64,000 nt of DNA from positions 248,001 through 312,000 of the forward strand of contig QQVN01000005.1 in assembly GCA_003352285.1 (NCBI GenBank). Reading direction: 5' to 3'. The translations under genes and the position numbers were made by a program. Below the pieces are notes generated by a model, which was given only the letters and a program-made list of their open reading frames with translations, searched no databases and was not told the origin of the DNA. This stretch comes from Thermoproteota archaeon. GTDB lineage: Archaea > Thermoproteota > Nitrososphaeria > Nitrososphaerales > Nitrosopumilaceae. Position 1 is the first letter of the stretch, and each line of letters begins with the position of its first letter. Below are positions 1 through 64,000 of this stretch, one piece after another.

Positions 1-340
1 TCTCATCATTGACTTTGTATTCATTAACTTTGAGTGGAATGATTTTTTCATCTAGACATTCATGTTTATACTCAAAATTATCTTTTAATTTTGCCAGTCT
101 CCATTTGTCCTTTCCTTTCTGTAATTTACATACGACAACTGCCCATTTTTCATCAGGTTCAATTTTTGGCATCCCTACAATATCAGATATAGATTCAATA
201 CCGAGTTGTTTTTCTTCACAAAACTTTTTCTTGCAAACAGCACATCGCCAAACATCAACGGAGCCAATGGTTCGCTCATCGATATTGATGTTCGTAACAC
301 CAAAGTATACAGGTTGATGCTTGCATGATTCCGTGTCCAT
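1..340 (-). CDS. hypothetical protein with CxxC/CxH clusters (partial, C-terminus off window)
   Basis: Reading the minus strand from ATG at 340 gives an uninterrupted frame to the window edge, so the C-terminus is missing. The protein opens MDTESCKHQPVYFGVTN and carries a C-x-H near residue 6 and a CAVCKKKFC cluster around residue 35, which suggests a small metal-binding protein. The rest is charged and soluble, with no signal peptide. I do not recognise a family. The plus-strand frame over the same bases is a shadow. The start is separated by 27 nt from the end of the next minus-strand gene's 3' side, so transcription direction matches its neighbours. Confidence 0.6.
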   Translation of the reverse strand, partial: MDTESCKHQPVYFGVTNINIDERTIGSVDVWRCAVCKKKFCEEKQLGIESISDIVGMPKIEPDEKWAVVVCKLQKGKDKWRLAKLKDNFEYKHECLDEKIIPLKVNEYKVNDE

Positions 341-367
341 TGTCAATAAATCTTCAAAAATTTAGTT

Positions 368-721
368 CTATTTAGTCCTTGCAGCATCGTATGATCGTTC
401 AAGTAAAACCCCGATACTGTCAACATTTTTGTTCCGCTTGAAATCAATTTTTTCTCTTTCACACATCTTTCGATACATGTTTACTGCGGTAAACCTAGGA
501 TGCATTGCCTCAAACTCAGTAGGACTAAAATCAATAAGTGCTCCTAATTTCATTAAGTTTTTTGCACACTCTAAGGCCTCATCTTCAGTGATATTCAGTC
601 TTTTTGCTATTTGATTCGGAGTCATCTTTCCTTCTGTGGTTATTAGAAGAAATATTTTTGCCTGAATAGATGTTAATTTAATTTCTGAAACAAGGATTTT
701 TTCTATCTGGGAAGTATCCAT
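368..721 (-). CDS. TrmB/MarR-like winged-helix transcriptional regulator
   Basis: This 117-residue protein has a winged-helix core at about residues 15-65: a leading helix (TSIQAKIFLLITTEGKMT) then PNQIAKRLNITEDEALECAKNL, the typical TrmB-type recognition region. The C-terminal part is basic. There is no sugar-binding domain, so it is a short single-domain regulator of the kind common in Nitrososphaerota. It lies 20 nt downstream of a small membrane-protein gene on the same strand and may be cotranscribed with it. Its target is unknown. Confidence 0.6.
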   Translation of the reverse strand: MDTSQIEKILVSEIKLTSIQAKIFLLITTEGKMTPNQIAKRLNITEDEALECAKNLMKLGALIDFSPTEFEAMHPRFTAVNMYRKMCEREKIDFKRNKNVDSIGVLLERSYDAARTK

Positions 722-741
722 GCTAGTGATGAAGATAGGAA

Positions 742-984
742 TTATTTATTTTCGGTTGTTGAATCCGGCTTTGTAGTGAAGAACTTTTTAGAAATTTTAA
801 AAGAGAAACCCAAAGCAACGAAATGAATTACTCCTCCAATGATTGCTGATTTGATTAAATCATCTAAAATTAACCAACTAATTGCAAATGCAGCAAGCGA
901 GGGAGCAGTGACTAAAACTCCAATGATGGATCCTTTTGCCATAATATCTTTAGTTGAAAGTTTTTTTGGAGTTTTTTCATCCAT
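742..984 (-). CDS. small two-helix membrane protein
   Basis: The 80-residue product has a short charged N-terminus (DEKTPKKLSTKD) followed by two hydrophobic segments at about residues 16-40 and 43-62, then a lysine-rich tail. It is likely an integral membrane protein of unknown function. It is transcribed divergently from the Hsp20-like gene starting at 1056, and the 71-nt gap between them holds an inverted-repeat operator candidate. Confidence 0.5.
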   Translation of the reverse strand: MDEKTPKKLSTKDIMAKGSIIGVLVTAPSLAAFAISWLILDDLIKSAIIGGVIHFVALGFSFKISKKFFTTKPDSTTENK

Positions 985-1001
985 TCAAATAATACTCAAA
1001 A

Positions 1002-1036
1002 TTTGGTAATAAAAACCAAATATGCTTTATATTTGG
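1002..1036. promoter_or_regulatory. inverted-repeat operator candidate in divergent promoter
   Basis: Arms CCAAATAT (1016-1023) and ATATTTGG (1029-1036) form a perfect 8-bp inverted repeat around GCTTT, and an extra TTTGGT half-site lies at 1002-1007, paired with ACCAAA at 1015-1020. The right arm overlaps the TATA-like CTTTATATTT about 25 nt before the TTG start at 1056. That position suits a repressor blocking TBP or TFB. No regulator is identified. Confidence 0.4.
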
Positions 1037-1055
1037 CAAAACATCATTTGCAATA

Positions 1056-1517
1056 TTGGCCAGTTATAAGGGAGCATATTCAAATGAACAATCACTAAAT
1101 TTTGTAATTCCGATTATGGTGATTATTTTTCTTGGAATTGTGTACATTATGGCACAAAGAGCAGGGGCAGGATTTGTTAGCTTTATCTTGATTGGTGCAG
1201 CCGCTGTAACTATGATCTATTGGGTTCAAGTTCTCAAAAAAATGACAAAGGAACAAAAGCCAAAATACACTGTTAGAGAACAAGAAACAAAGAACTGGGT
1301 TTACGATTTAATAAAAGGTGATCAGGAATTTGTATTTGTCGCAGAGGTTCCAGGGCCAGAAGATAGAATTATGGTAAGACTTGTTGATGGAATCTTATAC
1401 ATTCGTGGAAGTGGAAACTTTTCAAAAGAAGTTCCAATTGAAGGTTCAAACGATATGCAAATTTTTGATTTCAAATATAGAAATGGCGTCTTGACATTAA
1501 GAATTAAAAGATCATAG
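1056..1517 (+). CDS. membrane-anchored Hsp20/CS-like domain protein
   Basis: Two transmembrane segments (about residues 14-33 and 38-57) are followed by a cytosolic beta-sandwich domain at about residues 75-153. The domain shows the small-heat-shock/CS pattern: VFVAEVPGPEDRIMVRLVDG, GILYIRG and the closing NGVLTLRIKR strand. The start is TTG at 1056, chosen because the TATA-like box lies about 26 nt upstream, as in leaderless archaeal transcripts. The gene converges with top6A, overlapping its 3' end by a few bases. A chaperone-like role at the membrane is inference. Confidence 0.6.
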   Translation: MASYKGAYSNEQSLNFVIPIMVIIFLGIVYIMAQRAGAGFVSFILIGAAAVTMIYWVQVLKKMTKEQKPKYTVREQETKNWVYDLIKGDQEFVFVAEVPGPEDRIMVRLVDGILYIRGSGNFSKEVPIEGSNDMQIFDFKYRNGVLTLRIKRS

Positions 1518-2612
1518 ACTCTTTGCAATTTCTAATTTGTGTGGAAGATATTTGTCAGTGATATTTGTAAGACCATACTTTGAGAAAGCCTCCAACTCTG
1601 CTTTGCGTTTAATTTTCAAAAATACTTCCAATTCTTTTTTCCATATTCCCTCTTGATATCTTGGATCTTTTTGAAGATCATAGCATCGTTTGATGTCAGA
1701 TTCAGTCATTGGAATTGTAGGAAGTTTGTATTTTTCAATATCAGTTGCCCAGACACCAACCCATTTTGCATCAGGAACGGTTAGTTCACGTAGGTGTGCG
1801 GCGTTTGCAGAACCAGATTTGATTACCATAGCAATATGTTCCCCATACACATCTCCATCAGTAAGAATCACAACGGGAAGACTGAGCTCATCATGTAATC
1901 TCTTTAGTAGAGTTCTTGTGGAACGAGGAGCTTGTCCACCGGTATCGACAATTATCGCTTTGAATTTTTTATCCACTTGTTCTTCAACGAATCTTGTAAA
2001 AAGTCCACCTTTTTCTATAGCAATTACGATTTCTGCGCTAGTGTCTAGTAATTCTGCACTGGTAAGGCTAGGACCAATAGCGTAACCATCTGGATGGTTT
2101 GAAAGATTCATCTTTTTTCCTTCATATCCTGGAACCGTATATTCAATATTCAAATCTCCAAAAACGCTGCTTCTCTCTTCTGGAAATACATGAAAGTCTT
2201 CTCTAGGTCTAGCCAAAACTGCTTCAAGGTCAACAATAATGTTATCAGATTCAGATTGGTCCTCAAAATCAATTGCAAAAGCTTGAGAGGAATAGTATAC
2301 ATCTCTCAACGTAGATGATTTCTTCTCTTTTGTTAATCGATTTGCAAAAAATGCAAGCCATATTAGCTGTGTAAAGGATCTTAGTTGGGACGTGTTCTTA
2401 GAACTACGAAGAGCGGCGTTTTTGCCAAGAATGTACTGTCTAAGCTTGGAATCATATACGATATTGCTAACGGACCTACTAGGAATTGAGAATTTAGGAA
2501 ATTCACCTTTCTCTAGTGTATCGTATGTCAGTAATCCTTGCTGTTTGAGTAATTCTAGTAAAGTGTTTTGTTTCTCTTTTGAGCTACCGCCAGATTTCTT
2601 AGCTTTCTTCAA
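1512..2612 (-). CDS. top6A: DNA topoisomerase VI subunit A
   Basis: Subunit A of the type IIB topoisomerase that cleaves both strands and forms a 5'-phosphotyrosyl bond. The catalytic tyrosine is in LRDVYYSSQ (Tyr106/107) of the winged-helix domain. The Toprim domain follows with Glu200 (IAIEKGG) and Asp252/Asp254 (LTDGDVYGEH). The length of 366 matches the family. The residue after the DxD is Val where many homologues have Pro. It overlaps the end of top6B by 14 nt, so the two subunits are translated from one message. Confidence 0.95.
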   Translation of the reverse strand: MKKAKKSGGSSKEKQNTLLELLKQQGLLTYDTLEKGEFPKFSIPSRSVSNIVYDSKLRQYILGKNAALRSSKNTSQLRSFTQLIWLAFFANRLTKEKKSSTLRDVYYSSQAFAIDFEDQSESDNIIVDLEAVLARPREDFHVFPEERSSVFGDLNIEYTVPGYEGKKMNLSNHPDGYAIGPSLTSAELLDTSAEIVIAIEKGGLFTRFVEEQVDKKFKAIIVDTGGQAPRSTRTLLKRLHDELSLPVVILTDGDVYGEHIAMVIKSGSANAAHLRELTVPDAKWVGVWATDIEKYKLPTIPMTESDIKRCYDLQKDPRYQEGIWKKELEVFLKIKRKAELEAFSKYGLTNITDKYLPHKLEIAKSL

Positions 2613-4434
2613 CTATTGCTTCCTCCTTGAGAATTTTTTTGATGTTTGGTGGATTTTTCTTTCCTGCCAATTCTGTACAGAATTGGGCAATTAGTGGAAT
2701 ATATTTTGAGTATAGATTTGCACGTCTTTGAGCCATTTCAGCTTGCCCTTTCTTTGACATGTATGCAGCCAATTTTCTAGATAGAAATTGTAACGCTAAT
2801 TTTAGCTCTCTTTCAATTTCTGGTCTGTCAGCAACGTTTTCCTTTCCTACAGTCTTGTACGGAATTCTAGTGGAGCAAATATGGGAAACTATGACAAGTG
2901 GTGCGTCACCTTTTACTTTGTAACGAGTCCAATCAGTCTCATTGACTACTTTTAGGACAACATCACTTCCTTCATCATAGAGTAGTGGAATTCTATTAGC
3001 ATATCTGTAAACTTTTGTGCCCCTAGTTTGGATATCTCCGCCATATGCAATACCCATTTCTACAATGAATGGAAATCCAGAGTATGCAGATGCTGAACGT
3101 TGAATTACTGCAGAAAAGTCAGGATTGAAGAATTTCTTTATTCCTTTTTCAAGAGGTTCTTCTCCTAATGGAGCAAGGCAACTAGGATCAGGAGACATAA
3201 AGTCTTCAAACTTTACTAGAGAGTCACTGAGCTTTACTAGTTCTTGATTCGTCATGGTACCAAGACGTTTTTCAGGTTTAAAACCCGCAAATTGAACAAA
3301 CTTTTCTGCTGTTCCCCTACCAACTCTTTGAAATCTTTTTGAAAGAAATGTCACAAGAGTATCACCTTGGACCGTTCCACTAAGTTGCTTGTAATAATCA
3401 TCATTTGGATCCATATCAATTACTACGGATGTTGATTGACCAAAATCATAGTAAGTTAATTTATGATTTGTAATATCAATATCATCAACACGGATTTTAC
3501 TTAGTTTATCAAAATCCATTTGCAAAAATGACATCATTGCAACTACAACACGTACAGGTCGAGTTAATGATGACCACTTGCGTTTAGCCTTTTTCATAAT
3601 TTCAGTAAAAGTAAATGATTTTTTACTCATCCCTAACTCTTTTCGTACTTTTTCAATCATATTATCATCTACGGTTGGAATCTCAAATAGAGTATCAACT
3701 GTCATGCGTCGAATGGTTTCAACATCTACTCCATGAGGATGAGGTTTGATTACAGTAGGTGGTGGAGGCATTGTTTTGATAATTCGTGGATAACGGAATT
3801 TTTCCTCTTTAGGATCATCAAATGAAATTGTTGCATATGGAGTGATTAGTGATGTTTCATAAACATAATCCCGAATTTTTGAACCAGCCTTTGAATAGTC
3901 GCCTTCAAGACATATGCTGACTGTCAAGCCTTGTTTTGAGACTTCATTTGTTTTATGTTTGAGAATTACAGGTTTGTTTTTTTGAATATCTAATAATAGT
4001 TCGTACTCTTCTTGCGTCTTTCCATCAGTGGAGCTTTTAACGGAAACTGGTTTGTTAGTAGTAATTTGGCCATATAGTATAGCCATGGTCGCACCCAACC
4101 CAAACATTCCACGAGCCTGTTTTAGCCCGAATTTAGAGCCGTATAGTACAGTTCCAAATGCAAGTGGCACATGCTTTGATTCAATGCCAGGTCCGTTGTC
4201 CTTAACTGTAAGAATGTATGGTTTAGGATCTGGTTGTTCTGGGTCTACTGCTTTAATTGATAAATGGACATCTGGAAGAATTCCTTTTTGGTCACATGCA
4301 TCCAATGCGTTTTCTACAAATTCACGAACTGCGGTGTATAAGGAACGAGTCGGGTTACTAAAACCAGCTAAATCTCGGTTTCGATAAAAGAACTCACTTG
4401 GTGAGATTTGATTAAAATTTTCTTTAGAAGACAT
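2599..4434 (-). CDS. top6B: DNA topoisomerase VI subunit B
   Basis: The ATPase subunit of topoisomerase VI. The GHKL fold is clear: N-box EFVENALDACD (Asn42), G1 box KDNGPGI (Asp79) and the ATP lid KQARGMFGLGA around residues 105-115. The middle H2TH and transducer regions follow, giving 611 residues, which is usual. It sits between the KH-protein gene (11-nt overlap) and top6A (14-nt overlap), inside an informational operon with rio1 and the KH protein. This arrangement is common in archaea. Confidence 0.95.
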   Translation of the reverse strand: MSSKENFNQISPSEFFYRNRDLAGFSNPTRSLYTAVREFVENALDACDQKGILPDVHLSIKAVDPEQPDPKPYILTVKDNGPGIESKHVPLAFGTVLYGSKFGLKQARGMFGLGATMAILYGQITTNKPVSVKSSTDGKTQEEYELLLDIQKNKPVILKHKTNEVSKQGLTVSICLEGDYSKAGSKIRDYVYETSLITPYATISFDDPKEEKFRYPRIIKTMPPPPTVIKPHPHGVDVETIRRMTVDTLFEIPTVDDNMIEKVRKELGMSKKSFTFTEIMKKAKRKWSSLTRPVRVVVAMMSFLQMDFDKLSKIRVDDIDITNHKLTYYDFGQSTSVVIDMDPNDDYYKQLSGTVQGDTLVTFLSKRFQRVGRGTAEKFVQFAGFKPEKRLGTMTNQELVKLSDSLVKFEDFMSPDPSCLAPLGEEPLEKGIKKFFNPDFSAVIQRSASAYSGFPFIVEMGIAYGGDIQTRGTKVYRYANRIPLLYDEGSDVVLKVVNETDWTRYKVKGDAPLVIVSHICSTRIPYKTVGKENVADRPEIERELKLALQFLSRKLAAYMSKKGQAEMAQRRANLYSKYIPLIAQFCTELAGKKNPPNIKKILKEEAIVEES

Positions 4435-4993
4435 CTTGATCTTCCCAGAGTTTTAACTTCTCTTCTTTTTCTCGTCTTCTGGCACCTTCTAATTTGTTAT
4501 AGACTGAACCATGCATTCTACCATTTGATAAGGCAGAGATTGCATCAACAGCTATCTTTAGCTTATTGGTTTCACCAATTATTGCAACAGTTCTACCGTA
4601 AACAGAGATGCTAGTATCACTTAGATTTTCAATGTTCATTCTTGCCTTACCACCTTCTCCAATAATTCTCCCTTTTATCCTTTCAACTTGCGATGGAGAT
4701 TTTCCTACAAACTCTCTTAAGTCTATTACATGTAATGTGTTTTCACCTTTTAGTAGCTTCATTGCATTCTCTGGAGAGAATCCTCGACCAATTGCAGTGA
4801 CGATCTCAACTGCTTTAAACGGTTGAATGTCTTCAATATTGCCATCAGCGCTGATTAGAATTTCTCCTGACTCACTATCAATATCCAGCTTTACTAAACA
4901 ATTTTTTTCAATTTTGGATTTTGTTCTACCAGATCTTCCAATAAGGGATCCAATCCTATCTGTTGGTATTCGAATAAATTTTTCAAAGCTCAT
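4424..4993 (-). CDS. KH-domain RNA-processing protein (Dim2/Pno1-like)
   Basis: Two KH domains: the first opens at the N-terminus (IRIPTDRIGSLIGRSGRTKS) and the second is at about residues 105-165 with the loop IIGEGGKARMNIENL and the strand SISVYGRTVAIIGE. This is the archaeal homologue of Pno1/Dim2, which binds pre-16S rRNA near its 3' end during small-subunit maturation. It directly follows rio1, whose eukaryotic counterpart acts in the same 40S maturation step. The pairing of the two genes supports the assignment. Confidence 0.85.
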   Translation of the reverse strand: MSFEKFIRIPTDRIGSLIGRSGRTKSKIEKNCLVKLDIDSESGEILISADGNIEDIQPFKAVEIVTAIGRGFSPENAMKLLKGENTLHVIDLREFVGKSPSQVERIKGRIIGEGGKARMNIENLSDTSISVYGRTVAIIGETNKLKIAVDAISALSNGRMHGSVYNKLEGARRREKEEKLKLWEDQDVF

Positions 4994-5769
4994 TTTGTTA
5001 CCTCGTTTATCACATCAAGAGGATTTGGAATGGTCAATCCCCTTCTAACAAAGAATTTAGTTATGTTATTTATGTCTCTTTCAAGAAATGCTTTGGAATT
5101 AGGATGCTCAATGTCTACTGCAGAACCAAGATCAAATGCCACCAACCCATTAGAGGTCTTGAAAATATTGTATTCAGAAAAATCACCATGGACTAAATTT
5201 GCATCCTGGTAGAATCTTCGGATTAATTCAATAGATTCCTCATAGTCAGAATATTCAATCTCCGATTCTAAGAGCCTTCTTTCAGGAACCCCATTTTTAC
5301 CCATAAATTCCATAGCCAATACGTTTTTTGAAACATGGATTGGTTTTACAACAGGTATGTTTTTCTCATAACACTGACTCAGATTAGTAAATTCCTTTCT
5401 GGCCCAAAGATATACAATGTTTCTTGTTCCTTTCTTTATTCTGGAAAAGCGGGGATCACCAACTAGATACTGTGATCGTTTTTTAAAATTAGATGTAGAT
5501 ACAAGATACACTTTTAGTGCTACGTCATTTTTATTTTTATCAACTGCCCAAAATACAACAGATTCTTTTCCAGCCTTTACCACACCATTTACATATGAAA
5601 TAATTTCATCGTTTATCATATCATAAAGAGTCATCATAGTTGGTTTGTCCAACACATCATTGAGCGTTTTATTTTTATCAAAACCATCAAAAATTTTTCC
5701 ACGGTGTTGTTTATCGATTAAAATTTTTTCAATCTTTGATTCTAGTTTTCTATCTAAATCATCTGACAT
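4990..5769 (-). CDS. rio1: RIO1-family serine/threonine kinase
   Basis: An atypical protein kinase/ATPase of ribosome biogenesis. Visible motifs are the ATP-binding region VKAGKESVVFWA, Lys86 in VALKVY, the catalytic loop VHGDFSEYNIF (Asp196, Asn201) and the metal-binding AFDLGSAV (Asp213). The flexible-loop STSNFKKR follows strand 3, as in Rio1. The length of 259 is normal for archaeal Rio1. It overlaps the start of the KH-protein gene by 4 nt (ATGA), implying translational coupling. Confidence 0.93.
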   Translation of the reverse strand: MSDDLDRKLESKIEKILIDKQHRGKIFDGFDKNKTLNDVLDKPTMMTLYDMINDEIISYVNGVVKAGKESVVFWAVDKNKNDVALKVYLVSTSNFKKRSQYLVGDPRFSRIKKGTRNIVYLWARKEFTNLSQCYEKNIPVVKPIHVSKNVLAMEFMGKNGVPERRLLESEIEYSDYEESIELIRRFYQDANLVHGDFSEYNIFKTSNGLVAFDLGSAVDIEHPNSKAFLERDINNITKFFVRRGLTIPNPLDVINEVTK

Positions 5770-5923
5770 TTGTTACATCATCTATCCAATACAAATTGTT
5801 GAATCATGTATTAATAATCTCTGGTAATTTTTTGTAAGATGATGTTTGAAAGTCGAACTAGAAAAGGAATCTATTAGAAAATAATAACTCAAAGATTTCA
5901 AACTCAATATAATTTCAAGATAG

Positions 5924-6223
5924 TCACATTTTAAAGACAATAAGAAAAGGAACGTCATCAACTTTTTTCACTCCTACTTCTGAACCAATTCCAAGTTTAA
6001 TTGATAATGAAACGGTTTTCTCACCAGCCATATTTATGATAGAAGATTTTTTCAAAAGTTCTGCAGCCTCTTTTTCATCAACAATTTTTTCCCCATAGTA
6101 GCTTTTGCTAATGTTTATCTTTAATTCGTTTTCTGATATTACTTTTCCAAGTATGTTTGCATCACAAATATTTAGCATGGGGTTTTTTTGGTAGTCGGTA
6201 ACTCTTACTGAATAGTTCATCAT
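5924..6223 (-). CDS. DUF424 family protein
   Basis: A small archaeal protein with the DUF424 pattern: a short strand-rich start (NYSVRVTDYQKNPMLNICD), then LGKVISENELKINISKSYYG and a closing GIGSEVGVKKVDDVPFLIVFK. I choose ATG 6223, which overlaps the aIF2-beta stop as ATGA, rather than the longer frame from 6259. Members often sit next to translation genes, as here. The biochemical role is not known. Confidence 0.75.
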   Translation of the reverse strand: MMNYSVRVTDYQKNPMLNICDANILGKVISENELKINISKSYYGEKIVDEKEAAELLKKSSIINMAGEKTVSLSIKLGIGSEVGVKKVDDVPFLIVFKM

Positions 6224-6642
6224 GCATACTTGCCTTTCAATGTAGATTTGGCACCGCATGCCTCACAAATTAAAAATGATATTCTGTTTTCCTTTACCAC
6301 TTTTGTATCAGGGCTTTTGCAGGTAGGACACTCTAGATAATCCTTGACATAAATCTGAAACAATCTAGTAAAATCATCAGGATCACGTTTTCCAATAAAC
6401 ATGGCTTTATCACCTATTCGTTCTGCAGGCACGGCAAATTCCTTTGATAGGTATTGCAAGATTTTATCAGGATCCCTCCGTAAGACTTTGGGAAATTCTG
6501 CAAAATTTCGCAAGAAAGTTTTTTGCCCTTCCCACATTACGTCAACTGGAGGAAGTTCAAATCTAGAAGCATTTCCTTTTTTATCATCTGACAAGTTTGA
6601 TTCAATTCGTTTCAAAAGTTTTTCATAATCTGATTTTGCCAT
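6220..6642 (-). CDS. translation initiation factor aIF2 subunit beta
   Basis: A 140-residue aIF2-beta. It has the central alpha-beta domain (LPPVDVMWEGQKTFLRNFAE, LQYLSKEFAVPAERIG) and a C-terminal zinc ribbon with CPTCKSPDT and CEACGAKS (four cysteines). It forms the heterotrimeric factor that brings Met-tRNA to the small subunit. The stop codon overlaps the DUF424 start. The gene starts 65 nt downstream of the zinc-ribbon gene at 6708-6851. Confidence 0.93.
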   Translation of the reverse strand: MAKSDYEKLLKRIESNLSDDKKGNASRFELPPVDVMWEGQKTFLRNFAEFPKVLRRDPDKILQYLSKEFAVPAERIGDKAMFIGKRDPDDFTRLFQIYVKDYLECPTCKSPDTKVVKENRISFLICEACGAKSTLKGKYA

Positions 6643-6707
6643 GAAAAACTTTACAGTATGCCCTATATTGGGTTTTTTAAAAAAGAAGCTTTGTGGCCTA
6701 GGCCTTC

Positions 6708-6851
6708 CTACATTTTACCAATTCGGAAAACGTTGGTTCCACATTTTGGACAAGTGCCTTTTACAGCAGGTCGTCCATTTTTTAATTTAGTTTCTTTGGG
6801 ATCTTTTATTTCCCTTTTTGCTCTGCATTTAACACAGTATGCCTCAGTCAT
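6708..6851 (-). CDS. DUF5679-like zinc-ribbon protein
   Basis: A 47-residue protein, MTEAYCVKCRAKREIKD and so on, with CVKC near the start and CPKCGTN near the end, separated by the basic stretch KLKNGRPAVKG. This is the short zinc-ribbon family annotated DUF5679 in thaumarchaea. The plus-strand frame over the same bases is a shadow. It lies upstream of aIF2-beta on the same strand, which suggests a link to translation or RNA, but the function is unknown. Confidence 0.75.
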   Translation of the reverse strand: MTEAYCVKCRAKREIKDPKETKLKNGRPAVKGTCPKCGTNVFRIGKM

Positions 6852-7101
6852 TCTAGCAAATCACGAACGAAGTCCTATTTAGGAAGAGGCTGTAAAAATT
6901 ATTTAACTATGCACTAGATGAGTGTAAATTTTTCAAGCCCCATGAGAAAGACATTGTAATTAATTTGCAGTAATCAACATGTTTTTAATTATTTTTCAGT
7001 CATTATGTTCATAGAATAGATATTTTCTATGTTTTAGAAGACGAATTAGATATTTTTGATTGGTCCACCAGTTATAAGCATCTAGTATATTTTCTAATTA
7101 A

Positions 7102-7596
7102 ATGGCATCAAAAAAAGGGATTTCAGTAACAATTGGAATTTTAGCTGCAATTACAATTGCAAGTTTTGTGATTTGGACAATTCCACAAAATAATCAGGCA
7201 ACTTTTGTTGTTTCAGATTATGAATCTCATTTAGATGGCGTTAAGGCAATTCATCAAATCATCATGGAAGATTTGGATGATGATTTTCAAAATTTGATTA
7301 ATGGGGATGTGACATTCCAAGAATACATTGATGCAGCTGAAGGATCATCAACCCAGATTAACTCACAGATTATTCAATTAGTTCAAAGTGAGGTAAATGA
7401 GGAATGGTCAATGAGTTATTCCTATTACATGGAAGCCCTCAAAAATTATAATTCTCACATTAGGGAAACAATTGTAGCAGCAAACAAAATTGCTGAAAAC
7501 GTAGATTCAGATATTCAAAGTAGCCTTGAAAAAAGCCAAGAATTCAAAGATAACATGTATAGCCTAATTGAGCAATCAGACAAGGCTAGACCTTGA
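7102..7596 (+). CDS. membrane-anchored helical protein
   Basis: This 164-residue protein has one N-terminal transmembrane helix (about residues 7-25, ISVTIGILAAITIASFVIW) followed by an extracytoplasmic, mostly helical region rich in Glu, Gln and Ser. I do not recognise a family. The 3' end overlaps the longest possible reading of the DUF373 gene by about 28 nt; with the preferred DUF373 start at 7676 the gap is 79 nt. A TATA-like segment (CAGTTATAAG) about 30 nt upstream supports this ATG. Confidence 0.65.
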   Translation: MASKKGISVTIGILAAITIASFVIWTIPQNNQATFVVSDYESHLDGVKAIHQIIMEDLDDDFQNLINGDVTFQEYIDAAEGSSTQINSQIIQLVQSEVNEEWSMSYSYYMEALKNYNSHIRETIVAANKIAENVDSDIQSSLEKSQEFKDNMYSLIEQSDKARP

Positions 7597-7675
7597 AAAA
7601 CAGGCAAGGAAACCTAAGTTTAATATTTTTAATTGTTGGAAATCGTTAAAAAGCTATTTTGTAAGTAAAAGAGGA

Positions 7676-8821
7676 ATGTCGCAGAACACAGAAAAGATAG
7701 AAAAGGACATCAATTCATCCTCTGCAAATCGACTTTTAGTAATCTGTGTTGATAGAGATAATGACGTTGGTGAAAAAACTGGAATTGCTACACCAGTAAT
7801 AGGTAGAGACTCTTGTATTGAAGCTGCTCAAAGATTGGCGCTTGAGGATCCAGAAGATGCTGATTCTAATGCGATTTTTTCTGCAATAAAGACATATGAA
7901 GATTTGATTAGCAAGGGTTATCAAGTCGAAGTCATTACAGTAGCCGGTACAAAGAACAGGGGATTTCATGCAGATGAAAAAATTGCAATAGAAGTTAGAA
8001 AGGCATTAGGAAAGTTTTCAGCTAACGGCGCAGTAATTGTTTCTGATGGTGAAGATGATGAAAGTGTCATACCAATTATCCAAAATGTTGTACCAGTAAT
8101 ATCAGTACAAAGAGTAGTAATGAAAGTTAGTAGAAGTGTAGAGTACTCTTACGCAGTGTTTGGTAAATATCTGAAAATGATTGCATATGATTCTAAATAT
8201 TCAAAATTCTTTTTGGGAGTTCCAGGCGTTTTATTACTAATTGGAGGTATTGGAACCATCTTAGGATTAACTGCAGAGATATTTGCAGTGTTAGTTAGCA
8301 TTCTGGGCGGAGCATTTATGATCAGAGCATTTGATGTGGATAGAGCTGTAGCTAATTGGGCAAAGCCTACTCCTGCGGGATTTATTAGAATCTTCACAAT
8401 GGTTACTGGAATTATTATTATCATATCGTCTGTTCCATCAGGAATTAATGCAGTAGATCCTGCGTTGTTGAATTTAGAAGCAGATATTGTTAATCAGATA
8501 TTCAACAAAGTCTTGATTGCAGAATTTGTATCAGGTGCGCTTCCAATTCTTTGGGTAGGAATTGCAACAATATTTGTAGGAATTTTACTTAGTAATTGGT
8601 TAAGTGGAGTACCGAGACAAATTAGCGACATACTACGATTGGTAGTCCTTGGTTCACTTTATCCAACAGTAGGACAATTCACTTTGGTAATTACAAATGA
8701 TGAGAGTGCATTTAGTTTGATTCCACCATTACTTGGAGGAATGGCAATAACTTTGATTTCCGCTACAATTCTCTTCAAAAAATATCGAAAGCATAAAAAT
8801 CAAGAAATGCTCTCAGGCTGA
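7676..8821 (+). CDS. DUF373 family membrane protein
   Basis: The N-terminal soluble domain has the DUF373 hallmark LLVICVDRDNDVGEKTGI and later AVIVSDGEDDESVIPII. The C-terminal half has about six hydrophobic segments from residue ~150 on. ATG 7676 is preceded by GAGG at a suitable distance, so I prefer it to the upstream TTG at 7568, which would overlap the previous gene and add 36 low-complexity residues. DUF373 genes are widespread in archaea, and the biochemical role is unknown. Confidence 0.8.
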   Translation: MSQNTEKIEKDINSSSANRLLVICVDRDNDVGEKTGIATPVIGRDSCIEAAQRLALEDPEDADSNAIFSAIKTYEDLISKGYQVEVITVAGTKNRGFHADEKIAIEVRKALGKFSANGAVIVSDGEDDESVIPIIQNVVPVISVQRVVMKVSRSVEYSYAVFGKYLKMIAYDSKYSKFFLGVPGVLLLIGGIGTILGLTAEIFAVLVSILGGAFMIRAFDVDRAVANWAKPTPAGFIRIFTMVTGIIIIISSVPSGINAVDPALLNLEADIVNQIFNKVLIAEFVSGALPILWVGIATIFVGILLSNWLSGVPRQISDILRLVVLGSLYPTVGQFTLVITNDESAFSLIPPLLGGMAITLISATILFKKYRKHKNQEMLSG

Positions 8822-8994
8822 TATTATCAAACCTGAATTAAAGAAAAACACTGATATCATTATCCTAGTAAAAACAGACTAGGTGACGCAAGATAAACGG
8901 AATAAAGGATGCAGCATTTCATGTTTCGGGGCTTTACCGAATATACTCTAAGAAACTAGAAAAAGAGATTCGAAATGGTGACATTCCAAACCAT

Positions 8995-9684
8995 GTGGCC
9001 TTGATTCTAGACGGAAATAGAAGGTGGGCAAAAAGAAACCTGAATTTGCCTAAGAGCGGGCATTGGAAGGGGGCTGATGCAGTTGAGAATCTACTTGATT
9101 GGTGTGAGGAATTTGATATCAAAATTATCACTCTATATGCACTGTCTGCAGAGAATTTGCAAAGAGAGGATGAAGAACTAGAGTACCTATATGATCTGAT
9201 AAAAAATAGACTAGAGAAGCTCTACCGGGATCCTAGGATTCACAAAAATAAGATGAGAGTTATAGGTATGGGAAGAATTGAGCTTCTTCCAGAGTCAATC
9301 AAAGAAGTCTTACAGAGATTAGATGATGCTACCAAAAATTATGATAATCATTTTTTGAACATAGCAATTGCATATGGAGGACAAGATGAGCTGATAGATG
9401 CAATCAAAAAGATTGGAACTAAAATCAAGGATGGAAAGATAAAGCTTGAAGACATTGATAAAAATGAGATAGAGTCAAATCTTTACACATCACATTTACC
9501 TCAATCATCACCAGACATGATACTGCGTACATCAGGTGAAAAAAGACTCAGTGGGTTTTTGTTATGGCAGAGTGCATATAGTGAACTAGTCTTTATGGAT
9601 GTTTTTTGGCCAGAATTTAGAAAGATTGATCTTATGAGAGCAATTCGTATGTATCAGAAAAGAAAAAGAAGGATTGGAAAGTAA
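8995..9684 (+). CDS. uppS: cis-prenyltransferase (undecaprenyl/polyprenyl diphosphate synthase), 5' end uncertain
   Basis: It condenses isopentenyl diphosphate onto an allylic primer to make the long polyprenyl carrier used for glycan and S-layer glycoprotein assembly. The catalytic LILDGNRRWA motif (Asp6) and the closing MRAIRMYQKRKRR region are clear. The only in-frame canonical start is GTG 8995, which places the active site at the very N-terminus. The frame is open back to 8887 and encodes a convincing N-terminal helix (VSGLYRIYSKKLEKEI), but it has no ATG, GTG or TTG there. See the finding on this start. Confidence 0.85.
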   Translation: MALILDGNRRWAKRNLNLPKSGHWKGADAVENLLDWCEEFDIKIITLYALSAENLQREDEELEYLYDLIKNRLEKLYRDPRIHKNKMRVIGMGRIELLPESIKEVLQRLDDATKNYDNHFLNIAIAYGGQDELIDAIKKIGTKIKDGKIKLEDIDKNEIESNLYTSHLPQSSPDMILRTSGEKRLSGFLLWQSAYSELVFMDVFWPEFRKIDLMRAIRMYQKRKRRIGK

Positions 9685-9692
9685 GAAAGGAC

Positions 9693-10115
9693 ATGGCATT
9701 AGAAGAGACATCTGCAGGAGCAGTCATTTTTAGAAAGACAGAGAACGGAAATTCGTATTTGCTCTTACATTATCCATCAGGGCATTGGGATTTTGTCAAA
9801 GGCAAGATGGAATCAGGTGAAACACCTCGTGAGACTGCAATTAGAGAAGCAAAAGAAGAGACAGGAATATCTGATTTGATTTTCATGGATGGATTTGAAG
9901 AAACCATAGAATATAATTTTCAACATGAAGGAACTCCCATTCACAAAAAAGTTTTGTTCTACCTTGCAGAATCAAAGACAGAAGATATCACAATTTCTCA
10001 TGAACATCAAGACTTTGTTTGGCTGAATTTTAATGAAGCAATACAAAAAACAACATATCAAAATGCAAAGACCATACTAACAAAGGCTAATGAATTGATT
10101 TCAAGATTGCATTGA
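9693..10115 (+). CDS. Nudix hydrolase (Ap4A hydrolase-like)
   Basis: The Nudix box is complete at about residues 36-58: GKMESGETPRETAIREAKEE followed by TGI, matching GX5EX7REUXEEXGU. The fold and 140-residue length resemble archaeal/bacterial diadenosine tetraphosphate pyrophosphohydrolases (GHWDFVKG before the box). It hydrolyses nucleoside diphosphates linked to another moiety, but the exact substrate cannot be read from sequence. It follows uppS by 8 nt and is probably cotranscribed. Its 3' end converges with pyrF with a 15-nt overlap. Confidence 0.85.
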   Translation: MALEETSAGAVIFRKTENGNSYLLLHYPSGHWDFVKGKMESGETPRETAIREAKEETGISDLIFMDGFEETIEYNFQHEGTPIHKKVLFYLAESKTEDITISHEHQDFVWLNFNEAIQKTTYQNAKTILTKANELISRLH

Positions 10116-10829
10116 TAGTTTTTTTGTAGTTTCCAGTGGATTCTTTGCATTTAGAATTGTTCTTCCCACTATGAGAAAATCAGAACCAGCGTTGATGACC
10201 TCACTAGCCTGACCGCCCTGAGTACCAACACCTGGAGAGTAAATGTCTAGCTTGTTTTTTGCTTGGCTTTTACAGTATTTTATTACATCAGGGTATGTAG
10301 CCCCAACAATTATCCCATCTGCTTTTTGATTTAGAGCCCACTCTAAGAAGATTTGGTAAACTTTCTTTTTTTCTTGCTTTACATCAAGCTCATAAGTATA
10401 CTTTGCAGATGGTGCACTCATATGGCATAAAGTTATGACACCATGATTAGTTTTATGAGAATTGGAAATTAATTGCTTTAAACTGTCAATTCCCATTATT
10501 GGATTAGCAATCACAGCATCAAATCCCAAATCCCATAATCTTTGAGTAGTAACCAAATTTGTATTTCCGATATCGTTTAACTTGATATCAGCAATTACTT
10601 CTAGACCGTAACTGTGTGCGGTTTTGGTAATCTTGCTGATCTCTTTTTTGCCCAGAGGAAGAAGAAGATGAAAATTTAGTTTTATGGCACAAAGATATCT
10701 GTGAAGAGTTTTGATATTTTTTAGAGTCTTTGATTCTAATGCGTTTGTTTCTGTGTCATAATCGTTAGCAAGAATAATCCTGCCGCTTTCCTTTGATTTT
10801 GAACGAATTCTAGTTTTGAAGCTGGTCAT
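10101..10829 (-). CDS. pyrF: orotidine 5'-phosphate decarboxylase
   Basis: The last step of UMP synthesis, decarboxylating OMP. The catalytic array is IADIKLNDIGNTN (Asp81, Lys83, Asp86), and phosphate-binding SPGVGTQGG and FLIVGRTILNA close the TIM barrel. The 242 residues are usual for the archaeal form. It overlaps the upstream hypothetical gene by 20 nt on the same strand. Confidence 0.93.
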   Translation of the reverse strand: MTSFKTRIRSKSKESGRIILANDYDTETNALESKTLKNIKTLHRYLCAIKLNFHLLLPLGKKEISKITKTAHSYGLEVIADIKLNDIGNTNLVTTQRLWDLGFDAVIANPIMGIDSLKQLISNSHKTNHGVITLCHMSAPSAKYTYELDVKQEKKKVYQIFLEWALNQKADGIIVGATYPDVIKYCKSQAKNKLDIYSPGVGTQGGQASEVINAGSDFLIVGRTILNAKNPLETTKKLSMQS

Positions 10830-11472
10830 AATCGACCAATGGATGCGTATCTTTTAATCTTATAATTTTGATGTAAGAGTATCCGTGTTCGTCTGGATTG
10901 TCAACAAGAGAAGGATCAGTTCCATTATTTGTTGAGAATTTCAAAAATGGCTTTAGTGGTTCTTCGTCTAGGGCAACATGACAGAAATATGATGCACCTT
11001 CTTCGTTAAAATTCATAAAAACACCTAGGAGGAATTTTCCGCCTTTTGGGAACGAAAATAACGGAAATGGGGCGTCCTCAAATCCATAGCTGAGTTTTGC
11101 TAGACTTGCTAGATCCTCTAATTCGATTGGATGGTATTTGTCATCAGTGCCATTTCCAGCCTTGAGATTAGATGGGAGTGAGCGAATTCTAACAATCGGA
11201 GAATAAAGACGAGTAGCATCAGTCGTGGAGTTAGACAAGACTGATTCTTCCTTGCCACCTCTAAAGCCATAGCTAAGATAATGATCAAAACTTTCAATCG
11301 GAGTATAGTAGATGATGGGTTTTTCCTTTAGCAAGTCCATTTGAACAGACAGGACATCTTTTCCATCGTGCTTGTGAAGAAATGAAACTCGTGGTGCACG
11401 CTCTAGTGCACAAACTAGTCGTGAAAATTCAAGAGGAGATGCAACTTGAATGTATCTTGGTAATCTGTCCAC
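10810..11472 (-). CDS. conserved hypothetical protein
   Basis: A soluble 220-residue protein with no signal peptide or membrane segment. It contains an aromatic-rich centre (YYTPIESFDHYLSYGFRGG) and alternating strands toward the end. I do not recognise the family. Its 3' end overlaps the start of pyrF, so the two are coupled, which is weak evidence for a link to nucleotide metabolism. The start ATG 11472 leaves a 54-nt gap to purA upstream. Confidence 0.6.
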   Translation of the reverse strand: MDRLPRYIQVASPLEFSRLVCALERAPRVSFLHKHDGKDVLSVQMDLLKEKPIIYYTPIESFDHYLSYGFRGGKEESVLSNSTTDATRLYSPIVRIRSLPSNLKAGNGTDDKYHPIELEDLASLAKLSYGFEDAPFPLFSFPKGGKFLLGVFMNFNEEGASYFCHVALDEEPLKPFLKFSTNNGTDPSLVDNPDEHGYSYIKIIRLKDTHPLVDYDQLQN

Positions 11473-11526
11473 ATTTTTTTTGCATATTATACCAAATTAA
11501 ACTTAACCAAAAATTTTGAGGCTAGA

Positions 11527-12528
11527 TTATTTTCTTCTATCAATTATATCATTAATGGCAGGTCCAGTTCCAATTAGAGTTACTGGTACTTTGAGTTTAT
11601 CCTCTATGTTTTTTATAAAAGATTTAGCCTCGCTTGAAAGTTCATCGTAATTTGTTTTGCCTGCACACTCTGTAAAGCGTACATCTAGTTTTGTAATAGC
11701 AATTTGGGTTGCGCTGTTAAGCATGATTGCGCGTTTGGCAAGTTCAAAATCAAATTCCGCAGCACGCCTAGGCCTACCAGTAACAGTACCAAATTCAGCC
11801 CAGCCTTTTTCTGTAGTATCTGCAGAATTCAATTCATTAGATAACGGTCCCGTTCCAACTCTAGTCACATATGACTTGAAAACAACAATTACTTCATCTA
11901 CATTTTTTGGACCTAATCCAATATCTGCGCAAATTCCTGATGCAGTAACATCCTTTGAGGTAACAAATGGATAAGTTCCATGCCATAAGGAAAGAAATGT
12001 TCCTTGGGTACCTTCAACTAATACATTTTCATTCTTTTCAATGGCGGAATTCACTACTTGAGGTACATCATCAATGTAAGATGAAAGTGAATCAATGTCT
12101 TTTGCTAGCTTTAGTGTTCTCATTGCTCTTGATGCATTTGCTGGCCCAGTGCCAGAACCGGTACTGCCGATTTTTTCTTTTAATTCACCTTTAGAATCTT
12201 GATTAAGATGAGACTGCTCGATAATTCCACAATGTTTGTCAAGAAATGCACGACCTGATGCATCAAAATCTGTAATCTCCTTTAGAAACACATCGGGATT
12301 AATTACAACGCCGGGTCCAATCATCACTTTGGCATTTTTATTTAGGAATCCACTTGGGAGCATTCTAACTTTGTAAACTTTGTCTCCATCTTTGATTGTA
12401 TGTCCAGCATTTGGTCCAGCACCACCGCGAACAACAACTGTGGGATTATCCTTTACCGCAAGATAGGAAATGATTTTACCTTTTCCTTCATCACCAAAAA
12501 AACCACCTACAACAACTGTGGATGTCAT
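11527..12528 (-). CDS. purA: adenylosuccinate synthetase
   Basis: It converts IMP and aspartate to adenylosuccinate with GTP. The P-loop-like GGFFGDEGKGKI is at residues 8-19, RGGAGPNAGHT follows, and the IMP/GTP sites GSTGSGTGPA and VTGRPRRAAEFD are present. At 333 residues it is the short archaeal form that lacks bacterial insertions. The partner purB is at 56324 in this window. The opposite-strand frames here are shadows. Confidence 0.95.
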   Translation of the reverse strand: MTSTVVVGGFFGDEGKGKIISYLAVKDNPTVVVRGGAGPNAGHTIKDGDKVYKVRMLPSGFLNKNAKVMIGPGVVINPDVFLKEITDFDASGRAFLDKHCGIIEQSHLNQDSKGELKEKIGSTGSGTGPANASRAMRTLKLAKDIDSLSSYIDDVPQVVNSAIEKNENVLVEGTQGTFLSLWHGTYPFVTSKDVTASGICADIGLGPKNVDEVIVVFKSYVTRVGTGPLSNELNSADTTEKGWAEFGTVTGRPRRAAEFDFELAKRAIMLNSATQIAITKLDVRFTECAGKTNYDELSSEAKSFIKNIEDKLKVPVTLIGTGPAINDIIDRRK

Positions 12529-12607
12529 ATTCGTGAACTGTTTTTTGGTTTATTTAAGCTAAAGTGCCGTAACATGATTAATAACTAAACCCAGTCAATG
12601 GATCACA

Positions 12608-13069
12608 TTGGCTGAACCAAATTATGCAGGAAATATTATTGTAAATCTAGCTAGTCTGCCAGATTTTTTACGAAAGCCGATCTTAAAAAAAAGATTAAAC
12701 GAGTTTTTTTCATTATCAGATGAGGAGAGAATTGAGATAATCAATAATGCGTTAGAGGCAGGACCCACAATTCCATTTCCGAATTTTTCAAAATTATTTA
12801 AAACTTGGCTAGAATCCTTGGCCACAATGTCTGAAGAGCAAAGAGATGTCTTGTTTTCAGCTTATGTAAATGAGATTATCAAATCCCCACAGAAATTGAT
12901 TGTGTTTAATCTTGATGGAATTTTAGAGATTTTTCTGTCACTGAGGCAGGATGAGAAGAATATTATCTCAAAAACTATTCAGAATATCTTTTCAAGGTTA
13001 GAACCCCAGCAGAAAAATAAAATGCTAATAATAATTCCAGATTCAGCAAAGGCAAGCCTAGGAATCTAG
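12608..13069 (+). CDS. conserved hypothetical helical protein
   Basis: A soluble, mostly helical protein of 153 residues beginning at TTG 12608. It contains FLRKPILKKRLNEFFSLSDE and repeated amphipathic helices. No membrane segment or metal site is visible, and I do not recognise a family. It is divergent from purA, with 79 nt between the starts, and converges with the small zinc protein at 13066. Confidence 0.55.
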   Translation: MAEPNYAGNIIVNLASLPDFLRKPILKKRLNEFFSLSDEERIEIINNALEAGPTIPFPNFSKLFKTWLESLATMSEEQRDVLFSAYVNEIIKSPQKLIVFNLDGILEIFLSLRQDEKNIISKTIQNIFSRLEPQQKNKMLIIIPDSAKASLGI

Positions 13070-13344
13070 GGATTTGGTTTGTCGGGTTTTCTATTGTCTT
13101 CATTAGAAAAGTCCACTACATCTCCCTCGGGGGTAAGGACTCCTGCAAAGATTTTTTCATGTTTTTTTAGCAGTTTTCTGTGATCTGGCATTGACATATC
13201 CAGTCTCATCTCATTCATTACCATAATTCTATACTCCTTCCACTCTGTCCAGCATTTGTTGCAACAAGGGTATTTTTCGGCAACGGGATCGAGTTGTTCT
13301 GAATCAGGAATTTGGTTTTTACATTTAGTGCAGGTTTTTGTCAT
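13066..13344 (-). CDS. cysteine-containing protein resembling Fe(II)-trafficking YggX
   Basis: From ATG 13344 the 92-residue product starts MTKTCTKCKNQIPDSE and has a second pair CCNKCW. The following segment WTEWKEYRIMVMNEMRLDMS, with HRKLLKKHEKIFAG, resembles the YggX pattern W-x-x-W-x-x-x-x-x-x-x-x-NE-x-RL. YggX limits iron-driven oxidative damage; the extra zinc-ribbon cysteines are not in bacterial YggX. I choose 13344 over 13485, because the longer frame would overlap the divergent gene starting at 13421. Confidence 0.55.
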   Translation of the reverse strand: MTKTCTKCKNQIPDSEQLDPVAEKYPCCNKCWTEWKEYRIMVMNEMRLDMSMPDHRKLLKKHEKIFAGVLTPEGDVVDFSNEDNRKPDKPNP

Positions 13345-13420
13345 ATCATGTACAATTCTTGAACTCTTTTTATCTTTTTTTGGCCTAAACCAATAATAAA
13401 TAACCAAAGACAAGAGAAGC

Positions 13421-13630
13421 ATGAAGATAAAGTGTCCCAAGTGCAAAAAGGATGCTGAGCTTGCCCCAGACTTTTCGTTTGTCAAATGCGAAGAGTGTGG
13501 TCTTGATATGAGTTATGGTGAATATGTCAAATATGTGGCTCACAATGATGCCACATATACAGACATTTTAGGTGATTACACAGGAAGTACAGAAGGTGAA
13601 TCTTCAGGAACTTTGGATGAATGGGATTAA
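13421..13630 (+). CDS. small zinc-ribbon protein
   Basis: A 69-residue protein with CPKCKKD near residue 5 and CEECGLD near residue 23, a classic four-cysteine zinc ribbon, then an acidic serine/threonine-rich tail ending TLDEWD. Its function is unknown. It is divergent from the YggX-like gene, with a 76-nt shared promoter region. Confidence 0.65.
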   Translation: MKIKCPKCKKDAELAPDFSFVKCEECGLDMSYGEYVKYVAHNDATYTDILGDYTGSTEGESSGTLDEWD

Positions 13631-13690
13631 CAAACAAGTGAAATGATTCATCAGATTAAAATAATTAATTTCAAAAGGAGTTACTAACCA

Positions 13691-14338
13691 TTGGAATTCC
13701 TATTAGAAAACATTCTAAATTTGATTGGATTTATTGTTGGATTAGCAATTGGCATAATGTCTTATATTGGTTTTAGAAATACTGGCAGCCCCACACTATT
13801 TAGACTAACATTAGCGTTTTTTTCTATCAGTATTGGTTTCTTTGTAATTTGGATTGGTTACATGGTAGAAGATTTTGTAATAAAATCAGGACAGATAGAA
13901 CGATGGGTGCAAACATTAGGAATTGGAATTCAAACAGTTGGTTATTTTTTTATTGCATTCTCACACAGCATAAAATCATTTTTGCCAAAGTCTCGATACC
14001 TTAGGTCTGTTGGAGTTTTTCCACTGTTTACATTATCCATAATTCACATAGAACACATTTTCCGTGCCATATCATTTATTCTTCTAGTGTATGGTTCTAT
14101 TGAGACAATGCTTTCATATTTTGAAAGCAAAAAGAAAGGTGCAGTTTTTGTTGCGACAGGTCTTGCGTTATTAGCATTAGGTGAATTTCTTGGGTGGTAC
14201 TCGTTTGTATTCCCAGAATCTATCTTGTATTATTTGTCAATTGCAATAAAGATTGCAGGTTTGATTTCATTGTTCATTCCGGTAAGTAAAGTTCCCATGA
14301 TGAAAATCAAATTTGATAAGGAAATAGAAGAAGACTAG
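13691..14338 (+). CDS. multispanning membrane protein
   Basis: About six to seven hydrophobic helices fill the 215 residues (for example ILNLIGFIVGLAIGIMSYIG at the N-terminus). The C-terminal tail is charged and cytosolic. The start is TTG 13691, the first codon compatible with the first helix, and an AGGAG lies about 10 nt upstream. I do not recognise a family. Such proteins are frequent beside winged-helix genes in this lineage; one follows at 14453. Confidence 0.6.
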   Translation: MEFLLENILNLIGFIVGLAIGIMSYIGFRNTGSPTLFRLTLAFFSISIGFFVIWIGYMVEDFVIKSGQIERWVQTLGIGIQTVGYFFIAFSHSIKSFLPKSRYLRSVGVFPLFTLSIIHIEHIFRAISFILLVYGSIETMLSYFESKKKGAVFVATGLALLALGEFLGWYSFVFPESILYYLSIAIKIAGLISLFIPVSKVPMMKIKFDKEIEED

Positions 14339-14407
14339 ATTTTGTTAATTTAGCCTCAAATTTTTGAATTGTCAAATTCTTTTATCTTTTTAGTATATTG
14401 CTAAATA

Positions 14408-14426
14408 TCCTATTACTCTCATAGGA
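14408..14426. promoter_or_regulatory. short inverted repeat upstream of winged-helix gene
   Basis: TCCTAT at 14408-14413 and ATAGGA at 14421-14426 form a 6-bp inverted repeat with a 7-nt spacer, 26 nt before the start at 14453. The position suggests an operator, perhaps autoregulatory, but the arms are short. Confidence 0.25.
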
Positions 14427-14452
14427 AAATTTCCAAGTCATGTTGGAAAGAA

Positions 14453-14740
14453 TTGGCCGAATATAGGACCCATATGAAGATAATAGGCGACATACTGTCC
14501 ACAACCCGAGATGATCTTCAGGATGATGATGGGGCATCTGTAACATACCTAATTAGAAAAGCCAACATTTCACATGTTAGAATTTCACGAATTTTAAGCA
14601 CTTTGGTTTCACAGGGATTATTAGAACAAGTAAACTCCCAAGGTGCCTGCAAATATAGAATCAGCTCATCTGGAAGAGAGTTCCTCCAAGCGTATCAGAC
14701 ATTTAGTAGATTTGCTGAAGATTTTGGTTTAACTATTTAG
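14453..14740 (+). CDS. winged-helix DNA-binding protein
   Basis: A 95-residue winged-helix protein. It aligns over its full length with the protein at 35247: both start (A/V)xYRTxM(K/Q)I, continue with a helix containing TxLxxKANxSHxR, and end FxxxAExFGL. That alignment supports the TTG start at 14453 over the internal ATG at 14474. It belongs to the single-domain wHTH group abundant in Nitrososphaerota. Its target is unknown. Confidence 0.7.
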   Translation: MAEYRTHMKIIGDILSTTRDDLQDDDGASVTYLIRKANISHVRISRILSTLVSQGLLEQVNSQGACKYRISSSGREFLQAYQTFSRFAEDFGLTI

Positions 14741-14817
14741 TTTTCAAAATCATCAAATTCATCTAGGTCATCATCAAATTCATCTTCAAAGTCATTGTCT
14801 TCAAATGGCGCACTCAT
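14737..14817 (-). CDS. acidic micro-protein (26 aa), tentative
   Basis: ATG 14817 opens a 26-codon frame, MSAPFEDNDFEDEF and so on, made almost entirely of Asp, Glu and Phe. It overlaps the 3' end of the winged-helix gene by 4 nt. The composition is unlike neighbouring noncoding DNA, and no strong ribosome site is visible. Confidence 0.3.
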   Translation of the reverse strand: MSAPFEDNDFEDEFDDDLDEFDDFEN

Positions 14818-14913
14818 GGCAACAAACCAAAAAAGCAATCACCTAATAAGGATTTTAGAATTACAGTTTCATAATACAGATCAAGAGTTGGCAATCTTGT
14901 GGTTAATTAAAAA

Positions 14914-15906
14914 CTAGACAGCAATAATTCCATTCTCAATTAAAAATTTTATACTGTTAAGAAAGTCTTTTTCTCCAATTAATCCGTCACCCCACCATTT
15001 TGCAGTATTTTTTATCCAATGAGGAATTTCTTTAGTCGAAGAATTTTGTGAAGGGATGGCATCAACGAGAATTATTTTTTCAGAAATCATGTATTCAATG
15101 CCGGTAAAAAAATCAGAGTCACTAATCAAGCCTGACGACCACCATTTTGCATTGTTTTTGATCCAGTTAGGAACTTTCACAAAGATCTCTTCTGGATATC
15201 CCAATACATCGTAAATGCTTTGATCTGGAAATTGTTGATCAAACCACTCTCGGAATTTTGGCTCATTGGAATACCTGTCCAGATAATATTTTGGAGATTT
15301 TGTTTGGTCAGGAAAATTATCAACGTGTGTGGATTTGTACCCAATTACATCCTCTACAGATAAGCTAGGAAATGTTTTATCAAACCAATCATTGAATTGT
15401 GGTTCTGTGTAATATCGATCAAAGTAATACTGGGGAGATTTTTCTATATTTGGGAAATCAGAAATCAAAAGTTTTGGATTTTTTATTGGGTTAGGAGTTG
15501 TCTGTTTTTTTTCATCAGATTTTACTGAAGGGACAGACATTATTTGACTCTCTTTGTTACTGTAAAATTGAATTTTCTTTTCTAGTGATTTTTCTCCATA
15601 AAATATCGTAACGGTGTACAGACCATCCATCTGCCATTTTGGACCCTGTGCAAGGTAAGTTCTAGAGAATGTACCATCAGATTTAGGAACAAATTGGTCT
15701 ATTGCTACAATGTCAGTATTCTTTGGATTCATTATTCGTAGACCAATAAATTCACCATCAACTATTGGAGAAACAGATCCATATACAGATACAGAATCCC
15801 CATAGTAGTACTGTTTTTCATTGGTGTTTATACTAGATGCAAAAACTGATGGAATTGTTATGCCGAGTGATAAAATTATCAAAATTGGGAGCAATAATCT
15901 TACCAA
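14914..15906 (-). CDS. secreted protein with DRY/WFD and PxWIKNxAxWW repeats
   Basis: A signal peptide (residues 1-23, ending SVFA) precedes a beta-sandwich-like domain (YYYGDSVSVYGSVSP, residues ~30-115). Two copies of an SPxYYxDRYxxEPxFxxWFD unit (about 157-185 and 203-235) follow, and then two copies of the thaumarchaeal PxWIKNxAKWWxxGLI unit (about 245-275 and 295-325). The second repeat type recurs in the proteins at 28095 and 62097. A cell-surface or periplasmic role is likely, but the ligand is unknown. Confidence 0.75.
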   Translation of the reverse strand: MVRLLLPILIILSLGITIPSVFASSINTNEKQYYYGDSVSVYGSVSPIVDGEFIGLRIMNPKNTDIVAIDQFVPKSDGTFSRTYLAQGPKWQMDGLYTVTIFYGEKSLEKKIQFYSNKESQIMSVPSVKSDEKKQTTPNPIKNPKLLISDFPNIEKSPQYYFDRYYTEPQFNDWFDKTFPSLSVEDVIGYKSTHVDNFPDQTKSPKYYLDRYSNEPKFREWFDQQFPDQSIYDVLGYPEEIFVKVPNWIKNNAKWWSSGLISDSDFFTGIEYMISEKIILVDAIPSQNSSTKEIPHWIKNTAKWWGDGLIGEKDFLNSIKFLIENGIIAV

Positions 15907-15920
15907 ATTGTTTCAACCTA

Positions 15921-16505
15921 CTAAATTCGTTTTATTGGTAATCCCAAACTTGTTGGCTGCTCAGCTATTGGCGTAATGGAAATTGTAGAGGGTTTTTTAG
16001 CAAAAAGCACTACCCAGTAAGTGTCACAAGTATCCTTAATTGAGATTTTACTTGCAGTGCCTACAAACTTTTCTTTATCACTAGTCATAATAAAATTTGG
16101 TTTTGAAGACTCGCCCTTATTACATGATGAGAACTTTACGTTAAATTTTTCTTCGCCTATCTTTAGTGTAGATATAATTTTTGTAGAAATTTTTATTTGT
16201 GCAGCTGTAGGTTGGGTAGTTTTCTTTAGTTTATCAAATTGATTATCAATCTTTGATTTTCCTGTAAAATACCAATTTTTATCTTTGTAAAGTTTGATGC
16301 AGTCATTTAGAAAATTTTTGTGAGAGTATTTTTTCTTAAATTCAACTTCTCCTAATTCTTTATACTTAAAGTAAAGATTCTCACATTGTTTTTTTGTGCT
16401 TGAAGAGATCTCTTTTTCCGCAAACGCATCACCGATAAATACTCCTGTAATCATCAAAGAAAATACCGCAGTCATGCAGGTAATTGCTGAAAAGTGCCCC
16501 TTCAT
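15921..16505 (-). CDS. secreted hypothetical protein
   Basis: A signal peptide (about residues 1-29, ending GDAFA) is followed by a lysine-rich soluble domain with a single conserved-looking Cys pair region ([18 protein letters not shown]). I choose ATG 16505 over 16514, because the GGCAGGCCACAAA promoter element then lies 42 nt upstream, the same distance as at other genes carrying it. The gene is followed by the secreted repeat protein at 14914-15906, and the two may form an operon. No family is recognised. Confidence 0.6.
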
Positions 16506-16535
16506 AAAACGCAAAAATGAAATTGATATAATAGA

Positions 16536-16814
16536 TTAATTTTGATTTTGTGGCCTGCCTTTTTTATTTTGAATATTATATGTAAAAAGTCCTGCATGTT
16601 TGAAGGTTTTTTCATTATGGGTCTCCATTACAAAACATACAGATTCATGAAATTGCTCTAATGTTTTGTTTCCACATATTCTACAGATATACTGAATCAC
16701 ACTTCTACATTTTCCACAAAACGCATATTCTAATAGCATTCCGCCGCATGTTCTACATGATTCATCGGGCATATTGAAAGCAATTTGTTCTGATATATTG
16801 GTAAGTACATTCAC
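16536..16814 (-). CDS. small cysteine-rich zinc-finger protein
   Basis: The 92-residue reading contains CRTCGG, CGKCRS, CRICGN and a later H-E-S-V-C, so three CxxC pairs plus a Cys/His pair. The spacing resembles the zinc-finger proteins at 21712 and 27811, though sequence identity is lower. MPDES at 16772 is an alternative start. The C-terminal residues KKGRPQN are encoded by the GGCAGGCCACAAA promoter element of the next gene. Confidence 0.6.
   Translation of the reverse strand: MNVLTNISEQIAFNMPDESCRTCGGMLLEYAFCGKCRSVIQYICRICGNKTLEQFHESVCFVMETHNEKTFKHAGLFTYNIQNKKGRPQNQN
16548..16559 (-). promoter_or_regulatory. GGCAGGCCACAA element upstream of the secreted-protein gene
   Basis: Read on the minus strand the site is AAAAAGGCAGGCCACAAAA, identical over 19 nt to the copy at 21653-21671. 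It ends 42 nt before ATG 16505, with TATA-like CTATTATATC in between. Confidence 0.6.
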
Positions 16815-16839
16815 ATGTGGTATGCCTAAAAAGAATTGA

Positions 16840-18156
16840 CTATCCCTGAGACAGATATCTGTATAGTTTTGATTTTAGTTCGAGAATTTGGACTCGGTAA
16901 TCTCTAATATTCTCAGAAATTTCAATGAATTTCTCATTAAAGTTTGCAGGTCTTGCTGGGTCATGTACAAGTGATTTTAATGAGCTCTTTTCATCCTGAA
17001 TCTTCTTCTCCAAGTCAGTGATCTGTTTCTCTAGATCTGACACTGTAGTTGATTTTTCTGCAGTCTCGCCAGAAGTGACATTAATAGAGTCAGCTGTTGT
17101 TGCCATTATCTTAGTTCCACTTAGTTGGCATGAATTTGGTGCAATTTTATCTGCAAGCTGGACTGCCTTTGATTCAACATCAGATGCAACTATAACTATG
17201 GGAACTCTCAGGCCAGAGCTTCCTGAGCATATCTCAAATGCCACATCAAAAACATCCTTTTGTTGAATTCCAGGAGTTGCTGCTAGTTTGTTAACTACAA
17301 TTCCTTCCAATGGAGTTCCAGCAATGGATTTTTTGATATCCAAAGTTTTTGGTTCAAATTTTGGAATTACATTTAACGAGAATAGGTATCTGTTTAATTC
17401 ATTTCTAGCTTGGTTCAAGTCAGCTCGTAGCTGAACAATTTGTGCAATATTTTCAGTTTCTGATTGTAATACTTCTGCGCTTTGACCTGAATCTCTTAAT
17501 CTACTGCTAAGGCCACTGCGTACTTTTTCTAATTCTGCCTTCAAAGTGTTTACTCTATCTTCAAGCGCTGTTAATTTTTTTGCCAAACCACCTTTGTTAA
17601 GCAATTCTAATGTGATGGTATCAGGATTTGCAGCTCTAATCTGAACAACTGATGTTTGACAGGATTCAGATGGGACTAGACCAACAAGTTTTACACTTTT
17701 TGATTCAGAATCAGATTCTACTGCAATTTCTGGAGCCAAGATTGCAGTCTTTTGAGTACAAATATCAAATGCCACATTGTATGCTGCTATATTCACTTTG
17801 TTTGAGAGTTTCCCAGAGCTTCCAGGAACTACTACAGTTACTAGTTTTGTGATAGTACCAATTGGTTTAGCTTCATGATAATTCTTTGCCTCATCAATCA
17901 TTGCCTGTGTAGCAGTGATTGTTACAATGCCTTTTGCTGCAAGTTTTTCTGCAGTGTTTGGCTTTAGACAAATTGGAGTGTTGTTACTTTTTTTAATTGC
18001 GTTTACATAGCCTTCCTTACAGATGACTTTGTCTGCTGAAATTCCGTATTCCAGTTGATCCCTTGGGGCAGTTACATCTGCAAAGACAGTTCCTTGACTA
18101 GTAATAGCAGTAGTAAGTAAAATGCTAACAAGAATTCCAACGATTATCTTTTTCAA
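16840..18156 (-). CDS. secreted coiled-coil protein with duplicated domain
   Basis: After a signal peptide (residues 1-27, ending TVFA) the 438 residues contain two similar domains (about 115-180 and 290-365), each with VAFDICxxxxxxxxPxIxVxSD, then VxLxxxxPxSCQxS. A long coiled coil follows each one (about 190-250 and 370-435). A short N-terminal module resembles surface-protein segments (CKEGYVNAIKKSNNTPICLK). This is a surface or stalk-like protein of the envelope. No exact family is recognised. Confidence 0.65.
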   Translation of the reverse strand: MKKIIVGILVSILLTTAITSQGTVFADVTAPRDQLEYGISADKVICKEGYVNAIKKSNNTPICLKPNTAEKLAAKGIVTITATQAMIDEAKNYHEAKPIGTITKLVTVVVPGSSGKLSNKVNIAAYNVAFDICTQKTAILAPEIAVESDSESKSVKLVGLVPSESCQTSVVQIRAANPDTITLELLNKGGLAKKLTALEDRVNTLKAELEKVRSGLSSRLRDSGQSAEVLQSETENIAQIVQLRADLNQARNELNRYLFSLNVIPKFEPKTLDIKKSIAGTPLEGIVVNKLAATPGIQQKDVFDVAFEICSGSSGLRVPIVIVASDVESKAVQLADKIAPNSCQLSGTKIMATTADSINVTSGETAEKSTTVSDLEKQITDLEKKIQDEKSSLKSLVHDPARPANFNEKFIEISENIRDYRVQILELKSKLYRYLSQG

Positions 18157-18199
18157 TATGTCAAACCACCATTGATAGTATTTAAAATGTTCTTAGAAA

Positions 18200-18400
18200 T
18201 CATTTGATTTGTAAATGTGTCTTTAAATGACGAACATACAATATTTCATGAGCCAACATATGTGCTCTTGTTTGGTCACCTGATTTAATACAGTAAACAA
18301 TACTCCAAAACAATCTAGACTCTATCAAGCGTAATTTTTGTGCTAATTCTTCAACCTGTAAAGGAGATACTAGATTTTTTATGATGCATTTTTGTTGCAT
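18200..18400 (-). CDS. small Snf7/CdvB-like helical protein
   Basis: From ATG 18400 the product is 66 residues. Its core, LRLIESRLFWSIVYCIKSGD, followed by RAHMLAHEILYVRHLKTHL, matches the central helices of ESCRT-III/CdvB proteins (L-x-x-R, then GDxxRAxxxAxEIxxxRxxxK). Full CdvB proteins are much longer, so this is either a minimal paralogue or a remnant. The longer frame from 18463 would overlap the divergent gene's start. A role in division or membrane remodelling is inference. Confidence 0.5.
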   Translation of the reverse strand: MQQKCIIKNLVSPLQVEELAQKLRLIESRLFWSIVYCIKSGDQTRAHMLAHEILYVRHLKTHLQIK

Positions 18401-18449
18401 ATATGAAATACATCTAGTTTTTATTTGTGGATAGTTCCTACATTGTGGT

Positions 18450-19316
18450 ATGCCTTCACCCACAGAACAAGGAGCGATTTATGGAAATCTTCATTCCTAC
18501 AAAATGTACACACGTCCAACTGCTCAACGACTGTTTGGAAGCTATTCTTTTAGAAAAAAATCAGGTCCCAAACATCATGAGAACATACAAAGGATGTTGG
18601 AAATTCTTGCATTAAATGGAACTTTAACCACATGGGGGATGGCTAAAACGCATCTTGATGATTCAAAAAGTATCAGAAGTCAAGAAAAAGAATACCGACG
18701 TTTATTGATGGGCAGAATGGCTCGTGGAAAACACACATCAGGATTACTTGATGTTGGATTGGTGGTAAAAGATGGAAAGAGCATGTTAAAAATTCCAGCT
18801 GATCAATACCGATTATCATTACACGGTATTTTGTATTCTTTAGACGTGTTAGATCTAAGTAACAAACAATCAGATACATTAGCTTCAAAATATTCACATG
18901 TTCTTCCAATGGTTTTTGGAAAATGGGATTTTCTCAAAGAAATAATTGAAGATGAAGTATATAGATTAAAAATTCTTGCAGGAGGTTTGTTTATGGATAA
19001 TATTCAGATTGCAAATATTACCAACTTTCCAGTGTATGAATTGATGACATATCTTAATGTGAAATACCAAAATAATTTTGAGCAGATTAACGAAGAAGAT
19101 TTGGCAGATCAAATTTCATTTTGGTTTTTCACTACCTTGTTAGTTCCTTCACGTTTAGGAAATGCAAAAAAACAAACTTCGTTAGCACTGAGCCAATGGA
19201 AGAGGATTTTCAAAGAAGATCCTGAATTGAAGAAATGGTATTATGGGTTTGTTGATGAAGCTATTGAGTTTTATTCAAAGAGATTCAAAACTATTAAAAA
19301 GCTAGATTCGCTCTAA
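18450..19316 (+). CDS. hypothetical protein with winged-helix-like region
   Basis: A soluble 288-residue protein. The N-terminal third has a helix-turn-helix-like pattern (ENIQRMLEILALNGTLTTWG, then MAKTHL) and a basic stretch. The rest is helical, rich in aromatic and charged residues, with no membrane segment. I do not recognise a family. It is divergent from the small CdvB-like gene, with 49 nt between the starts, and converges with the response regulator, overlapping it by 4 nt. Confidence 0.6.
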   Translation: MPSPTEQGAIYGNLHSYKMYTRPTAQRLFGSYSFRKKSGPKHHENIQRMLEILALNGTLTTWGMAKTHLDDSKSIRSQEKEYRRLLMGRMARGKHTSGLLDVGLVVKDGKSMLKIPADQYRLSLHGILYSLDVLDLSNKQSDTLASKYSHVLPMVFGKWDFLKEIIEDEVYRLKILAGGLFMDNIQIANITNFPVYELMTYLNVKYQNNFEQINEEDLADQISFWFFTTLLVPSRLGNAKKQTSLALSQWKRIFKEDPELKKWYYGFVDEAIEFYSKRFKTIKKLDSL

Positions 19317-19678
19317 GCATGTTTGTTTACAAGCTCTTCAAGAGTATCAAAGGAATATGGTTTTGATAATGTTGTGATTAAAGACATGCTCTTTGCCTTT
19401 AGATGTTTCTTCTCATCTACCGAATAAGCAGTTATCAAGATTACTCTTGCATCTGAATCAAATTTCTTTATTTTAAAAAATGCATCAAAACCATCCATCT
19501 GAGGCATTTTGACATCCATTATTACCAGATTTGGCTTTATTTCCTTGTATTTTTCAATTGCATCAGATCCATTTTCAGCAGTAAGTACATCAAATCCCAT
19601 ATTTTTTATCATAAATGCAGTATTCTCTAGTAGATCTGCATCATCATCTACCAGTAAAATGGTCTTTTTTGAGGACAT
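19313..19678 (-). CDS. single-domain response regulator (CheY-like receiver)
   Basis: A 121-residue receiver domain: acidic pocket LLVDDDADL, phosphoacceptor Asp55 in VIMDVKMPQMDGFD, Thr83 in LITAYS and Lys106 in LSKPYSF. It has no output domain. It lies 43 nt downstream of the histidine-kinase gene on the same strand, making a two-component pair, so the output must run through protein-protein contact. Confidence 0.9.
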   Translation of the reverse strand: MSSKKTILLVDDDADLLENTAFMIKNMGFDVLTAENGSDAIEKYKEIKPNLVIMDVKMPQMDGFDAFFKIKKFDSDARVILITAYSVDEKKHLKAKSMSLITTLSKPYSFDTLEELVNKHA

Positions 19679-19721
19679 ATATCAAAAATGAATTAACCGA
19701 TATGATAAACTTTCGATTGTA

Positions 19722-21674
19722 TCATTCATTTTTTGAAATGGGAATCTTGACTGTAAAAGTAGTAGGATTATTCTTGACAAGTATAGATCCTCCATGTTGT
19801 TCAACAATGTTTTTACAGCTGGATAGGCCTAATCCGGTTCCTTTTTCCTTAGTAGTTACAAGTGGTTCAAAGATTCTATCTATGATCTTTTCTGGAATAC
19901 CAGGTCCAGTATCTTGGAATTCAATAATCTTAAAGGATTCATCAGAATTTATCATAATACTAATCGTACCAGTATCTTTACCAATTGCTTGTATCGCATT
20001 TAAAATCAAATTCGTGAAAACGATCTCCATTTTTTTTGCATCACATGTTATTTGATCGTCTTTAGTTGGAAGCACTAATGAGACACTAGATGGAATCTCA
20101 AGTGTTTCCATAGCTGATTCAATTAGAGATTTTATTGACACAGAAGTCATGTTGATGGGAGTAGTTCTTACATAATTCAAGACTCCTTCAATTTGATGAG
20201 ACATTCTAGCAATGGCACGATCCATTCTTCCTATTACCTTGTCTAATTCAGGATCATTGTCAGTTCGTGAACGTTTTAGAATCTCTGCTGAGCTACGAAC
20301 GGTAGTTAATGGATTTTTAAGATCATGTGCAACGTTTGCTGCTAGCTCCCCAATTGCAGTGAATCGTTCGTTTTTCACTTGTGCATTAGCTTCTGCAAGT
20401 TTCTTTTCTGTTTCAATTAGTTTTTGAAGTGATTCAGTCATTTGGTTAAATGAATCTCCAATAATCTGAAGTTCTGTGACATTACTATGTTTAGCTCTAA
20501 CATCAAAATCACCTTTTGAGATAGATTTTGCCATATTGGTAAGATTCTTCAGAGGTTTTGTTACTAATTGAGAGATTCCAAATCCAATTAATATTGAAGC
20601 AATCATTCCAATTACTGAAATTAATAAAATAGAGTTTCTCAAATCTACAAATTCATCGACAAATGATGATCGTTGTTGATCAACAACGACAATCCAATTA
20701 AAACCTTCAAATGATTTGTAGCCTGTTGATTTTGCAAAAGAGATTAGTCTCAAATCCTCATTGGTCGTTCCCAGTTCAAAATTACCAATGTCTTTATCAT
20801 TTGGAATTAAATCATAATATGAAACAGGTTGTGCATTTTCAAATTTTTGAATTCCATCTGAATAAATTATTCTCCCAGCATCATCTAATAATACAACATT
20901 ACGATTAGGTAATTTCAAAAGTTCTACCTCATTAACGAATGAATCAAGTAAATCATCTATTGTTACAACGACTCTCATAACTCCAAGAAAGTTATGTTCT
21001 GTGTCCTCTACACGAAATGCAAAAGTCATAACATAGTTTCCATAATCTTCACGGAACTTCAGATTATCATGGTACACTCCCTTATCTCGTGCAATATACC
21101 ACCATTCTTCATCATTTTTTCTATCATCGGTAATCGCAGAGTTTAGTGCGACGTTGGCACCGTATGAATTAGTTATCGATATTTCTTGCAATACGTTAAA
21201 GTCGTATTCATCTTTGTAAAGTTCCTTAGTTCGGTTTAATTCCTTTGTAAGTTCCCTATCTATAACTTCAGACATGAATGGAGTTAAAGTGCTATTGGAT
21301 ATTGTAGCATCAATTAATTGTGGATTTGCAGCTTTAACTTCTTCAAGATGTTTGAATTTATCATTTGATGCAATTAAGGCCACCTGAATTTCGTTAATAC
21401 GAGTCAGTTCTTGTAATGCAGAAATTCTTTTTTCAATCTGTTGATCTAAATCCTGCATAATATTGAAGGCAAATACATCATTTCTAGAAGAAACCAATTT
21501 TTTCATCTCTTCAATGCTGATATCAAATGTGATTACTCCATATACAGCAAATACTAGAAACATAACAAACATTCCACCAATTACTACAAATGATATTTTC
21601 AACCTATTCAGCCAAAGTGAATTGAATTTGAATTTAAAGATCACTTTAAGGCAAAAAGGCAGGCCACAAAACAT
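19722..21674 (-). CDS. Cache-domain sensor histidine kinase
   Basis: Order of parts: TM1 (about residues 27-49), extracytoplasmic double-Cache-like sensor (50-345), TM2 (349-371), HAMP (372-425), HisKA with phospho-His450 (ELAANVAHDLKNPLTTVR), then HATPase_c with N-box FTNLILNAIQA, G1 DTGPGI and G2 GTGLGLSSCKNIVEQHGG. The first 10 codons from 21674 overlap the GGCAGGCCACAA element and read poorly, so GTG 21644 is a plausible real start. It pairs with the CheY-like gene at 19313. Its ligand is unknown. Confidence 0.9.
   Translation of the reverse strand: MFCGLPFCLKVIFKFKFNSLWLNRLKISFVVIGGMFVMFLVFAVYGVITFDISIEEMKKLVSSRNDVFAFNIMQDLDQQIEKRISALQELTRINEIQVALIASNDKFKHLEEVKAANPQLIDATISNSTLTPFMSEVIDRELTKELNRTKELYKDEYDFNVLQEISITNSYGANVALNSAITDDRKNDEEWWYIARDKGVYHDNLKFREDYGNYVMTFAFRVEDTEHNFLGVMRVVVTIDDLLDSFVNEVELLKLPNRNVVLLDDAGRIIYSDGIQKFENAQPVSYYDLIPNDKDIGNFELGTTNEDLRLISFAKSTGYKSFEGFNWIVVVDQQRSSFVDEFVDLRNSILLISVIGMIASILIGFGISQLVTKPLKNLTNMAKSISKGDFDVRAKHSNVTELQIIGDSFNQMTESLQKLIETEKKLAEANAQVKNERFTAIGELAANVAHDLKNPLTTVRSSAEILKRSRTDNDPELDKVIGRMDRAIARMSHQIEGVLNYVRTTPINMTSVSIKSLIESAMETLEIPSSVSLVLPTKDDQITCDAKKMEIVFTNLILNAIQAIGKDTGTISIMINSDESFKIIEFQDTGPGIPEKIIDRIFEPLVTTKEKGTGLGLSSCKNIVEQHGGSILVKNNPTTFTVKIPISKNE
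21658..21669 (+). promoter_or_regulatory. GGCAGGCCACAA element upstream of zinc-finger gene
   Basis: GGCAGGCCACAA ends 42 nt before ATG 21712 on the plus strand. The 19-nt surrounding sequence is identical to the copy near 16548. It also overlaps the 5' end of the longest histidine-kinase reading. Confidence 0.6.
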
Positions 21675-21711
21675 CGATTATGGTCAAATATCAAATCATG
21701 TAGTAGTGACC

Positions 21712-22014
21712 ATGCAGCAAACGGATGTTTTTTCTACGGTAATTCCTGATGTGCGTGACTCCTGTATTCTGTCAGCAGATTTCCCCCCAATGAAAAATCA
21801 TTCATCAAATTACCAAAAAAGCATCCTTGCTCGAAATATTCTGTTTGCATGTGAAGATTGTAACGGTGCATTAATTCCTTCAACTCTATGTGTAGTGTGC
21901 AAAAAGACCAATTCGAGAATATGTGTCAAATGTTCTTCCAAAATAAGATTGGATGGGCATAAATCTTGCGAATGCTTAATTTTGCTTTCATTAATGCATT
22001 CAGAAAAAAAGTAA
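21712..22014 (+). CDS. zinc-finger protein, paralogue of 27811
   Basis: About 100 residues. The C-terminal half reads LARNILFACEDCNGALIPST, then LCVVCKK, ICVKCSS and GHKSCECLILLS, matching the protein at 27811 (LRNLLFVCDKCCGPTVPT, CMICKK, CVKCSS, KHQKCIVLIS). The B-box-like Cys/His spacing suggests one or two zinc sites. ATG 21712 is chosen over longer frames because of the promoter element 42 nt upstream. The two paralogues flank the S-layer gene. Confidence 0.65.
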   Translation: MQQTDVFSTVIPDVRDSCILSADFPPMKNHSSNYQKSILARNILFACEDCNGALIPSTLCVVCKKTNSRICVKCSSKIRLDGHKSCECLILLSLMHSEKK

Positions 22015-22155
22015 GACAATTAAAAACTCTTATCTGTACATGTGTAATTACAGTTTAATCCCTTAAGCCAAGTTTTCATATTTTTCAAAGTCGTAAATTA
22101 TTTTTCAACTATATATTCTAGAAATTTTAAATTAAGTCGCAATCAAATTTTGAAT

Positions 22156-22245
22156 AAAAAAAATTCTTACTGCCGTAAAATATTATTCTGAAATGTCTCA
22201 TAACATGAACAATCGAGATATCGAAGAATCATATTGGCAGTAAGA
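22156..22245 (-). ncRNA. predicted structured small RNA with U8 tail
   Basis: On the minus strand TCTTACTGCC (22245-22236) pairs perfectly with GGCAGTAAGA (22174-22165). Inside it AATATGATTCT pairs with AGAATAATATT, with one mismatch and a 4-nt bulge. The 3' side runs directly into A plus eight Ts (22163-22156), a terminator-like end. A TATA-like TGATATATTA (about 22266-22276) lies about 25 nt before the stem, and a GGCACGCCACAA element lies about 46 nt before it. The longest possible peptide is 16 residues. It could instead be a regulatory hairpin of a longer transcript. Confidence 0.55.
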
Positions 22246-22290
22246 CATAGTATATCAATCTAAAAATAATATATCAGATTTATTTTCAAA

Positions 22291-22302
22291 TTGTGGCGTG
22301 CC
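22291..22302 (-). promoter_or_regulatory. GGCACGCCACAA element upstream of predicted RNA
   Basis: On the minus strand GGCACGCCACAA, one base different from the copies at 16548 and 21658, lies 45-46 nt upstream of the predicted RNA start, with a TATA-like box between. No protein gene starts downstream on this strand. Confidence 0.55.
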
Positions 22303-22396
22303 ATGTTGGCAGGACATGTAAAAAAATAATTTTTCATAACTTTCGTTAAGTGCTTATTCAAAAAAAGAAAAAAAGGATAGTTTGATGTTTCTAGTA

Positions 22397-25300
22397 TTAC
22401 TTTACGTAGATGTCGATTTTATTTGGAGGTGACAATGCTGTTGGATTGGTAATGCTCTCCCATACGAAGACTGTTGCTTCATATGTTCCAGCTTGACTTG
22501 GGGTCCAAGACTGTGATGGACTAAATGATTGTCCAGCAGTTAGGGATCCTTCAATCCATGACAGTGAAACTGTTACGCCGTTTCCATCCTGAATCTGTAC
22601 AATGTATGCAAATGCTTGTGCTCTATCTTGGCCGTTTGCCAAATCAGCTGTGACTTGTACTTGTTGGTCTACGGATACACTGGATAGTGCACGTCCGAAT
22701 GCATCAACAACTCTAACATTAGAAGCTGGAGCTCTCTCTAGAGGAGGTACAATTGTTCCGATTAGCGATGTGCCTGTGATATCAAGTTCGTCTGCAGTTG
22801 TGTATGGACTAGGTAGTGTATTGTCCTCATATTCTGCGGTGATTGTGTCACCTTCTGAAACTCTGAGTCGGTGACCGGAAGATCCATCGGTAGTAGTGAA
22901 GAACACTGTTCCCTCGAATATTCCAGTTGCCTCGTTAGTTTCAGTTACAGTCAAGTCAATACCACCAGCGTCGGAGTCAGACCAGACGTCGATGTTAAAG
23001 TTGTCGACTGCTTCTGGATCCAAGTTCATGTCTGGGTCAACTACGCGTACAACACCTGTACCTTTTGCTGGGTAGCTTGCTTCAAGCCACTGAACTTCAC
23101 CGATATTCCATCTGATCAATGCTGAACCTATTACAGTCTCATCCTCTGAGAACTCAAAGGATACTGTAATACCATCATTGTCCTTAGCAGGTAGGAATCC
23201 ATCAGTTGGTCCTGCACCTGCAGATGACTTTGCTGGAGCGGTAATATCGTTAGCGCCATCACCATCGGCATCGTGAACGAAGCCGGTTAAGATAACTTCA
23301 CCTGTGAAGATACCTGTGTCAGTACCTGTCTCGACGAGTCTGTATCTATCAATAGAGTTGCCTCTTGTAGATACCTTGATTGGATCATTAGCTGATTCAC
23401 CAATTTCATCAATCAAGTCGCTGTCGAAGTTGTGGTCAGGTGCGACGATGGTAATGTATACTTTATCAGTCCAAGTGTAAACTTTCTGGTCAAGTTCTAC
23501 TGTTGCGCCAAAGTTGGATGTAAAGATGGTTAAGTTAATGTCCTCTTCCTCTTGTCCAACATAGTCTGCACCAGATGGTCCCCAGTCAGTATATTCTAGT
23601 ACAATCTCTTCACCTCTCTCTAATCGGTCACCTTTCAAGACTTCAGGAATCTCGATGACTATCTGGAAGATACCAGTAGAGTCACCTGTTTCTCTAAAGT
23701 CAGATGGTTCTGGATCAAAGGAAGCTGCTGAGCCACCTGCATTACCCATGGATAGGGTTGCAGCGTCTGAATCCCATTCAATGAGATCAAGATCATAGGT
23801 TTCAGCAACATCATTATCAAGGTCCCAGTCTGGTTCAATTACGGTTAAGATCATATCAGAACCAATAATGTAAACAGACTTGTCAGATTGTAATACACCA
23901 TTTCTAAGGTCAAATGTAGCAGAATCGGTTACAGTGTTTGGTTTTCCAGATGCATCAGTTGGGTCAGTGTATTGTACAGTGATGATATCACCTTGTAAGA
24001 TACAATAGTTTTGACCGCTTGCGGATGCAGTTGCAAATCGCATTTGTTCACCGCCTCTAGAACCGTTTGTTTGGTGCTTAAATGAGGTGGTTGTTGGACA
24101 AATTGAGCTGTCTGGACCATCAGTGTATCTGATGACAAAGTCTAGCTCAAAGATGCCAGCGTCTGGTGCGATTTCAGTAATTGGTCCTAGTTCTGTGGTT
24201 CGTTTATCCTTATCAAGAGATCTAACTGGATCTTTACCAATTGTGATCTTACCTGGTTGGGCAGTTACGTTACCAGCAGTTGCTAGTGTCAATACTTCGG
24301 CTGCTCTGGACACTGTGATCTTCACAGGGCCAGATTTACCAGCAATTGATTGTGCGATTTTATCTTCACCGCTTGCTGAGACATCAAAGTCTGGATCGTT
24401 TACTCTGACGTGAATTGTCAAGTCACCCTTGTTCAAGAATGCACCAGCTTTTGTAATTGGTGTTGCAGCTGGGCTAGCAGAAGTGTTTGGAGCCTGTGTT
24501 GCAAGGCTTTGGACTCCTGTTGCATGAATTGGGAATATTGAGAATTCGTTAGAATCAGTTGTTCCTGTTGGAACAGTAAAGTCTGCTGGAATACCAAATG
24601 GAACTGGGTAAACAGTTCTATCTAGGCTGACTGAACCAGTGTTGGCTCTGATTCCTGCAGAATCTCCTACTTCGATAATCTCACCTGATGCGTCTCTGTA
24701 ATCAACATAGTTAACTTCCATATCAACTCCCGTAGTACTTCTTGTTGTAGTATCAGTGTTACAATAGTCGGCTGGGACTTGGAAGTCACCAGTAAAGACA
24801 CCGCTAGAAGCAGTTGTCTCAACTAAAGTAAATCCTGTTGCTACTAGACCTGTATCACCAGATGGTGCACATGTAAAGGTACCATCGTTAGTTGGGTTGT
24901 TTGTCCATCTTGCATCATCAAATGTGATGTCAAGCAGTCTACCGAATGCTTCTCCTTCGGAGTTCAATCCGTAGAATGGTGAACCCACAGCCTGGTACGC
25001 CTTGTCAGTAAGTACACTGACTACGGTGTAAATCTCGATAGTATCTGTATCTGTGTTAAGGTCTTGGTCTTCAAGTGTTACGGTTACTGTATCAGCAATC
25101 TTGTAGGTGTTTGAATCAAATGAAACCACACCAGAGTGAGAAGGTGCTTCTTGTTGGTCAGCAATCTGTGTTGAGACACCGTCTGCTCCCAAGTCAAGAT
25201 AGTTAATTCTCACTGAATCCTCATCAGTAAAGTCTTCGTTAACAACAATCTGGAGATCATCATTAATTGTTCGAATGGACTCATATGTTGAGGATTGGTT

Positions 25301-27643
25301 AGTGTTTAGTTGGTTTAGCATAATGTATTCAACTGTTCCTACAAATACACCTGTGTTATCATCGGTCTCTTCTAATTCTGCTCTGTAAATTGCATTGTTG
25401 TATCTGTCAGAGGAAGTAATACCGTCATTGTCGGTACCAAACTTGAAGAAATCAACAACTGCCATTAATGCAGATGAATTAGTAAGAGTCATTATCTTTT
25501 GGCCTCCTGTTCCGCCATTACCGGCACCAGAAGAGGCACCAGATGGGAAGAATTGGAAGTCTACTCTTAGAGTACCAGTACCACCAATTGATGAGTCACC
25601 AACTGCTGCGCCACCGAAACCGCCGCCACCACCTACGTTCAATCGGATTAATCCGCTTGAAGCAGTGATTTTGCCTTTGGTTACGTTAACTGCAGTTGTA
25701 GCTGAGCTACTGTCTGTGGTTGCGTTTGCAATTAGTATGTTAAATGGTACAGCTGTTGCATTTAATGCACCGGTGATACTTCTAATGTCGTAGTTAAGAT
25801 AATGATAGATTGAGTTTGTTGTTCCATTGTTAAGGAATTTAGATAGATCATTCATGGTTTTACCAGTGAATGTATAGTTGAATGAAGTGCCATCAACAAA
25901 GCCACTACATTTAGCTTGATTACCAACTCCTGGAGAGTTAGCACATGACTGTACGGTAGTTCTTGCTCTTTGGCTGAATGATTCAACTGTTGTAGAGGTA
26001 ACTGCATTACCGCCAGAACCTTGACCGTTAGTACCGTTAGTTATTGAAACTAGAGTACTTGATGCGGTAGTAGTTGTTGGTAATGTAATTGGAGATCCAA
26101 TCTTGATGGTTGGGATAAGCTTTACGGCTGCATTGTTTACATCCAAGTCCTCATCTGTTAGTGCATTCAAGTTTGAGTCGTTATCGGTTAAACTAACTTT
26201 GATTCTCTCACCAGAGTTCCATTCATCGCCAACACTTGCTCCATCCATATCAATGGTTGCAAAGAAGTGTCCGACTAGACCTGAAACAAATCCTGGAGAA
26301 TCATATTCTATCTCAAATGTCTGTCCTCTTTTTGCAGTTGATGCAATAATCAGATTTGCTTTGCTGTCACCAGAACCATAGTTGACAAAGGTTGCAGAGT
26401 TGCCACCTGTTTCAACAAAGTTTACTGGGAAGCTTGCAGCGGTGATTTGACCGCCAGTGCCTATTACGGCTGAACCTTTGGTTGCACCTGTTGCAGTGAT
26501 AACAGTAATTGGATAGTCTTCGTTAGCTTGTAAGTCGATTTGAACTGTTCCTTGTGGGGAACGCTTGATTGCTACTAGTTCATCAAAGTGTGGGTCACCC
26601 ATTGTTGGTGATTTGATACCAGAAGCATCTTTCAATGCGACTGTGTTAACAGCTCTTGCTGCACCATCTTCATCATAAACACCATAGAATATGGTCTTGT
26701 TTGAGGAAGAGGTACCAAATACCCATGTATCTTCATCAGTTGGATCAACATTCAATCCTTGGTCAGTAATTGTTACAATAACATCTGCACCCAATGGGTA
26801 CTTTGTTCTGTCAAGTACTGGCTTTGACTCTACTGGATCATCTAAGAGTAGGGTAACTTTTTCGCTACCACCTGCTCTGTTATATACGATATTCATGTTT
26901 GAGTTTTCAGCAACATCATAGAGTTGAATGAATGGCCAAAAGTTAGTATCACGGAATTTAATTTGTCCTGGTCCAGTTGCTGTAACGCCACTGTTGAGAG
27001 TTTCATTCTCTCGAATGACGTTCATTATTTTATCACCTGGATTTGGATTTGCACTTCCTGAAATGGCTGTAAGTGGTTTTGCAGCTGCTTGGCATGCAAC
27101 TAATGCAGTGGTACCATCAGTACCGTTGCTAGTTGCGCCACCTGCACCTGCTGCAAAGTATCTTGGTACAGCATATCCTGTTGTTGCAGACAAATCAATT
27201 CCTAGTGGAGTTGATGCGCTGTTCAAACAGAATTGTCCAACGTTTAGTCCAAGTCCTAAGGCTTGAGCTGTTCCGTTGGTGTTGCCCAATACTGCATCCA
27301 TGTTTTGCATGGATACTCTATCTGCAACATATGCATACCAAGCACCATCAGTTGCTTGTGCCATTCTAACTTTCTTACCGTTGAGTGATACGTTTGGTTC
27401 ACCTTTACCCTGGTCAGTGTCACTGATCAGTGGGTCGATTACAACAATTTCAATTACGTTTCCTGGACCAATCTCATTTAGTGAGTTGTGTCCTTCGCCG
27501 GAAACGAAGAGGTGTGGATTGCTTTGTTTGGCTACTGCAAATGCTTCAGGAGTAACTCCTGGGATAGCAAATGTCAGTGAGCCAGCTATCATAATTGTCA
27601 TTAATGTAAGACTAGTTATTTTGCGTCCTATCTCGTTATTCAT
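22397..27643 (-). CDS. S-layer protein (SlaA-type, Nitrosopumilus)
   Basis: A 1748-residue secreted protein with a signal peptide ending near EAFA (residue ~36), then the N-terminus AVAKQSNPHLFVSGEG typical of Nitrosopumilus S-layer proteins. The body consists of repeated Ig-like beta domains containing VxxDxxxYxxxDxVxITVxDPDxNxDP and TGxFxG units, rich in Asp, Thr and Ser and poor in Lys. These form the hexagonal surface lattice, and the acidic pores are thought to help enrich ammonium. No C-terminal membrane helix is present. The base composition is distinctly higher in GC than the neighbours, as expected for a very highly expressed gene. Confidence 0.92.
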   Translation of the reverse strand: MNNEIGRKITSLTLMTIMIAGSLTFAIPGVTPEAFAVAKQSNPHLFVSGEGHNSLNEIGPGNVIEIVVIDPLISDTDQGKGEPNVSLNGKKVRMAQATDGAWYAYVADRVSMQNMDAVLGNTNGTAQALGLGLNVGQFCLNSASTPLGIDLSATTGYAVPRYFAAGAGGATSNGTDGTTALVACQAAAKPLTAISGSANPNPGDKIMNVIRENETLNSGVTATGPGQIKFRDTNFWPFIQLYDVAENSNMNIVYNRAGGSEKVTLLLDDPVESKPVLDRTKYPLGADVIVTITDQGLNVDPTDEDTWVFGTSSSNKTIFYGVYDEDGAARAVNTVALKDASGIKSPTMGDPHFDELVAIKRSPQGTVQIDLQANEDYPITVITATGATKGSAVIGTGGQITAASFPVNFVETGGNSATFVNYGSGDSKANLIIASTAKRGQTFEIEYDSPGFVSGLVGHFFATIDMDGASVGDEWNSGERIKVSLTDNDSNLNALTDEDLDVNNAAVKLIPTIKIGSPITLPTTTTASSTLVSITNGTNGQGSGGNAVTSTTVESFSQRARTTVQSCANSPGVGNQAKCSGFVDGTSFNYTFTGKTMNDLSKFLNNGTTNSIYHYLNYDIRSITGALNATAVPFNILIANATTDSSSATTAVNVTKGKITASSGLIRLNVGGGGGFGGAAVGDSSIGGTGTLRVDFQFFPSGASSGAGNGGTGGQKIMTLTNSSALMAVVDFFKFGTDNDGITSSDRYNNAIYRAELEETDDNTGVFVGTVEYIMLNQLNTNQSSTYESIRTINDDLQIVVNEDFTDEDSVRINYLDLGADGVSTQIADQQEAPSHSGVVSFDSNTYKIADTVTVTLEDQDLNTDTDTIEIYTVVSVLTDKAYQAVGSPFYGLNSEGEAFGRLLDITFDDARWTNNPTNDGTFTCAPSGDTGLVATGFTLVETTASSGVFTGDFQVPADYCNTDTTTRSTTGVDMEVNYVDYRDASGEIIEVGDSAGIRANTGSVSLDRTVYPVPFGIPADFTVPTGTTDSNEFSIFPIHATGVQSLATQAPNTSASPAATPITKAGAFLNKGDLTIHVRVNDPDFDVSASGEDKIAQSIAGKSGPVKITVSRAAEVLTLATAGNVTAQPGKITIGKDPVRSLDKDKRTTELGPITEIAPDAGIFELDFVIRYTDGPDSSICPTTTSFKHQTNGSRGGEQMRFATASASGQNYCILQGDIITVQYTDPTDASGKPNTVTDSATFDLRNGVLQSDKSVYIIGSDMILTVIEPDWDLDNDVAETYDLDLIEWDSDAATLSMGNAGGSAASFDPEPSDFRETGDSTGIFQIVIEIPEVLKGDRLERGEEIVLEYTDWGPSGADYVGQEEEDINLTIFTSNFGATVELDQKVYTWTDKVYITIVAPDHNFDSDLIDEIGESANDPIKVSTRGNSIDRYRLVETGTDTGIFTGEVILTGFVHDADGDGANDITAPAKSSAGAGPTDGFLPAKDNDGITVSFEFSEDETVIGSALIRWNIGEVQWLEASYPAKGTGVVRVVDPDMNLDPEAVDNFNIDVWSDSDAGGIDLTVTETNEATGIFEGTVFFTTTDGSSGHRLRVSEGDTITAEYEDNTLPSPYTTADELDITGTSLIGTIVPPLERAPASNVRVVDAFGRALSSVSVDQQVQVTADLANGQDRAQAFAYIVQIQDGNGVTVSLSWIEGSLTAGQSFSPSQSWTPSQAGTYEATVFVWESITNPTALSPPNKIDIYVK

Positions 27644-27692
27644 ATTATTACAGGCTTGGTTTGAAAATTATTATTAGTGCATAACTGTAAAA

Positions 27693-27704
27693 TTGTGGCG
27701 TGCT
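27693..27704 (-). promoter_or_regulatory. AGCACGCCACAA element in S-layer promoter
   Basis: On the minus strand TAGCACGCCACAA ends 49 nt before the S-layer ATG, with an A/T-rich TATA-like CTAATAATAATTTT between. It is the same element as at the neighbouring zinc-finger genes. Confidence 0.55.
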
Positions 27705-27754
27705 ATCAATTTACGCATGAATGGATCATTTGCTCACAAGTTTTATTAACATCA

Positions 27755-27767
27755 TAGCAGGCCACAA
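27755..27767 (+). promoter_or_regulatory. AGCAGGCCACAA element upstream of zinc-finger gene
   Basis: TAGCAGGCCACAA ends 43 nt before ATG 27811. Together with the opposite copy at 27693-27704 it forms a divergent pair between the S-layer gene and the zinc-finger gene. Confidence 0.55.
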
Positions 27768-27810
27768 CAAAAACTAAGTTTACAAATAATACTTGAAATA
27801 ATTTTTTTTG

Positions 27811-28080
27811 ATGTTTGATGCCAACAATTCGGTAACGAAAAATTTGCAAAAGAATAGTAGCATGCATAATTATACTACGTTTAATGAAAGTTCGATTTTA
27901 AGAAATCTTTTATTTGTATGCGATAAATGTTGTGGCCCTACAGTACCAACAGCATCATGTATGATTTGTAAAAAATGTTCTATCAGAAACTGTGTAAAAT
28001 GTTCTTCGGATGTATTCATGGATAAACATCAAAAATGTATTGTGCTAATATCTTATTTATATAAATTAAAAAACAAATAA
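27811..28080 (+). CDS. zinc-finger protein, paralogue of 21712
   Basis: An 89-residue protein with CDKCCG, CMICKKC, CVKCSS and a final H-x-K-C, the same Cys/His layout as the protein at 21712. The last 15 residues are hydrophobic and lysine-rich. It is divergent from the S-layer gene and shares its promoter element. Regulation of, or assistance to, S-layer expression is only a guess from position. Confidence 0.65.
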   Translation: MFDANNSVTKNLQKNSSMHNYTTFNESSILRNLLFVCDKCCGPTVPTASCMICKKCSIRNCVKCSSDVFMDKHQKCIVLISYLYKLKNK

Positions 28081-28094
28081 TTCAAAATTAACGT

Positions 28095-28934
28095 CTACTC
28101 AGTTATTACAATAAAAGATGGTCTCCATGCAAGAGGGTCTTTTGTAATCTTGTATGCCTTTTCGAACCATTCAAGGGCTTGATCATAGTCTCTCATTTCT
28201 TGTAATGCATTTGCTTTGTTAACTATGGCACCAAGTTTTCCAGGATTTATCTCAAGGGCTTGATCATAGTAGCTAATGGCCTCTGGATATTTTTCTTGCT
28301 CGTATAGAACAATTCCCTTGTTAACTAGCGCTGCGTATAGCGTCTCCTGTCTAACTATATTGGAGTTATCAATTACCCTATCAAAATAAGACATTGCTTC
28401 TGTTTGATTTCCATATATTGATAATGCAATTCCAGCGTTCACTACTGCCCGATAATCAACAGACTTGTTTTTTTCTCCAATTTTTATTGCCTGATCAAAG
28501 AGTTGCTTGGCACCATCAAGATCACCTGTACTTGCCTTTGCGATTCCCTTATCCACCATTGCCCTAACATTATCTGGGTTTCTCTTTAGAGCCTCATCAA
28601 AGTAAATAATTGCATCCTCATGGTCACCATACTTTAATTCCTCGATTCCTTTTTCGACAATTTTTTCAAAGGAATCATAACTTGATGGTTTAGGGGTTTC
28701 GTTTTGAGATCTATCATCAGATGGATTAATGATTATGAATTTGTTTTCTATTAGATACTCTATAGCTTTGAGAAACTCTTTTTCAGTGATTAATCCATCC
28801 CCAAACCATTTAGCAGTATTTTTCACCCAAGTCGGAACTTGTTGTGCAGACACATCTTGAGTTAAGACAATTGGCGATAGTAACAAAGACATGCCAAAAA
28901 TAATTGCGATTACTTTATGATTCACAATAAGCAT
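28095..28934 (-). CDS. secreted TPR protein with PxWVKNTAKWF module
   Basis: A signal peptide (residues 1-30, ending SAQ) is followed by one PTWVKNTAKWFGDGLI module (about 33-65) and then five to six tetratricopeptide repeats (for example DAIIYFDEALKRNPDNVRAM and EAISYYDQALEINPGKLGAI). TPRs bind partner proteins, so this is probably an extracytoplasmic scaffold. The module is shared with proteins at 14914 and 62097. Confidence 0.8.
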   Translation of the reverse strand: MLIVNHKVIAIIFGMSLLLSPIVLTQDVSAQQVPTWVKNTAKWFGDGLITEKEFLKAIEYLIENKFIIINPSDDRSQNETPKPSSYDSFEKIVEKGIEELKYGDHEDAIIYFDEALKRNPDNVRAMVDKGIAKASTGDLDGAKQLFDQAIKIGEKNKSVDYRAVVNAGIALSIYGNQTEAMSYFDRVIDNSNIVRQETLYAALVNKGIVLYEQEKYPEAISYYDQALEINPGKLGAIVNKANALQEMRDYDQALEWFEKAYKITKDPLAWRPSFIVITE

Positions 28935-29061
28935 GGGAGTAATTTCTTATTAAAGATACACACTATAGATTAAGAAAATTTGAAAGTTAATTGTTAGGAT
29001 TGAGCATAAAGCCGATGATTCAATAATGGAAAGGGATTCATAATGGTGGTAATCAAGAGAC

Positions 29062-29583
29062 TTGAATCTAATAGTTAGCTGCCCAAGACATTTTGAAACT
29101 GAAACCATACAAGAGATCAAAGGAATACTTGAAGAAATAGGGGATGAAGATCCCAAAGTTACAATAACAAACATTTCTGGACTCTTAACTGTTGAAACAT
29201 CTGTTGAGCCTTTGGATGTCACCAAAAGGATTCGTGAAAAAATAGAAGATGAACCATGGTCAATCAGATACATTCTAAGAGTTATTCCGATTCAAGTTTC
29301 AATTGAGACCACACCTGAAAAAATTGTAGAGGAAACACTAAAGCTTGCAAAAAAAATCAAGGAGGATCAAACCTATAGAATCACCATAGAGAAACGAAAT
29401 TCCAATATCTCAAAATCAGAATTGATTTCAAAAATAGCGGACGGAATTTCAAGAAAAGTTTCACTGGAACAATATGATTGGATAGTTTTGGTAGAAATTT
29501 TAGGCAATAAAACAGGACTTTCAGTTTTAGCAGGTAAAGATATTCTCAGTATAGAAATTGCAAAACGCGAGTTATCCGAATAA
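29062..29583 (+). CDS. THUMP-domain protein (Tan1-like)
   Basis: A 173-residue protein with the THUMP pattern: an N-terminal alpha-beta part (LIVSCPRHFETETIQEIKGI) and the core YRITIEKRNSNISKSELISK, then ADGISRKVSLEQYDWIVLVE. THUMP binds the tRNA acceptor region. A stand-alone form of this length matches the Tan1-like adaptor for N4-acetylcytidine in tRNA. The start is TTG 29062. It converges with the ThiS-Cgi121 gene with a 12-nt overlap. Confidence 0.75.
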   Translation: MNLIVSCPRHFETETIQEIKGILEEIGDEDPKVTITNISGLLTVETSVEPLDVTKRIREKIEDEPWSIRYILRVIPIQVSIETTPEKIVEETLKLAKKIKEDQTYRITIEKRNSNISKSELISKIADGISRKVSLEQYDWIVLVEILGNKTGLSVLAGKDILSIEIAKRELSE

Positions 29584-30342
29584 AACTGCAGCCTTTTCTA
29601 CCAAGATGTCCTCCAATGGCGTTTGAGAATCTACTGCATCTAGATGCTTTTTAGAAATTTTAAATTCTTTTTTTAGAAATGGTTCTGAATTAATTTTTGA
29701 TTTGCTCAAAAAGGACTCCAATTCTTTGTAAAGTTTATCTTGTATAGATTTAGGTCCAATTGAAATTATTGTGAATAAAGTATTAGGATTAATTCCAGCT
29801 TTTGATATGGCATCAGAAATTTGAGTTGTACAAGCAAATCGCATTAACATATCAGTCTCAATTTTGTTTGATAGAAGTGTGTTATTTTTCTTAGAGTCCA
29901 ATGAAAGCATGATAATCTTTTTTGCATGATTTGAATTGAGGATAAATTTTGAAGATATAGCCTGAATAATTAATTTAGGATATTTTTTTCGAAGTGAATC
30001 TAAAAATGACTCATCAAGGTTATGTTTTGATTTTATGTGGATTAATTCTACTTGGTTGCGTCCAATTTTTAATTTGATTCTGGGAGATCCACCATGAATA
30101 ACAGGTATAATACTCACTATATCGTCCTTGGAGATTTTTGTTGCCCGTCCCTCCAATGCAGAAGAATCAATGCCATTAACTGCAACAAGAATATTTTTTG
30201 TATCAAGATCAGGTGTGTTGTTTGGTTTGTTTTTTAAAAGATTGGAAAGTAACTCATTAATTGTCAAGTTTTCAACATCAAGTTCAATTTTTTCAGTTGA
30301 AAAGGATTTTTTTGCCCCGCCAAGAAGTTTTACAGTTACCAT
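29572..30342 (-). CDS. fusion of ThiS/MoaD-like ubiquitin fold with KEOPS subunit Cgi121
   Basis: Residues 1-90 form a beta-grasp ThiS/MoaD domain (VTVKLLGGAKKSF, ending IVSIIPVIHGGSP, with the Gly-Gly that is normally C-terminal). Residues about 95-256 match Cgi121 (LIIQAISSKFILNSNHAKKI, then RFACTTQISDAISKAGI), the KEOPS subunit that positions tRNA for t6A synthesis. ATG 30342 is preferred to TTG 30345. The gene is upstream of the region encoding THUMP and downstream of rpS17e, a translation context. Confidence 0.8.
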   Translation of the reverse strand: MVTVKLLGGAKKSFSTEKIELDVENLTINELLSNLLKNKPNNTPDLDTKNILVAVNGIDSSALEGRATKISKDDIVSIIPVIHGGSPRIKLKIGRNQVELIHIKSKHNLDESFLDSLRKKYPKLIIQAISSKFILNSNHAKKIIMLSLDSKKNNTLLSNKIETDMLMRFACTTQISDAISKAGINPNTLFTIISIGPKSIQDKLYKELESFLSKSKINSEPFLKKEFKISKKHLDAVDSQTPLEDILVEKAAVLFG

Positions 30343-30397
30343 CAAGAATCATGAATATTGGTTAAAAATTAACCTTACAATATTGAAAGAATGGAAA

Positions 30398-30721
30398 TTA
30401 TTCTTTAGCCTCTGAGGTTTCTGGTTCTTCAGTATCGGCTTCAATTGTTTCTGAAACAGAATCAGATTCTTCAGTTGCCTCAATCTCATCACTTTGAGAT
30501 TCAAGTTCTGCTGATTGTTTTGCTCGCTCTTCTTTTAATTGCTGATCTCGAATTTCATGTTTGAGAAGTTTTGTGATGTATCCAGCAATCTCATTTTTTA
30601 GTCCTTTAGAACGGATAATTGAGATTTTATCTAAGGTTTTTTTGTTATCACCAAAGTCTACACCAAATTGTGATTTGTGTTCCTCTAGTATTTCCATAGA
30701 TAATCGCTTAATTCTATCCAC
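30398..30721 (-). CDS. rps17e: ribosomal protein S17e
   Basis: The N-terminal 60 residues match archaeal S17e: MDRIKRLSMEILEEHKSQFG, then KGLKNEIAGYITKLLKHEI (compare the family's VRNxIAGYIT). The tail is a long Glu/Ser-rich extension absent from most archaeal S17e. It lies 32 nt from the TatD gene end and 56 nt from the Cgi121 fusion, all on the minus strand. Confidence 0.8.
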   Translation of the reverse strand: MDRIKRLSMEILEEHKSQFGVDFGDNKKTLDKISIIRSKGLKNEIAGYITKLLKHEIRDQQLKEERAKQSAELESQSDEIEATEESDSVSETIEADTEEPETSEAKE

Positions 30722-30752
30722 GAATCAAAATATCAGGGAGGGTATTTTATAC

Positions 30753-31517
30753 CTATACGCCCAAATACGCATTAGAGTTTTTCTCAATTAGGGTACACAT
30801 CTCATCATATGTTTTTCTTAGTACTTTGGAGGCACAAAAAACAACACTAGGAATAAAGCTAATCTGTGCAGATTTTAATGCAAAACATCTGGAGAATCTT
30901 ACTGGCCCGTCTGTTTCAACTAGAATTTTTTCTTCTGTAGTATTTGATAGTAAAGTCTGCTTGTCTTGTGCATAAATCATAACAGGTCCATAAGAAACAT
31001 AGAAATTCAAATCCATTGCTTTTTGTAATTGCTTTTTACTTCCATCAAACCAATGCAATAATGCTTTATCAAGAGAGTATGAGGTCATTACATCAAAAAT
31101 TTCATCAAGGGTTTTTCGTGAATGAATAGATACTGGTTTGTCGTATTTTTCTGCAAGCGACAGTTGTTCTTCAAAAACTTTTTTTTGTTTTAGGAATTCA
31201 CTTTCATTTTCTGTATATGTTCTGTCCAGTCCTATCTCTCCAATTCCAGCAATGCTTGCGTGATTTTCATTAATTAGATCTACAACAGAGTCTTGTTTTT
31301 CTAATGCCTTTTCAGGATGTATCCCGATGAAAGGCAGAATTAACGAATTGGATTTTGATATTTCTATAGTTTTGATAGAATTTTCATAATCCATTGAAAC
31401 GCAACATGCTTTAATGTGAAGTTTTTCCATGCTCTTTTTGATATATTCCATATCAGAGTCGTACTGAGGATCAGAAAGATGAATATGAGAATCCATCAAC
31501 CATGTCATGTTTTTCAT
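30753..31517 (-). CDS. tatD: TatD-family metal-dependent hydrolase
   Basis: A 254-residue TIM-barrel hydrolase with metal ligands in DSHIHLSD (HxH), IGEIGLDRTY (Glu), VSIHSRK (His), LLHWFDG (His) and VETDGP (Asp). TatD proteins act as Mg-dependent 3'-5' DNases in DNA repair. It reads toward rps17e. Confidence 0.88.
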   Translation of the reverse strand: MKNMTWLMDSHIHLSDPQYDSDMEYIKKSMEKLHIKACCVSMDYENSIKTIEISKSNSLILPFIGIHPEKALEKQDSVVDLINENHASIAGIGEIGLDRTYTENESEFLKQKKVFEEQLSLAEKYDKPVSIHSRKTLDEIFDVMTSYSLDKALLHWFDGSKKQLQKAMDLNFYVSYGPVMIYAQDKQTLLSNTTEEKILVETDGPVRFSRCFALKSAQISFIPSVVFCASKVLRKTYDEMCTLIEKNSNAYLGV

Positions 31518-31602
31518 TGGAGTGACTTGTTAAAATAGTCTGCATAAATCGATTCCTTTGTGATATTTTTTCACTCAATGTCTTTTTTCATATAATTAAA
31601 AA

Positions 31603-31833
31603 ATGAAATTTATGAAATCAACAGAGCTGGGATTATCAGCTATGTATAGAATTTTAAAAAAATCAGGGGCTGAGCGAGTCAGTGACGAATCAGCTGATGA
31701 GCTAAGGCGAGTTATTGAGGATATAGCTGGACAGATTGCCAAAAATGCTATCGACATGTCAAATCATGCTGGGAGAAAGACTGTCAAAGCAGAAGATGTC
31801 AAGCTTGCATCAAAGCAGTTTTTCAAGAGCTGA
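31603..31833 (+). CDS. archaeal histone
   Basis: A single histone fold of 76 residues: LGLSAMYRILKKSGAERVSD (helix 1-loop 1), ADELRRVIEDIAGQIAKNAI (helix 2) and NHAGRKTVKAEDVKLASKQF (loop 2, helix 3). It dimerises and wraps DNA. It is slightly longer at the N-terminus than euryarchaeal HMf. It stands divergent from tatD and 41 nt before tRNA-Cys. Confidence 0.93.
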   Translation: MKFMKSTELGLSAMYRILKKSGAERVSDESADELRRVIEDIAGQIAKNAIDMSNHAGRKTVKAEDVKLASKQFFKS

Positions 31834-31874
31834 CCTAAAGAGTTTAATTGTTGATTACTTGTTTTTCTGACTGC

Positions 31875-31946
31875 GGTGAGGTGGCAGAGTGGTTATGCGT
31901 GGGCCTGCAAAGCCTATCTATAGGGGTTCAAATCCCTTCCTCACCT
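31875..31946 (+). tRNA. tRNA-Cys (GCA)
   Basis: The cloverleaf folds fully: acceptor GGTGAGG with CCTCACC, anticodon stem TGGGC/GCCTA with loop CTGCAAA (anticodon GCA), and T arm AGGGG-TTCAAAT-CCCTT. Discriminator base U73 is the cysteine identity base. There is no intron and no encoded CCA. The end is 1 nt from the stop of the convergent cupredoxin gene. Confidence 0.93.
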
Positions 31947-31947
31947 C

Positions 31948-32409
31948 TTATTTTACATAGATTTTTCCCATCATCCAAGGATGTAGAGTACAGAAATAAT
32001 CAAACTCTCCAATTTTATCAAAATTTACTGAAAATGTTTCACTAGGATCTAAATGTCCGCTATCAAAAAGTTCAGTTGGTGAATCATAAAAGCCGCTTGT
32101 AACACTATGAAACGCTACATCATCATTCTTCCATGTAACAGATTCACCGGCACTGATTGTAAACTCGTGAGGGACATAACAGGAATTTGTTTTTTCACAT
32201 CCAGGTCTTGATGATTTGTTAGTCATTACAATGTCATAGTCAGATTCTGTGTCTTGTGCACCGGTTGTTTTTTCTTTTGATGTAAAGTCTAATTCAGAAG
32301 ATGATTGGGAATTATTTGAGTCTGCGATATTTACTTGTAGAGTAACAGCAAATATTGCTACAATTGAGATCCCTATTAAGCCAAGCCAGATTTTTTTTTG
32401 CATCTTCAT
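31948..32409 (-). CDS. membrane-anchored cupredoxin (plastocyanin/amicyanin-like)
   Basis: An N-terminal membrane anchor or signal (residues 7-27) and a Ser/Thr-rich linker lead to a cupredoxin domain at about 58-153. Type 1 copper ligands are His101 (AFHSV), Cys140, His143 and Met146 (FCTLHPWMMG), with the amicyanin-like H-x-x-M spacing. Such blue copper proteins replace cytochromes as electron carriers in ammonia-oxidising archaea. A related protein is at 44485. Confidence 0.9.
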   Translation of the reverse strand: MKMQKKIWLGLIGISIVAIFAVTLQVNIADSNNSQSSSELDFTSKEKTTGAQDTESDYDIVMTNKSSRPGCEKTNSCYVPHEFTISAGESVTWKNDDVAFHSVTSGFYDSPTELFDSGHLDPSETFSVNFDKIGEFDYFCTLHPWMMGKIYVK

Positions 32410-32477
32410 TCACATAGAAATTGAGTTATTATGTAATTACCAGCTTTTCTAAATATATAGGATGTTAAGCAAATCGC

Positions 32478-34223
32478 TTGGCACAAAATAGATTACTAGA
32501 GTATATTCCGGGTTCACGCTCATTACTAATTCAAAAAAATTCCACTCCACCACTTGAGGGATTCTCTGAGAATGTTCAACAAAGTATTCAGGAATATGCT
32601 GAAAGTGCAAAAAACGAAGTTGAAAAAGGGAATAATTTTCTACAATGGGTTTTGACCAGAGTCTTTGAGGCAACAGAAGATGATGCTGCAGATGCAATAG
32701 TTGATGGCGCAAATGATCTTGGAATTGATGCCTACCTGCCAGTGGATTTTTCAGATAACAAGATTCGTTTGTTCCAATCAAAATATGGAACTTCACACTC
32801 AGTTGATGCAGTAATTAAATTCAAAGAAGATGTAAAGCGACTCTTAAGCAAAGACGTTACAAAAATGAGGCCAGAGCTTGCGCATTTGGTTACCAAGATT
32901 AAAGAAAAGCACCTCAAGATTGAGTGCTGCTATGTAACAGATCAAAGAGTAGACTTTGAGGATGATGCGGTAGAAATTATTGGAATTGATGAAATAATAG
33001 AGATACTTTGGGCCAGGATAAAAAAGCCGGCAGCAGGAAAAAAATCATCAATAAAACTTGAAAAGATGCTACGCCATGACAATACAATTTTGGGAATCTT
33101 GAAGCTTCGGGAATTAACAGAATTTGTTACAAAGAACAGGGATTATGTCTTTGAATCAAACATACGACAATGGATGCAGTTTAAGACGACTGTAAACAAA
33201 GGCTTGCGCGAAACATTACAAAATGATCCTGGAAAATTCTTTTACTACAACAACGGCATTACAATAGTAGTTAGCGATTTTGAAGAAGTTGGAGATAATA
33301 TCATCAGCTTGTATGCACCACAAATCGTTAATGGCGCTCAAACATCAAACTCAATATTAGATCATGCCAAGAGAACAAAAAATCTTGATGGAAGCATGAC
33401 TGTAACCATCATAAAGGCAGATGATGAACAAGAACAAAACAACATTACAAAGTATAGAAACTCTCAGAACTCTGTTCGCGGAAAAGACCTAGTTTCATTA
33501 ATGGATTTTCACAAATCAATTAAATCACAGCTGAAAAATTCCGGATACTTTTATGAGATTCAAGCAGGCTCTTTTGATTCTAAAACCAAATCAAAACAAT
33601 GTGAGTATGTTGGTGAGCCATCATACAATGTGTATCTTCCTGACAATCACAAAAAAGTAATTGTAGCAAAAGATGCCATACAAGCTCTAGTTGCAGGAAT
33701 AGAACAAAGACCCACAGAAGCATACAGTTCACCTGCACAGTTCCTTCCACGAGGAAGCAAGTATGATGATGTCTTTAATGACAACTTGAAGGATGACTAT
33801 AGACTGTTACTTTATCCATATCTAGTCAAAGAGTACGCCAAAAAGACCCTCAAATATGGAAAACAGGGTGCCCACAAGACAAAACGTTACGCAACTCTCT
33901 TCTATCTTGCAGTATATTTTAGAATCCTACACAAAACAATACTTGAAACAAAAGGTGATTTTAAGACTGATGTGATAAAGCTAGAGCCAGTATTTCGCAG
34001 CTTCAAGCTTAACACTAGAATACTAAAGCTTGCAGACATTGTTGTTACCAAATTTTTAGAAGACACAGTAGTAGATGATGAGATAGAAATTGCCAATACA
34101 AAACACAACTTCTTTTCCCATCACGTATGGAGTGACTCCATGCTTCGTGTTGTTGATAAAAAAATCAAGCAAGAAGAAGAAGAGATTGACGCCATAAAGA
34201 AGCTAGTCTCAAACATTTTGTAA
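32478..34223 (+). CDS. AIPR-family abortive phage-resistance protein
   Basis: A 581-residue protein. The N-terminal ~150 residues resemble an Mrr-type nuclease core (GANDLGIDAYL, then IRLFQSKYG, the D...QxK pattern). The middle carries AIPR hallmarks GKFFYYNNGITIVV, PQIVNGAQTSNSI and TKYRNSQNSVRGKDL. AIPR proteins are implicated in abortive infection. The start is TTG 32478. Regulatory or partner genes of a restriction system are not adjacent, so it looks like a solitary defence gene beside a tRNA. Confidence 0.8.
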   Translation: MAQNRLLEYIPGSRSLLIQKNSTPPLEGFSENVQQSIQEYAESAKNEVEKGNNFLQWVLTRVFEATEDDAADAIVDGANDLGIDAYLPVDFSDNKIRLFQSKYGTSHSVDAVIKFKEDVKRLLSKDVTKMRPELAHLVTKIKEKHLKIECCYVTDQRVDFEDDAVEIIGIDEIIEILWARIKKPAAGKKSSIKLEKMLRHDNTILGILKLRELTEFVTKNRDYVFESNIRQWMQFKTTVNKGLRETLQNDPGKFFYYNNGITIVVSDFEEVGDNIISLYAPQIVNGAQTSNSILDHAKRTKNLDGSMTVTIIKADDEQEQNNITKYRNSQNSVRGKDLVSLMDFHKSIKSQLKNSGYFYEIQAGSFDSKTKSKQCEYVGEPSYNVYLPDNHKKVIVAKDAIQALVAGIEQRPTEAYSSPAQFLPRGSKYDDVFNDNLKDDYRLLLYPYLVKEYAKKTLKYGKQGAHKTKRYATLFYLAVYFRILHKTILETKGDFKTDVIKLEPVFRSFKLNTRILKLADIVVTKFLEDTVVDDEIEIANTKHNFFSHHVWSDSMLRVVDKKIKQEEEEIDAIKKLVSNIL

Positions 34224-34272
34224 GATTAGAAGGTAGTAGTCCAACCAAGTAAAAATTTGCAGGAGGTTTACA

Positions 34273-34383
34273 TTGGCCAGACTGCTACCGTATTTTCAAT
34301 ATTATACAGTATTATTTAACATGACGACTGATCCCAAATTTACGAGAGCAAAATTTCAAAATCATTTTTATATAGATCATTAA
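34273..34383 (+). CDS. 36-aa ORF with strong Shine-Dalgarno, tentative
   Basis: AGGAGG at 34261-34266 lies 6 nt before TTG 34273, a near-ideal ribosome site rare in this genome. The frame reads MARLLPYFQYYTVLFNMTTD and on to TAA 34381. There is also an internal ATG at 34321. It overlaps the TATA-like box of the next gene. It could be real or a leftover of the region downstream of the AIPR gene. Confidence 0.3.
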   Translation: MARLLPYFQYYTVLFNMTTDPKFTRAKFQNHFYIDH

Positions 34384-34396
34384 GAGCAGAATCAAA

Positions 34397-34573
34397 ATGC
34401 CTGATAAAGCAAAATGCACAGTTTGTGGAAATCCAATTTCATTAAGATATGAACCAATGGATGAATGGGGAATCAAAGGACCACTATGTGGCAAGTGTTA
34501 TTCACAGAAAATTTCAGAGCATTATCCTGGAAAACATGTTAGAGTAAGTCTTTACGGAAAGAAAGAAGCCTAA
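34397..34573 (+). CDS. 58-aa zinc-ribbon protein
   Basis: The product reads MPDKAKCTVCGNPISLRYEP and has CTVCGN and CGKCYS, a compact zinc ribbon, then a basic tail. A TATA-like TTTTTATATAG about 28 nt upstream supports leaderless translation from this ATG. No family assignment is made. It converges with the gene at 34577. Confidence 0.7.
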   Translation: MPDKAKCTVCGNPISLRYEPMDEWGIKGPLCGKCYSQKISEHYPGKHVRVSLYGKKEA

Positions 34574-34576
34574 GAA

Positions 34577-35161
34577 TTATTTTTTGTTCAGTTTGTTAAC
34601 ATAAAGACAATTCCATGCTAATGGGTCATCTTTTACTTCATCTTCGCTAAGAAATGCAATGTCTGTAATGGTCTTCTTTTTTTTCAGTAATGTTACTTGA
34701 AAGCTTTCAAACTTTCTGCATTTACAGTCATCATAAAAGCACTCATCATTATCCTTTGCATCATCATGATCCTCTTTTGCATGACCACAATCACATATTG
34801 CATCATCTTTAACGTCTGCCTTTGATTTTCTTGAATACATTCCCAGCCGTAGATATGCCTCTCCACCATATCCTTTCTTAAAGCGCTCATAATTTTCAGA
34901 TTTTGCCAGAGTCTTGTAAAATGAGATGTTTGAGTCAGGCTTTTTTGTTTCAGCGCCTAAAACAAACCAGTATTGATCTCCAATTTCAACAAATCTTGCT
35001 TTTATTGTTGGATCTACCCACCAGTGAATTACATCATGCCATAGGTTTACTGCTTCCTTTCTATCAGAGAACAGAGGAACGATATTCATTCTGAGATCAA
35101 AATATCGATATGCAACGCCAAGAAAATCATCAAACCAAGGAATAGGTGATTGACTGGACAT
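34577..35161 (-). CDS. hypothetical protein with Cys/His cluster
   Basis: The 194-residue soluble protein has a compact metal-site candidate at about residues 133-162: CDCGHAKEDH, then ECFYDDCKCRKFE. The rest includes tryptophan-rich segments (VNLWHDVIHWWVDP). ATG 35161 is preferred over GTG 35167. The family is not recognised. Confidence 0.6.
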   Translation of the reverse strand: MSSQSPIPWFDDFLGVAYRYFDLRMNIVPLFSDRKEAVNLWHDVIHWWVDPTIKARFVEIGDQYWFVLGAETKKPDSNISFYKTLAKSENYERFKKGYGGEAYLRLGMYSRKSKADVKDDAICDCGHAKEDHDDAKDNDECFYDDCKCRKFESFQVTLLKKKKTITDIAFLSEDEVKDDPLAWNCLYVNKLNKK

Positions 35162-35246
35162 TGTCACAAAAATGAGGCTGGATTATATGTATCTGATCGT
35201 ATTGAATGGTAATACCCTTATATGATAGTTTGAAGGTTTAGCAGAT

Positions 35247-35528
35247 ATGGTAGCTTATAGAACTAGTATGCAAATTGTAGCTGATCTACTTACTGCTACT
35301 GAACAGTCTGGTCAAGAAGGAATCAAGACTACTTCGCTACTAACCAAGGCAAACTTGTCACATTCAAGACTGGCAAAATTTGTTGAAAACTTGACAGGAG
35401 CTGGTTTGATTAACATTATCGAATATGACGGAAAGCACACTTACGTAATTACACCAAAAGGAAAACAATACTTAGAATCATATCAGAAATTCTCAACTAT
35501 AGCAGAGTCATTTGGATTAGAGCTATAG
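35247..35528 (+). CDS. winged-helix DNA-binding protein
   Basis: A 93-residue wHTH protein, full-length paralogue of 14453 (YRTSMQIVADLL, TTSLLTKANLSHSRLAKFVE, YVITPKGKQYLESYQKFSTI). A TATA-like CCTTATATGAT about 27 nt upstream of ATG 35247 supports a leaderless start. It converges with the small membrane protein at 35530. Confidence 0.75.
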   Translation: MVAYRTSMQIVADLLTATEQSGQEGIKTTSLLTKANLSHSRLAKFVENLTGAGLINIIEYDGKHTYVITPKGKQYLESYQKFSTIAESFGLEL

Positions 35529-35529
35529 A

Positions 35530-35778
35530 TTATTTCTTTGATTTTTTATTTCGGCGTTCTTCTCTTTCTTTTCGTTTAGCTTGTTTTCTGTCGTATCTGC
35601 TCTTAAGTGAGCCATACATTATCACAACAATTGAGCCACCAAGCATGCTGTAAAATAATATTAGTTCAGGCGGGTCTTTAGTAATAGCAATACCCATTCC
35701 TGCAATAAGAAACATCAAGACAACTAGAAGATACTTATCCATGAGATGGCTAGATAACAAAATAATATATCTTTTCAA
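35530..35778 (-). CDS. small membrane protein with basic tail
   Basis: Two hydrophobic helices (about residues 15-31 and 37-56) are followed by a strongly basic C-terminus (KSRYDRKQAKRKEREERRN). Likely an inner-membrane protein with a nucleic-acid- or lipid-binding tail. Its function is unknown. Confidence 0.5.
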   Translation of the reverse strand: MKRYIILLSSHLMDKYLLVVLMFLIAGMGIAITKDPPELILFYSMLGGSIVVIMYGSLKSRYDRKQAKRKEREERRNKKSKK

Positions 35779-35807
35779 CTTTTAGTCAATTTGGGGCTGA
35801 AAGATCT

Positions 35808-35978
35808 GTGAGTAAAATTTTGGAATTGATTGGGTTTGGATTAATCGGAGGAACAGTATATGCATATCTTGGATTGATTGCAAACAAGGATCCTTTAGGA
35901 TGGCCAATTTTTTGGAGCTGTGCAGGAGGGGCATTAGCAATAATTGTTCTTCGAAAAAAGAGGGCCCCAAAAGCGTAG
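35808..35978 (+). CDS. 56-aa two-helix membrane protein
   Basis: GTG 35808 opens MSKILELIGFGLIGGTVYAY, with hydrophobic helices at about residues 5-24 and 32-48 and a basic end RKKRAPKA. It is divergent from the gene at 35530. GGGGCTGA about 10 nt upstream may act as a ribosome site. The function is unknown. Confidence 0.5.
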   Translation: MSKILELIGFGLIGGTVYAYLGLIANKDPLGWPIFWSCAGGALAIIVLRKKRAPKA

Positions 35979-36087
35979 TAATTGTGTGAACAATTTCAAC
36001 AAGATGTATTTTTGATCAAAGATTGATCAAAGTCAATTCAACCGACAGATCTATAAAGGATGATCCAGGGGTATAATGGGGGAGCAT

Positions 36088-36165
36088 ATGAATAACGAGG
36101 AAAATAAATGGTGGAAAGGATTGGCCGATGAATTAGAAGTTGACATCGAAGCCTTTGATGAATAA
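36088..36165 (+). CDS. 25-aa micro-protein, tentative
   Basis: ATG 36088 follows GGGGGA at a good distance and reads MNNEENKWWKGLADELEVDI before ending AFDE-stop. The Trp pair and acidic amphipathic helix look coding. A TATA-like CTATAAAGG lies about 35 nt upstream. The product is unknown. Confidence 0.4.
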   Translation: MNNEENKWWKGLADELEVDIEAFDE

Positions 36166-36205
36166 AGCTCCTATCTTTTTCTAAAAATTTTGTATCATAA
36201 TTTAG

Positions 36206-36279
36206 AGCCTCGGGTGGGCTTCGACCCCACGACCTAACGCTTACGAGGCGTTCGCTCTACCAGGCTGAGCTATCGAGGC
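36206..36279 (-). tRNA. tRNA-Thr (CGT)
   Basis: The minus strand folds as acceptor GCCTCGA with CCGAGGC (one A7-C66 mismatch at the base of the stem), D arm GCTC/GAGC, anticodon stem AACGC/GCGTT with loop CTCGTAA (anticodon CGT), and T arm GTGGG/CCCAC. Discriminator U73. No intron is present. Confidence 0.9.
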
Positions 36280-36332
36280 ATGACTCGATTTAGTTGTCAG
36301 AGTTTATAAAAAGCCTTTCTGACTTTGATCAA

Positions 36333-37631
36333 ATGAAAAAATCCATCTCCGGTATCAGAGGGATTTTCGGAAAAGATTTGCTGCTAAATGATGTTTTAGA
36401 ATTTTGCAATAATTTTTCAAAACTAATTGAGACGGGAAAATGTGTAATTGGAAATGACACAAGACCATCTGGGGATATGATAAGAGAGACGGCAAGTGCT
36501 GCAATAATGCAAAATGGAATAGACATTCTAAACTTGGGAATGGCTCCAACACCTGTTGTATTTAGAGAAGCAAGAAGGATTGGGGCAGGCATTGTAGTTA
36601 CATCTTCACACAATCCAATAGAGTGGAATGGCTTGAAGTTCATCAAAGATGGAAGAGGAATTGTAGAAGAGGAGCTAAAGACAGTAACTACTCATCAGGA
36701 AATTCAAAAAGCAAAGATTGGCAAAGAGGAAAAAATCGAGTCAGATTACGTAAACGATGCTGCTGCCTTAATTGGAGAGATGAAAAAATCATCCAAGGTT
36801 GTAGTAGACATTGGTGGAGGAGCTGCAAAAAACATTGTTCCAACTTTGCTAAAAAAACTTGGATGTACAGTGAATACGATAAACGATGATGTTTCCACAT
36901 CATCACGTGGACCTGACCCTACTGCAGATTCATTAGATACTCTTCTTAGTGCAACAAAAAATGCAGAGATTGGATTTGCATTTGATCTTGATGGAGACAG
37001 ACTGGTAGTAGTCAATAATGGAAAAAAACAGACACCTGATGTTACACTTGGCTTGGGCGTTGCAAAAGCCCTTGAGCTAGGATACAAAAAATTTGTTCTA
37101 AGCATAGATTCAAGCGTATCAGTTGAGAAATTTATCAAAAATAATGGAGGAACAGTTCAAAGATCAAAGGTGGGGGAGGCAAACGTAATTGAATTAATGC
37201 AGAGCTCAGGAGCGCAAGCAGGCGGTGAAGGAAGCAGTGGGGGTTTCATCCTTCCTGAATTCAACTATTGCAGAGACGGCATATTGACTAGCGGATTCAT
37301 TGCATCAATGCTTGGAGATAAGAGTTTTAATGATATCTTGTCATTTATGGAAAGTTATCAGCAGATTCGCAACAAGGTATCAGTGGAATCAAATCTACAT
37401 GATGATGTCATTGAAAACTTGATTGGTACCATGAAGGAAAGATATAGTGAAATCAGTACACTTGATGGCATTAAAGCAGTAATTGATGAAGATACTTGGA
37501 CATTGATTAGAAAATCAAACACAGAAGATATCATCAGAGTATCAACTGAGTCAAATGACATTCAAAAGGCTCAACAAGTTCAAAAGGACACAGAACAACT
37601 AGTTAGACAATGCTATGAAAAGATTAGATGA
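36333..37631 (+). CDS. phosphohexomutase (phosphoglucosamine/phosphomannomutase family)
   Basis: An alpha-D-phosphohexomutase. The phosphoserine loop TSSHNPIEWNGLKF, the metal-binding DLDGDRLVV and the sugar-binding GEGSSGGF are all present in order. It interconverts hexose or hexosamine 6- and 1-phosphates for nucleotide-sugar and surface-glycan synthesis. Start ATG 36333 (MKKSISGIRGIFG) is typical for the family, so I prefer it to TTG 36294. Glucosamine versus mannose specificity cannot be decided here. It overlaps thiL by 17 nt. Confidence 0.9.
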   Translation: MKKSISGIRGIFGKDLLLNDVLEFCNNFSKLIETGKCVIGNDTRPSGDMIRETASAAIMQNGIDILNLGMAPTPVVFREARRIGAGIVVTSSHNPIEWNGLKFIKDGRGIVEEELKTVTTHQEIQKAKIGKEEKIESDYVNDAAALIGEMKKSSKVVVDIGGGAAKNIVPTLLKKLGCTVNTINDDVSTSSRGPDPTADSLDTLLSATKNAEIGFAFDLDGDRLVVVNNGKKQTPDVTLGLGVAKALELGYKKFVLSIDSSVSVEKFIKNNGGTVQRSKVGEANVIELMQSSGAQAGGEGSSGGFILPEFNYCRDGILTSGFIASMLGDKSFNDILSFMESYQQIRNKVSVESNLHDDVIENLIGTMKERYSEISTLDGIKAVIDEDTWTLIRKSNTEDIIRVSTESNDIQKAQQVQKDTEQLVRQCYEKIR

Positions 37632-38565
37632 AGGAAAAATTATAGAAATTTTTCAAAAAAAGAATCAAAGAAAATCATTTGTCCCAGAAGATGTAGAGGT
37701 ATTTAGGATTGGGGATGAGTTGTGTGTATCATCTATTGATACTCTAGTTGAGAGCACAGATGTACCACCACAGATGAAATTTTCAGAGATTGCAAGAAAG
37801 AGTGTTGTTTCTGCGGTAAGTGACTTTGCAGCTAAAGGAGTAAGACCAAACTTTGCAATCATTTCAGTCACTATTCCAAGGAAGGTTAATTCAGAAAAGA
37901 TCAGTGAATTGGCTACTGGTTTTGCCAAGACTGCTAAAGAGTTTAACATAAAAATTCTTGGAGGCGATACAAATGAGGGAAAAGAGATTACAATTAGCGT
38001 TGTACTATTTGGTTTTGCAAAAAAGATTCCAAAGAGAAGTGGGGCTAAAATTAATGATAGAATATTTGTAACAGGAGAGTTTGGAAACTCTGCTGCAGGC
38101 TTGCAAATACTTCTAAGAGGAAAAAAAGCTGATGGTACGTTCAAGAAAACTGCAATCAATTCTGTTAAAAAACCACAATGCAGATTAGAATTTGGAGTAA
38201 AAAATCAGAATAAGTTTTCTTCATCAATGGATTCCAGTGATGGCCTCTCCACATGCCTAAATGAGATGGCAAAACAGAGCAACAAGCAATTTTTCATCGA
38301 TAAACTACCTGCAAACCCAAAACTCTTTGAATTTGCAAGTAAGAATAGGCTTGATCCTGTAGATTTGATATTCAATGGGGGAGAAGAATACGAGATAGTT
38401 TTTACCGCATCTCCAAGAAATGTAAAAAAATTACAGGTATTTGCAAAGAAAAGTAAGATCAATCTCATAGAGATTGGCAGAGTCATTCAAGGAAAGGGAG
38501 TAGTTTTGCTAAATAATGATAAGAAAATCATTCTAAAAGACAAAGGCTGGAGGCATTTTAAATAA
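37615..38565 (+). CDS. thiL: thiamine-monophosphate kinase
   Basis: It phosphorylates TMP to thiamine diphosphate. The N-terminal IGDELCVSSIDTLVES, with VVSAVSDFAAKGVRP (Mg/ATP site), ILGGDTNEG and MDSSDGLSTCLNEMA match ThiL of the PurM/ThiL superfamily. The 316 residues are usual. It overlaps the 3' end of the phosphohexomutase gene, giving a two-gene unit. Confidence 0.9.
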   Translation: MKRLDEGKIIEIFQKKNQRKSFVPEDVEVFRIGDELCVSSIDTLVESTDVPPQMKFSEIARKSVVSAVSDFAAKGVRPNFAIISVTIPRKVNSEKISELATGFAKTAKEFNIKILGGDTNEGKEITISVVLFGFAKKIPKRSGAKINDRIFVTGEFGNSAAGLQILLRGKKADGTFKKTAINSVKKPQCRLEFGVKNQNKFSSSMDSSDGLSTCLNEMAKQSNKQFFIDKLPANPKLFEFASKNRLDPVDLIFNGGEEYEIVFTASPRNVKKLQVFAKKSKINLIEIGRVIQGKGVVLLNNDKKIILKDKGWRHFK

Positions 38566-38583
38566 AAAACTCTGTCAAGAGTA

Positions 38584-38829
38584 CTAGTTTGCTTTTAGTG
38601 TAAGATCAGCAGTAATACCATCTTTGACAGGTTGAATAATAGAATTTAATGCGTTTTCAGATTGAGTAATCTCTGAAGTTGGGTCTTGCTTGGGCGTGCC
38701 TTTGGTGGGGGAAATTTCTACATCAGACCTTTGAATGGAATCTAAAATAGACAGGGTCAGTCCCGTTGCAAGTACTCCAACTATCAGATAGGTTGCAATC
38801 TGATTGTTTGTTTTTTGAATGGATTGCAT
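38584..38829 (-). CDS. membrane-anchored small protein
   Basis: One N-terminal transmembrane helix (residues 12-28, IATYLIVGVLATGLTLS) is followed by a short Ser/Thr/Glu-rich extracytoplasmic part of about 50 residues. No family is recognised. Confidence 0.5.
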   Translation of the reverse strand: MQSIQKTNNQIATYLIVGVLATGLTLSILDSIQRSDVEISPTKGTPKQDPTSEITQSENALNSIIQPVKDGITADLTLKAN

Positions 38830-38940
38830 TTTCCTTCAAAATGAAATAGCGGTTTTGGTTAAAACCATTGATTAAATTTGATTTTAACAAGAATCCTTAA
38901 ATCAAAATTTTGTAATACGATCAATTAAAAAAAATGGAAG

Positions 38941-39117
38941 TTATTCTGTGACTTTGATTTCAGATGAGTCTGCCTTGAATCCAATTTTTGCGTGGGTTCC
39001 ATCACAGTTTGGTTTGTTTTCGGTTTTTCCACAACGACATAACGCAGAAACTCTTTTGCCATCAACCTCTACTATTAGGGGTCCATTTTCTGCTCCTTTG
39101 ATTGTGACTTTTGCCAT
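38941..39117 (-). CDS. CDGSH-type iron-sulfur protein
   Basis: The 58-residue minus-strand product carries CRCGKTENKPNCDGTH, the exact CDGSH signature C-x-C-x2-T-x3-P-x-C-D-G-x-H that binds a [2Fe-2S] cluster with three Cys and one His. Small bacterial/archaeal members act as electron or cluster carriers. The overlapping plus-strand frame is a shadow. Confidence 0.9.
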   Translation of the reverse strand: MAKVTIKGAENGPLIVEVDGKRVSALCRCGKTENKPNCDGTHAKIGFKADSSEIKVTE

Positions 39118-39314
39118 AGTTATAGGAGTATAACTACATCAATAAACTTTGATATGATTCTTTAACAAATCATCTGATTCTTGCCATCTGTTTCAGATTA
39201 TAAAACAATAAAAAAAGATTTCCAGTGTTTTTAAATTCATTTAGATCTTGTTCAGTTTTTTCAATCATGTAGTTTGTTCTTCTTTTTTGTCGACACATAT
39301 CAAAAATAAAATTT

Positions 39315-39560
39315 TTAGTCAAAACTACGTCCCTCCGGTAAAGTATCAAGTGTTAATGTGGATAGTACATTTTCGACAGGTCGAATTTTTTCGCTAATTA
39401 ATTTTCGTAGTTCTTTTCTTGGCATATCAGCAGTTTTTACAACATAATCATACGCACCAAAAACTTGTTTAATCTCATTAATTCCATCAATATTTTCTAG
39501 AGATTCTTTTACATTTGTTGATCTATATGCACATGTCAACAACAAAAATGCCTGTGTCAT
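39315..39560 (-). CDS. stand-alone Lrp/AsnC ligand-binding (RAM) domain protein
   Basis: An 81-residue protein matching only the RAM effector-binding half of Lrp/AsnC regulators: AFLLLTCAYRSTNVKESLEN, then GAYDYVVKTADMPRKEL and VENVLSTLTLD. No HTH is present, and the length is normal for such SMRAs (small RAM-only proteins). It likely binds an amino acid and may modulate full-length Lrp proteins. Confidence 0.82.
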   Translation of the reverse strand: MTQAFLLLTCAYRSTNVKESLENIDGINEIKQVFGAYDYVVKTADMPRKELRKLISEKIRPVENVLSTLTLDTLPEGRSFD

Positions 39561-39625
39561 GGCTGTTTTATCGCTCCATAATTAATAATAATTCATCAAT
39601 GTACATTTGAAAATTAAGCTAGCTT

Positions 39626-39874
39626 TTAGAAATTATTTTTTATATCCTTGCTGTGAAAACGTAAAAGTCCATCTTGAATTAATACATTAGAATTTTTTTT
39701 AAATGAAAGTTCACGTGTTTCTGAATCATGCATGGGTTGAACTAATATTTTTGCATCCTCTTGTACTGCTTTATACGAATGAAAATTTCTGTTTTTCTTC
39801 CAATCTCTTCCTAATTTGCATGATTTAATCAATTGGCGCATATTGTTGTTAAAGTAAAGCTGTTTCTGAATCAT
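39626..39874 (-). CDS. hypothetical protein, paralogue of 46832
   Basis: The 82-residue product from ATG 39874 aligns with the protein at 46832: QLYFNNN with FVYNNT, GRDWKKN with DDSWKKL, and SFKKNSNVLIQDGLLRFHSK with IFQKNSQVSVYDGFIKYNSK. Its start shares the A of the upstream small ORF's stop (TAATG), so translation is coupled. No family is known. It lies in the group carrying the AGCT-N15-AGCT element. Confidence 0.55.
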   Translation of the reverse strand: MIQKQLYFNNNMRQLIKSCKLGRDWKKNRNFHSYKAVQEDAKILVQPMHDSETRELSFKKNSNVLIQDGLLRFHSKDIKNNF

Positions 39875-39963
39875 TATGGAAAATTCCTTTTGCCGATTCT
39901 CCATTTTTCCAGTCTAATTCGTTCTTCATAATCATCTTTTATGGAATCATTTTTTTTAGACAT
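39874..39963 (-). CDS. 29-aa ORF translationally coupled to 39626-39874
   Basis: ATG 39963 opens MSKKNDSIKDDYEERIRLEK and ends in TAATG, where the next gene begins. The AGCT-N15-AGCT element lies 46 nt upstream, so this is probably the first frame of the transcript. It may be a leader peptide or a true micro-protein. Confidence 0.4.
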   Translation of the reverse strand: MSKKNDSIKDDYEERIRLEKWRIGKRNFP

Positions 39964-40009
39964 TGTATTAGTTGCGCCTTAATTTCTTATAAACAGAATT
40001 AGAAAGTAA

Positions 40010-40032
40010 AGCTGAAAATCATAATCAAAGCT
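40010..40032 (-). promoter_or_regulatory. AGCT-N15-AGCT element, site 1
   Basis: AGCT at 40010 and 40029 (19 bp apart). The proximal half-site is 46 nt before ATG 39963. Confidence 0.55.
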
Positions 40033-40070
40033 TAAGAATTTTTATCAAGAATTCCACGCATTGTAGTTTG

Positions 40071-40125
40071 ACGAGGAAGGGGTATATCAGACGATTCACA
40101 GTATTTCCCCCTGCCAACTCCTCGT
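40071..40125. other. strong hairpin just 3' of the mscS-like gene
   Basis: ACGAGGA (40071-40077) pairs perfectly with TCCTCGT (40119-40125), and GGGG (40079-40082) pairs with CCCC inside it. It begins 4 nt beyond the MscS-like stop codon on the minus strand. No T tract follows on that strand, so it is not a classic terminator. It could be a 3' UTR stability element of the ectoine transcript or a plus-strand small RNA. Confidence 0.4.
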
Positions 40126-40129
40126 TATA

Positions 40130-40621
40130 CTATCTCGTTTTAATATTACTGTGAGTCGTTTTAATTTTCTTAATAATAGAAATCTCTTCGTCTAATTTTT
40201 TATTAGGAATAAACATCAATCTGTCAGATTCCTCCAACTTTACAATTGTTTTTGATAAGCCAATCTGTGTAATAATACCGCGTTTGCCTTTACATTCAAT
40301 CTCATCGCCAACATTCATTCTTGGACTCAATGCTATGCTCATTCCAGATACTGCATTTTGTAGCTTGTTAAGATAAACAAATGTGAAAAAGAGCAAAATT
40401 GCACTTAGAGAAGTAACAATTTCTATAGCAGGAATAAGTATCCCCATTGATCGTGAGAGATAGAGAACTTCAGACACTCCTAAAATTATGAAAATTACAC
40501 TTGTAGCCTTGTGTGATCCTTTTAGAGTTTGAAATTTTGTATATTCAACTAATTTGATTACTGCTATAATACTCCCTACTAGAATTATTGAAAGAATTGG
40601 GAAAAAGAGATTAGATTCCAA
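40130..40621 (-). CDS. MscS-like small-conductance channel homologue
   Basis: Three to four hydrophobic helices (about residues 7-23, 38-58, 63-88) are followed by the MscS beta-domain MNVGDEIECKGKRGIITQIG, then IVKLEESDRLMFIPNKKL. The pore helix region NKLQNAVSGMSIALSPR precedes it. The protein is truncated relative to E. coli MscS, lacking the large C-terminal cage. It directly follows ectD in the ectoine operon, as in N. maritimus, consistent with solute release on osmotic downshift. Confidence 0.82.
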   Translation of the reverse strand: MESNLFFPILSIILVGSIIAVIKLVEYTKFQTLKGSHKATSVIFIILGVSEVLYLSRSMGILIPAIEIVTSLSAILLFFTFVYLNKLQNAVSGMSIALSPRMNVGDEIECKGKRGIITQIGLSKTIVKLEESDRLMFIPNKKLDEEISIIKKIKTTHSNIKTR

Positions 40622-40640
40622 TATTATTCATCCTAGATAG

Positions 40641-41564
40641 TTAAATGCTAATTTCCAATGATTGAGGAGTAATTACTTGAGGCTCACGTGATGCGATATA
40701 CTCTGGTCGTGGTTTACTTGCACTAAATGGGTCTTCGAGCTTGTTTTTGATACTATTGTATACAAAAAAGACATTACTTCTAGGGTATGGAGTGATATTT
40801 CCTGATGAACCATGCATTAAATTACAATCAAAGAATATTACAGAGCCTGCAGGTCCTTTTGCAGTATCAATACTGTTTTGTTTAACCATTTTTTCAAGAT
40901 TCTCTTTATCAGGAGTCCCAATTTCTTGCCGTTTTAGAGATATTTGATAGTGGTTGTCAGGAGTCTTACCAGCGCATGAAATAAACTGCTTGTGGGAACC
41001 AGGAATTACCATCAGAGGTCCATTAAATTCATAATTATCAGTAAGGCTAATTGAGCAGCTTATGGCCCTCATGTGGGGCATTCCGTCCTCTGCGTGCCAT
41101 GTTTCAAAATCAGAGTGCCAATAGAATTCTTTTCCTTCAAATCCTGGCTTTCGATTAATTCTTGATTGAGTGATATAGACATCACTTCCCAAAAGCTGTC
41201 GCACTACATTTACTACTCTAGGATCTTTTGATAATTTTTCAAACAAATTATTATTTTTGTGCACTTCAAAAATTGAGCGCACTTCACCGCTTTGTGGTTC
41301 TAAAACAAATTGTTCTTGCTTTTTCAGATCTTTGTTTTTTGATAATCGTTCAAGTTCATCAGATAAAGTAGATACCTCTTTTGTTGAAAATAAATTTGGA
41401 AAAAAGAGATATCCATTTTCTTCAAAAAATTTTACTTGATCAGATTCAAGTACATCAAGTTGCAATGAATTCCCATACACAACGGGATCTCTTCTAGAAA
41501 TTACTTGAAATGAATCACTGTTTCTAGTAGGATAGTCATCATTCACTGTTTTAGATACGCTCAT
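40641..41564 (-). CDS. ectD: ectoine 5-hydroxylase
   Basis: A 2-oxoglutarate/Fe(II) dioxygenase that converts ectoine to 5-hydroxyectoine. The Fe ligands are His150 and Asp152 in FYWHSDFETWHAEDG, and His251 in NLMHGSSGN. NGPLMVIPGSHKQF and the 307-residue length match EctD. ATG overlaps the ectC stop by 4 nt. Confidence 0.95.
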   Translation of the reverse strand: MSVSKTVNDDYPTRNSDSFQVISRRDPVVYGNSLQLDVLESDQVKFFEENGYLFFPNLFSTKEVSTLSDELERLSKNKDLKKQEQFVLEPQSGEVRSIFEVHKNNNLFEKLSKDPRVVNVVRQLLGSDVYITQSRINRKPGFEGKEFYWHSDFETWHAEDGMPHMRAISCSISLTDNYEFNGPLMVIPGSHKQFISCAGKTPDNHYQISLKRQEIGTPDKENLEKMVKQNSIDTAKGPAGSVIFFDCNLMHGSSGNITPYPRSNVFFVYNSIKNKLEDPFSASKPRPEYIASREPQVITPQSLEISI

Positions 41565-41956
41565 GAATTTTCAACCTCAAGAAGCGGATATGCTCCCTCT
41601 TTGTCGTGAGTTTCTGTTCCAATACAAGGGGGATTAAACACGCAGATCATTCTCATGTTAGTTTTTCCTCGCAGTATGTGTCTTTCATGTTTGTCAAGTG
41701 CATACATTACTCCAGGAACAATTTGGTGCTTCAATCCAGTTTCAAGATCTTCAATCTCACCAATTCCTTCTATGCAATACACTGCTTCCAAGTGATTTTT
41801 GTACCAGATTTTGGTTTCAGTTCCGGCCCGCACCAAAGTTTCATGAAAGGAAAAACCCATGTTATCTTTTTTTAGTAAAAGTCTGCTACTAGACCAATTT
41901 GGAGTATCAACTGTCCTATCGGACTCCCTTATGGAGTCAATTTTACGTATAATCAA
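41561..41956 (-). CDS. ectC: ectoine synthase
   Basis: A 131-residue cupin that cyclises N-gamma-acetyl-diaminobutyrate to ectoine. Recognisable segments are VDTPNWSSSRLLLKKDNMGF near the start, HLEAVYCIEGIGEIEDLETG (metal and substrate region), GVMYALDKHERHILRG and VFNPPCIGTETHDKEGAYPL. It overlaps ectB and ectD by 4 nt each. Confidence 0.95.
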   Translation of the reverse strand: MIIRKIDSIRESDRTVDTPNWSSSRLLLKKDNMGFSFHETLVRAGTETKIWYKNHLEAVYCIEGIGEIEDLETGLKHQIVPGVMYALDKHERHILRGKTNMRMICVFNPPCIGTETHDKEGAYPLLEVENS

Positions 41957-43248
41957 TTTTGTTCAGTCCTCTTTTTTACCTCCAATTGAATTTCAGAATT
42001 GGCAGTTAGTTGTTCAATGCTTTTTTCAAAAATTCTCAGACCTGCTTCAATTGTTTCGATATCAGCAGTTAAAGGAGGCATGAATTTGACAACTTGATCT
42101 TCTGAACCGCACCTTTCTAGAATTAACCTATTTTCAAATGCTCTATCAGCTAATTGCTTGGCTAAATCAGGAGACCTACAATCAACTCCAAAGATTAGTC
42201 CCTTTCCGCGAACCTCCATATCAGCAGAAAGATGTTTTTTCACGATACGCTCAAGTTCAGATTTTAAAAGTTGAGATTTTTTATTAATTTCAGATTCAAA
42301 CTTTTGTGTGGACCAATATTTTTTGAGAGTTTCTGTTGCACTAACAAATGCCAAGTTATTGCCTCTAAAGGTTCCGTTATGCTCACCAGGTTTCCATATG
42401 TCTAGTTCGGGCTTTAACAAAAGCATAGAAAATGGTAATCCAAAACCACTAAGAGATTTTGATAATACAACCATATCAGGGGTTATTTCTGATTGCTCAA
42501 AGCTAAAGAAAGATCCTGTACGTCCACATCCAACTTGGATATCATCAACAATCAATAAAATTTCAAATTCTTTACAAAGTTCATAAAGAGATTTCAACCA
42601 GCTGTCTTTTGCTACATTAATTCCACCTTCACCCTGTATTGTTTCAACAATAAATGCAGCGGGAAGATCTACTCCACTGCTAGTATCTTCTAAGAATCTT
42701 CGTACATAGTCAATTGTGTTTGATTTATTTCCAAAGTAGCCATCATATGGCATAAATGTTACATTGGTTAATGGAACACCTGAACCACCTCTATGTCCTG
42801 AATTTCCTGTTGCAGCAAGAGGCCCTAAAGATACACCATGAAAACCATTGGTAAAAGAAATGATGTTTGTTCTGCCAGTGACTTTTCTTGCTAACTTTAG
42901 TGCGGCCTCTACAGCATTAGTACCTGTAGGGCCGGTAAATTGCACTTTGTAATTCAATTCTCTTGGTTCCAAGATTAATGACGAAAATGTTTTCAAAAAT
43001 TCTTCTTTGGCAGTTGTTGCAAGATCCAAACCATGTACAATTCCATCACTATCAAGATAATCGATTACTTTCTTTTTTATTTCCTCATTGTTATGCCCAT
43101 AATTTATTGAGCCCGCACCGCAAAGAAAATCTAGATATGCATTATCTTGTTCGTCATATAGGTATGCATCTTTTGCTAATTTGAAAGTAACAGGAAAGGC
43201 TCTAGAATAGGAACGCACTCTAGATTCAAATTTTTTGATATTTTGCAT
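41953..43248 (-). CDS. ectB: diaminobutyrate-2-oxoglutarate transaminase
   Basis: A class III PLP aminotransferase making L-2,4-diaminobutyrate. It has GPTGTNAVEAALKLAR, NGFHGVSLG, LLIVDDIQVGCGRTG (cofactor Asp) and the PLP lysine in VVLSKSLSGFG. The 431 residues are normal. It abuts ectA, with the ectB ATG at the ectA stop. Confidence 0.95.
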   Translation of the reverse strand: MQNIKKFESRVRSYSRAFPVTFKLAKDAYLYDEQDNAYLDFLCGAGSINYGHNNEEIKKKVIDYLDSDGIVHGLDLATTAKEEFLKTFSSLILEPRELNYKVQFTGPTGTNAVEAALKLARKVTGRTNIISFTNGFHGVSLGPLAATGNSGHRGGSGVPLTNVTFMPYDGYFGNKSNTIDYVRRFLEDTSSGVDLPAAFIVETIQGEGGINVAKDSWLKSLYELCKEFEILLIVDDIQVGCGRTGSFFSFEQSEITPDMVVLSKSLSGFGLPFSMLLLKPELDIWKPGEHNGTFRGNNLAFVSATETLKKYWSTQKFESEINKKSQLLKSELERIVKKHLSADMEVRGKGLIFGVDCRSPDLAKQLADRAFENRLILERCGSEDQVVKFMPPLTADIETIEAGLRIFEKSIEQLTANSEIQLEVKKRTEQN

Positions 43249-43760
43249 TAAGCAAAAACCTCCACTAGTTTTTGAGTTTTGAATGGACCAATTCTGATAA
43301 GTTCTTCTTCTTCGTGTTTGGATTCTCCAAATTTATCCTTTGTAAAAAGAGGAGATTTTGTAAAATTTGTGCCTAAATCATTGGCAAAAGATATCAGAAA
43401 TGAGTAGGATGACTTGTTTGAAGGTGCAAGTGTGGCTTCTACAAACTCAAAATTACGTAAATTTTCTCTTTGTAAAATTGAATAAAGCATTTTTGCAGCA
43501 ATGCCTTTCCCACGAAGCTTAGGGGATACTGCAGCTTGCCAAACAAATAATGTCTTTTCTTCATTTGGAGGGACATATCCAGTAATGAATCCTACAACTT
43601 GAGAGTTTTGTTTTGCAACAACACAAGTCTCAGAAAAATGATGGCATAACAAGAGATAGAAATACTCAGAGTTTTCATCTAAAGGAGGGTTTTCTCTAAC
43701 TAGTCTGAAGATTTCTTTTCCGTCACTAACTGTTGGTTTTGAAAATGTAATTTGACTCAA
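43248..43760 (-). CDS. ectA: diaminobutyrate acetyltransferase
   Basis: A GNAT-fold acetyltransferase, the second step of ectoine synthesis. The acetyl-CoA site is WQAAVSPKLRGKGIAAKML, and VGFITGYVPPNEEKTLFVW precedes it, as in EctA. It lies only 4 nt downstream of the gene at 43765, so that gene, ectABCD and the MscS-like gene read as one transcript. Confidence 0.93.
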   Translation of the reverse strand: MSQITFSKPTVSDGKEIFRLVRENPPLDENSEYFYLLLCHHFSETCVVAKQNSQVVGFITGYVPPNEEKTLFVWQAAVSPKLRGKGIAAKMLYSILQRENLRNFEFVEATLAPSNKSSYSFLISFANDLGTNFTKSPLFTKDKFGESKHEEEELIRIGPFKTQKLVEVFA

Positions 43761-43764
43761 TATC

Positions 43765-44142
43765 TTAAACCTCCAGTGGAAAAATATTGGTTTGTTCTAC
43801 ATTGTTATTATTCAAAAATTTCTCTATCTGGTTAGATTTTTGCTTTGGAATTCCCAAATAAAATGGAATTCGTGTTCTTGTGGATTTGCCATTACTCATC
43901 ATTAAATTAGATAGTGTTTCAACGCGTCTACTAGTTTTTTCATCAGTTAGTTCTTCAGGTTCGATAACAGATGCTAAATGATATAACTCGTTTTCAGAAT
44001 CCCATGCTATTACATCCGGTTTAACACCTTGAATTTCCTCAGGTTCTTTGAATTCACCATAATTAGCACAAATTACTTCAAACCCATTTTCATCAAATTT
44101 ATCAATTAATCCTTTTACTAACTCATTATGATTTTCTGACAT
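43765..44142 (-). CDS. hypothetical protein leading the ectoine operon, paralogue of 48507
   Basis: A 125-residue soluble protein. It aligns throughout with the protein at 48507 (NELVKGLIDKFDENGFEV, ANYGEFKEP, KPDVIAWDSENELYHLASVI, PFYLGIPK). The PDVIAWDSxxxLYxL segment faintly recalls a PD-(D/E)XK core, but catalytic residues are not complete. It is first in the ect transcript, with the AGCT-N15-AGCT element 37 nt upstream. Its function is unknown; a regulatory or salt-stress role is inference. Confidence 0.65.
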   Translation of the reverse strand: MSENHNELVKGLIDKFDENGFEVICANYGEFKEPEEIQGVKPDVIAWDSENELYHLASVIEPEELTDEKTSRRVETLSNLMMSNGKSTRTRIPFYLGIPKQKSNQIEKFLNNNNVEQTNIFPLEV

Positions 44143-44179
44143 AGGAAAAAATTAGTTCAAAACAACATAACATTTTCTA

Positions 44180-44202
44180 AGCTAATATCTTACAATTCAG
44201 CT
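44180..44202 (-). promoter_or_regulatory. AGCT-N15-AGCT element, site 2 (ectoine operon)
   Basis: AGCT at 44180 and 44199. Exactly 37 nt separate the proximal half-site from ATG 44142. The flank TAGCTTAGAAAATGTTAT is nearly repeated at site 7. Confidence 0.6.
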
Positions 44203-44230
44203 ATCATTATTAGAGGTAAAAAAATCCTAA

Positions 44231-44368
44231 TTAAGTGCCAGTATTAAGTACAAATAAAAATATCAGTATCGATGAAAGTAAAGTTCCACAAAGTGCAAGA
44301 TCATCATAGTGAACAAATCTAAAAAAGAAATTAGAATTTGAAAAAACAGATTTTAAAATTTGTATCAT
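44231..44368 (-). CDS. 45-aa single-helix membrane protein, tentative
   Basis: ATG 44368 gives MIQILKSVFSNSNFFFRFVH, then a transmembrane helix CGTLLSSILIFLFVLN and stop. Similar tiny membrane proteins are common in this genome. No promoter element is evident. Confidence 0.35.
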   Translation of the reverse strand: MIQILKSVFSNSNFFFRFVHYDDLALCGTLLSSILIFLFVLNTGT

Positions 44369-44484
44369 ACATTTGATACTCAGTATATGATATGTATCCG
44401 GATAATGAATCAAGCTAAAACAATTCTTTGATGAACTAGAAAGTCATCATAACAGTTACAGATTTGAATATAATAAAAAAGAGG

Positions 44485-45114
44485 TTATTTTACCACAATT
44501 TTTCCAGTCATCCAAGGGTGGACTTGACAAAAATACACATACTCGTTAACCAAGTCTAATTGGATTGAATAAGTGTCACCAGGATAAATGAGTCCACTAT
44601 CAAATAATCCATTAGGACCAGATGTTGCTGAACCGCTGGTAACAGTGTGTGCTGCATTGTCGACGTTTTCCCAAATCACTTCGCCTCCACGCTTAATTGT
44701 CACGATTTCAGGAATATAACAAGAGTTGGTCTCTTCACACCCAGGTGCGGCAGTATCCTTAGGAATACTAATTGTTTCTAAGAGTTTTCCTTTGGATTGT
44801 TTTACAACGTCAGGTACATCTGGAATCACATCTTCGATAATATCCATTGATTCTTCTTTGATATTGTCAACATCATCTAATGATTCCTCGATTTCTGTAG
44901 GTAATTTTTCTAATTCTTCTACAGTGTCTGTAAACGTATCTTGTGCAACTTCAGGTATTTCCTTTAACTCAGTGGTAGCTCTATCAATGACTGCTTGTCC
45001 TTGTGGCTGTATGTTTCTATCTTGAGGATTTGATAATGTACCAACAAATGCAATAGCTACTGCAGTTATTGCAATTGCAATTATCATACCAAATCTATCT
45101 GCATTATTTTTCAT
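44485..45114 (-). CDS. membrane-anchored cupredoxin with long acidic linker
   Basis: An N-terminal anchor (residues 8-26), an acidic Glu/Asp linker (about 40-110) and a cupredoxin domain (115-209). Copper ligands are His156 (NAAHTVTSG), Cys196, His199 and Met202 (FCQVHPWMTG). It is a second blue copper electron carrier, related to 31948. It is divergent from the HTH regulator, sharing the AGCT-N15-AGCT site, which is 38 nt from this ATG. Confidence 0.9.
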   Translation of the reverse strand: MKNNADRFGMIIAIAITAVAIAFVGTLSNPQDRNIQPQGQAVIDRATTELKEIPEVAQDTFTDTVEELEKLPTEIEESLDDVDNIKEESMDIIEDVIPDVPDVVKQSKGKLLETISIPKDTAAPGCEETNSCYIPEIVTIKRGGEVIWENVDNAAHTVTSGSATSGPNGLFDSGLIYPGDTYSIQLDLVNEYVYFCQVHPWMTGKIVVK

Positions 45115-45152
45115 TGATAGTTAGTGATTTTTACAAACTATAACATGTCATC

Positions 45153-45175
45153 AGCTAATTATATGATTATAAGCT
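45153..45175. promoter_or_regulatory. AGCT-N15-AGCT element, site 3 (divergent)
   Basis: AGCT at 45153 and 45172. It is 38 nt from the cupredoxin ATG (45114, minus) and 48 nt from the regulator GTG (45224, plus). Confidence 0.6.
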
Positions 45176-45223
45176 TGTAATATTATTAGATTGATTTTTA
45201 ACAAGTGATGTATATCAAACAAT

Positions 45224-46027
45224 GTGAAAGAACAGTCAATGGAGGATGCAGCATTATGTTTCTTGGAATTAGCAAGCGAACAAAGATTAAGAATATTATC
45301 AAATCTTAACAAAAAACCACATAGAGTATCATCATTAGCAAAATTACTCAAAGTTACATCTCAAGAAATTCATCGGAATCTAGACCGTCTTTCTAGTGCA
45401 TATTTTGTCAGAAAAGGCACGGATGAACATTACCACATCACGACTAATGGAAAAATAATTTTATCACAATTGCCACTAATAACATTTTTATCAAAAAATC
45501 AAAAATTCTTTGAAACTCATGAATTAGGAAATATGCATATGAAATTTGTTAGACGATTAGGGGTATTAGAAAATTGTAAGCACATCAAAGGAGTTACAGT
45601 TGTTCTAGATAAATGGAAGTCAATATACAGAAATGCTAAAGTTTTTGTTTTTGATGCAATTACGGAATCTCCTCCAGGACTTGTGGATCCCTTATTGAAG
45701 CGGATAAAAGAAAACGCCACCTATCGACACATAATTACAAAAGATCTCATAGAACCAGAAGGCCGTACCAAAACTCTTGAAAAGCTTGGATACTTCACCC
45801 TAATCGAACAGGGAAGAATTGAACGAAGGATTTCATCTGATCTTGACACCATTGTGATAATGAACGAAAAAGAAGCAGGAGTTATCTTTGCTGCAAACAA
45901 TGGTGAACCAGATCTAAGGAATATGTTTTATGGTAATGACCCCTTGTTCCTAGATTGGTGTAAGGATTATCTGGAATTCACTTGGGAAAAATCAAAGAAA
46001 AGTGTAAGAAGCAAGCCAACACGTTGA
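45224..46027 (+). CDS. ArsR/TrmB-like HTH transcriptional regulator
   Basis: The N-terminal winged helix (residues 10-75) reads CFLELASEQRLRILSNLNKK, SSLAKLLKVTSQEIHRNLDR and YHITTNGKIILSQLP. It is followed by an effector-like domain (100-250) with VFDAITESPPGLVDPLLKRI and a phospholipase-D/TrmB-like middle. It starts with GTG 45224 and is divergent from the cupredoxin gene. It is a candidate controller of the surrounding regulon, because it sits on one of the sites. The ligand is unknown. Confidence 0.8.
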   Translation: MKEQSMEDAALCFLELASEQRLRILSNLNKKPHRVSSLAKLLKVTSQEIHRNLDRLSSAYFVRKGTDEHYHITTNGKIILSQLPLITFLSKNQKFFETHELGNMHMKFVRRLGVLENCKHIKGVTVVLDKWKSIYRNAKVFVFDAITESPPGLVDPLLKRIKENATYRHIITKDLIEPEGRTKTLEKLGYFTLIEQGRIERRISSDLDTIVIMNEKEAGVIFAANNGEPDLRNMFYGNDPLFLDWCKDYLEFTWEKSKKSVRSKPTR

Positions 46028-46035
46028 TTTTGTAT

Positions 46036-46380
46036 CTATTTAGCTTGGTATTTGTCCTCAAGATAAGATAGTTTTCTAGCGGATGCTACAATATTACTAA
46101 TTACATTTATCATGTGCAATGAGATGTGCTTTCTTTTATCCTGAATTTTTTCTATCTCTATTGCGGAAATTTTATCCAAACCCACGGGGGAGACTATTGT
46201 ATTCTCAATTTTTTTAATATCCAGTTTTAGTTCTCGAATTGATGATTTTTGATAAGAGTGAATTTTCGATATACTATGTTTTATGCTGTTAGTTTTTGAT
46301 GGGGTCTTCATTCCAACCATGTTTTTTGAATTTGGTCTTTTGACTCCTTTTCCAACTTTTCTAGTTCGATATGGTTTCAT
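46036..46380 (-). CDS. basic hypothetical protein
   Basis: 114 residues, strongly basic at the N-terminus (MKPYRTRKVGKGVKRPNSKN), then two amphipathic helices. A nucleic-acid-binding role is possible. The AGCT-N15-AGCT element is 37 nt before ATG 46380. It converges with the HTH regulator. Confidence 0.55.
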   Translation of the reverse strand: MKPYRTRKVGKGVKRPNSKNMVGMKTPSKTNSIKHSISKIHSYQKSSIRELKLDIKKIENTIVSPVGLDKISAIEIEKIQDKRKHISLHMINVISNIVASARKLSYLEDKYQAK

Positions 46381-46417
46381 ATGGAAATTTAATTTAGATA
46401 CGATTTATGGACTCATA

Positions 46418-46440
46418 AGCTAATATTTTGAAAATAAGCT
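46418..46440 (-). promoter_or_regulatory. AGCT-N15-AGCT element, site 4
   Basis: AGCT at 46418 and 46437, 37 nt before ATG 46380. Confidence 0.6.
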
Positions 46441-46455
46441 TAGCAAGTATATCGA

Positions 46456-46629
46456 TTATTGTTTTTTAAGATGTCTTCGAGAATTTGCTCCTGCTGCACT
46501 TCGTTCAACTGATATCGGATTCATTTTTGTAGAAGGCTGTTTTGTCACCTTACTTTCTTTTTTTAATAATTTTCTACCTCTCCGGGCAGATTTTAATGCC
46601 TCGCTACGAATTTTTTCTTTTGGTTTCAC
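46456..46629 (-). CDS. 57-aa Arg/Lys-rich protein
   Basis: GTG 46629 (overlapping the upstream stop as GTGA) opens MKPKEKIRSEALKSARRGRK and runs to TAA 46456. About a third of residues are Arg or Lys, suggesting a DNA/RNA-binding or histone-tail-like protein. It is the second gene of a two-gene unit with 46626-46745. Confidence 0.5.
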   Translation of the reverse strand: MKPKEKIRSEALKSARRGRKLLKKESKVTKQPSTKMNPISVERSAAGANSRRHLKKQ

Positions 46630-46745
46630 GACTCTATGAAATTTTCTACGAGTTTTTTGACTTTCTTTTTTGATATGTTCTCTCTATTTGTAAGATCTTT
46701 TATCATTGCTGTTTTCATATCGTCTATTTGTTTAGTCTTTTTCAT
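46626..46745 (-). CDS. 39-aa basic protein, first of coupled pair
   Basis: ATG 46745 gives MKKTKQIDDMKTAMIKDLTN, then a lysine-rich helix ending FIES-stop. The stop overlaps the next start (GTGA). The AGCT-N15-AGCT site lies 38 nt upstream, the same distance as at other regulon genes, which supports this start. Confidence 0.5.
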   Translation of the reverse strand: MKKTKQIDDMKTAMIKDLTNRENISKKKVKKLVENFIES

Positions 46746-46783
46746 TAGTGTATAATGGAGGTAATTTGATATAATTGCAATTA

Positions 46784-46806
46784 AGCTGGTAATTTGATAT
46801 TAAGCT
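46784..46806. promoter_or_regulatory. AGCT-N15-AGCT element, site 5 (divergent)
   Basis: AGCT at 46784 and 46803, 38 nt from ATG 46745 (minus) and 25 nt from ATG 46832 (plus). A 13-bp direct repeat GGTAATTTGATAT is at 46760 and 46788. Confidence 0.6.
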
Positions 46807-46831
46807 TATTTTTCAATAAAATATCATTAAG

Positions 46832-47137
46832 ATGAATGAAGAAGTACAAGTAATGAGTTCATTGACCAATTTTGATAAGCCTTTTGTATACAACAATACT
46901 GCATTTAGATCATTTCAAACCATAAAATTTGATGATTCGTGGAAAAAATTAGGAGAATACAAACCAGAAAAATTAAAAACATTTCTTGCTAAAACAGATC
47001 GATCCTCGGTAAAACTAGGATATGATGATGGATTTTTAGAATTTATTTTTCAAAAAAATTCTCAAGTATCAGTATATGATGGATTCATCAAATACAATTC
47101 AAAAAATATACTATCAGAATATTTTATTCCAAAATAA
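46832..47137 (+). CDS. hypothetical protein, paralogue of 39626
   Basis: 101 residues with the same C-terminal pattern as the protein at 39626 (FQKNSQVSVYDGFIKYNSKN). It is soluble, strand-rich and without metal ligands. It precedes the TFB gene on the same strand and has an AGCT-N15-AGCT site in its own upstream region. Function is unknown. Confidence 0.55.
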   Translation: MNEEVQVMSSLTNFDKPFVYNNTAFRSFQTIKFDDSWKKLGEYKPEKLKTFLAKTDRSSVKLGYDDGFLEFIFQKNSQVSVYDGFIKYNSKNILSEYFIPK

Positions 47138-47143
47138 AAAAAT

Positions 47144-47166
47144 AGCTTATTATCATAAAGGAAGCT
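47144..47166 (+). promoter_or_regulatory. AGCT-N15-AGCT element, site 6 (TFB)
   Basis: AGCT at 47144 and 47163, 37 nt before ATG 47204. Confidence 0.6.
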
Positions 47167-47203
47167 TATGAGTTCTTATCTTTTTAATTAACAAAGAAAC
47201 ATT

Positions 47204-48127
47204 ATGAAAAGCATAGTCGTGCAAAAATGCCTGACAAATAAACACGCTTCTATAGTTACTGATGAAACCAACGGAGAGATAATTTGCAGTGATTGCGGAT
47301 ACGTTCTCAAAGAAAGAATAGCCGATTTTTCACATCAAGAAAAAGCATACAGTGATGGAAAAACATCAGCTAAGGCCAGAACTGGCAGTCCTTCAAGGAT
47401 TTCTATACCCGATATGGGAATTTCTAGCACCATAAGTCAAAAAAATGTAGATGCGTCTGGAAACAGGTTATCTCACAGTACAAAAAAGCGCTTTCATAGA
47501 CTCCGAATGTGGGATTTTAGAAGTAAAAATGCAGGAAAAAAAAGAAGTTTGAGCAAGGCATTTGCACATTTAGATTCATTAAAACCAAAATTAGGATTAC
47601 CCGATTCAGTAATTGAAAAAACTGCTACAATATATCGAAAAGCTTCAAGTAGAGGACTAATTCGCGGTAAATCAATTCCAGTCATGATGGCATCATCAAT
47701 CTATGTTGCTTGTAGACTATCAGGAATACCTCGAAGTGTTGATGAAATTGCAAAAGCATCGAATGTTACAAGACGTTATCTAATCAGAAGTTACAAGAGA
47801 TTAGTAAGTTATCTAAATATCTCCTTGGAGCATCCAGGTTGCATTGACTATCTAGGAAAAATTGCAAGTAAGGTAGGAGCTAGTGAAAAATCTCAAAGAT
47901 TGGCGCTAAAAATACTTCAAGATGTTATAAAAGATAGAATAGTTCAGGGGAAAAATCCCTTAGGATTAGCGGCAGGTGCAATTTATTTATCATGTGCTGC
48001 AAATAATGAAAAAATATCATATCCAAAGCTTGAAAAAAAATGCAACGTAAGTGCAGTGACAATTAGAAAAAACACTTCGATGTTTCGAAAATATGCAGCA
48101 AAATATGTTGATTCCATAGAGGTATAA
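47204..48127 (+). CDS. tfb: transcription initiation factor TFB
   Basis: Archaeal TFIIB homologue. The N-terminal zinc ribbon reads CLTNKHASIVTDETNGEIIC, then SDCG (Cys9, His14, two Cys). The B-reader region RISIPDMGISSTISQ follows, and then two cyclin folds (about 105-200 and 205-300), with GIPRSVDEIAKASNVTRRYL, then KNPLGLAAGAIYLSCA. It recruits RNA polymerase at TATA/BRE. Multiple TFBs in this lineage allow promoter choice. This one carries the regulon element. Confidence 0.95.
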   Translation: MKSIVVQKCLTNKHASIVTDETNGEIICSDCGYVLKERIADFSHQEKAYSDGKTSAKARTGSPSRISIPDMGISSTISQKNVDASGNRLSHSTKKRFHRLRMWDFRSKNAGKKRSLSKAFAHLDSLKPKLGLPDSVIEKTATIYRKASSRGLIRGKSIPVMMASSIYVACRLSGIPRSVDEIAKASNVTRRYLIRSYKRLVSYLNISLEHPGCIDYLGKIASKVGASEKSQRLALKILQDVIKDRIVQGKNPLGLAAGAIYLSCAANNEKISYPKLEKKCNVSAVTIRKNTSMFRKYAAKYVDSIEV

Positions 48128-48129
48128 CA

Positions 48130-48330
48130 ATGAATATTTACGATAAGAAAGTAGTAAAGTGTGTAATTTGTGAGAAAAGTATTGGAGAAGTAAACTATGA
48201 TGCAGAGATAATTTTCCCTAGATGTGGAGAATGCTCAGATCCAAAACCACACATTAATGATTTAATAGTTCCATTAGAACGAAACTATAACTTTCCTAAA
48301 AAACAAGTTGTCAACACTTTAGCGTCTTAG
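48130..48330 (+). CDS. small zinc-binding protein
   Basis: 66 residues with CVICEK and a later CGEC pair, forming a probable zinc ribbon. ATG 48130 is 2 nt after the TFB stop, so it is translated from the TFB transcript. The function is unknown. Confidence 0.6.
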   Translation: MNIYDKKVVKCVICEKSIGEVNYDAEIIFPRCGECSDPKPHINDLIVPLERNYNFPKKQVVNTLAS

Positions 48331-48332
48331 AT

Positions 48333-48467
48333 ATGTCATCAGAGGATAATCACAAAGACATATGTTCAATATGTCAAAAGTCTAAACATTTTCATACAAA
48401 AAATGAAGCGTTAGAATGTGCTAGAAAAAAAATTCAAATAATACAAAATAATTTTGAAAATAATTAA
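48333..48467 (+). CDS. 44-aa Cys/His micro-protein
   Basis: ATG 48333, 2 nt after the preceding stop, gives MSSEDNHKDICSICQKSKHF with C-x-x-C-x4-H and a later Cys. It is the third frame of the TFB transcript. A zinc site is likely and the role is unknown. Confidence 0.45.
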   Translation: MSSEDNHKDICSICQKSKHFHTKNEALECARKKIQIIQNNFENN

Positions 48468-48506
48468 TAAAACAAATATTTTAGTTTAATTTTAAAAGAA
48501 AATTAA

Positions 48507-48887
48507 TCACAGTTCTATAGTAAAAACATTATCTCTTGGAATATTATTATCATCTAACATTTTTGTTACATCATCTACGTTTCCTTTTGGAATACCAAGA
48601 TAGAACGGGAGTCTTGCATTTTGAGTAGATCCTACATCCATAACCAGATTGGATAGAATCTTTAGTTTATTATCCATATTTTCTAGATCAATCTTTTCTG
48701 GATCTGCTACCAAACCCAAATAGTATAGTTGTTTATCAGAATCCCAGGCTATAACATCAGGTCGTTGATCTTTTATTGCGTGTGGTTTTTTGAATCCCCC
48801 ATAGTTTGCTGATGTTACTTCCAAGCCGCTTGCCTGAAATTCATCGATTAGATTCTTTACAAGTTCATTATTTTCTAAGTCAGACAT
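48507..48887 (-). CDS. hypothetical protein, paralogue of 43765
   Basis: 126 residues aligning throughout with 43765 (NELVKNLIDEFQASGLEV, ANYGGFKKP, RPDVIAWDSDKQLYYLGLVA, PFYLGIPK). The 5' regions of the two genes are similar too, including the AGCT-N15-AGCT site 37 nt upstream, so the pair looks like a segmental duplication. No function is known. Confidence 0.65.
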   Translation of the reverse strand: MSDLENNELVKNLIDEFQASGLEVTSANYGGFKKPHAIKDQRPDVIAWDSDKQLYYLGLVADPEKIDLENMDNKLKILSNLVMDVGSTQNARLPFYLGIPKGNVDDVTKMLDDNNIPRDNVFTIEL

Positions 48888-48924
48888 GAATGAATTTGTA
48901 GAAAAAATATGATAATGTTTTCTA

Positions 48925-48947
48925 AGCTTTAATGTTGAATTTCAGCT
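48925..48947 (-). promoter_or_regulatory. AGCT-N15-AGCT element, site 7
   Basis: AGCT at 48925 and 48944, 37 nt before ATG 48887. The flank AAGCTTAGAAAACATTAT is nearly the same as site 2. Confidence 0.6.
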
Positions 48948-48977
48948 AAATCCCTATCATGAATTGTTAATGAAAAA

Positions 48978-49223
48978 TTATCTTAATTTTTGAATATCTC
49001 TTATAGAATCCTCATATCCACGATCATAAAGCTTGGTCAATACGCCAAGGATATCTACCACTTGCCTTGGAATAAAATTCTCATCAGAAATTCGTAAGAA
49101 TTCAGGATCAGTTTTTACTAGAATTTCTTTAGGTATGAGGTAATCATCACTATCAGAAATAATTTCAGTAAGATCATGAAGAGTGTCCACCACAGCCTTT
49201 GTCCTAATGCGGGATTCTTGCAT
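48978..49223 (-). CDS. hypothetical acidic protein
   Basis: 81 residues, soluble and acidic, with the helical ESRIRTKAVVDTLHDLTEII and a C-terminal VLTKLYDRGYEDSIRDIQKL. No family is recognised. The AGCT-N15-AGCT element lies 68 nt upstream, farther than usual. Confidence 0.5.
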   Translation of the reverse strand: MQESRIRTKAVVDTLHDLTEIISDSDDYLIPKEILVKTDPEFLRISDENFIPRQVVDILGVLTKLYDRGYEDSIRDIQKLR

Positions 49224-49291
49224 TATTTCTCACCCCAAATACACATAATCATCGTCTTATCCCGTTTTTAATTAGATTATTTCAAAAAAAT

Positions 49292-49314
49292 AGCTGAAAT
49301 TATCTGCTATAGCT
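49292..49314 (-). promoter_or_regulatory. AGCT-N15-AGCT element, site 8
   Basis: AGCT at 49292 and 49311, 68 nt before ATG 49223. The spacing is right but the distance to the start differs from the common 37-38 nt. Confidence 0.5.
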
Positions 49315-49325
49315 GATTTTGAGAT

Positions 49326-49541
49326 CTATATCTCACAGAGGGCATTACGCAAATTAGAATCGATTTTAGAGTATTGTGGATTATTACAAAAAGATGTTAA
49401 ATTATCAGAAAAACTTTGCGAATCAAATTCAAAGAAATCTGTATTTACAAGGAAAAGTGCAATAACTAATGCGCCAAGTATCACAACAACACAGATAATT
49501 ACGTTTTCAATAATGTCCCGATGAATTAAACTCATTTTCAA
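49326..49541 (-). CDS. small membrane protein
   Basis: 71 residues with one transmembrane helix (about 9-32, IIENVIICVVVILGALVIAL) and a short Ser/Asp-rich extracytoplasmic end. ATG overlaps the stop of 49538-49756 by 4 nt, giving a coupled pair. Confidence 0.5.
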   Translation of the reverse strand: MKMSLIHRDIIENVIICVVVILGALVIALFLVNTDFFEFDSQSFSDNLTSFCNNPQYSKIDSNLRNALCEI

Positions 49542-49756
49542 TGCAGTGAAATATTATCCATGAAAGAGGAAAAATAAACAGATTCTATAGGGCTAATATC
49601 AATTAAATAAATTTGGTTTTCAATGAGAATGTAATTTTTTGTAAAATTATCAAGAAAATCTAATGTTATGATTTCATCATCAACTAACCATATTCCAATT
49701 AGAGTTACAGTAGAAACCCAAATTCCTAAAATAGCTATTACCAACAACCTATCCAT
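49538..49756 (-). CDS. small membrane protein
   Basis: 72 residues with one N-terminal helix (LLVIAILGIWVSTVTLIGIW) followed by an acidic short domain. It overlaps the next gene by 4 nt. The AGCT-N15-AGCT element lies 45 nt upstream. Confidence 0.5.
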   Translation of the reverse strand: MDRLLVIAILGIWVSTVTLIGIWLVDDEIITLDFLDNFTKNYILIENQIYLIDISPIESVYFSSFMDNISLH

Positions 49757-49801
49757 GTAATAGATAAATTATCTATAATCAAATAATTTTGTAAGTTGTC
49801 A

Positions 49802-49824
49802 AGCTGAAATTTTCAAATGTAGCT
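49802..49824 (-). promoter_or_regulatory. AGCT-N15-AGCT element, site 9
   Basis: AGCT at 49802 and 49821, 45 nt before ATG 49756. Confidence 0.55.
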
Positions 49825-49877
49825 TATGAACTATGAAAGTTCAATACGGGATTATCATAGTTCATAATTAAAAAAAA

Positions 49878-50345
49878 TTAGTTGGGTCTTGTGGGTGCTC
49901 TATCTGCATCAAGATATTCAAAAGAACTCTGTCCTGACAATGCTACATTACCAGTATCAGATATTTCAAACACCTTGATTACATTATACCCGGAGAGATC
50001 CTCTGCAGTTGAGAATTGATCTCTCTTGTCGTCACCTTTTAGTTCACCTAGAACCAATTCATTGCCAGTTGAGGTATTTGCCAAACGAACTTCATAGGTT
50101 GAATCAGCAGACGGATAGTAATCCATGCTAACATGAACCCAATTTCTCATATCAGCCAAGCCTGAAATTGCATAGTAGCCAACTTTGCTTTTTTCATCTG
50201 TGGTATCAGAGTTAATTCCTTGTCTAATATCACCTGATGCAAAGTAATCAGTACGCACTTCAGCGTATGATTCTCCTATGAAACCGATGCCTACTGCTAA
50301 GGCAGAGACAACCAGCAACATGCTCAATGTTTTTTGTTTTGTCAT
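49878..50345 (-). CDS. secreted protein
   Basis: A signal peptide (residues 1-28, ending GESYA) precedes a compact beta-rich domain of about 125 residues (HVSMDYYPSADSTYEVRLAN, NVIKVFEISDTGNVALSGQS). It has no Cys. A periplasmic or surface location is likely. No family is recognised. Confidence 0.6.
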   Translation of the reverse strand: MTKQKTLSMLLVVSALAVGIGFIGESYAEVRTDYFASGDIRQGINSDTTDEKSKVGYYAISGLADMRNWVHVSMDYYPSADSTYEVRLANTSTGNELVLGELKGDDKRDQFSTAEDLSGYNVIKVFEISDTGNVALSGQSSFEYLDADRAPTRPN

Positions 50346-50541
50346 TACGAATTGATACTCTGGATATTATTAAAAAACTGGTAAAGCATAATGCTTGCTT
50401 TCAGCTGTTATTATGACATTGATTTTTTACAGTAGGTAAAATCAATAAAACATAAGCTAACATTATGAAATTATACAAATATTGATTTTGTAAACAACAA
50501 ATCAGAAACAAACTATTATCAAATAGAACGAAACGTAACGT

Positions 50542-51051
50542 ATGAAACTATCAGACGAGATGAGAAAATCTCTAAATGAGCAAATAGTTATGGAATCTGA
50601 TGCTTCAAGCTTTTATCTTGCAATGGCCTCATGGTGTGAAGTAACAGGGTATGAAGGAGCTGCAAGTTTTTTTTATGCTCAATCAGATGAAGAAAGACAG
50701 CACATGTTAAAGATAGTTCATTACATGAATAGAATAGGCACTATGGCAGACATATCTGCATGCTCTGAACCAAAAAAAGATGTCAAGTCGTTGGAGGAAA
50801 TCATCAAGACTTCGCTTGAGAATGAACAAAAAGTAACACAATCCATACATCAAATCATCACATTAGCAGAAAAAGAAAGAGATCGCCGTACATTTGACTT
50901 TATGCAATGGTTCGTAAAAGAACAGATCGAAGAAGAAGAAACCTTTGATAATATTTTGCAAAAATTCGAAGTCGTAGGCCGTGATAAACTTGCCATCTAC
51001 GAAGTAGACAAGTACATGAATGGAATAGGTTCCAAACAAGACAAAGAATGA
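50542..51051 (+). CDS. ferritin
   Basis: A four-helix-bundle ferritin of 169 residues. Ferroxidase-site residues are visible in EQIVMESDASSFYLAMASWC, SDEERQHMLKIVHYM (E-x-x-H) and QWFVKEQIEEEETFDNIL. It stores iron as ferric oxide and limits Fenton chemistry. Two isolated AGCT half-sites lie upstream at 50403 and 50455 but are 52 bp apart, so they are not the bipartite element. Confidence 0.92.
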   Translation: MKLSDEMRKSLNEQIVMESDASSFYLAMASWCEVTGYEGAASFFYAQSDEERQHMLKIVHYMNRIGTMADISACSEPKKDVKSLEEIIKTSLENEQKVTQSIHQIITLAEKERDRRTFDFMQWFVKEQIEEEETFDNILQKFEVVGRDKLAIYEVDKYMNGIGSKQDKE

Positions 51052-51127
51052 TTAAAAATCATTCATGCTGGTTTCGTAATTTACATTCATCATATCATCA
51101 CAAAAAATAAAGTAATTGAAAAATGTC

Positions 51128-51481
51128 TTACTCTGGTTTGCGATTTTTGATTTCTTCCTCAATAGCCTGAATCAATTTAGTAAATTCGGATTTGGGAGTT
51201 TTTAATTTATTCATGGGAAAATTTGGTGATATGGAATCTGGAATTTGCAGATGTTTATCTCTTGACTCTACTATCTCAATTTTCATATTACGTAATTCAT
51301 CTATCTGCATTTTCTTTAGTTTTTTATAATAAGGTACAAGATTTCTTTGTATCTCTTGACTAGTTTTTTCATCTGGCCATGTCAGGAGCTCTGTCCAAGT
51401 TATTTCCAAAAATTTAATTTTTTGGTCTTCAATGCCTAAATTTTCTATCTGTTTTTTTCTGAATCGATCAAAAATCCCCAT
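51128..51481 (-). CDS. hypothetical protein
   Basis: 117 residues, soluble and basic with coiled-coil potential (KKQIENLGIEDQKIKFLEIT, LIQAIEEEIKNRK). No family is recognised. It is separated by about 100 nt on either side. Confidence 0.5.
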   Translation of the reverse strand: MGIFDRFRKKQIENLGIEDQKIKFLEITWTELLTWPDEKTSQEIQRNLVPYYKKLKKMQIDELRNMKIEIVESRDKHLQIPDSISPNFPMNKLKTPKSEFTKLIQAIEEEIKNRKPE

Positions 51482-51591
51482 GTTAATTATAAGAAATTAT
51501 CACTTAAAAATTTAAGAGATTTTGAATAGATATGATCTTTTTTGATGCATTTCTAAAATTCTGTTTGTTTTGTTTTAATGATTAAATAAAT

Positions 51592-52902
51592 CTAGAAAAT
51601 TGCAGTGGATACTAGTATTGCAATAATTACAAGTGGTGAGACATATTTTACCACAGATATTGCCGATTGTGGTATATTGAATCTAGATGTCGCGTTAATA
51701 TTTTCTAGTATCTTCTTTTTATCAACAAACCAGGTTACCACTACTACAAAAATCAGTTCAGAGATTGTAATACCATACGTTCCAAATACATAATCCATTC
51801 CATCTAGGAATAAAACACCGGACAAACCAAGTTCAATTGGACTATAACTTAATGCTGAAGGAATACCTACTAAAAATATTCCAATTGCAATTATGGCACT
51901 TGATTTTTTGTTTGATAGATTAAATGAGTCCTGTAGAGAAGCGTTTGGAACTTGAAAAAGCCCTATTGCAGAAGTTAGTCCAGCTATTAAGAGTAAGAAG
52001 AAGAAGATTGCACCAACAAAGAAGCCAAAATTAATGTCAGAAAAAATATTTGGTAAGACTTCAAAGATTAATGGAATTCCCTCTTGTGGGTCCATTCCAA
52101 ATGAGAAAACAAATGAAAAAATCATAATTCCTGCAAATATCGATATCATGGTATTGGCAGATATTATAATTGAAGAAGAACGGATCAACGAATGCTTACC
52201 CCGAAGGTAGCTACCATAAGTAAGCAAAGAGCCAGAACCTAATGATAAAGAAAAAAATGCTTGACCAAATGCAGTTGACCAAATTTGTGGCTCTCCAATT
52301 CTAGAGAAATCAGGTTTAAGAAAATATGAAATTCCTTCAGTTGAACCAGGTAAAGTCACACCATAAATCATCAAAGGAATAATAATTCCTATTAGAAACA
52401 AAATTCCTATCTTGTTGAATTTTTCTATTCCAGAAGTAATTCCTCGTCGTACAATAATAAAAGTCAAAATCAAAACAGCCGTAAAAGCTAATACAGGATA
52501 ATATGACTGAGTGAATTTTTCAAATTCTAAAAATGATTGACCAAGATTTGAGATAAAATATGATAAAACCCATCCTAAGATTACAAGATAGTAGCTAAGC
52601 ATTGCAAATGCTACTAATGCAATTGCTGCTCCAGCCCATTTGAATTTTTTAGAAATACTTGCTAATCCAGTAACGATTGAAGACTTGTATCTTCTCCCTA
52701 TTGCAAATTCAAGCAACATCAAAATGAATCCCAGACTCCCAACAATGATTATGAAGGGAATTAGAAATGCACCACCGCCATTTTCACCTACAATATATGG
52801 GAATCTCCAGATGTTACCTATTCCAACGGCAGATCCTATACATGCTAAAAGAAATCCCCATTCTGAAGCCCATGCCTCAGTTTTTACTTGTTTATCGCTC
52901 AT
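51592..52902 (-). CDS. sodium-dependent (NSS/SNF family) transporter
   Basis: Eleven to twelve transmembrane helices. The NSS signature opens the first helix (WGFLLACIGSAVGIGNIWRF, then PYIVGENGGGAFLIP), and sodium/substrate segments follow in TM6-8 (FGQAFFSLSLGSGSLLTYGS). NSS members import amino acids or osmolytes with Na+ (for example betaine-type or amino-acid). Start ATG 52902 is preferred to 52938, because the AGCT-N15-AGCT element then lies 37 nt upstream, the common distance. Confidence 0.9.
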   Translation of the reverse strand: MSDKQVKTEAWASEWGFLLACIGSAVGIGNIWRFPYIVGENGGGAFLIPFIIIVGSLGFILMLLEFAIGRRYKSSIVTGLASISKKFKWAGAAIALVAFAMLSYYLVILGWVLSYFISNLGQSFLEFEKFTQSYYPVLAFTAVLILTFIIVRRGITSGIEKFNKIGILFLIGIIIPLMIYGVTLPGSTEGISYFLKPDFSRIGEPQIWSTAFGQAFFSLSLGSGSLLTYGSYLRGKHSLIRSSSIIISANTMISIFAGIMIFSFVFSFGMDPQEGIPLIFEVLPNIFSDINFGFFVGAIFFFLLLIAGLTSAIGLFQVPNASLQDSFNLSNKKSSAIIAIGIFLVGIPSALSYSPIELGLSGVLFLDGMDYVFGTYGITISELIFVVVVTWFVDKKKILENINATSRFNIPQSAISVVKYVSPLVIIAILVSTAIF

Positions 52903-52939
52903 GAAATTAGGATGTAAATTTCCCAAATAGTTCATCATC

Positions 52940-52962
52940 AGCTGATTTCTTTAATTTTAGCT
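52940..52962 (-). promoter_or_regulatory. AGCT-N15-AGCT element, site 10 (NSS transporter)
   Basis: AGCT at 52940 and 52959, 37 nt before ATG 52902. Confidence 0.6.
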
Positions 52963-53042
52963 AAAAATGAGAAAATCTAAGTTGGAATAGGAACTATTTC
53001 TCAAACTAATGTTTTTTAAACCCTTCAAGGCGTGATTAGACG

Positions 53043-53552
53043 TTGTCTGAAGCCGAAGTCGAGGTAAAAGAGATTGAAGAGGTAGAAGAGCCAGAACAAG
53101 TAGAGGCCGAAGTAGAGGAAACTAAGGTTAAAACAAAATCAAAAAAGACAGAGGAGAAGACAGAAGAGAAGGAGAAATGGGGAATTGCCCATATTTACAG
53201 CAGTTATAATAATACAATAATTCACATGACAGATCTTACCGGTGCTGAAACAATTGCAATCAGCTCAGGTGGAATCCATGTTAATGCAGACAGATACGAA
53301 TCATCACCATTTGCTGCCATGAAAGCAGCCAATGCAGTAAATGAATCAGCAAGAACTAAAGGATTCACAGCATTTCACATTAGAGTTAGAGCAGTTGGCG
53401 GAGTTGGTTCTAGAGTTCCAGGACCAGGTGCACAAGCTGCAATCAGAGCACTAGCTAGAGGCGGATTCAAGATTGGTAGAATTGATGACGTTACACCAAT
53501 TCCTCATGATACCACCAGAAAGAAAGGCGGTAAAAGAGGACGTAGAGTCTAG
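53043..53552 (+). CDS. rps11: 30S ribosomal protein S11
   Basis: The conserved S11 body runs from about residue 42: [60 protein letters not shown] and the closing [19 protein letters not shown]. The N-terminal ~40 residues are an unusually long Glu/Lys/Val-rich extension. The start is TTG 53043. It binds the 16S platform near the E site. Confidence 0.95.
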
Positions 53553-53863
53553 TAGTCTAAGAGTTTTATCTTAACTGCACAACCGCGAGCTGCAAAATAG
53601 TCAGACATAAAATTTGAAAACCTATCTTCGGGTTTTCTTCCCTTTGAGTTGTTAATCATATCATGAAACTTTTTTTCTATTGCAAAAAACAGATTAGGTT
53701 TTAATGCAATCTTGAAAAAGGTCCAGCCAAACCTTGCCATTGGTTCACTAATTAAAAATCCGTCACGCACTTCACAGATTGATTCTAAATTAATCAGTGC
53801 TTTTTTGATTAATGGAATATCATCATCGTACTTTGTGGAGCTGATTTCTAGAATGGTTGGCAT
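53549..53863 (-). CDS. conserved hypothetical protein
   Basis: 104 residues, alpha-beta, soluble, with the pattern [20 protein letters not shown] and a late [20 protein letters not shown]. No family is recognised. It follows the PDCD5-like gene by 3 nt on the same strand, so it is probably cotranscribed with it and rtcB. Confidence 0.55.
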
Positions 53864-53866
53864 GAA

Positions 53867-54277
53867 TCATTCACTAGGCTCTTCGTTTTTGGTGCTTAGT
53901 TTATCTGAAAGGGAGACAAACTTTCCATCCTGCTCAATGTTAATTTTCGTTTGCATTCTAACATTAATGCCAATTGAGCGAAACAGCATCAGAAGCTTTC
54001 CACCGTCAATTTTTTCATCAACTTCTCCAGAAGTTATCAGCTCTGCAAGCTTGTCAACTACCATTTTGGTCTCATTTGGAAATTGAGATTCGGCATTCTG
54101 TAGTACTTCTAGTCCACGAAATCCTAGTTGCTCTACCAAAATTTCACGAGGTTTTTTAGCAGGTTTCTTTGCTTGAGTTTTATTAGATTCCTGCATCTGT
54201 TTTGAAGAAAGGTTTCTTTGCATCTCTGCTAGGCGTTTTGCTTTTAGTTGTTCTAGTTCTTTGTCTTCTTCGCTCAA
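53867..54277 (-). CDS. PDCD5-family DNA-binding protein
   Basis: 136 residues with the PDCD5/TFAR19 layout: the start SEEDKELEQLKAKRLAEMQR, the central ILVEQLGFRGLEVLQNAESQ and the C-terminal EKIDGGKLLMLFRSIGIN. Archaeal members are small DNA-binding proteins. It overlaps the rtcB 3' end by 4 nt. Confidence 0.82.
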   Translation of the reverse strand: MSEEDKELEQLKAKRLAEMQRNLSSKQMQESNKTQAKKPAKKPREILVEQLGFRGLEVLQNAESQFPNETKMVVDKLAELITSGEVDEKIDGGKLLMLFRSIGINVRMQTKINIEQDGKFVSLSDKLSTKNEEPSE

Positions 54278-55722
54278 CCCTTAATCACACCAATAGGTAC
54301 AAGTTTTGCTACTTTGGTTGCAATACCTAAATCATGAGAAACATTGACGACTGCATCCACATCTTTGTATGCTTGCGGTGTCTCTTCCACTACTCCGTCT
54401 CTTGTTAATGCTTTAATGAAAATTCCTTTATCGGAAAGGGATTGCTTTACTTCAGACTCTGTATAGTCTCTTCTGGCCTTTGATCTTGACATCATTCTTC
54501 CTGCACCATGTGCAGTAGAACCAAAAGTCAAATCCATAGAATTTGGTTGTCCAAGTAAAATCCAGCTTGCAGTTCCCATAGAACCTGGAATGAATACAGG
54601 TTGTCCCAAATCTCTATACTTTTGTGGGATTTCATCTCGATTTGCAGGAAATGCTCTAGTTGCACCTTTTCTGTGAACCACTACAGACCTTTCTTTTCCA
54701 TCGATTTTGTGTTTTTCTACTTTGGCAATGTTGTGCGCTACATCATATACTAATTTCATGTCCAGATCTGCTTCTGACTGTTTGAAAACTCGCTCAAAAG
54801 ATTTTCTTGTCCAGTGTGTGATCATCTGCCTATTACTCCATGCAAAATTTAATGCTGCAAACATTGCCTTTCTATACGATTCGCCTTCTTCAGAAGAATT
54901 AGGAACACATGCAAGTTCCCTGTCTTTTAGATTGATGTTATACTTTTGTAATGCTTTTTCAGATATTCTAAGATAATCGCTGCACACTTGATGGCCAAAT
55001 CCTCTAGAGCCACAGTGTATTAGAACAGTAATGTTTCCTTTTTGAATTCCCATTCTTTTTGCTGCTTCCTCATCGTGAATTTCAGATACTTGCTGAATTT
55101 CAAGAAAATGATTTCCCGATCCAAGACTACCTAGTTGCGGAGCTCCGCGTTTGCGTGCCCTATCAGAAACTTTGTTTGGATCTGCGTCTTTAATCTGACC
55201 TGACTCTTCACAAACATTTACGTCATCTTTGGTACCATAACCATGATCAACTGCCCAACTGACACCTCTAACTAGTACTTCATCAAGTTGTGATGTGTTT
55301 AGCTTTACCGCTCCTTTTGAGCCTACACCTGAAGGAATTGTATTAAACAAATCAGTAACTAGCTCCTTGAGTTTTGGTCGCATTGTTTCTGCTGTAAGAT
55401 TGGTGCGAATCAGTCTCACTCCACAGTTGATATCATAACCAACTCCTCCAGGACTAATCATTCCCTCATTTGCATCCATTGCAGCAACACCTCCAACAGG
55501 AAATCCATAGCCCTCATGTCCGTCGGGTAATACGACTGCATGACTTACAATTCCAGGCATTGATGCAACATTCATTGCTTGAGAAATTGTTCTATCTGTA
55601 AGCATTTTTGATAATAGTTGTTCGTCTGCAAAAATTTTCACAGGTACTTGAAGTCCGTTTGATGAATCAGGATTTATTACATATTCATTGTCACGAACTT
55701 TTTTTGGAGTTAAAGAAGACAT
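54274..55722 (-). CDS. rtcB: RNA-splicing ligase RtcB
   Basis: Joins 2',3'-cyclic-phosphate and 5'-OH RNA ends, as in tRNA-intron splicing. Metal and GTP residues lie in MISPGGVGYDINCGVRLIRT, LGSLGSGNHFLEIQ, HCGSRGFGHQ and GAGRMMSRSKARR (guanylated His in STAHGAGR). The 482 residues are normal for the intein-less archaeal form. It reads into the PDCD5-like gene. Confidence 0.96.
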   Translation of the reverse strand: MSSLTPKKVRDNEYVINPDSSNGLQVPVKIFADEQLLSKMLTDRTISQAMNVASMPGIVSHAVVLPDGHEGYGFPVGGVAAMDANEGMISPGGVGYDINCGVRLIRTNLTAETMRPKLKELVTDLFNTIPSGVGSKGAVKLNTSQLDEVLVRGVSWAVDHGYGTKDDVNVCEESGQIKDADPNKVSDRARKRGAPQLGSLGSGNHFLEIQQVSEIHDEEAAKRMGIQKGNITVLIHCGSRGFGHQVCSDYLRISEKALQKYNINLKDRELACVPNSSEEGESYRKAMFAALNFAWSNRQMITHWTRKSFERVFKQSEADLDMKLVYDVAHNIAKVEKHKIDGKERSVVVHRKGATRAFPANRDEIPQKYRDLGQPVFIPGSMGTASWILLGQPNSMDLTFGSTAHGAGRMMSRSKARRDYTESEVKQSLSDKGIFIKALTRDGVVEETPQAYKDVDAVVNVSHDLGIATKVAKLVPIGVIKG

Positions 55723-55779
55723 GAGAATCGCTTAAGATCCAAAATTAAGCAATTTAAATCATATAAGATGGGGAAAACG

Positions 55780-55893
55780 CTAATCTATCGACTCAAGCCA
55801 AACCTTGTTTTCCCCTGGTTCAGCGAGGATTGGATTAGCACTGATTCCTCTAACAAAATTTGTATTTAAGATAGTGAGCATTTTTTCCATCAC
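55780..55893 (-). CDS. short frame upstream of rtcB, tentative
   Basis: GTG 55893 (or ATG 55890) opens MMEKMLTILNTNFVRGISAN and continues to TAG 55780. The amino-acid pattern looks protein-like, but the family is not recognised. It is 57 nt upstream of rtcB on the same strand and begins inside an imperfect palindrome at 55885-55909. Confidence 0.25.
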   Translation of the reverse strand: MMEKMLTILNTNFVRGISANPILAEPGENKVWLESID

Positions 55894-55909
55894 TGAATCA
55901 GTAATGGAA
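55885..55909. repeat. 25-nt imperfect palindrome
   Basis: TTCCAT (55885-55890) pairs with ATGGAA (55904-55909), and ACTGA with TCAGT inside it, with one mismatch and a single central base. It has no poly-T downstream, so it may be an operator or RNA hairpin rather than a terminator. Confidence 0.35.
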
Positions 55910-55974
55910 GGTTTACAAAATTAACCTAATTGTGATCCTTTTTGGCCCCAATTTTTTAACAAAAACACGTTGCT

Positions 55975-56256
55975 ATGGGAATCATTGAGTCAGAGACATC
56001 TCACGGTGTTAGCTGGTGGCCCAAAAGCTCACATAAACTAGTTAACGTATTACCAGTCTCCAAAGTAAAGGAGACTTCTTTTTTCTCAGTGGGAAAAACT
56101 CTCAAAATTCAGCATCTTTATGTTACTAAATTTTCTAATAGATTCAAGTTGGATAAGGAGTGGCTTCGTGTAAAGAGTGGTCGAAGTAAGGGGTGCAAGG
56201 ACTGCATAGCCCATAGATGCGTTCCTAAAAGTTGCAGTTGTGATTGTCATAAATAA
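55975..56256 (+). CDS. hypothetical protein with Cys-rich C-terminus
   Basis: 93 residues. The C-terminal 25 residues hold CKDCIAHRCVPKSCSCDCHK, six Cys and two His, a probable metal site. The N-terminal part has SHGVSWWPKSSHKLVNVLPV. No family is recognised. Its stop overlaps the next small frame as TAATG. Confidence 0.6.
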   Translation: MGIIESETSHGVSWWPKSSHKLVNVLPVSKVKETSFFSVGKTLKIQHLYVTKFSNRFKLDKEWLRVKSGRSKGCKDCIAHRCVPKSCSCDCHK

Positions 56257-56345
56257 TGACTAAAAACAGACCAGAAATAGACTCCAAAGAAGTAGATTTA
56301 TTTTCGATGTTAAATGATAGCAAATGTTGGCAATTCTACCAATAG
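56256..56345 (+). CDS. 29-aa ORF between 55975 gene and purB, tentative
   Basis: ATG 56256 overlaps the previous stop (TAATG) and gives MTKNRPEIDSKEVDLFSMLN before ending at TAG 56345, 22 nt inside purB. Translational coupling on both sides is suggestive, but the peptide has no recognisable feature. Confidence 0.3.
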   Translation: MTKNRPEIDSKEVDLFSMLNDSKCWQFYQ

Positions 56346-57688
56346 ATTCTGGAAGATATGGTACAAAAGAGATGCTGGCTATCTTTAGTGAGCAAAATAA
56401 AGTAAATTATCAATTAGAGATCGAAGGTGCAGCTGCTATTTCACAGGGCGAGATTGGAATAATTCCCAAATCAGCTGGAAAGAACATTTTTGCAGTTACA
56501 AAATCAAGAAAAATTACAGCCAACAGAATAAAACAATTAGAAGCAAAAAGTGATCACGATACAGCAGCTCTTGTTGAGGCGTTAAGTGAAAAATGCATTG
56601 CAAGTACAAGACCTTGGATTCATTATGGCTTGACAAGTAATGATCTTGTAGATACAAGCAATTCAATGCAGATGAGGGATGCAATTTCTATAATTCAGCC
56701 TAAAATTGGAAAGCTTGCAATACTTTTAGCAAAAAAAGCAGTAACATACAAGGAGCTTCCTGCAGTTGGTAGGACTCACGGACAACATGCAAGCATCATA
56801 TCATTTGGATTAAAATTTGCAAACTGGGCTTCTGAGATGGCACTACACTTGGAAAGAGTTCAAGAACTCAAAAAAAGAGTACTGATGTGTAAGACCCTAG
56901 GAGTTGTTGGAACTGGTTCATTGATGGGTGCAAAAGCAGTAGAGGTTCAAAGAAGAGTAGCAAAAAGATTGAATCTATATCCTGCAGAAGTTACAACTCA
57001 GATAATTCCAAGAGAAAGGTATGCAGAGTATGTATTTCAGTTATCATTAATCGGTGCAACGTTAGAAAAAATTGCAATAGAGATTAGAAATCTTCAAAGA
57101 ACAGAGATCGGCGAAGTAGCAGAACAATTCAAGAAAGGTCAGATGGGAAGCAGTGCAGTTCCAGTAAAAAGAAATCCAATCAAAAGCGAAAGAATCTCTT
57201 CACTCTCAAAAATTTTGCGTAGTCAAATTGGAACAGCATTTGAAAATATTCCATTATGGCATGAAAGAGACCTATCCAATTCAGCTAATGAGCGCTTTAT
57301 TCTTCCTATGGTTTCCATTCTACTTGATGAGATGCTTGAAACAATGATAAAGATAATCTCAAATCTACAAGTTAACGACAAGCGAGTTAAAGAGAACCTT
57401 TACCAAACTAAAGGTCAAATTTTTGCAGAATTCGTTTTGGAGGCACTAATCAAGAAAGGGATACCCAGATTTGTAGCATACAGAGATGTTCAAAGAATTG
57501 CATTTGAGGCAAAGGACAAGAACATGGAATACTTTGATGCAATAAAAAATGACAAGGCAGTATCATCAAAACTTTCAGAAAAAGAGATCAAAGATATCTT
57601 TGTTCCCCAACGTCATTTGGGAGCTTCGTTTACAATAATTTCAAATGTAAACAAAACAGTTCAAAAGTATACGAAGAAATTTACCTAG
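56324..57688 (+). CDS. purB: adenylosuccinate lyase
   Basis: Cleaves SAICAR and adenylosuccinate in purine synthesis. Signature segments are TSNDLVDTSNSMQMRDA, VGRTHGQHASIISFGLKFAN and the mobile loop GQMGSSAVPVKRNPIKSERI (catalytic Ser). The 454 residues are usual. It starts ATG 56324. Its partner purA is at 11527. It converges with the AsnB-like gene with an 8-nt overlap. Confidence 0.95.
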   Translation: MLAILPIDSGRYGTKEMLAIFSEQNKVNYQLEIEGAAAISQGEIGIIPKSAGKNIFAVTKSRKITANRIKQLEAKSDHDTAALVEALSEKCIASTRPWIHYGLTSNDLVDTSNSMQMRDAISIIQPKIGKLAILLAKKAVTYKELPAVGRTHGQHASIISFGLKFANWASEMALHLERVQELKKRVLMCKTLGVVGTGSLMGAKAVEVQRRVAKRLNLYPAEVTTQIIPRERYAEYVFQLSLIGATLEKIAIEIRNLQRTEIGEVAEQFKKGQMGSSAVPVKRNPIKSERISSLSKILRSQIGTAFENIPLWHERDLSNSANERFILPMVSILLDEMLETMIKIISNLQVNDKRVKENLYQTKGQIFAEFVLEALIKKGIPRFVAYRDVQRIAFEAKDKNMEYFDAIKNDKAVSSKLSEKEIKDIFVPQRHLGASFTIISNVNKTVQKYTKKFT

Positions 57689-58436
57689 ACTTTAGCAAAG
57701 TTTTGTGAATTTTTGTTCCATACTGTAATGCCTTTTTTCTTTTAGTAGCTGATACTTCTGGAACGCCAACTGATAAAGCAAGTTTTCGTATGATGTGTTT
57801 TCGAATAAGATCATCCTTGTCATTAATTTTATCATAAAGGGGAATTTTTTTTGCAAAATCAATAAAATCGATAGTAAGCAAGGGCTGCAATATTTTTACA
57901 TCGTTCTCAGAAGAAATGTGGTTTACTGCTTTCATCATTTCTATTTCATTTGCAAGCTTCTTCTCCATTAATTCTAAAACCGCAGATTCCCCATCAGATA
58001 CGACGTCCCTATACGCATTGTAACCACAAAACAATTCATCAATGCCATTTGCGGTAACCACGACTCGTATTCCTAATTTGGATGCAAGTTTTGAAACATA
58101 ATAAAACGCAATACAGTTTTCATTCCATGATAAATTATCTGTCTTGATTTTTGTATTGATATCCTTTGAAATTTTTTCAAAAGTTTTTGGATCTATCTCA
58201 AGAATTTTGTGAGGCAATCCTAGTTGTTCGTTGACTTGCTTAGCAAACACAATATCATGAGAGTCTTTGAAGCCGACGGTTAGCAGGGTAACATCATATC
58301 CCAGAGAAGACAGAATTTTTGCCATCATGGTGCTGTCTACTCCTCCAGAAAAGGCAACCCCGATTTTTTTTGCGTCAACTGTAGATTTAATTGAGTTGGT
58401 TATTTTTTCAAGCAAAACCTTTTGAGCCTCATCCAT
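57681..58436 (-). CDS. asparagine-synthase-like ATP pyrophosphatase
   Basis: 251 residues with the PP-loop VAFSGGVDSTMMAKIL (residues ~27-42) and VVVTANGIDELFCGYNAYRD, as in the synthetase half of AsnB. There is no glutaminase domain, so an ammonia-dependent or amide-transfer reaction is likely. Asparagine synthesis itself is not certain. It is divergent from the pterin dehydratase gene by 77 nt. Confidence 0.8.
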   Translation of the reverse strand: MDEAQKVLLEKITNSIKSTVDAKKIGVAFSGGVDSTMMAKILSSLGYDVTLLTVGFKDSHDIVFAKQVNEQLGLPHKILEIDPKTFEKISKDINTKIKTDNLSWNENCIAFYYVSKLASKLGIRVVVTANGIDELFCGYNAYRDVVSDGESAVLELMEKKLANEIEMMKAVNHISSENDVKILQPLLTIDFIDFAKKIPLYDKINDKDDLIRKHIIRKLALSVGVPEVSATKRKKALQYGTKIHKTLLKSR

Positions 58437-58513
58437 GATTACACTTAGAAAAAATCCAATACAAAGTGGTTGCGGTGTTGAAACTATTAATTTAACAACA
58501 ACAAACTTGAATT

Positions 58514-58792
58514 ATGCAAAAACTATCCCAAGAGCAGATAGAGGAGGCTCTAAAATCCATTCCCGGGTGGTCAATCAGAGATGGAAAACTACACAAGGAT
58601 TTTGAATTTGCCTCATTTAATGAAGCATTTGGATTTATGACAAGGGCAGCCATGGAGATAGAAAAGATGAATCATCATCCAGAGTGGTTTAACGTATACA
58701 ACAAAATATCAATTGATTTGATGACTCACGATGCAGGAGGCATTACTCAAAATGACATATGCCTTGCTGAAATTTTAAATTCTCTTGTGTAG
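58514..58792 (+). CDS. phhB: pterin-4a-carbinolamine dehydratase
   Basis: 92 residues with the PCD fold: [40 protein letters not shown] and [14 protein letters not shown]. These contain the catalytic His/His/Trp and a late His. It dehydrates 4a-hydroxytetrahydropterin. The following gene, a 6-pyruvoyl-tetrahydropterin synthase family enzyme, supports a pterin context. Confidence 0.9.
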
Positions 58793-58847
58793 ATTTTGAA
58801 AATTATTTTACAGAATTTATATACAGATTACTGACCACAGACTCCAA

Positions 58848-59666
58848 ATGACTACAACTCCGACTATGCTTGATTCAGATTTTAGATATATTGACAAAAA
58901 AGGAAATCTCCTAAAAAGCAGAACAGAATTATCTATTGCCCAGATGTTGTCATTTTTGGGACAAGATTATGATTATGATTATGAGTTAGAAGTTAATGGA
59001 AAAAAGATTAAAGTGGACTTTAGAACTGAAAAAGGATTGATCGAAGTAATTGATAACGAAGAAGACATTGAAAAATACAGAGAGATCAAAGAAAGCAAAC
59101 TTGATTGGAACGTAATGGCAATTGGACATCCAAAATATGCAGCCCAGATTAAAGAGTTGCAAGATATTGTATTTTATGATCAAAAGCATCCACAGACAGG
59201 TTCAATCTTTATGGAAGATCAATCATTTACTTTTGATTATGCGCACATACTTCCTCTAGTGGAAAAATGCTCAATACTTCATGGCCACACATCATCAGTG
59301 ATGGTTGAGCTAGTAGGTCAGATGAAGAATAATCTTCTAATTGATTTTGGTGAGGCAAAAAAGATCATCAAAGAAGTAATCGGAGTATTTGATCATAAAT
59401 TCTTCATCAATAGAAAATACATGAACAAAGAAGATGATTCACACTATCACATTTCATTTGATGGACCAAAAGGAGTATTTGATTTACAAGTTCCAAAGAA
59501 TACAACATATCTTTTAGAGGGAGAAGCTACCGTAGAGAACCTCTCAACTGAAATTATCAAAATTTTAGCACCAAAACTTCCTCCAAATGTAGAAGCAGTA
59601 GGAGTTTACATTTACGAGGGATACAACAAGGGTTCGCATATCATCTCAAACATTGCAAGAAAATAG
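58848..59666 (+). CDS. N-terminal nuclease-like domain fused to PTPS/QueD-family enzyme
   Basis: Residues about 1-110 resemble a PD-(D/E)XK-type core (SRTELSIAQMLSFLGQDYDY, then KIKVDFRTEKGLIEVIDNEE), but the catalytic Lys is missing. Residues about 120-272 are a 6-pyruvoyltetrahydropterin synthase/QueD fold with zinc His in SILHGHTSSVMVELVG, FDHKFFINRKYMN and TVENLSTEIIKILAP. It converts dihydroneopterin triphosphate in pterin or 7-deazaguanine synthesis. It is 3 nt from valS. Confidence 0.82.
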   Translation: MTTTPTMLDSDFRYIDKKGNLLKSRTELSIAQMLSFLGQDYDYDYELEVNGKKIKVDFRTEKGLIEVIDNEEDIEKYREIKESKLDWNVMAIGHPKYAAQIKELQDIVFYDQKHPQTGSIFMEDQSFTFDYAHILPLVEKCSILHGHTSSVMVELVGQMKNNLLIDFGEAKKIIKEVIGVFDHKFFINRKYMNKEDDSHYHISFDGPKGVFDLQVPKNTTYLLEGEATVENLSTEIIKILAPKLPPNVEAVGVYIYEGYNKGSHIISNIARK

Positions 59667-59669
59667 AAG

Positions 59670-61985
59670 ATGGAACCAAAAATCCAAGAGAAAGCCTGGA
59701 ATCCAGAATTAGAAAAGAAGATCAGAGAGAATTGGCAAGAAACTAACCTATACAAGTTTCAACTAGCAAATGAAAATTTTACAATTGATACGCCTCCACC
59801 ATATCCATCTGGGAGACCTTGGCATATTGGTGCAGCCGCTCATTATGCTCAGATTGACATGATTGCAAGAACTGCAAGAATGGCTGGCAAAAATGTCTAT
59901 TTTCCTATAGGAATTGACAGAAATGGACTTCCTGTAGAACTCTACACTGAAAAAAAGTACAACATTAGAATGAGGGAGACAGAACGAGGAAAATTCCTAG
60001 AATTGTGCAGAGAAGCATTAGATGACTTGGAAGCAGAGATGATTCAGATAATGAAGAATTTAGGAATAAGTGGTGGCATTGATGAGCATTATAGAACAGA
60101 TTCTGAAGAATATAGATCACTCACACAGGCAACTTTCATAGAGTTATGGAAGAAGGGACAAGTGTATCTTGCTACACGTCCAAATAACTATGATTGGGTA
60201 TCTGGCACTACGATTGCCGATGCTGAGATAACATACGAAGATATCCCAACTAAACTAGTATACATGAAATTCAAAGTAAGTGATTCTAGTGAGGAGATAA
60301 TCATTGCAAGTACTAGACCGGAACTATTATGCGCATGTAAAACAGTGATTGTAAATCCAGAAGATGAAAGATACACAAAACTTGTAGGGAAAAAATTAAT
60401 CGTTCCAATTTTTGGAAACGAGGTTGAAATTAAAACGCATCACTCTGCTCAGAAAGAATTTGGTTCAGGAGCAGTAATGGTATGTAGCTATGGTGATCAG
60501 AATGATGTTGCATTATTCAGAGAGCTAAAGCTAGACGAAGTCATTGCAATTGGGCTAGATGGAAGGATGACAGAGTCTGCCGGAGAATATCAAGGATTGA
60601 AACCAAAACAGGCAAGAACAAAGATCATTGAAGATCTGCAAACAAAAGGCTTTGTAGAAAAAATTGAAGAGATTTCACATAGAACTCCAGTTTCAGAGAG
60701 AAGCAAAACTCCAATTGAGATCATTCCAATGGAGGAATACTATCTGAAACAGATAGATTCAGTTGAAAAAATGAAAGAACTTGGTTCTGAGATTAAATTT
60801 CATCCCAACATGCACAAACAAATTTTGATGAACTGGTTAGAATCAATTTCCATTGATTGGCCAATCTCAAGACGTCGTTTCTATGGAACTGAGATTCCTA
60901 TCTGGTATTGTAAGAAATGTTCAGAACCACATGTTCCAGAGCCAGGAAAATATTTCAAACCATGGCAGGATGAATCTCCAATTAAGAAGTGTACAAAGTG
61001 TGGGAATTCAGAATTTGTAGGAGAAGAGAGAACGTTTGATACATGGATGGATTCCAGTGTTTCGCCATTATTTGTGACTAAATTCCAAAAAGATGAAGAG
61101 TTTTTCAAAAAAACATACCCCACCGGAATCAGACCACAAGCAAAGGATATTGTTCGAACGTGGTTATACTATACACTCCTAAGATGTGAGCAACTGACAG
61201 GGAAAAAACCATGGGCAGAAGCCTGGATTATGGGATATGGTCTTGATGAAAAAGGAATGAAGATGAGCAAAAGTAAGGGAAATGCAATTGATCCTTTGCC
61301 AGTAGTAGAAAAGTTTGGTGCAGATACTTTCCGATTTTGGAGTGCAAGTGAGATAAATCACGGATATGACTTTAGATGCAATGAACAAAAGATAGAGTCA
61401 ACAAAAAAATTCCTCAGCAAATTATGGAATGTTTCAAGATTTTTATCTAGTTTTCCAGTTATCGAGTCTACAAAAATATTGGATTCTGATAAATGGATTC
61501 TATCAGAATTAAACAAGCTAATCAAAGAATGCAAGAAAGGATATGACGAATACAACTTTTTTGTACCAGCAATTGCAATTAGAGAATTCACATGGAATCT
61601 GTTTGCTGCACATTATATTGAGATGGTAAAAGCAAGAGCATATGGAATTGGATTTTCTGATGAAGAGAAAAATGCAGCAATCTATACTCTTCACAAAGTC
61701 TTATCAACAATATTGAAACTCATGGCTCCAATCACTCCTTTCATTACAGAACATCTATGGAAGACACTCTACTCAGAAGAGAGCATCCACAAACAAAAGC
61801 AAGTAGACGTAGAGGATCATACAGATATGAGTGCCATAACCAAAGAGATAGAAGAATTCAACTCCAAGGTATGGAATGAAAAAAAGAGTAAAGATCTTTC
61901 ATTAAAGGATTCAATTGCCATTAAAGTTCCACCTAGTCTTGTTCCGTTTGAAAAAGACTTGATATCAATGCATAATTTGATTTAA
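59670..61985 (+). CDS. valS: valyl-tRNA synthetase
   Basis: A class I aminoacyl-tRNA synthetase of 771 residues. The HIGH-like motif is in TPPPYPSGRPWHIGA, the ValRS-specific NYDWVSGTTIADAEITYEDI follows, the editing domain is around residues 200-330, and KMSKS is in GMKMSKSKGNAIDP. A zinc-ribbon insertion CKKCSEPH, with CTKCGNSE, is present. Ile, Leu or Val cannot be told by length alone, but the NYDW/SISIDWPISRRRFYG segments fit ValRS. Confidence 0.93.
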   Translation: MEPKIQEKAWNPELEKKIRENWQETNLYKFQLANENFTIDTPPPYPSGRPWHIGAAAHYAQIDMIARTARMAGKNVYFPIGIDRNGLPVELYTEKKYNIRMRETERGKFLELCREALDDLEAEMIQIMKNLGISGGIDEHYRTDSEEYRSLTQATFIELWKKGQVYLATRPNNYDWVSGTTIADAEITYEDIPTKLVYMKFKVSDSSEEIIIASTRPELLCACKTVIVNPEDERYTKLVGKKLIVPIFGNEVEIKTHHSAQKEFGSGAVMVCSYGDQNDVALFRELKLDEVIAIGLDGRMTESAGEYQGLKPKQARTKIIEDLQTKGFVEKIEEISHRTPVSERSKTPIEIIPMEEYYLKQIDSVEKMKELGSEIKFHPNMHKQILMNWLESISIDWPISRRRFYGTEIPIWYCKKCSEPHVPEPGKYFKPWQDESPIKKCTKCGNSEFVGEERTFDTWMDSSVSPLFVTKFQKDEEFFKKTYPTGIRPQAKDIVRTWLYYTLLRCEQLTGKKPWAEAWIMGYGLDEKGMKMSKSKGNAIDPLPVVEKFGADTFRFWSASEINHGYDFRCNEQKIESTKKFLSKLWNVSRFLSSFPVIESTKILDSDKWILSELNKLIKECKKGYDEYNFFVPAIAIREFTWNLFAAHYIEMVKARAYGIGFSDEEKNAAIYTLHKVLSTILKLMAPITPFITEHLWKTLYSEESIHKQKQVDVEDHTDMSAITKEIEEFNSKVWNEKKSKDLSLKDSIAIKVPPSLVPFEKDLISMHNLI

Positions 61986-62010
61986 ACAAGTAGTTCCAAT
62001 TACTATTCAA

Positions 62011-62100
62011 ATGGATTTTGATCTATGGATAATTGGAGCGATTGTTGCAGGTATTGCAGCTTATCTAATCGTTCGAAAGATTAAGGAAGATTCAGTTTAG
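62011..62100 (+). CDS. 29-aa single-helix membrane micro-protein
   Basis: ATG 62011 gives MDFDLWIIGAIVAGIAAYLI, then VRKIKEDSV-stop: one transmembrane helix with a basic exit. It overlaps the stop of the convergent secreted-protein gene by 3 nt. Positively charged residues on one side only give a clear topology. Confidence 0.5.
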   Translation: MDFDLWIIGAIVAGIAAYLIVRKIKEDSV

Positions 62101-62783
62101 ATGCCGATAATTCCATTTGTTATCAAATATTGTATTCCAGAAACAAAATCAGAGTCAGGAATTTTACCTTCTGACCACCAACCTGCATTGTTCTTAACCC
62201 ATCCTGGGATGTCAGCGCTAGTTGATTGGCCAGATTCTGTTTCAGGAATAGTCATGATTCCGTTGGTAATCATGTACTGAATACCAGATACGAAATCAGA
62301 GTCAGGAATCACACCTTCTGACCACCAACCGGCATTGTTCTTAACCCAGCCTGGAATCTCAATTTCTACCATCTTGACAGGTTCTAATGCGGTAGTTCCA
62401 ATAATCTCAATTTGCTCATCGCCTCCAAAGAAAGGAATCACCAAAGTTCTTGTACCTATAGCAGATTCAATCTCAATGTATTCGGTCTCAAAGCCATCAA
62501 CCAATATGAAAAAGATATCATCTTCAGTCTCGCTTAATTTAGAATCCAATAATCCTCGTGGTATGGTTATCTCTACAATGCCATCATCAACTGCAACAAA
62601 ATCTAAAATCAATTCTACAAAGTCAACATCAAGATAGATATCAACAATCTGACCGTTTTCAATATCATAATCTACTGTTTGATCTAAGATTGACATAGAG
62701 CCAGACTCTGCATAGGCAAATGATGAAAAACCAATCAATGATAACCCGAGAATTGCAAATATTGAATATTGTATTGTCTTCAT
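62097..62783 (-). CDS. secreted protein with two PGWVKNNAGWWSEG modules
   Basis: A signal peptide (residues 1-25, ending SFAYA) precedes a beta-rich domain (about 26-140) and then two near-identical C-terminal modules, IPGWVKNNAGWWSEG(V/K)IPD and DFVSGIQYLITNGI. These modules occur also at 14914 and 28095. The stop overlaps the micro-protein at 62011. A surface-binding role is likely but unproven. Confidence 0.8.
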   Translation of the reverse strand: MKTIQYSIFAILGLSLIGFSSFAYAESGSMSILDQTVDYDIENGQIVDIYLDVDFVELILDFVAVDDGIVEITIPRGLLDSKLSETEDDIFFILVDGFETEYIEIESAIGTRTLVIPFFGGDEQIEIIGTTALEPVKMVEIEIPGWVKNNAGWWSEGVIPDSDFVSGIQYMITNGIMTIPETESGQSTSADIPGWVKNNAGWWSEGKIPDSDFVSGIQYLITNGIIGI

Positions 62784-62785
62784 GC

Positions 62786-64000
62786 TTATTCCTCATCTGA
62801 AACAGCATTGATTGCTTGTTTCACATCATCTTGGATATCATCTTCGATTTCATCGCTTACTTCATCTTCTAGTTCAGATAAAATTTCAGCAGTTAGTTCT
62901 GACTCTATTTCGCGTATTTCATCTTCAGTGAAATCAGCCAATTCCTCATCAGTTAAGATTTCATCAAGGTTTACCTCAATATCATCAATAATTTCATCGG
63001 TTGTTTCTTCAGTGAGTTCGGATGAAACAATGTCAGCCTGTACATCAGCTTCTACATCACTGAATTCGCTAATTGGAATTATAGTGTCAACACTTAGTGT
63101 TCCATCAAAATCAAGAATCCATGAACCAGAAATTGATGTTCTGCCATGTGTTGCATGAATATCCATTATTTCACCAGATGCAATTGGGAATACACCGTTA
63201 GTATCAGCCTGCATTCTAAATGTACCATGTTTTCCATTGGTATCTACGGCATTAACAGTAACTTGCATAGCATTTCTGTCAAATAATACTCGTGCTCTTC
63301 CAAATGATGCATCCCATACGTTAATCACATCTCCAGTTGCAGGATCAATTATGGTAAAGTCACCACCAATCACTTTGAGTTTTGCATTTACATCACCAGC
63401 ATTAGCCAGTTCCAATATCAAAGTGCCAATTACATCTTTAATCACACTGGAATCGGTTTGCTTAACAGCATCACCTCTAAATTCTAGTGAATAGTTTACG
63501 GTCTCTTCCTCAGGAATGTCAGGATTAATTCCATAGTAAGTGCCATCCTCTACCTGATCAACTAATCTAGGTGACTTGATTTGATCACGTATAGTATCTA
63601 ATCGTTCATTTGCTTTATCAATAATTTTTTCTTTGTATTGAATCTTTAATTGTTGGAATTTATCATTGCCAGATTCTTTTATCTTTGCTTTAATCAAATC
63701 TGCTTTGTACTTTGCCTTGTCACGTAATTCATCAATCAAACGATCCTTCATTTCGTCGCTTAATCGGTCAGAATTTGCACGTAATGCTTCGATTGCTCTG
63801 TCGCGAACATCATCTGTAATTTTATCGCGAACATCATCTATGACATTTGCTTTAGCGGAAGCAGTAACTTCTGTTCGTGCCTTTTGAATCATTTTATCAT
63901 GAATTTCATCAGAAATTCTTAGTTGTAGTTTCTCTCTAGCAACATCTTTTGCTTTATCGGATAATTTGTCTTTGATCTTATCTTGAACCCTATCAAGAAC
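62786..64000 (-). CDS. coiled-coil repeat protein (partial, N-terminus off window)
   Basis: The frame is open from 62786 through the window edge, and the ATG at 63892 is internal (the upstream codons continue KIKDKLSDKAKDVAREKLQL). The N-terminal half is a low-complexity charged coiled coil rich in DRAIEALRxxxD(R/K)L units. A beta-rich domain (about 63100-63540) is followed by an acidic Glu/Asp-rich C-terminus (EELADFTEDEIREIESELTA). Probably a secreted or envelope-linked protein. It is 2 nt upstream of the secreted-module gene. Confidence 0.7.
   Translation of the reverse strand, partial: VLDRVQDKIKDKLSDKAKDVAREKLQLRISDEIHDKMIQKARTEVTASAKANVIDDVRDKITDDVRDRAIEALRANSDRLSDEMKDRLIDELRDKAKYKADLIKAKIKESGNDKFQQLKIQYKEKIIDKANERLDTIRDQIKSPRLVDQVEDGTYYGINPDIPEEETVNYSLEFRGDAVKQTDSSVIKDVIGTLILELANAGDVNAKLKVIGGDFTIIDPATGDVINVWDASFGRARVLFDRNAMQVTVNAVDTNGKHGTFRMQADTNGVFPIASGEIMDIHATHGRTSISGSWILDFDGTLSVDTIIPISEFSDVEADVQADIVSSELTEETTDEIIDDIEVNLDEILTDEELADFTEDEIREIESELTAEILSELEDEVSDEIEDDIQDDVKQAINAVSDEE

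Follow-up and report, generated by a model that had tools for sequence, protein, structure and literature searches.

In RNA-OUT of Tn10, a stable hairpin presents a loop that pairs with the target mRNA, RNA-IN, at its 5' end and start codon. The bacterial sRNA MicF, which acts in outer-membrane remodelling, is encoded beside the porin gene ompC and blocks the translation initiation of ompF. Campylobacter fetus carries S-layer paralogues with conserved 5' ends, which are expressed one at a time by means of DNA inversion. In archaea, sRNA162 of Methanosarcina mazei masks a ribosome binding site in trans, and its single-stranded linker pairs with a regulator mRNA at an internal cistron, with targets of the MM2441/MM2442 type (PMC3510493).

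Here, we describe a hairpin RNA encoded beside an S-layer gene in a 64-kb stretch of Nitrosopumilaceae DNA (the window). With a probability of roughly three in four, we regard it as a trans-acting antisense sRNA that is made together with the adjoining S-layer gene, slp2, and blocks the main S-layer gene, slp1, at its start codon. The hairpin, the shared promoter element, the antisense match, the preference for slp1, the recurrence in three genera and the joint presence or absence with slp2 were all computed. Like sRNA162, it would be an archaeal sRNA that masks a translation initiation region by pairing in trans and is tied to a physiological switch; unlike sRNA162, it would pair through a hairpin loop, and its target would be the start codon of an S-layer paralogue of its own neighbor. 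The loop-presented antisense to a start codon resembles RNA-OUT, but RNA-OUT is transcribed opposite its target, whereas here sRNA and target are unlinked and match over 20-23 bp with interruptions. As in MicF/ompF, the swap of a surface protein would be aided by an sRNA that keeps translation of the replaced protein from starting, although in another domain of life, with a loop-borne pairing site and with a promoter element in common with slp2 on the same strand. Alternative S-layer paralogues are also found in C. fetus, where DNA is inverted, while the evidence here points to RNA. Hence, the RNA is a member of none of the sRNA162, RNA-OUT and MicF systems. Its putative kind is that of a trans-acting antisense sRNA, unusual in that it accompanies one paralogue and targets the other.

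The window genome contains two full S-layer genes. The alternative gene slp2 (22397..27643, minus strand; 1748 amino acids) adjoins the hairpin, and slp1 (G000:C4:48519-53729), to which it is 89% identical, is unlinked. The small RNA (22156..22245, minus strand) comprises a 10-bp terminal stem, an inner stem, an apical anti-start loop and a U8 tail, and is supported by its fold and by homologues 3' of slp2 (L047/L172 and L159); its ends are inferred from the promoter and the U-tract. A sequence-only reading of the window had already proposed a perfect 10-bp stem that encloses a second 11-nt stem and ends in U8. The terminal stem is indeed perfect, with the 5' arm TCTTACTGCC at 22236..22245 and the 3' arm GGCAGTAAGA at 22165..22174. 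The U8 tract, the probable termination site, lies at 22156..22163 and is preceded by two A's, and a U-tract also occurs in two homologues. The second stem (AATATGATTCT/AGAATAATATT) is present as well, but its pairing amounts to 5+5 bp around one mismatch. Contrary to the same reading, which found no frame longer than 16 codons, a 21-codon ATG frame (22232-22167) lies inside the hairpin; it looks like a chance frame. The segment 22245-22162 folds at -24.2 kcal/mol compared to -11.8 +/- 2.8 kcal/mol for shuffled sequences (z = -4.4; 0 of 200 shuffles as stable), and the whole 148-nt region reaches a fold z of -3.8. The hairpin is thereby confirmed as a real structure. No Rfam family matches it (best sub-threshold score 17.7 bits against a cut-off of 99), and only two tRNAs reach the gathering threshold in the window. 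On direct reading, box C/D guide sRNA motifs (C box RUGAUGA, D box CUGA) are absent from 22245-22165(-).

Two relatives carry a homologous hairpin. In Nitrosarchaeum ECS25A1 (G025), the hairpin 3' of an S-layer gene with the start ATGTATAACG (L047/L172) has a differing stem (AACTATGAATG/CATTCATAGTT), and its loop fits the second S-layer gene (L055/L173), which starts ATGAACAACG. The genome G045 (1,645,259 bases) is presumably that of N. maritimus SCM1, with S-layer genes at 1.10 and 1.42 Mb, the positions of Nmar_1201 and Nmar_1547. There, the hairpin follows the 1.10-Mb gene (slp2; start ATGTACAACG), the 1.42-Mb gene (slp1) starts ATGAATAACG, and the loop GTTATTCATGTT matches AACATGAATAAC. 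In both relatives, the hairpin is located just 3' of slp2 and has an slp2-like promoter element, a U-tract and an anti-start loop, which favors slp1 over slp2 by about 5-6 kcal/mol.

Upstream of the stem, the sequence-only reading had placed an S-layer-type element and a TATA-like box, and both are borne out. The element GCACGCCACAAT at 22290..22301(-), 45 nt upstream, is identical to that upstream of slp2 at 27692..27703(-), and these two copies are its only exact matches in the window. The degenerate form GCAYRCCRCAANTT has seven exact matches in the genome, among which only the RNA and slp2 copies read GCACGCCACAATTT, with TT added. The candidate TATA box GATATATTA (22267..22275, minus strand) lies 22-30 nt before the stem. 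In each of the three genomes, the RNA has a promoter region like that of slp2 and unlike that of slp1; in G045, the RNA promoter GCATGCCGTAACTTGAAAGTTATTTCAAAATAACAATC and the slp2 promoter ACATGCCGCAACTTGAAAGTTATTGCAAAATAACAACC are nearly identical over 38 nt. The slp1 promoters have a TGGAC-GTCCA palindrome, and their TATA box precedes the AUG by about 30 nt, so that the slp1 leader probably spans only a few nucleotides. The proposal of a structured RNA with its own promoter, whose element is common to the adjacent S-layer gene, is thus supported at the sequence level by the element shared in three genomes, by an architecture kept with differing stems and by the joint absence of RNA and slp2 in a sister species.

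Given its U8 end and its place between convergent genes, the hairpin might merely terminate transcription or form a 3' UTR structure, for slp2 or for the converging gene, with the antisense stretch as a remnant of an inverted S-layer 5' duplication; the loop could derive from such an inverted gene fragment. We consider this unlikely, as slp2 has its own U-tracts 20-45 nt past the stop codon, slp1 and other S-layer genes carry such U-tracts without a hairpin, and the hairpin is preceded by its own slp2-type promoter element. Moreover, the stems of the window RNA and of the other two RNAs are wholly different, yet the anti-start loop is retained at the tip. A separate element, TTAACGNNAGTTATG, occurs a few nucleotides past the U-tracts of nearly every S-layer gene, at slp1 and slp2 loci alike (window, about 22334-22348(-); same place in, e.g., L043, L045, and L061), and might act as a binding site or fold into a small hairpin with a GNNA loop.

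The first sign of antisense, which the sequence-only reading had missed, was a similarity search in which the region weakly matched the start of another S-layer gene in antisense orientation. The apical loop of 15 nt (GAUUGUUCAUGUUAU; GATTGTTCATGTTAT at 22200..22214, minus strand) is antisense to the slp1 start codon (ATAACATGAACAA) by a 13-nt match. It is predicted to be unpaired in the minimum-energy fold, and the anti-start loop is on average 59-66% unpaired in the predicted ensemble. A second block, TATCTCG (22214..22220, minus strand), pairs with codons 3-6 of slp1 (CGAGATA) in the duplex, with one bulged A between it and the loop block. Loop and adjoining arms thus read TATCTCG-A-TTGTTCATGTTAT-GA-GAC, and the start of slp1 reads AGTCAATAACATGAACAACGAGATAGGACG. 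The resulting pairing of 7 + 13 + 3 bp covers -9..+17, with the bulged A and a small internal loop. With slp2 (start AATAATATGAATAACGAGATAGG), two G-U pairs replace G-C pairs in the 13-bp block, and the longest uninterrupted Watson-Crick match is 7. For the window genome, G025 and G045, the uninterrupted match across the AUG of slp1 is 13, 11, and 13 nt, and that to slp2 is 7, 8, and 6 nt; among 4000 shuffled RNAs, 0, 8, and 1 attained the slp1 match length of the respective genome. Hence, the complementarity of the RNA to the start region of slp1, which is encoded elsewhere, exceeds chance, and this match would supply a function for the RNA, to which the sequence-only reading had assigned none.

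Duplex energies were computed with the 38-nt apical segment, because the full 89-nt RNA forms long interrupted duplexes with anything and its duplex energy is uninformative. For slp1 and slp2, they are -30.2 and -23.1 kcal/mol in the window genome, -28.0 and -22.0 kcal/mol in G025, and -24.2 and -18.7 kcal/mol in G045. Binding energies that include the folding of both RNAs are -8.1/-4.2, -9.3/-4.4, and -9.1/-1.5 kcal/mol in the same order. In the window genome, with the window and 20 kb around slp1 as background, only the RNA's own locus outranks the slp1 start among 8376 own-genome segments. In G025 and G045, the slp1 start comes in about sixth place, preceded by the RNA's own locus and by a few interrupted duplexes in the sampled DNA; non-target segments of equal or slightly lower energy arise there since the calculation permits long interrupted duplexes. 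In the window genome, G025 and G045, codon 2 ends in C, C, and T in slp1 and in T, T, and C in slp2, and the RNA has G, G, and A opposite this third base. The RNA matches slp1 at this base and thus follows slp1 rather than its neighbor slp2. Pairing is kept in the relatives, across three genera, with this one compensated position. As S-layer starts are strongly conserved, the covariation of sRNA and target rests on few positions, and cross-genome energies are not always best for the own slp1.

An RNA that is encoded beside slp2, has a promoter element in common with it and still pairs with it at the above energies might instead act mainly on slp2 itself, as a negative feedback that damps the alternative S-layer. 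This is improbable given that the differences in slp2 weaken the pairing in three of three genomes, slp1 keeps the pairing, and the uninterrupted matches are longer for slp1 throughout. When the own genome was searched by similarity to the slp2 start for a reciprocal RNA directed against slp2, only the two S-layer starts and chance matches were found.

We then turn to the distribution of the RNA. A covariance model built from all three RNAs retrieved those of G045 (4e-19) and G025 (2e-18) among 250 Nitrosopumilaceae genomes, and that of the window genome at a modest 0.009, because the latter had entered the model by its core only; other matches were weak. Those with E values of 0.01-1 (best L181) were not accepted as members; L181, the one inspected, lacks an anti-start loop. 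A pattern of loop core and U-tract, run on the 250 genomes, returned the window, G025 and chance matches in unrelated sequence (L124, L125), and DNA similarity searches of the family genomes with the whole 148-nt region gave, besides S-layer starts, mostly short AT-rich matches. A match to the S-layer start was obtained in 127 of the 250 genomes, and more than one in 11 of these. Out of 64 distinct starts that were read, 58 have an slp1-type operator upstream, and three have the slp2 element without the slp1 operator; these are the same three that are followed by the RNA. In the sister species Nitrosopumilus sp. b1 (G001), the flanks are syntenic and contiguous, and slp2 and the RNA are both missing, with one 155-aa gene in their place. 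The RNA thus has three firm members and one candidate. The candidate (G160, L168, about 1842-1772(-)) has a 12-bp stem and an 11-nt match to the slp1 start; it is divergent from another S-layer gene, with a TGGATCAATGGTTCA palindrome in between.

The two S-layer proteins are 89-92% identical within a genome and 55-71% between genomes, and at +20..+300 slp1 and slp2 are 96-100% identical. Because the paralogues are more alike within than between genomes, their sequences suggest homogenization by gene conversion. The within-genome likeness is read as conversion since the RNA shows a common origin of the slp2 loci of G025 and G045. In the pairing window (-10..+20), the two genes differ in each genome (27/33, 27/30, and 26/43 aligned columns identical). 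These start-region differences fit selection that keeps slp2 immune; alternatively, they might mark the boundary of a conversion tract. At all loci, the first ~60 nt of S-layer coding DNA (ATGAAYAACGA..TAGGACGTAAAATAACTAGTCTTAC) are conserved across genera, more so than the remainder of the gene.

As the S-layer paralogues have conserved 5' ends and the locus holds a short inverted copy of such an end, the switch could also operate at the DNA level, with the inverted start as a recombination site through which S-layer genes are exchanged or inverted as in C. fetus. Rearrangement can appear in assemblies: on a 1,232,128-base contig of G020 (L163), 311-aa S-layer 5' fragments at 7883-8818(+) and 8785-9720(-) face each other and overlap, either as a true rearrangement or through an artefact of assembly. 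At the locus studied here, however, the shared block is only 13-20 bp long, interrupted, and placed within a hairpin with a promoter element and a U-tract. A crossover at this site would not bring slp1 next to any promoter or coding sequence, and no recombinase was seen adjoining the locus. We therefore regard a DNA switch as very improbable.

For the antisense sRNA, we infer transcription, binding in vivo, repression of slp1 translation and a resulting swap of the coat. Conditions that induce slp2 would induce the RNA via the same promoter element, and its apical loop would display the complement of the slp1 start codon. The RNA would then pair with the slp1 mRNA from about -9 to +17, where the leader is probably very short, and cover the AUG. 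Ribosome loading would be blocked, and slp1 translation would stop while slp2 is expressed. The slp2 mRNA would be spared because its start region differs in the pairing window. We lean slightly towards a further step, in which the RNA enforces mutual exclusion of the cell coat: one regulator would switch on slp2 and the sRNA via their common element, the abundant slp1 mRNA would be silenced at the start codon and slp2 would be immune, with its immunity changes persisting although the remainder of both genes is nearly identical. According to PMC11153153, cultured cells build their S-layer from Nmar_1547, the main S-layer protein, which is expressed above Nmar_1201, and PMC12448741 reports Nmar_1201 as upregulated in biofilm. 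These expression data agree with two alternative coats; the passages that give them mention no sRNA.

Ammonia-oxidizing archaea are among the most abundant microbes of the ocean. To our knowledge, no functional sRNA is known in them, and none was found in the openly licensed literature. Nor do we know of an explanation for the presence of a second S-layer gene, 91% identical to the first, in N. maritimus. If true, the proposed function would give a concrete mechanism by which one of two coats is chosen, with predictions that match in three genera. An sRNA able to tell apart paralogues so nearly identical would be unusual. The same function could account for the near-identity of slp1 and slp2 everywhere but at their promoters and start regions. 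Such an RNA switch of the cell surface, and the sRNA family behind it, seem to be undescribed so far; no sRNA of such kind was found in openly licensed papers, where absence is no proof. According to PMC11153153, the S-layer of ammonia-oxidizing archaea concentrates ammonium at the cell surface.

In the window, the neighbors of slp2 are genes for a response regulator, a sensor kinase of the HAMP/HisKA type and a 288-aa protein that has no Pfam match; together they occupy 18450-19316(+), 19313-19678(-), and 19722-21674(-). The same three-gene set adjoins slp2 in G025, and the response regulator and the 288-aa protein do so in G045. It is possible that these two-component neighbors control the switch. 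They were not retained as part of a module with slp2 and the RNA, being present without slp2 in Nitrosopumilus sp. b1. Near-copies of the element of slp2 and the sRNA are found in the window at 16547-16558(-), 18442-18453(-), 21659-21670(+), and 27757-27768(+), close to genes that include small zinc-ribbon-like proteins (21463-22014, 27808-28080), and exact copies are clustered at 274-305 kb of the contig G000:C3. Judged by sequence, the copies near other genes look like a regulon.
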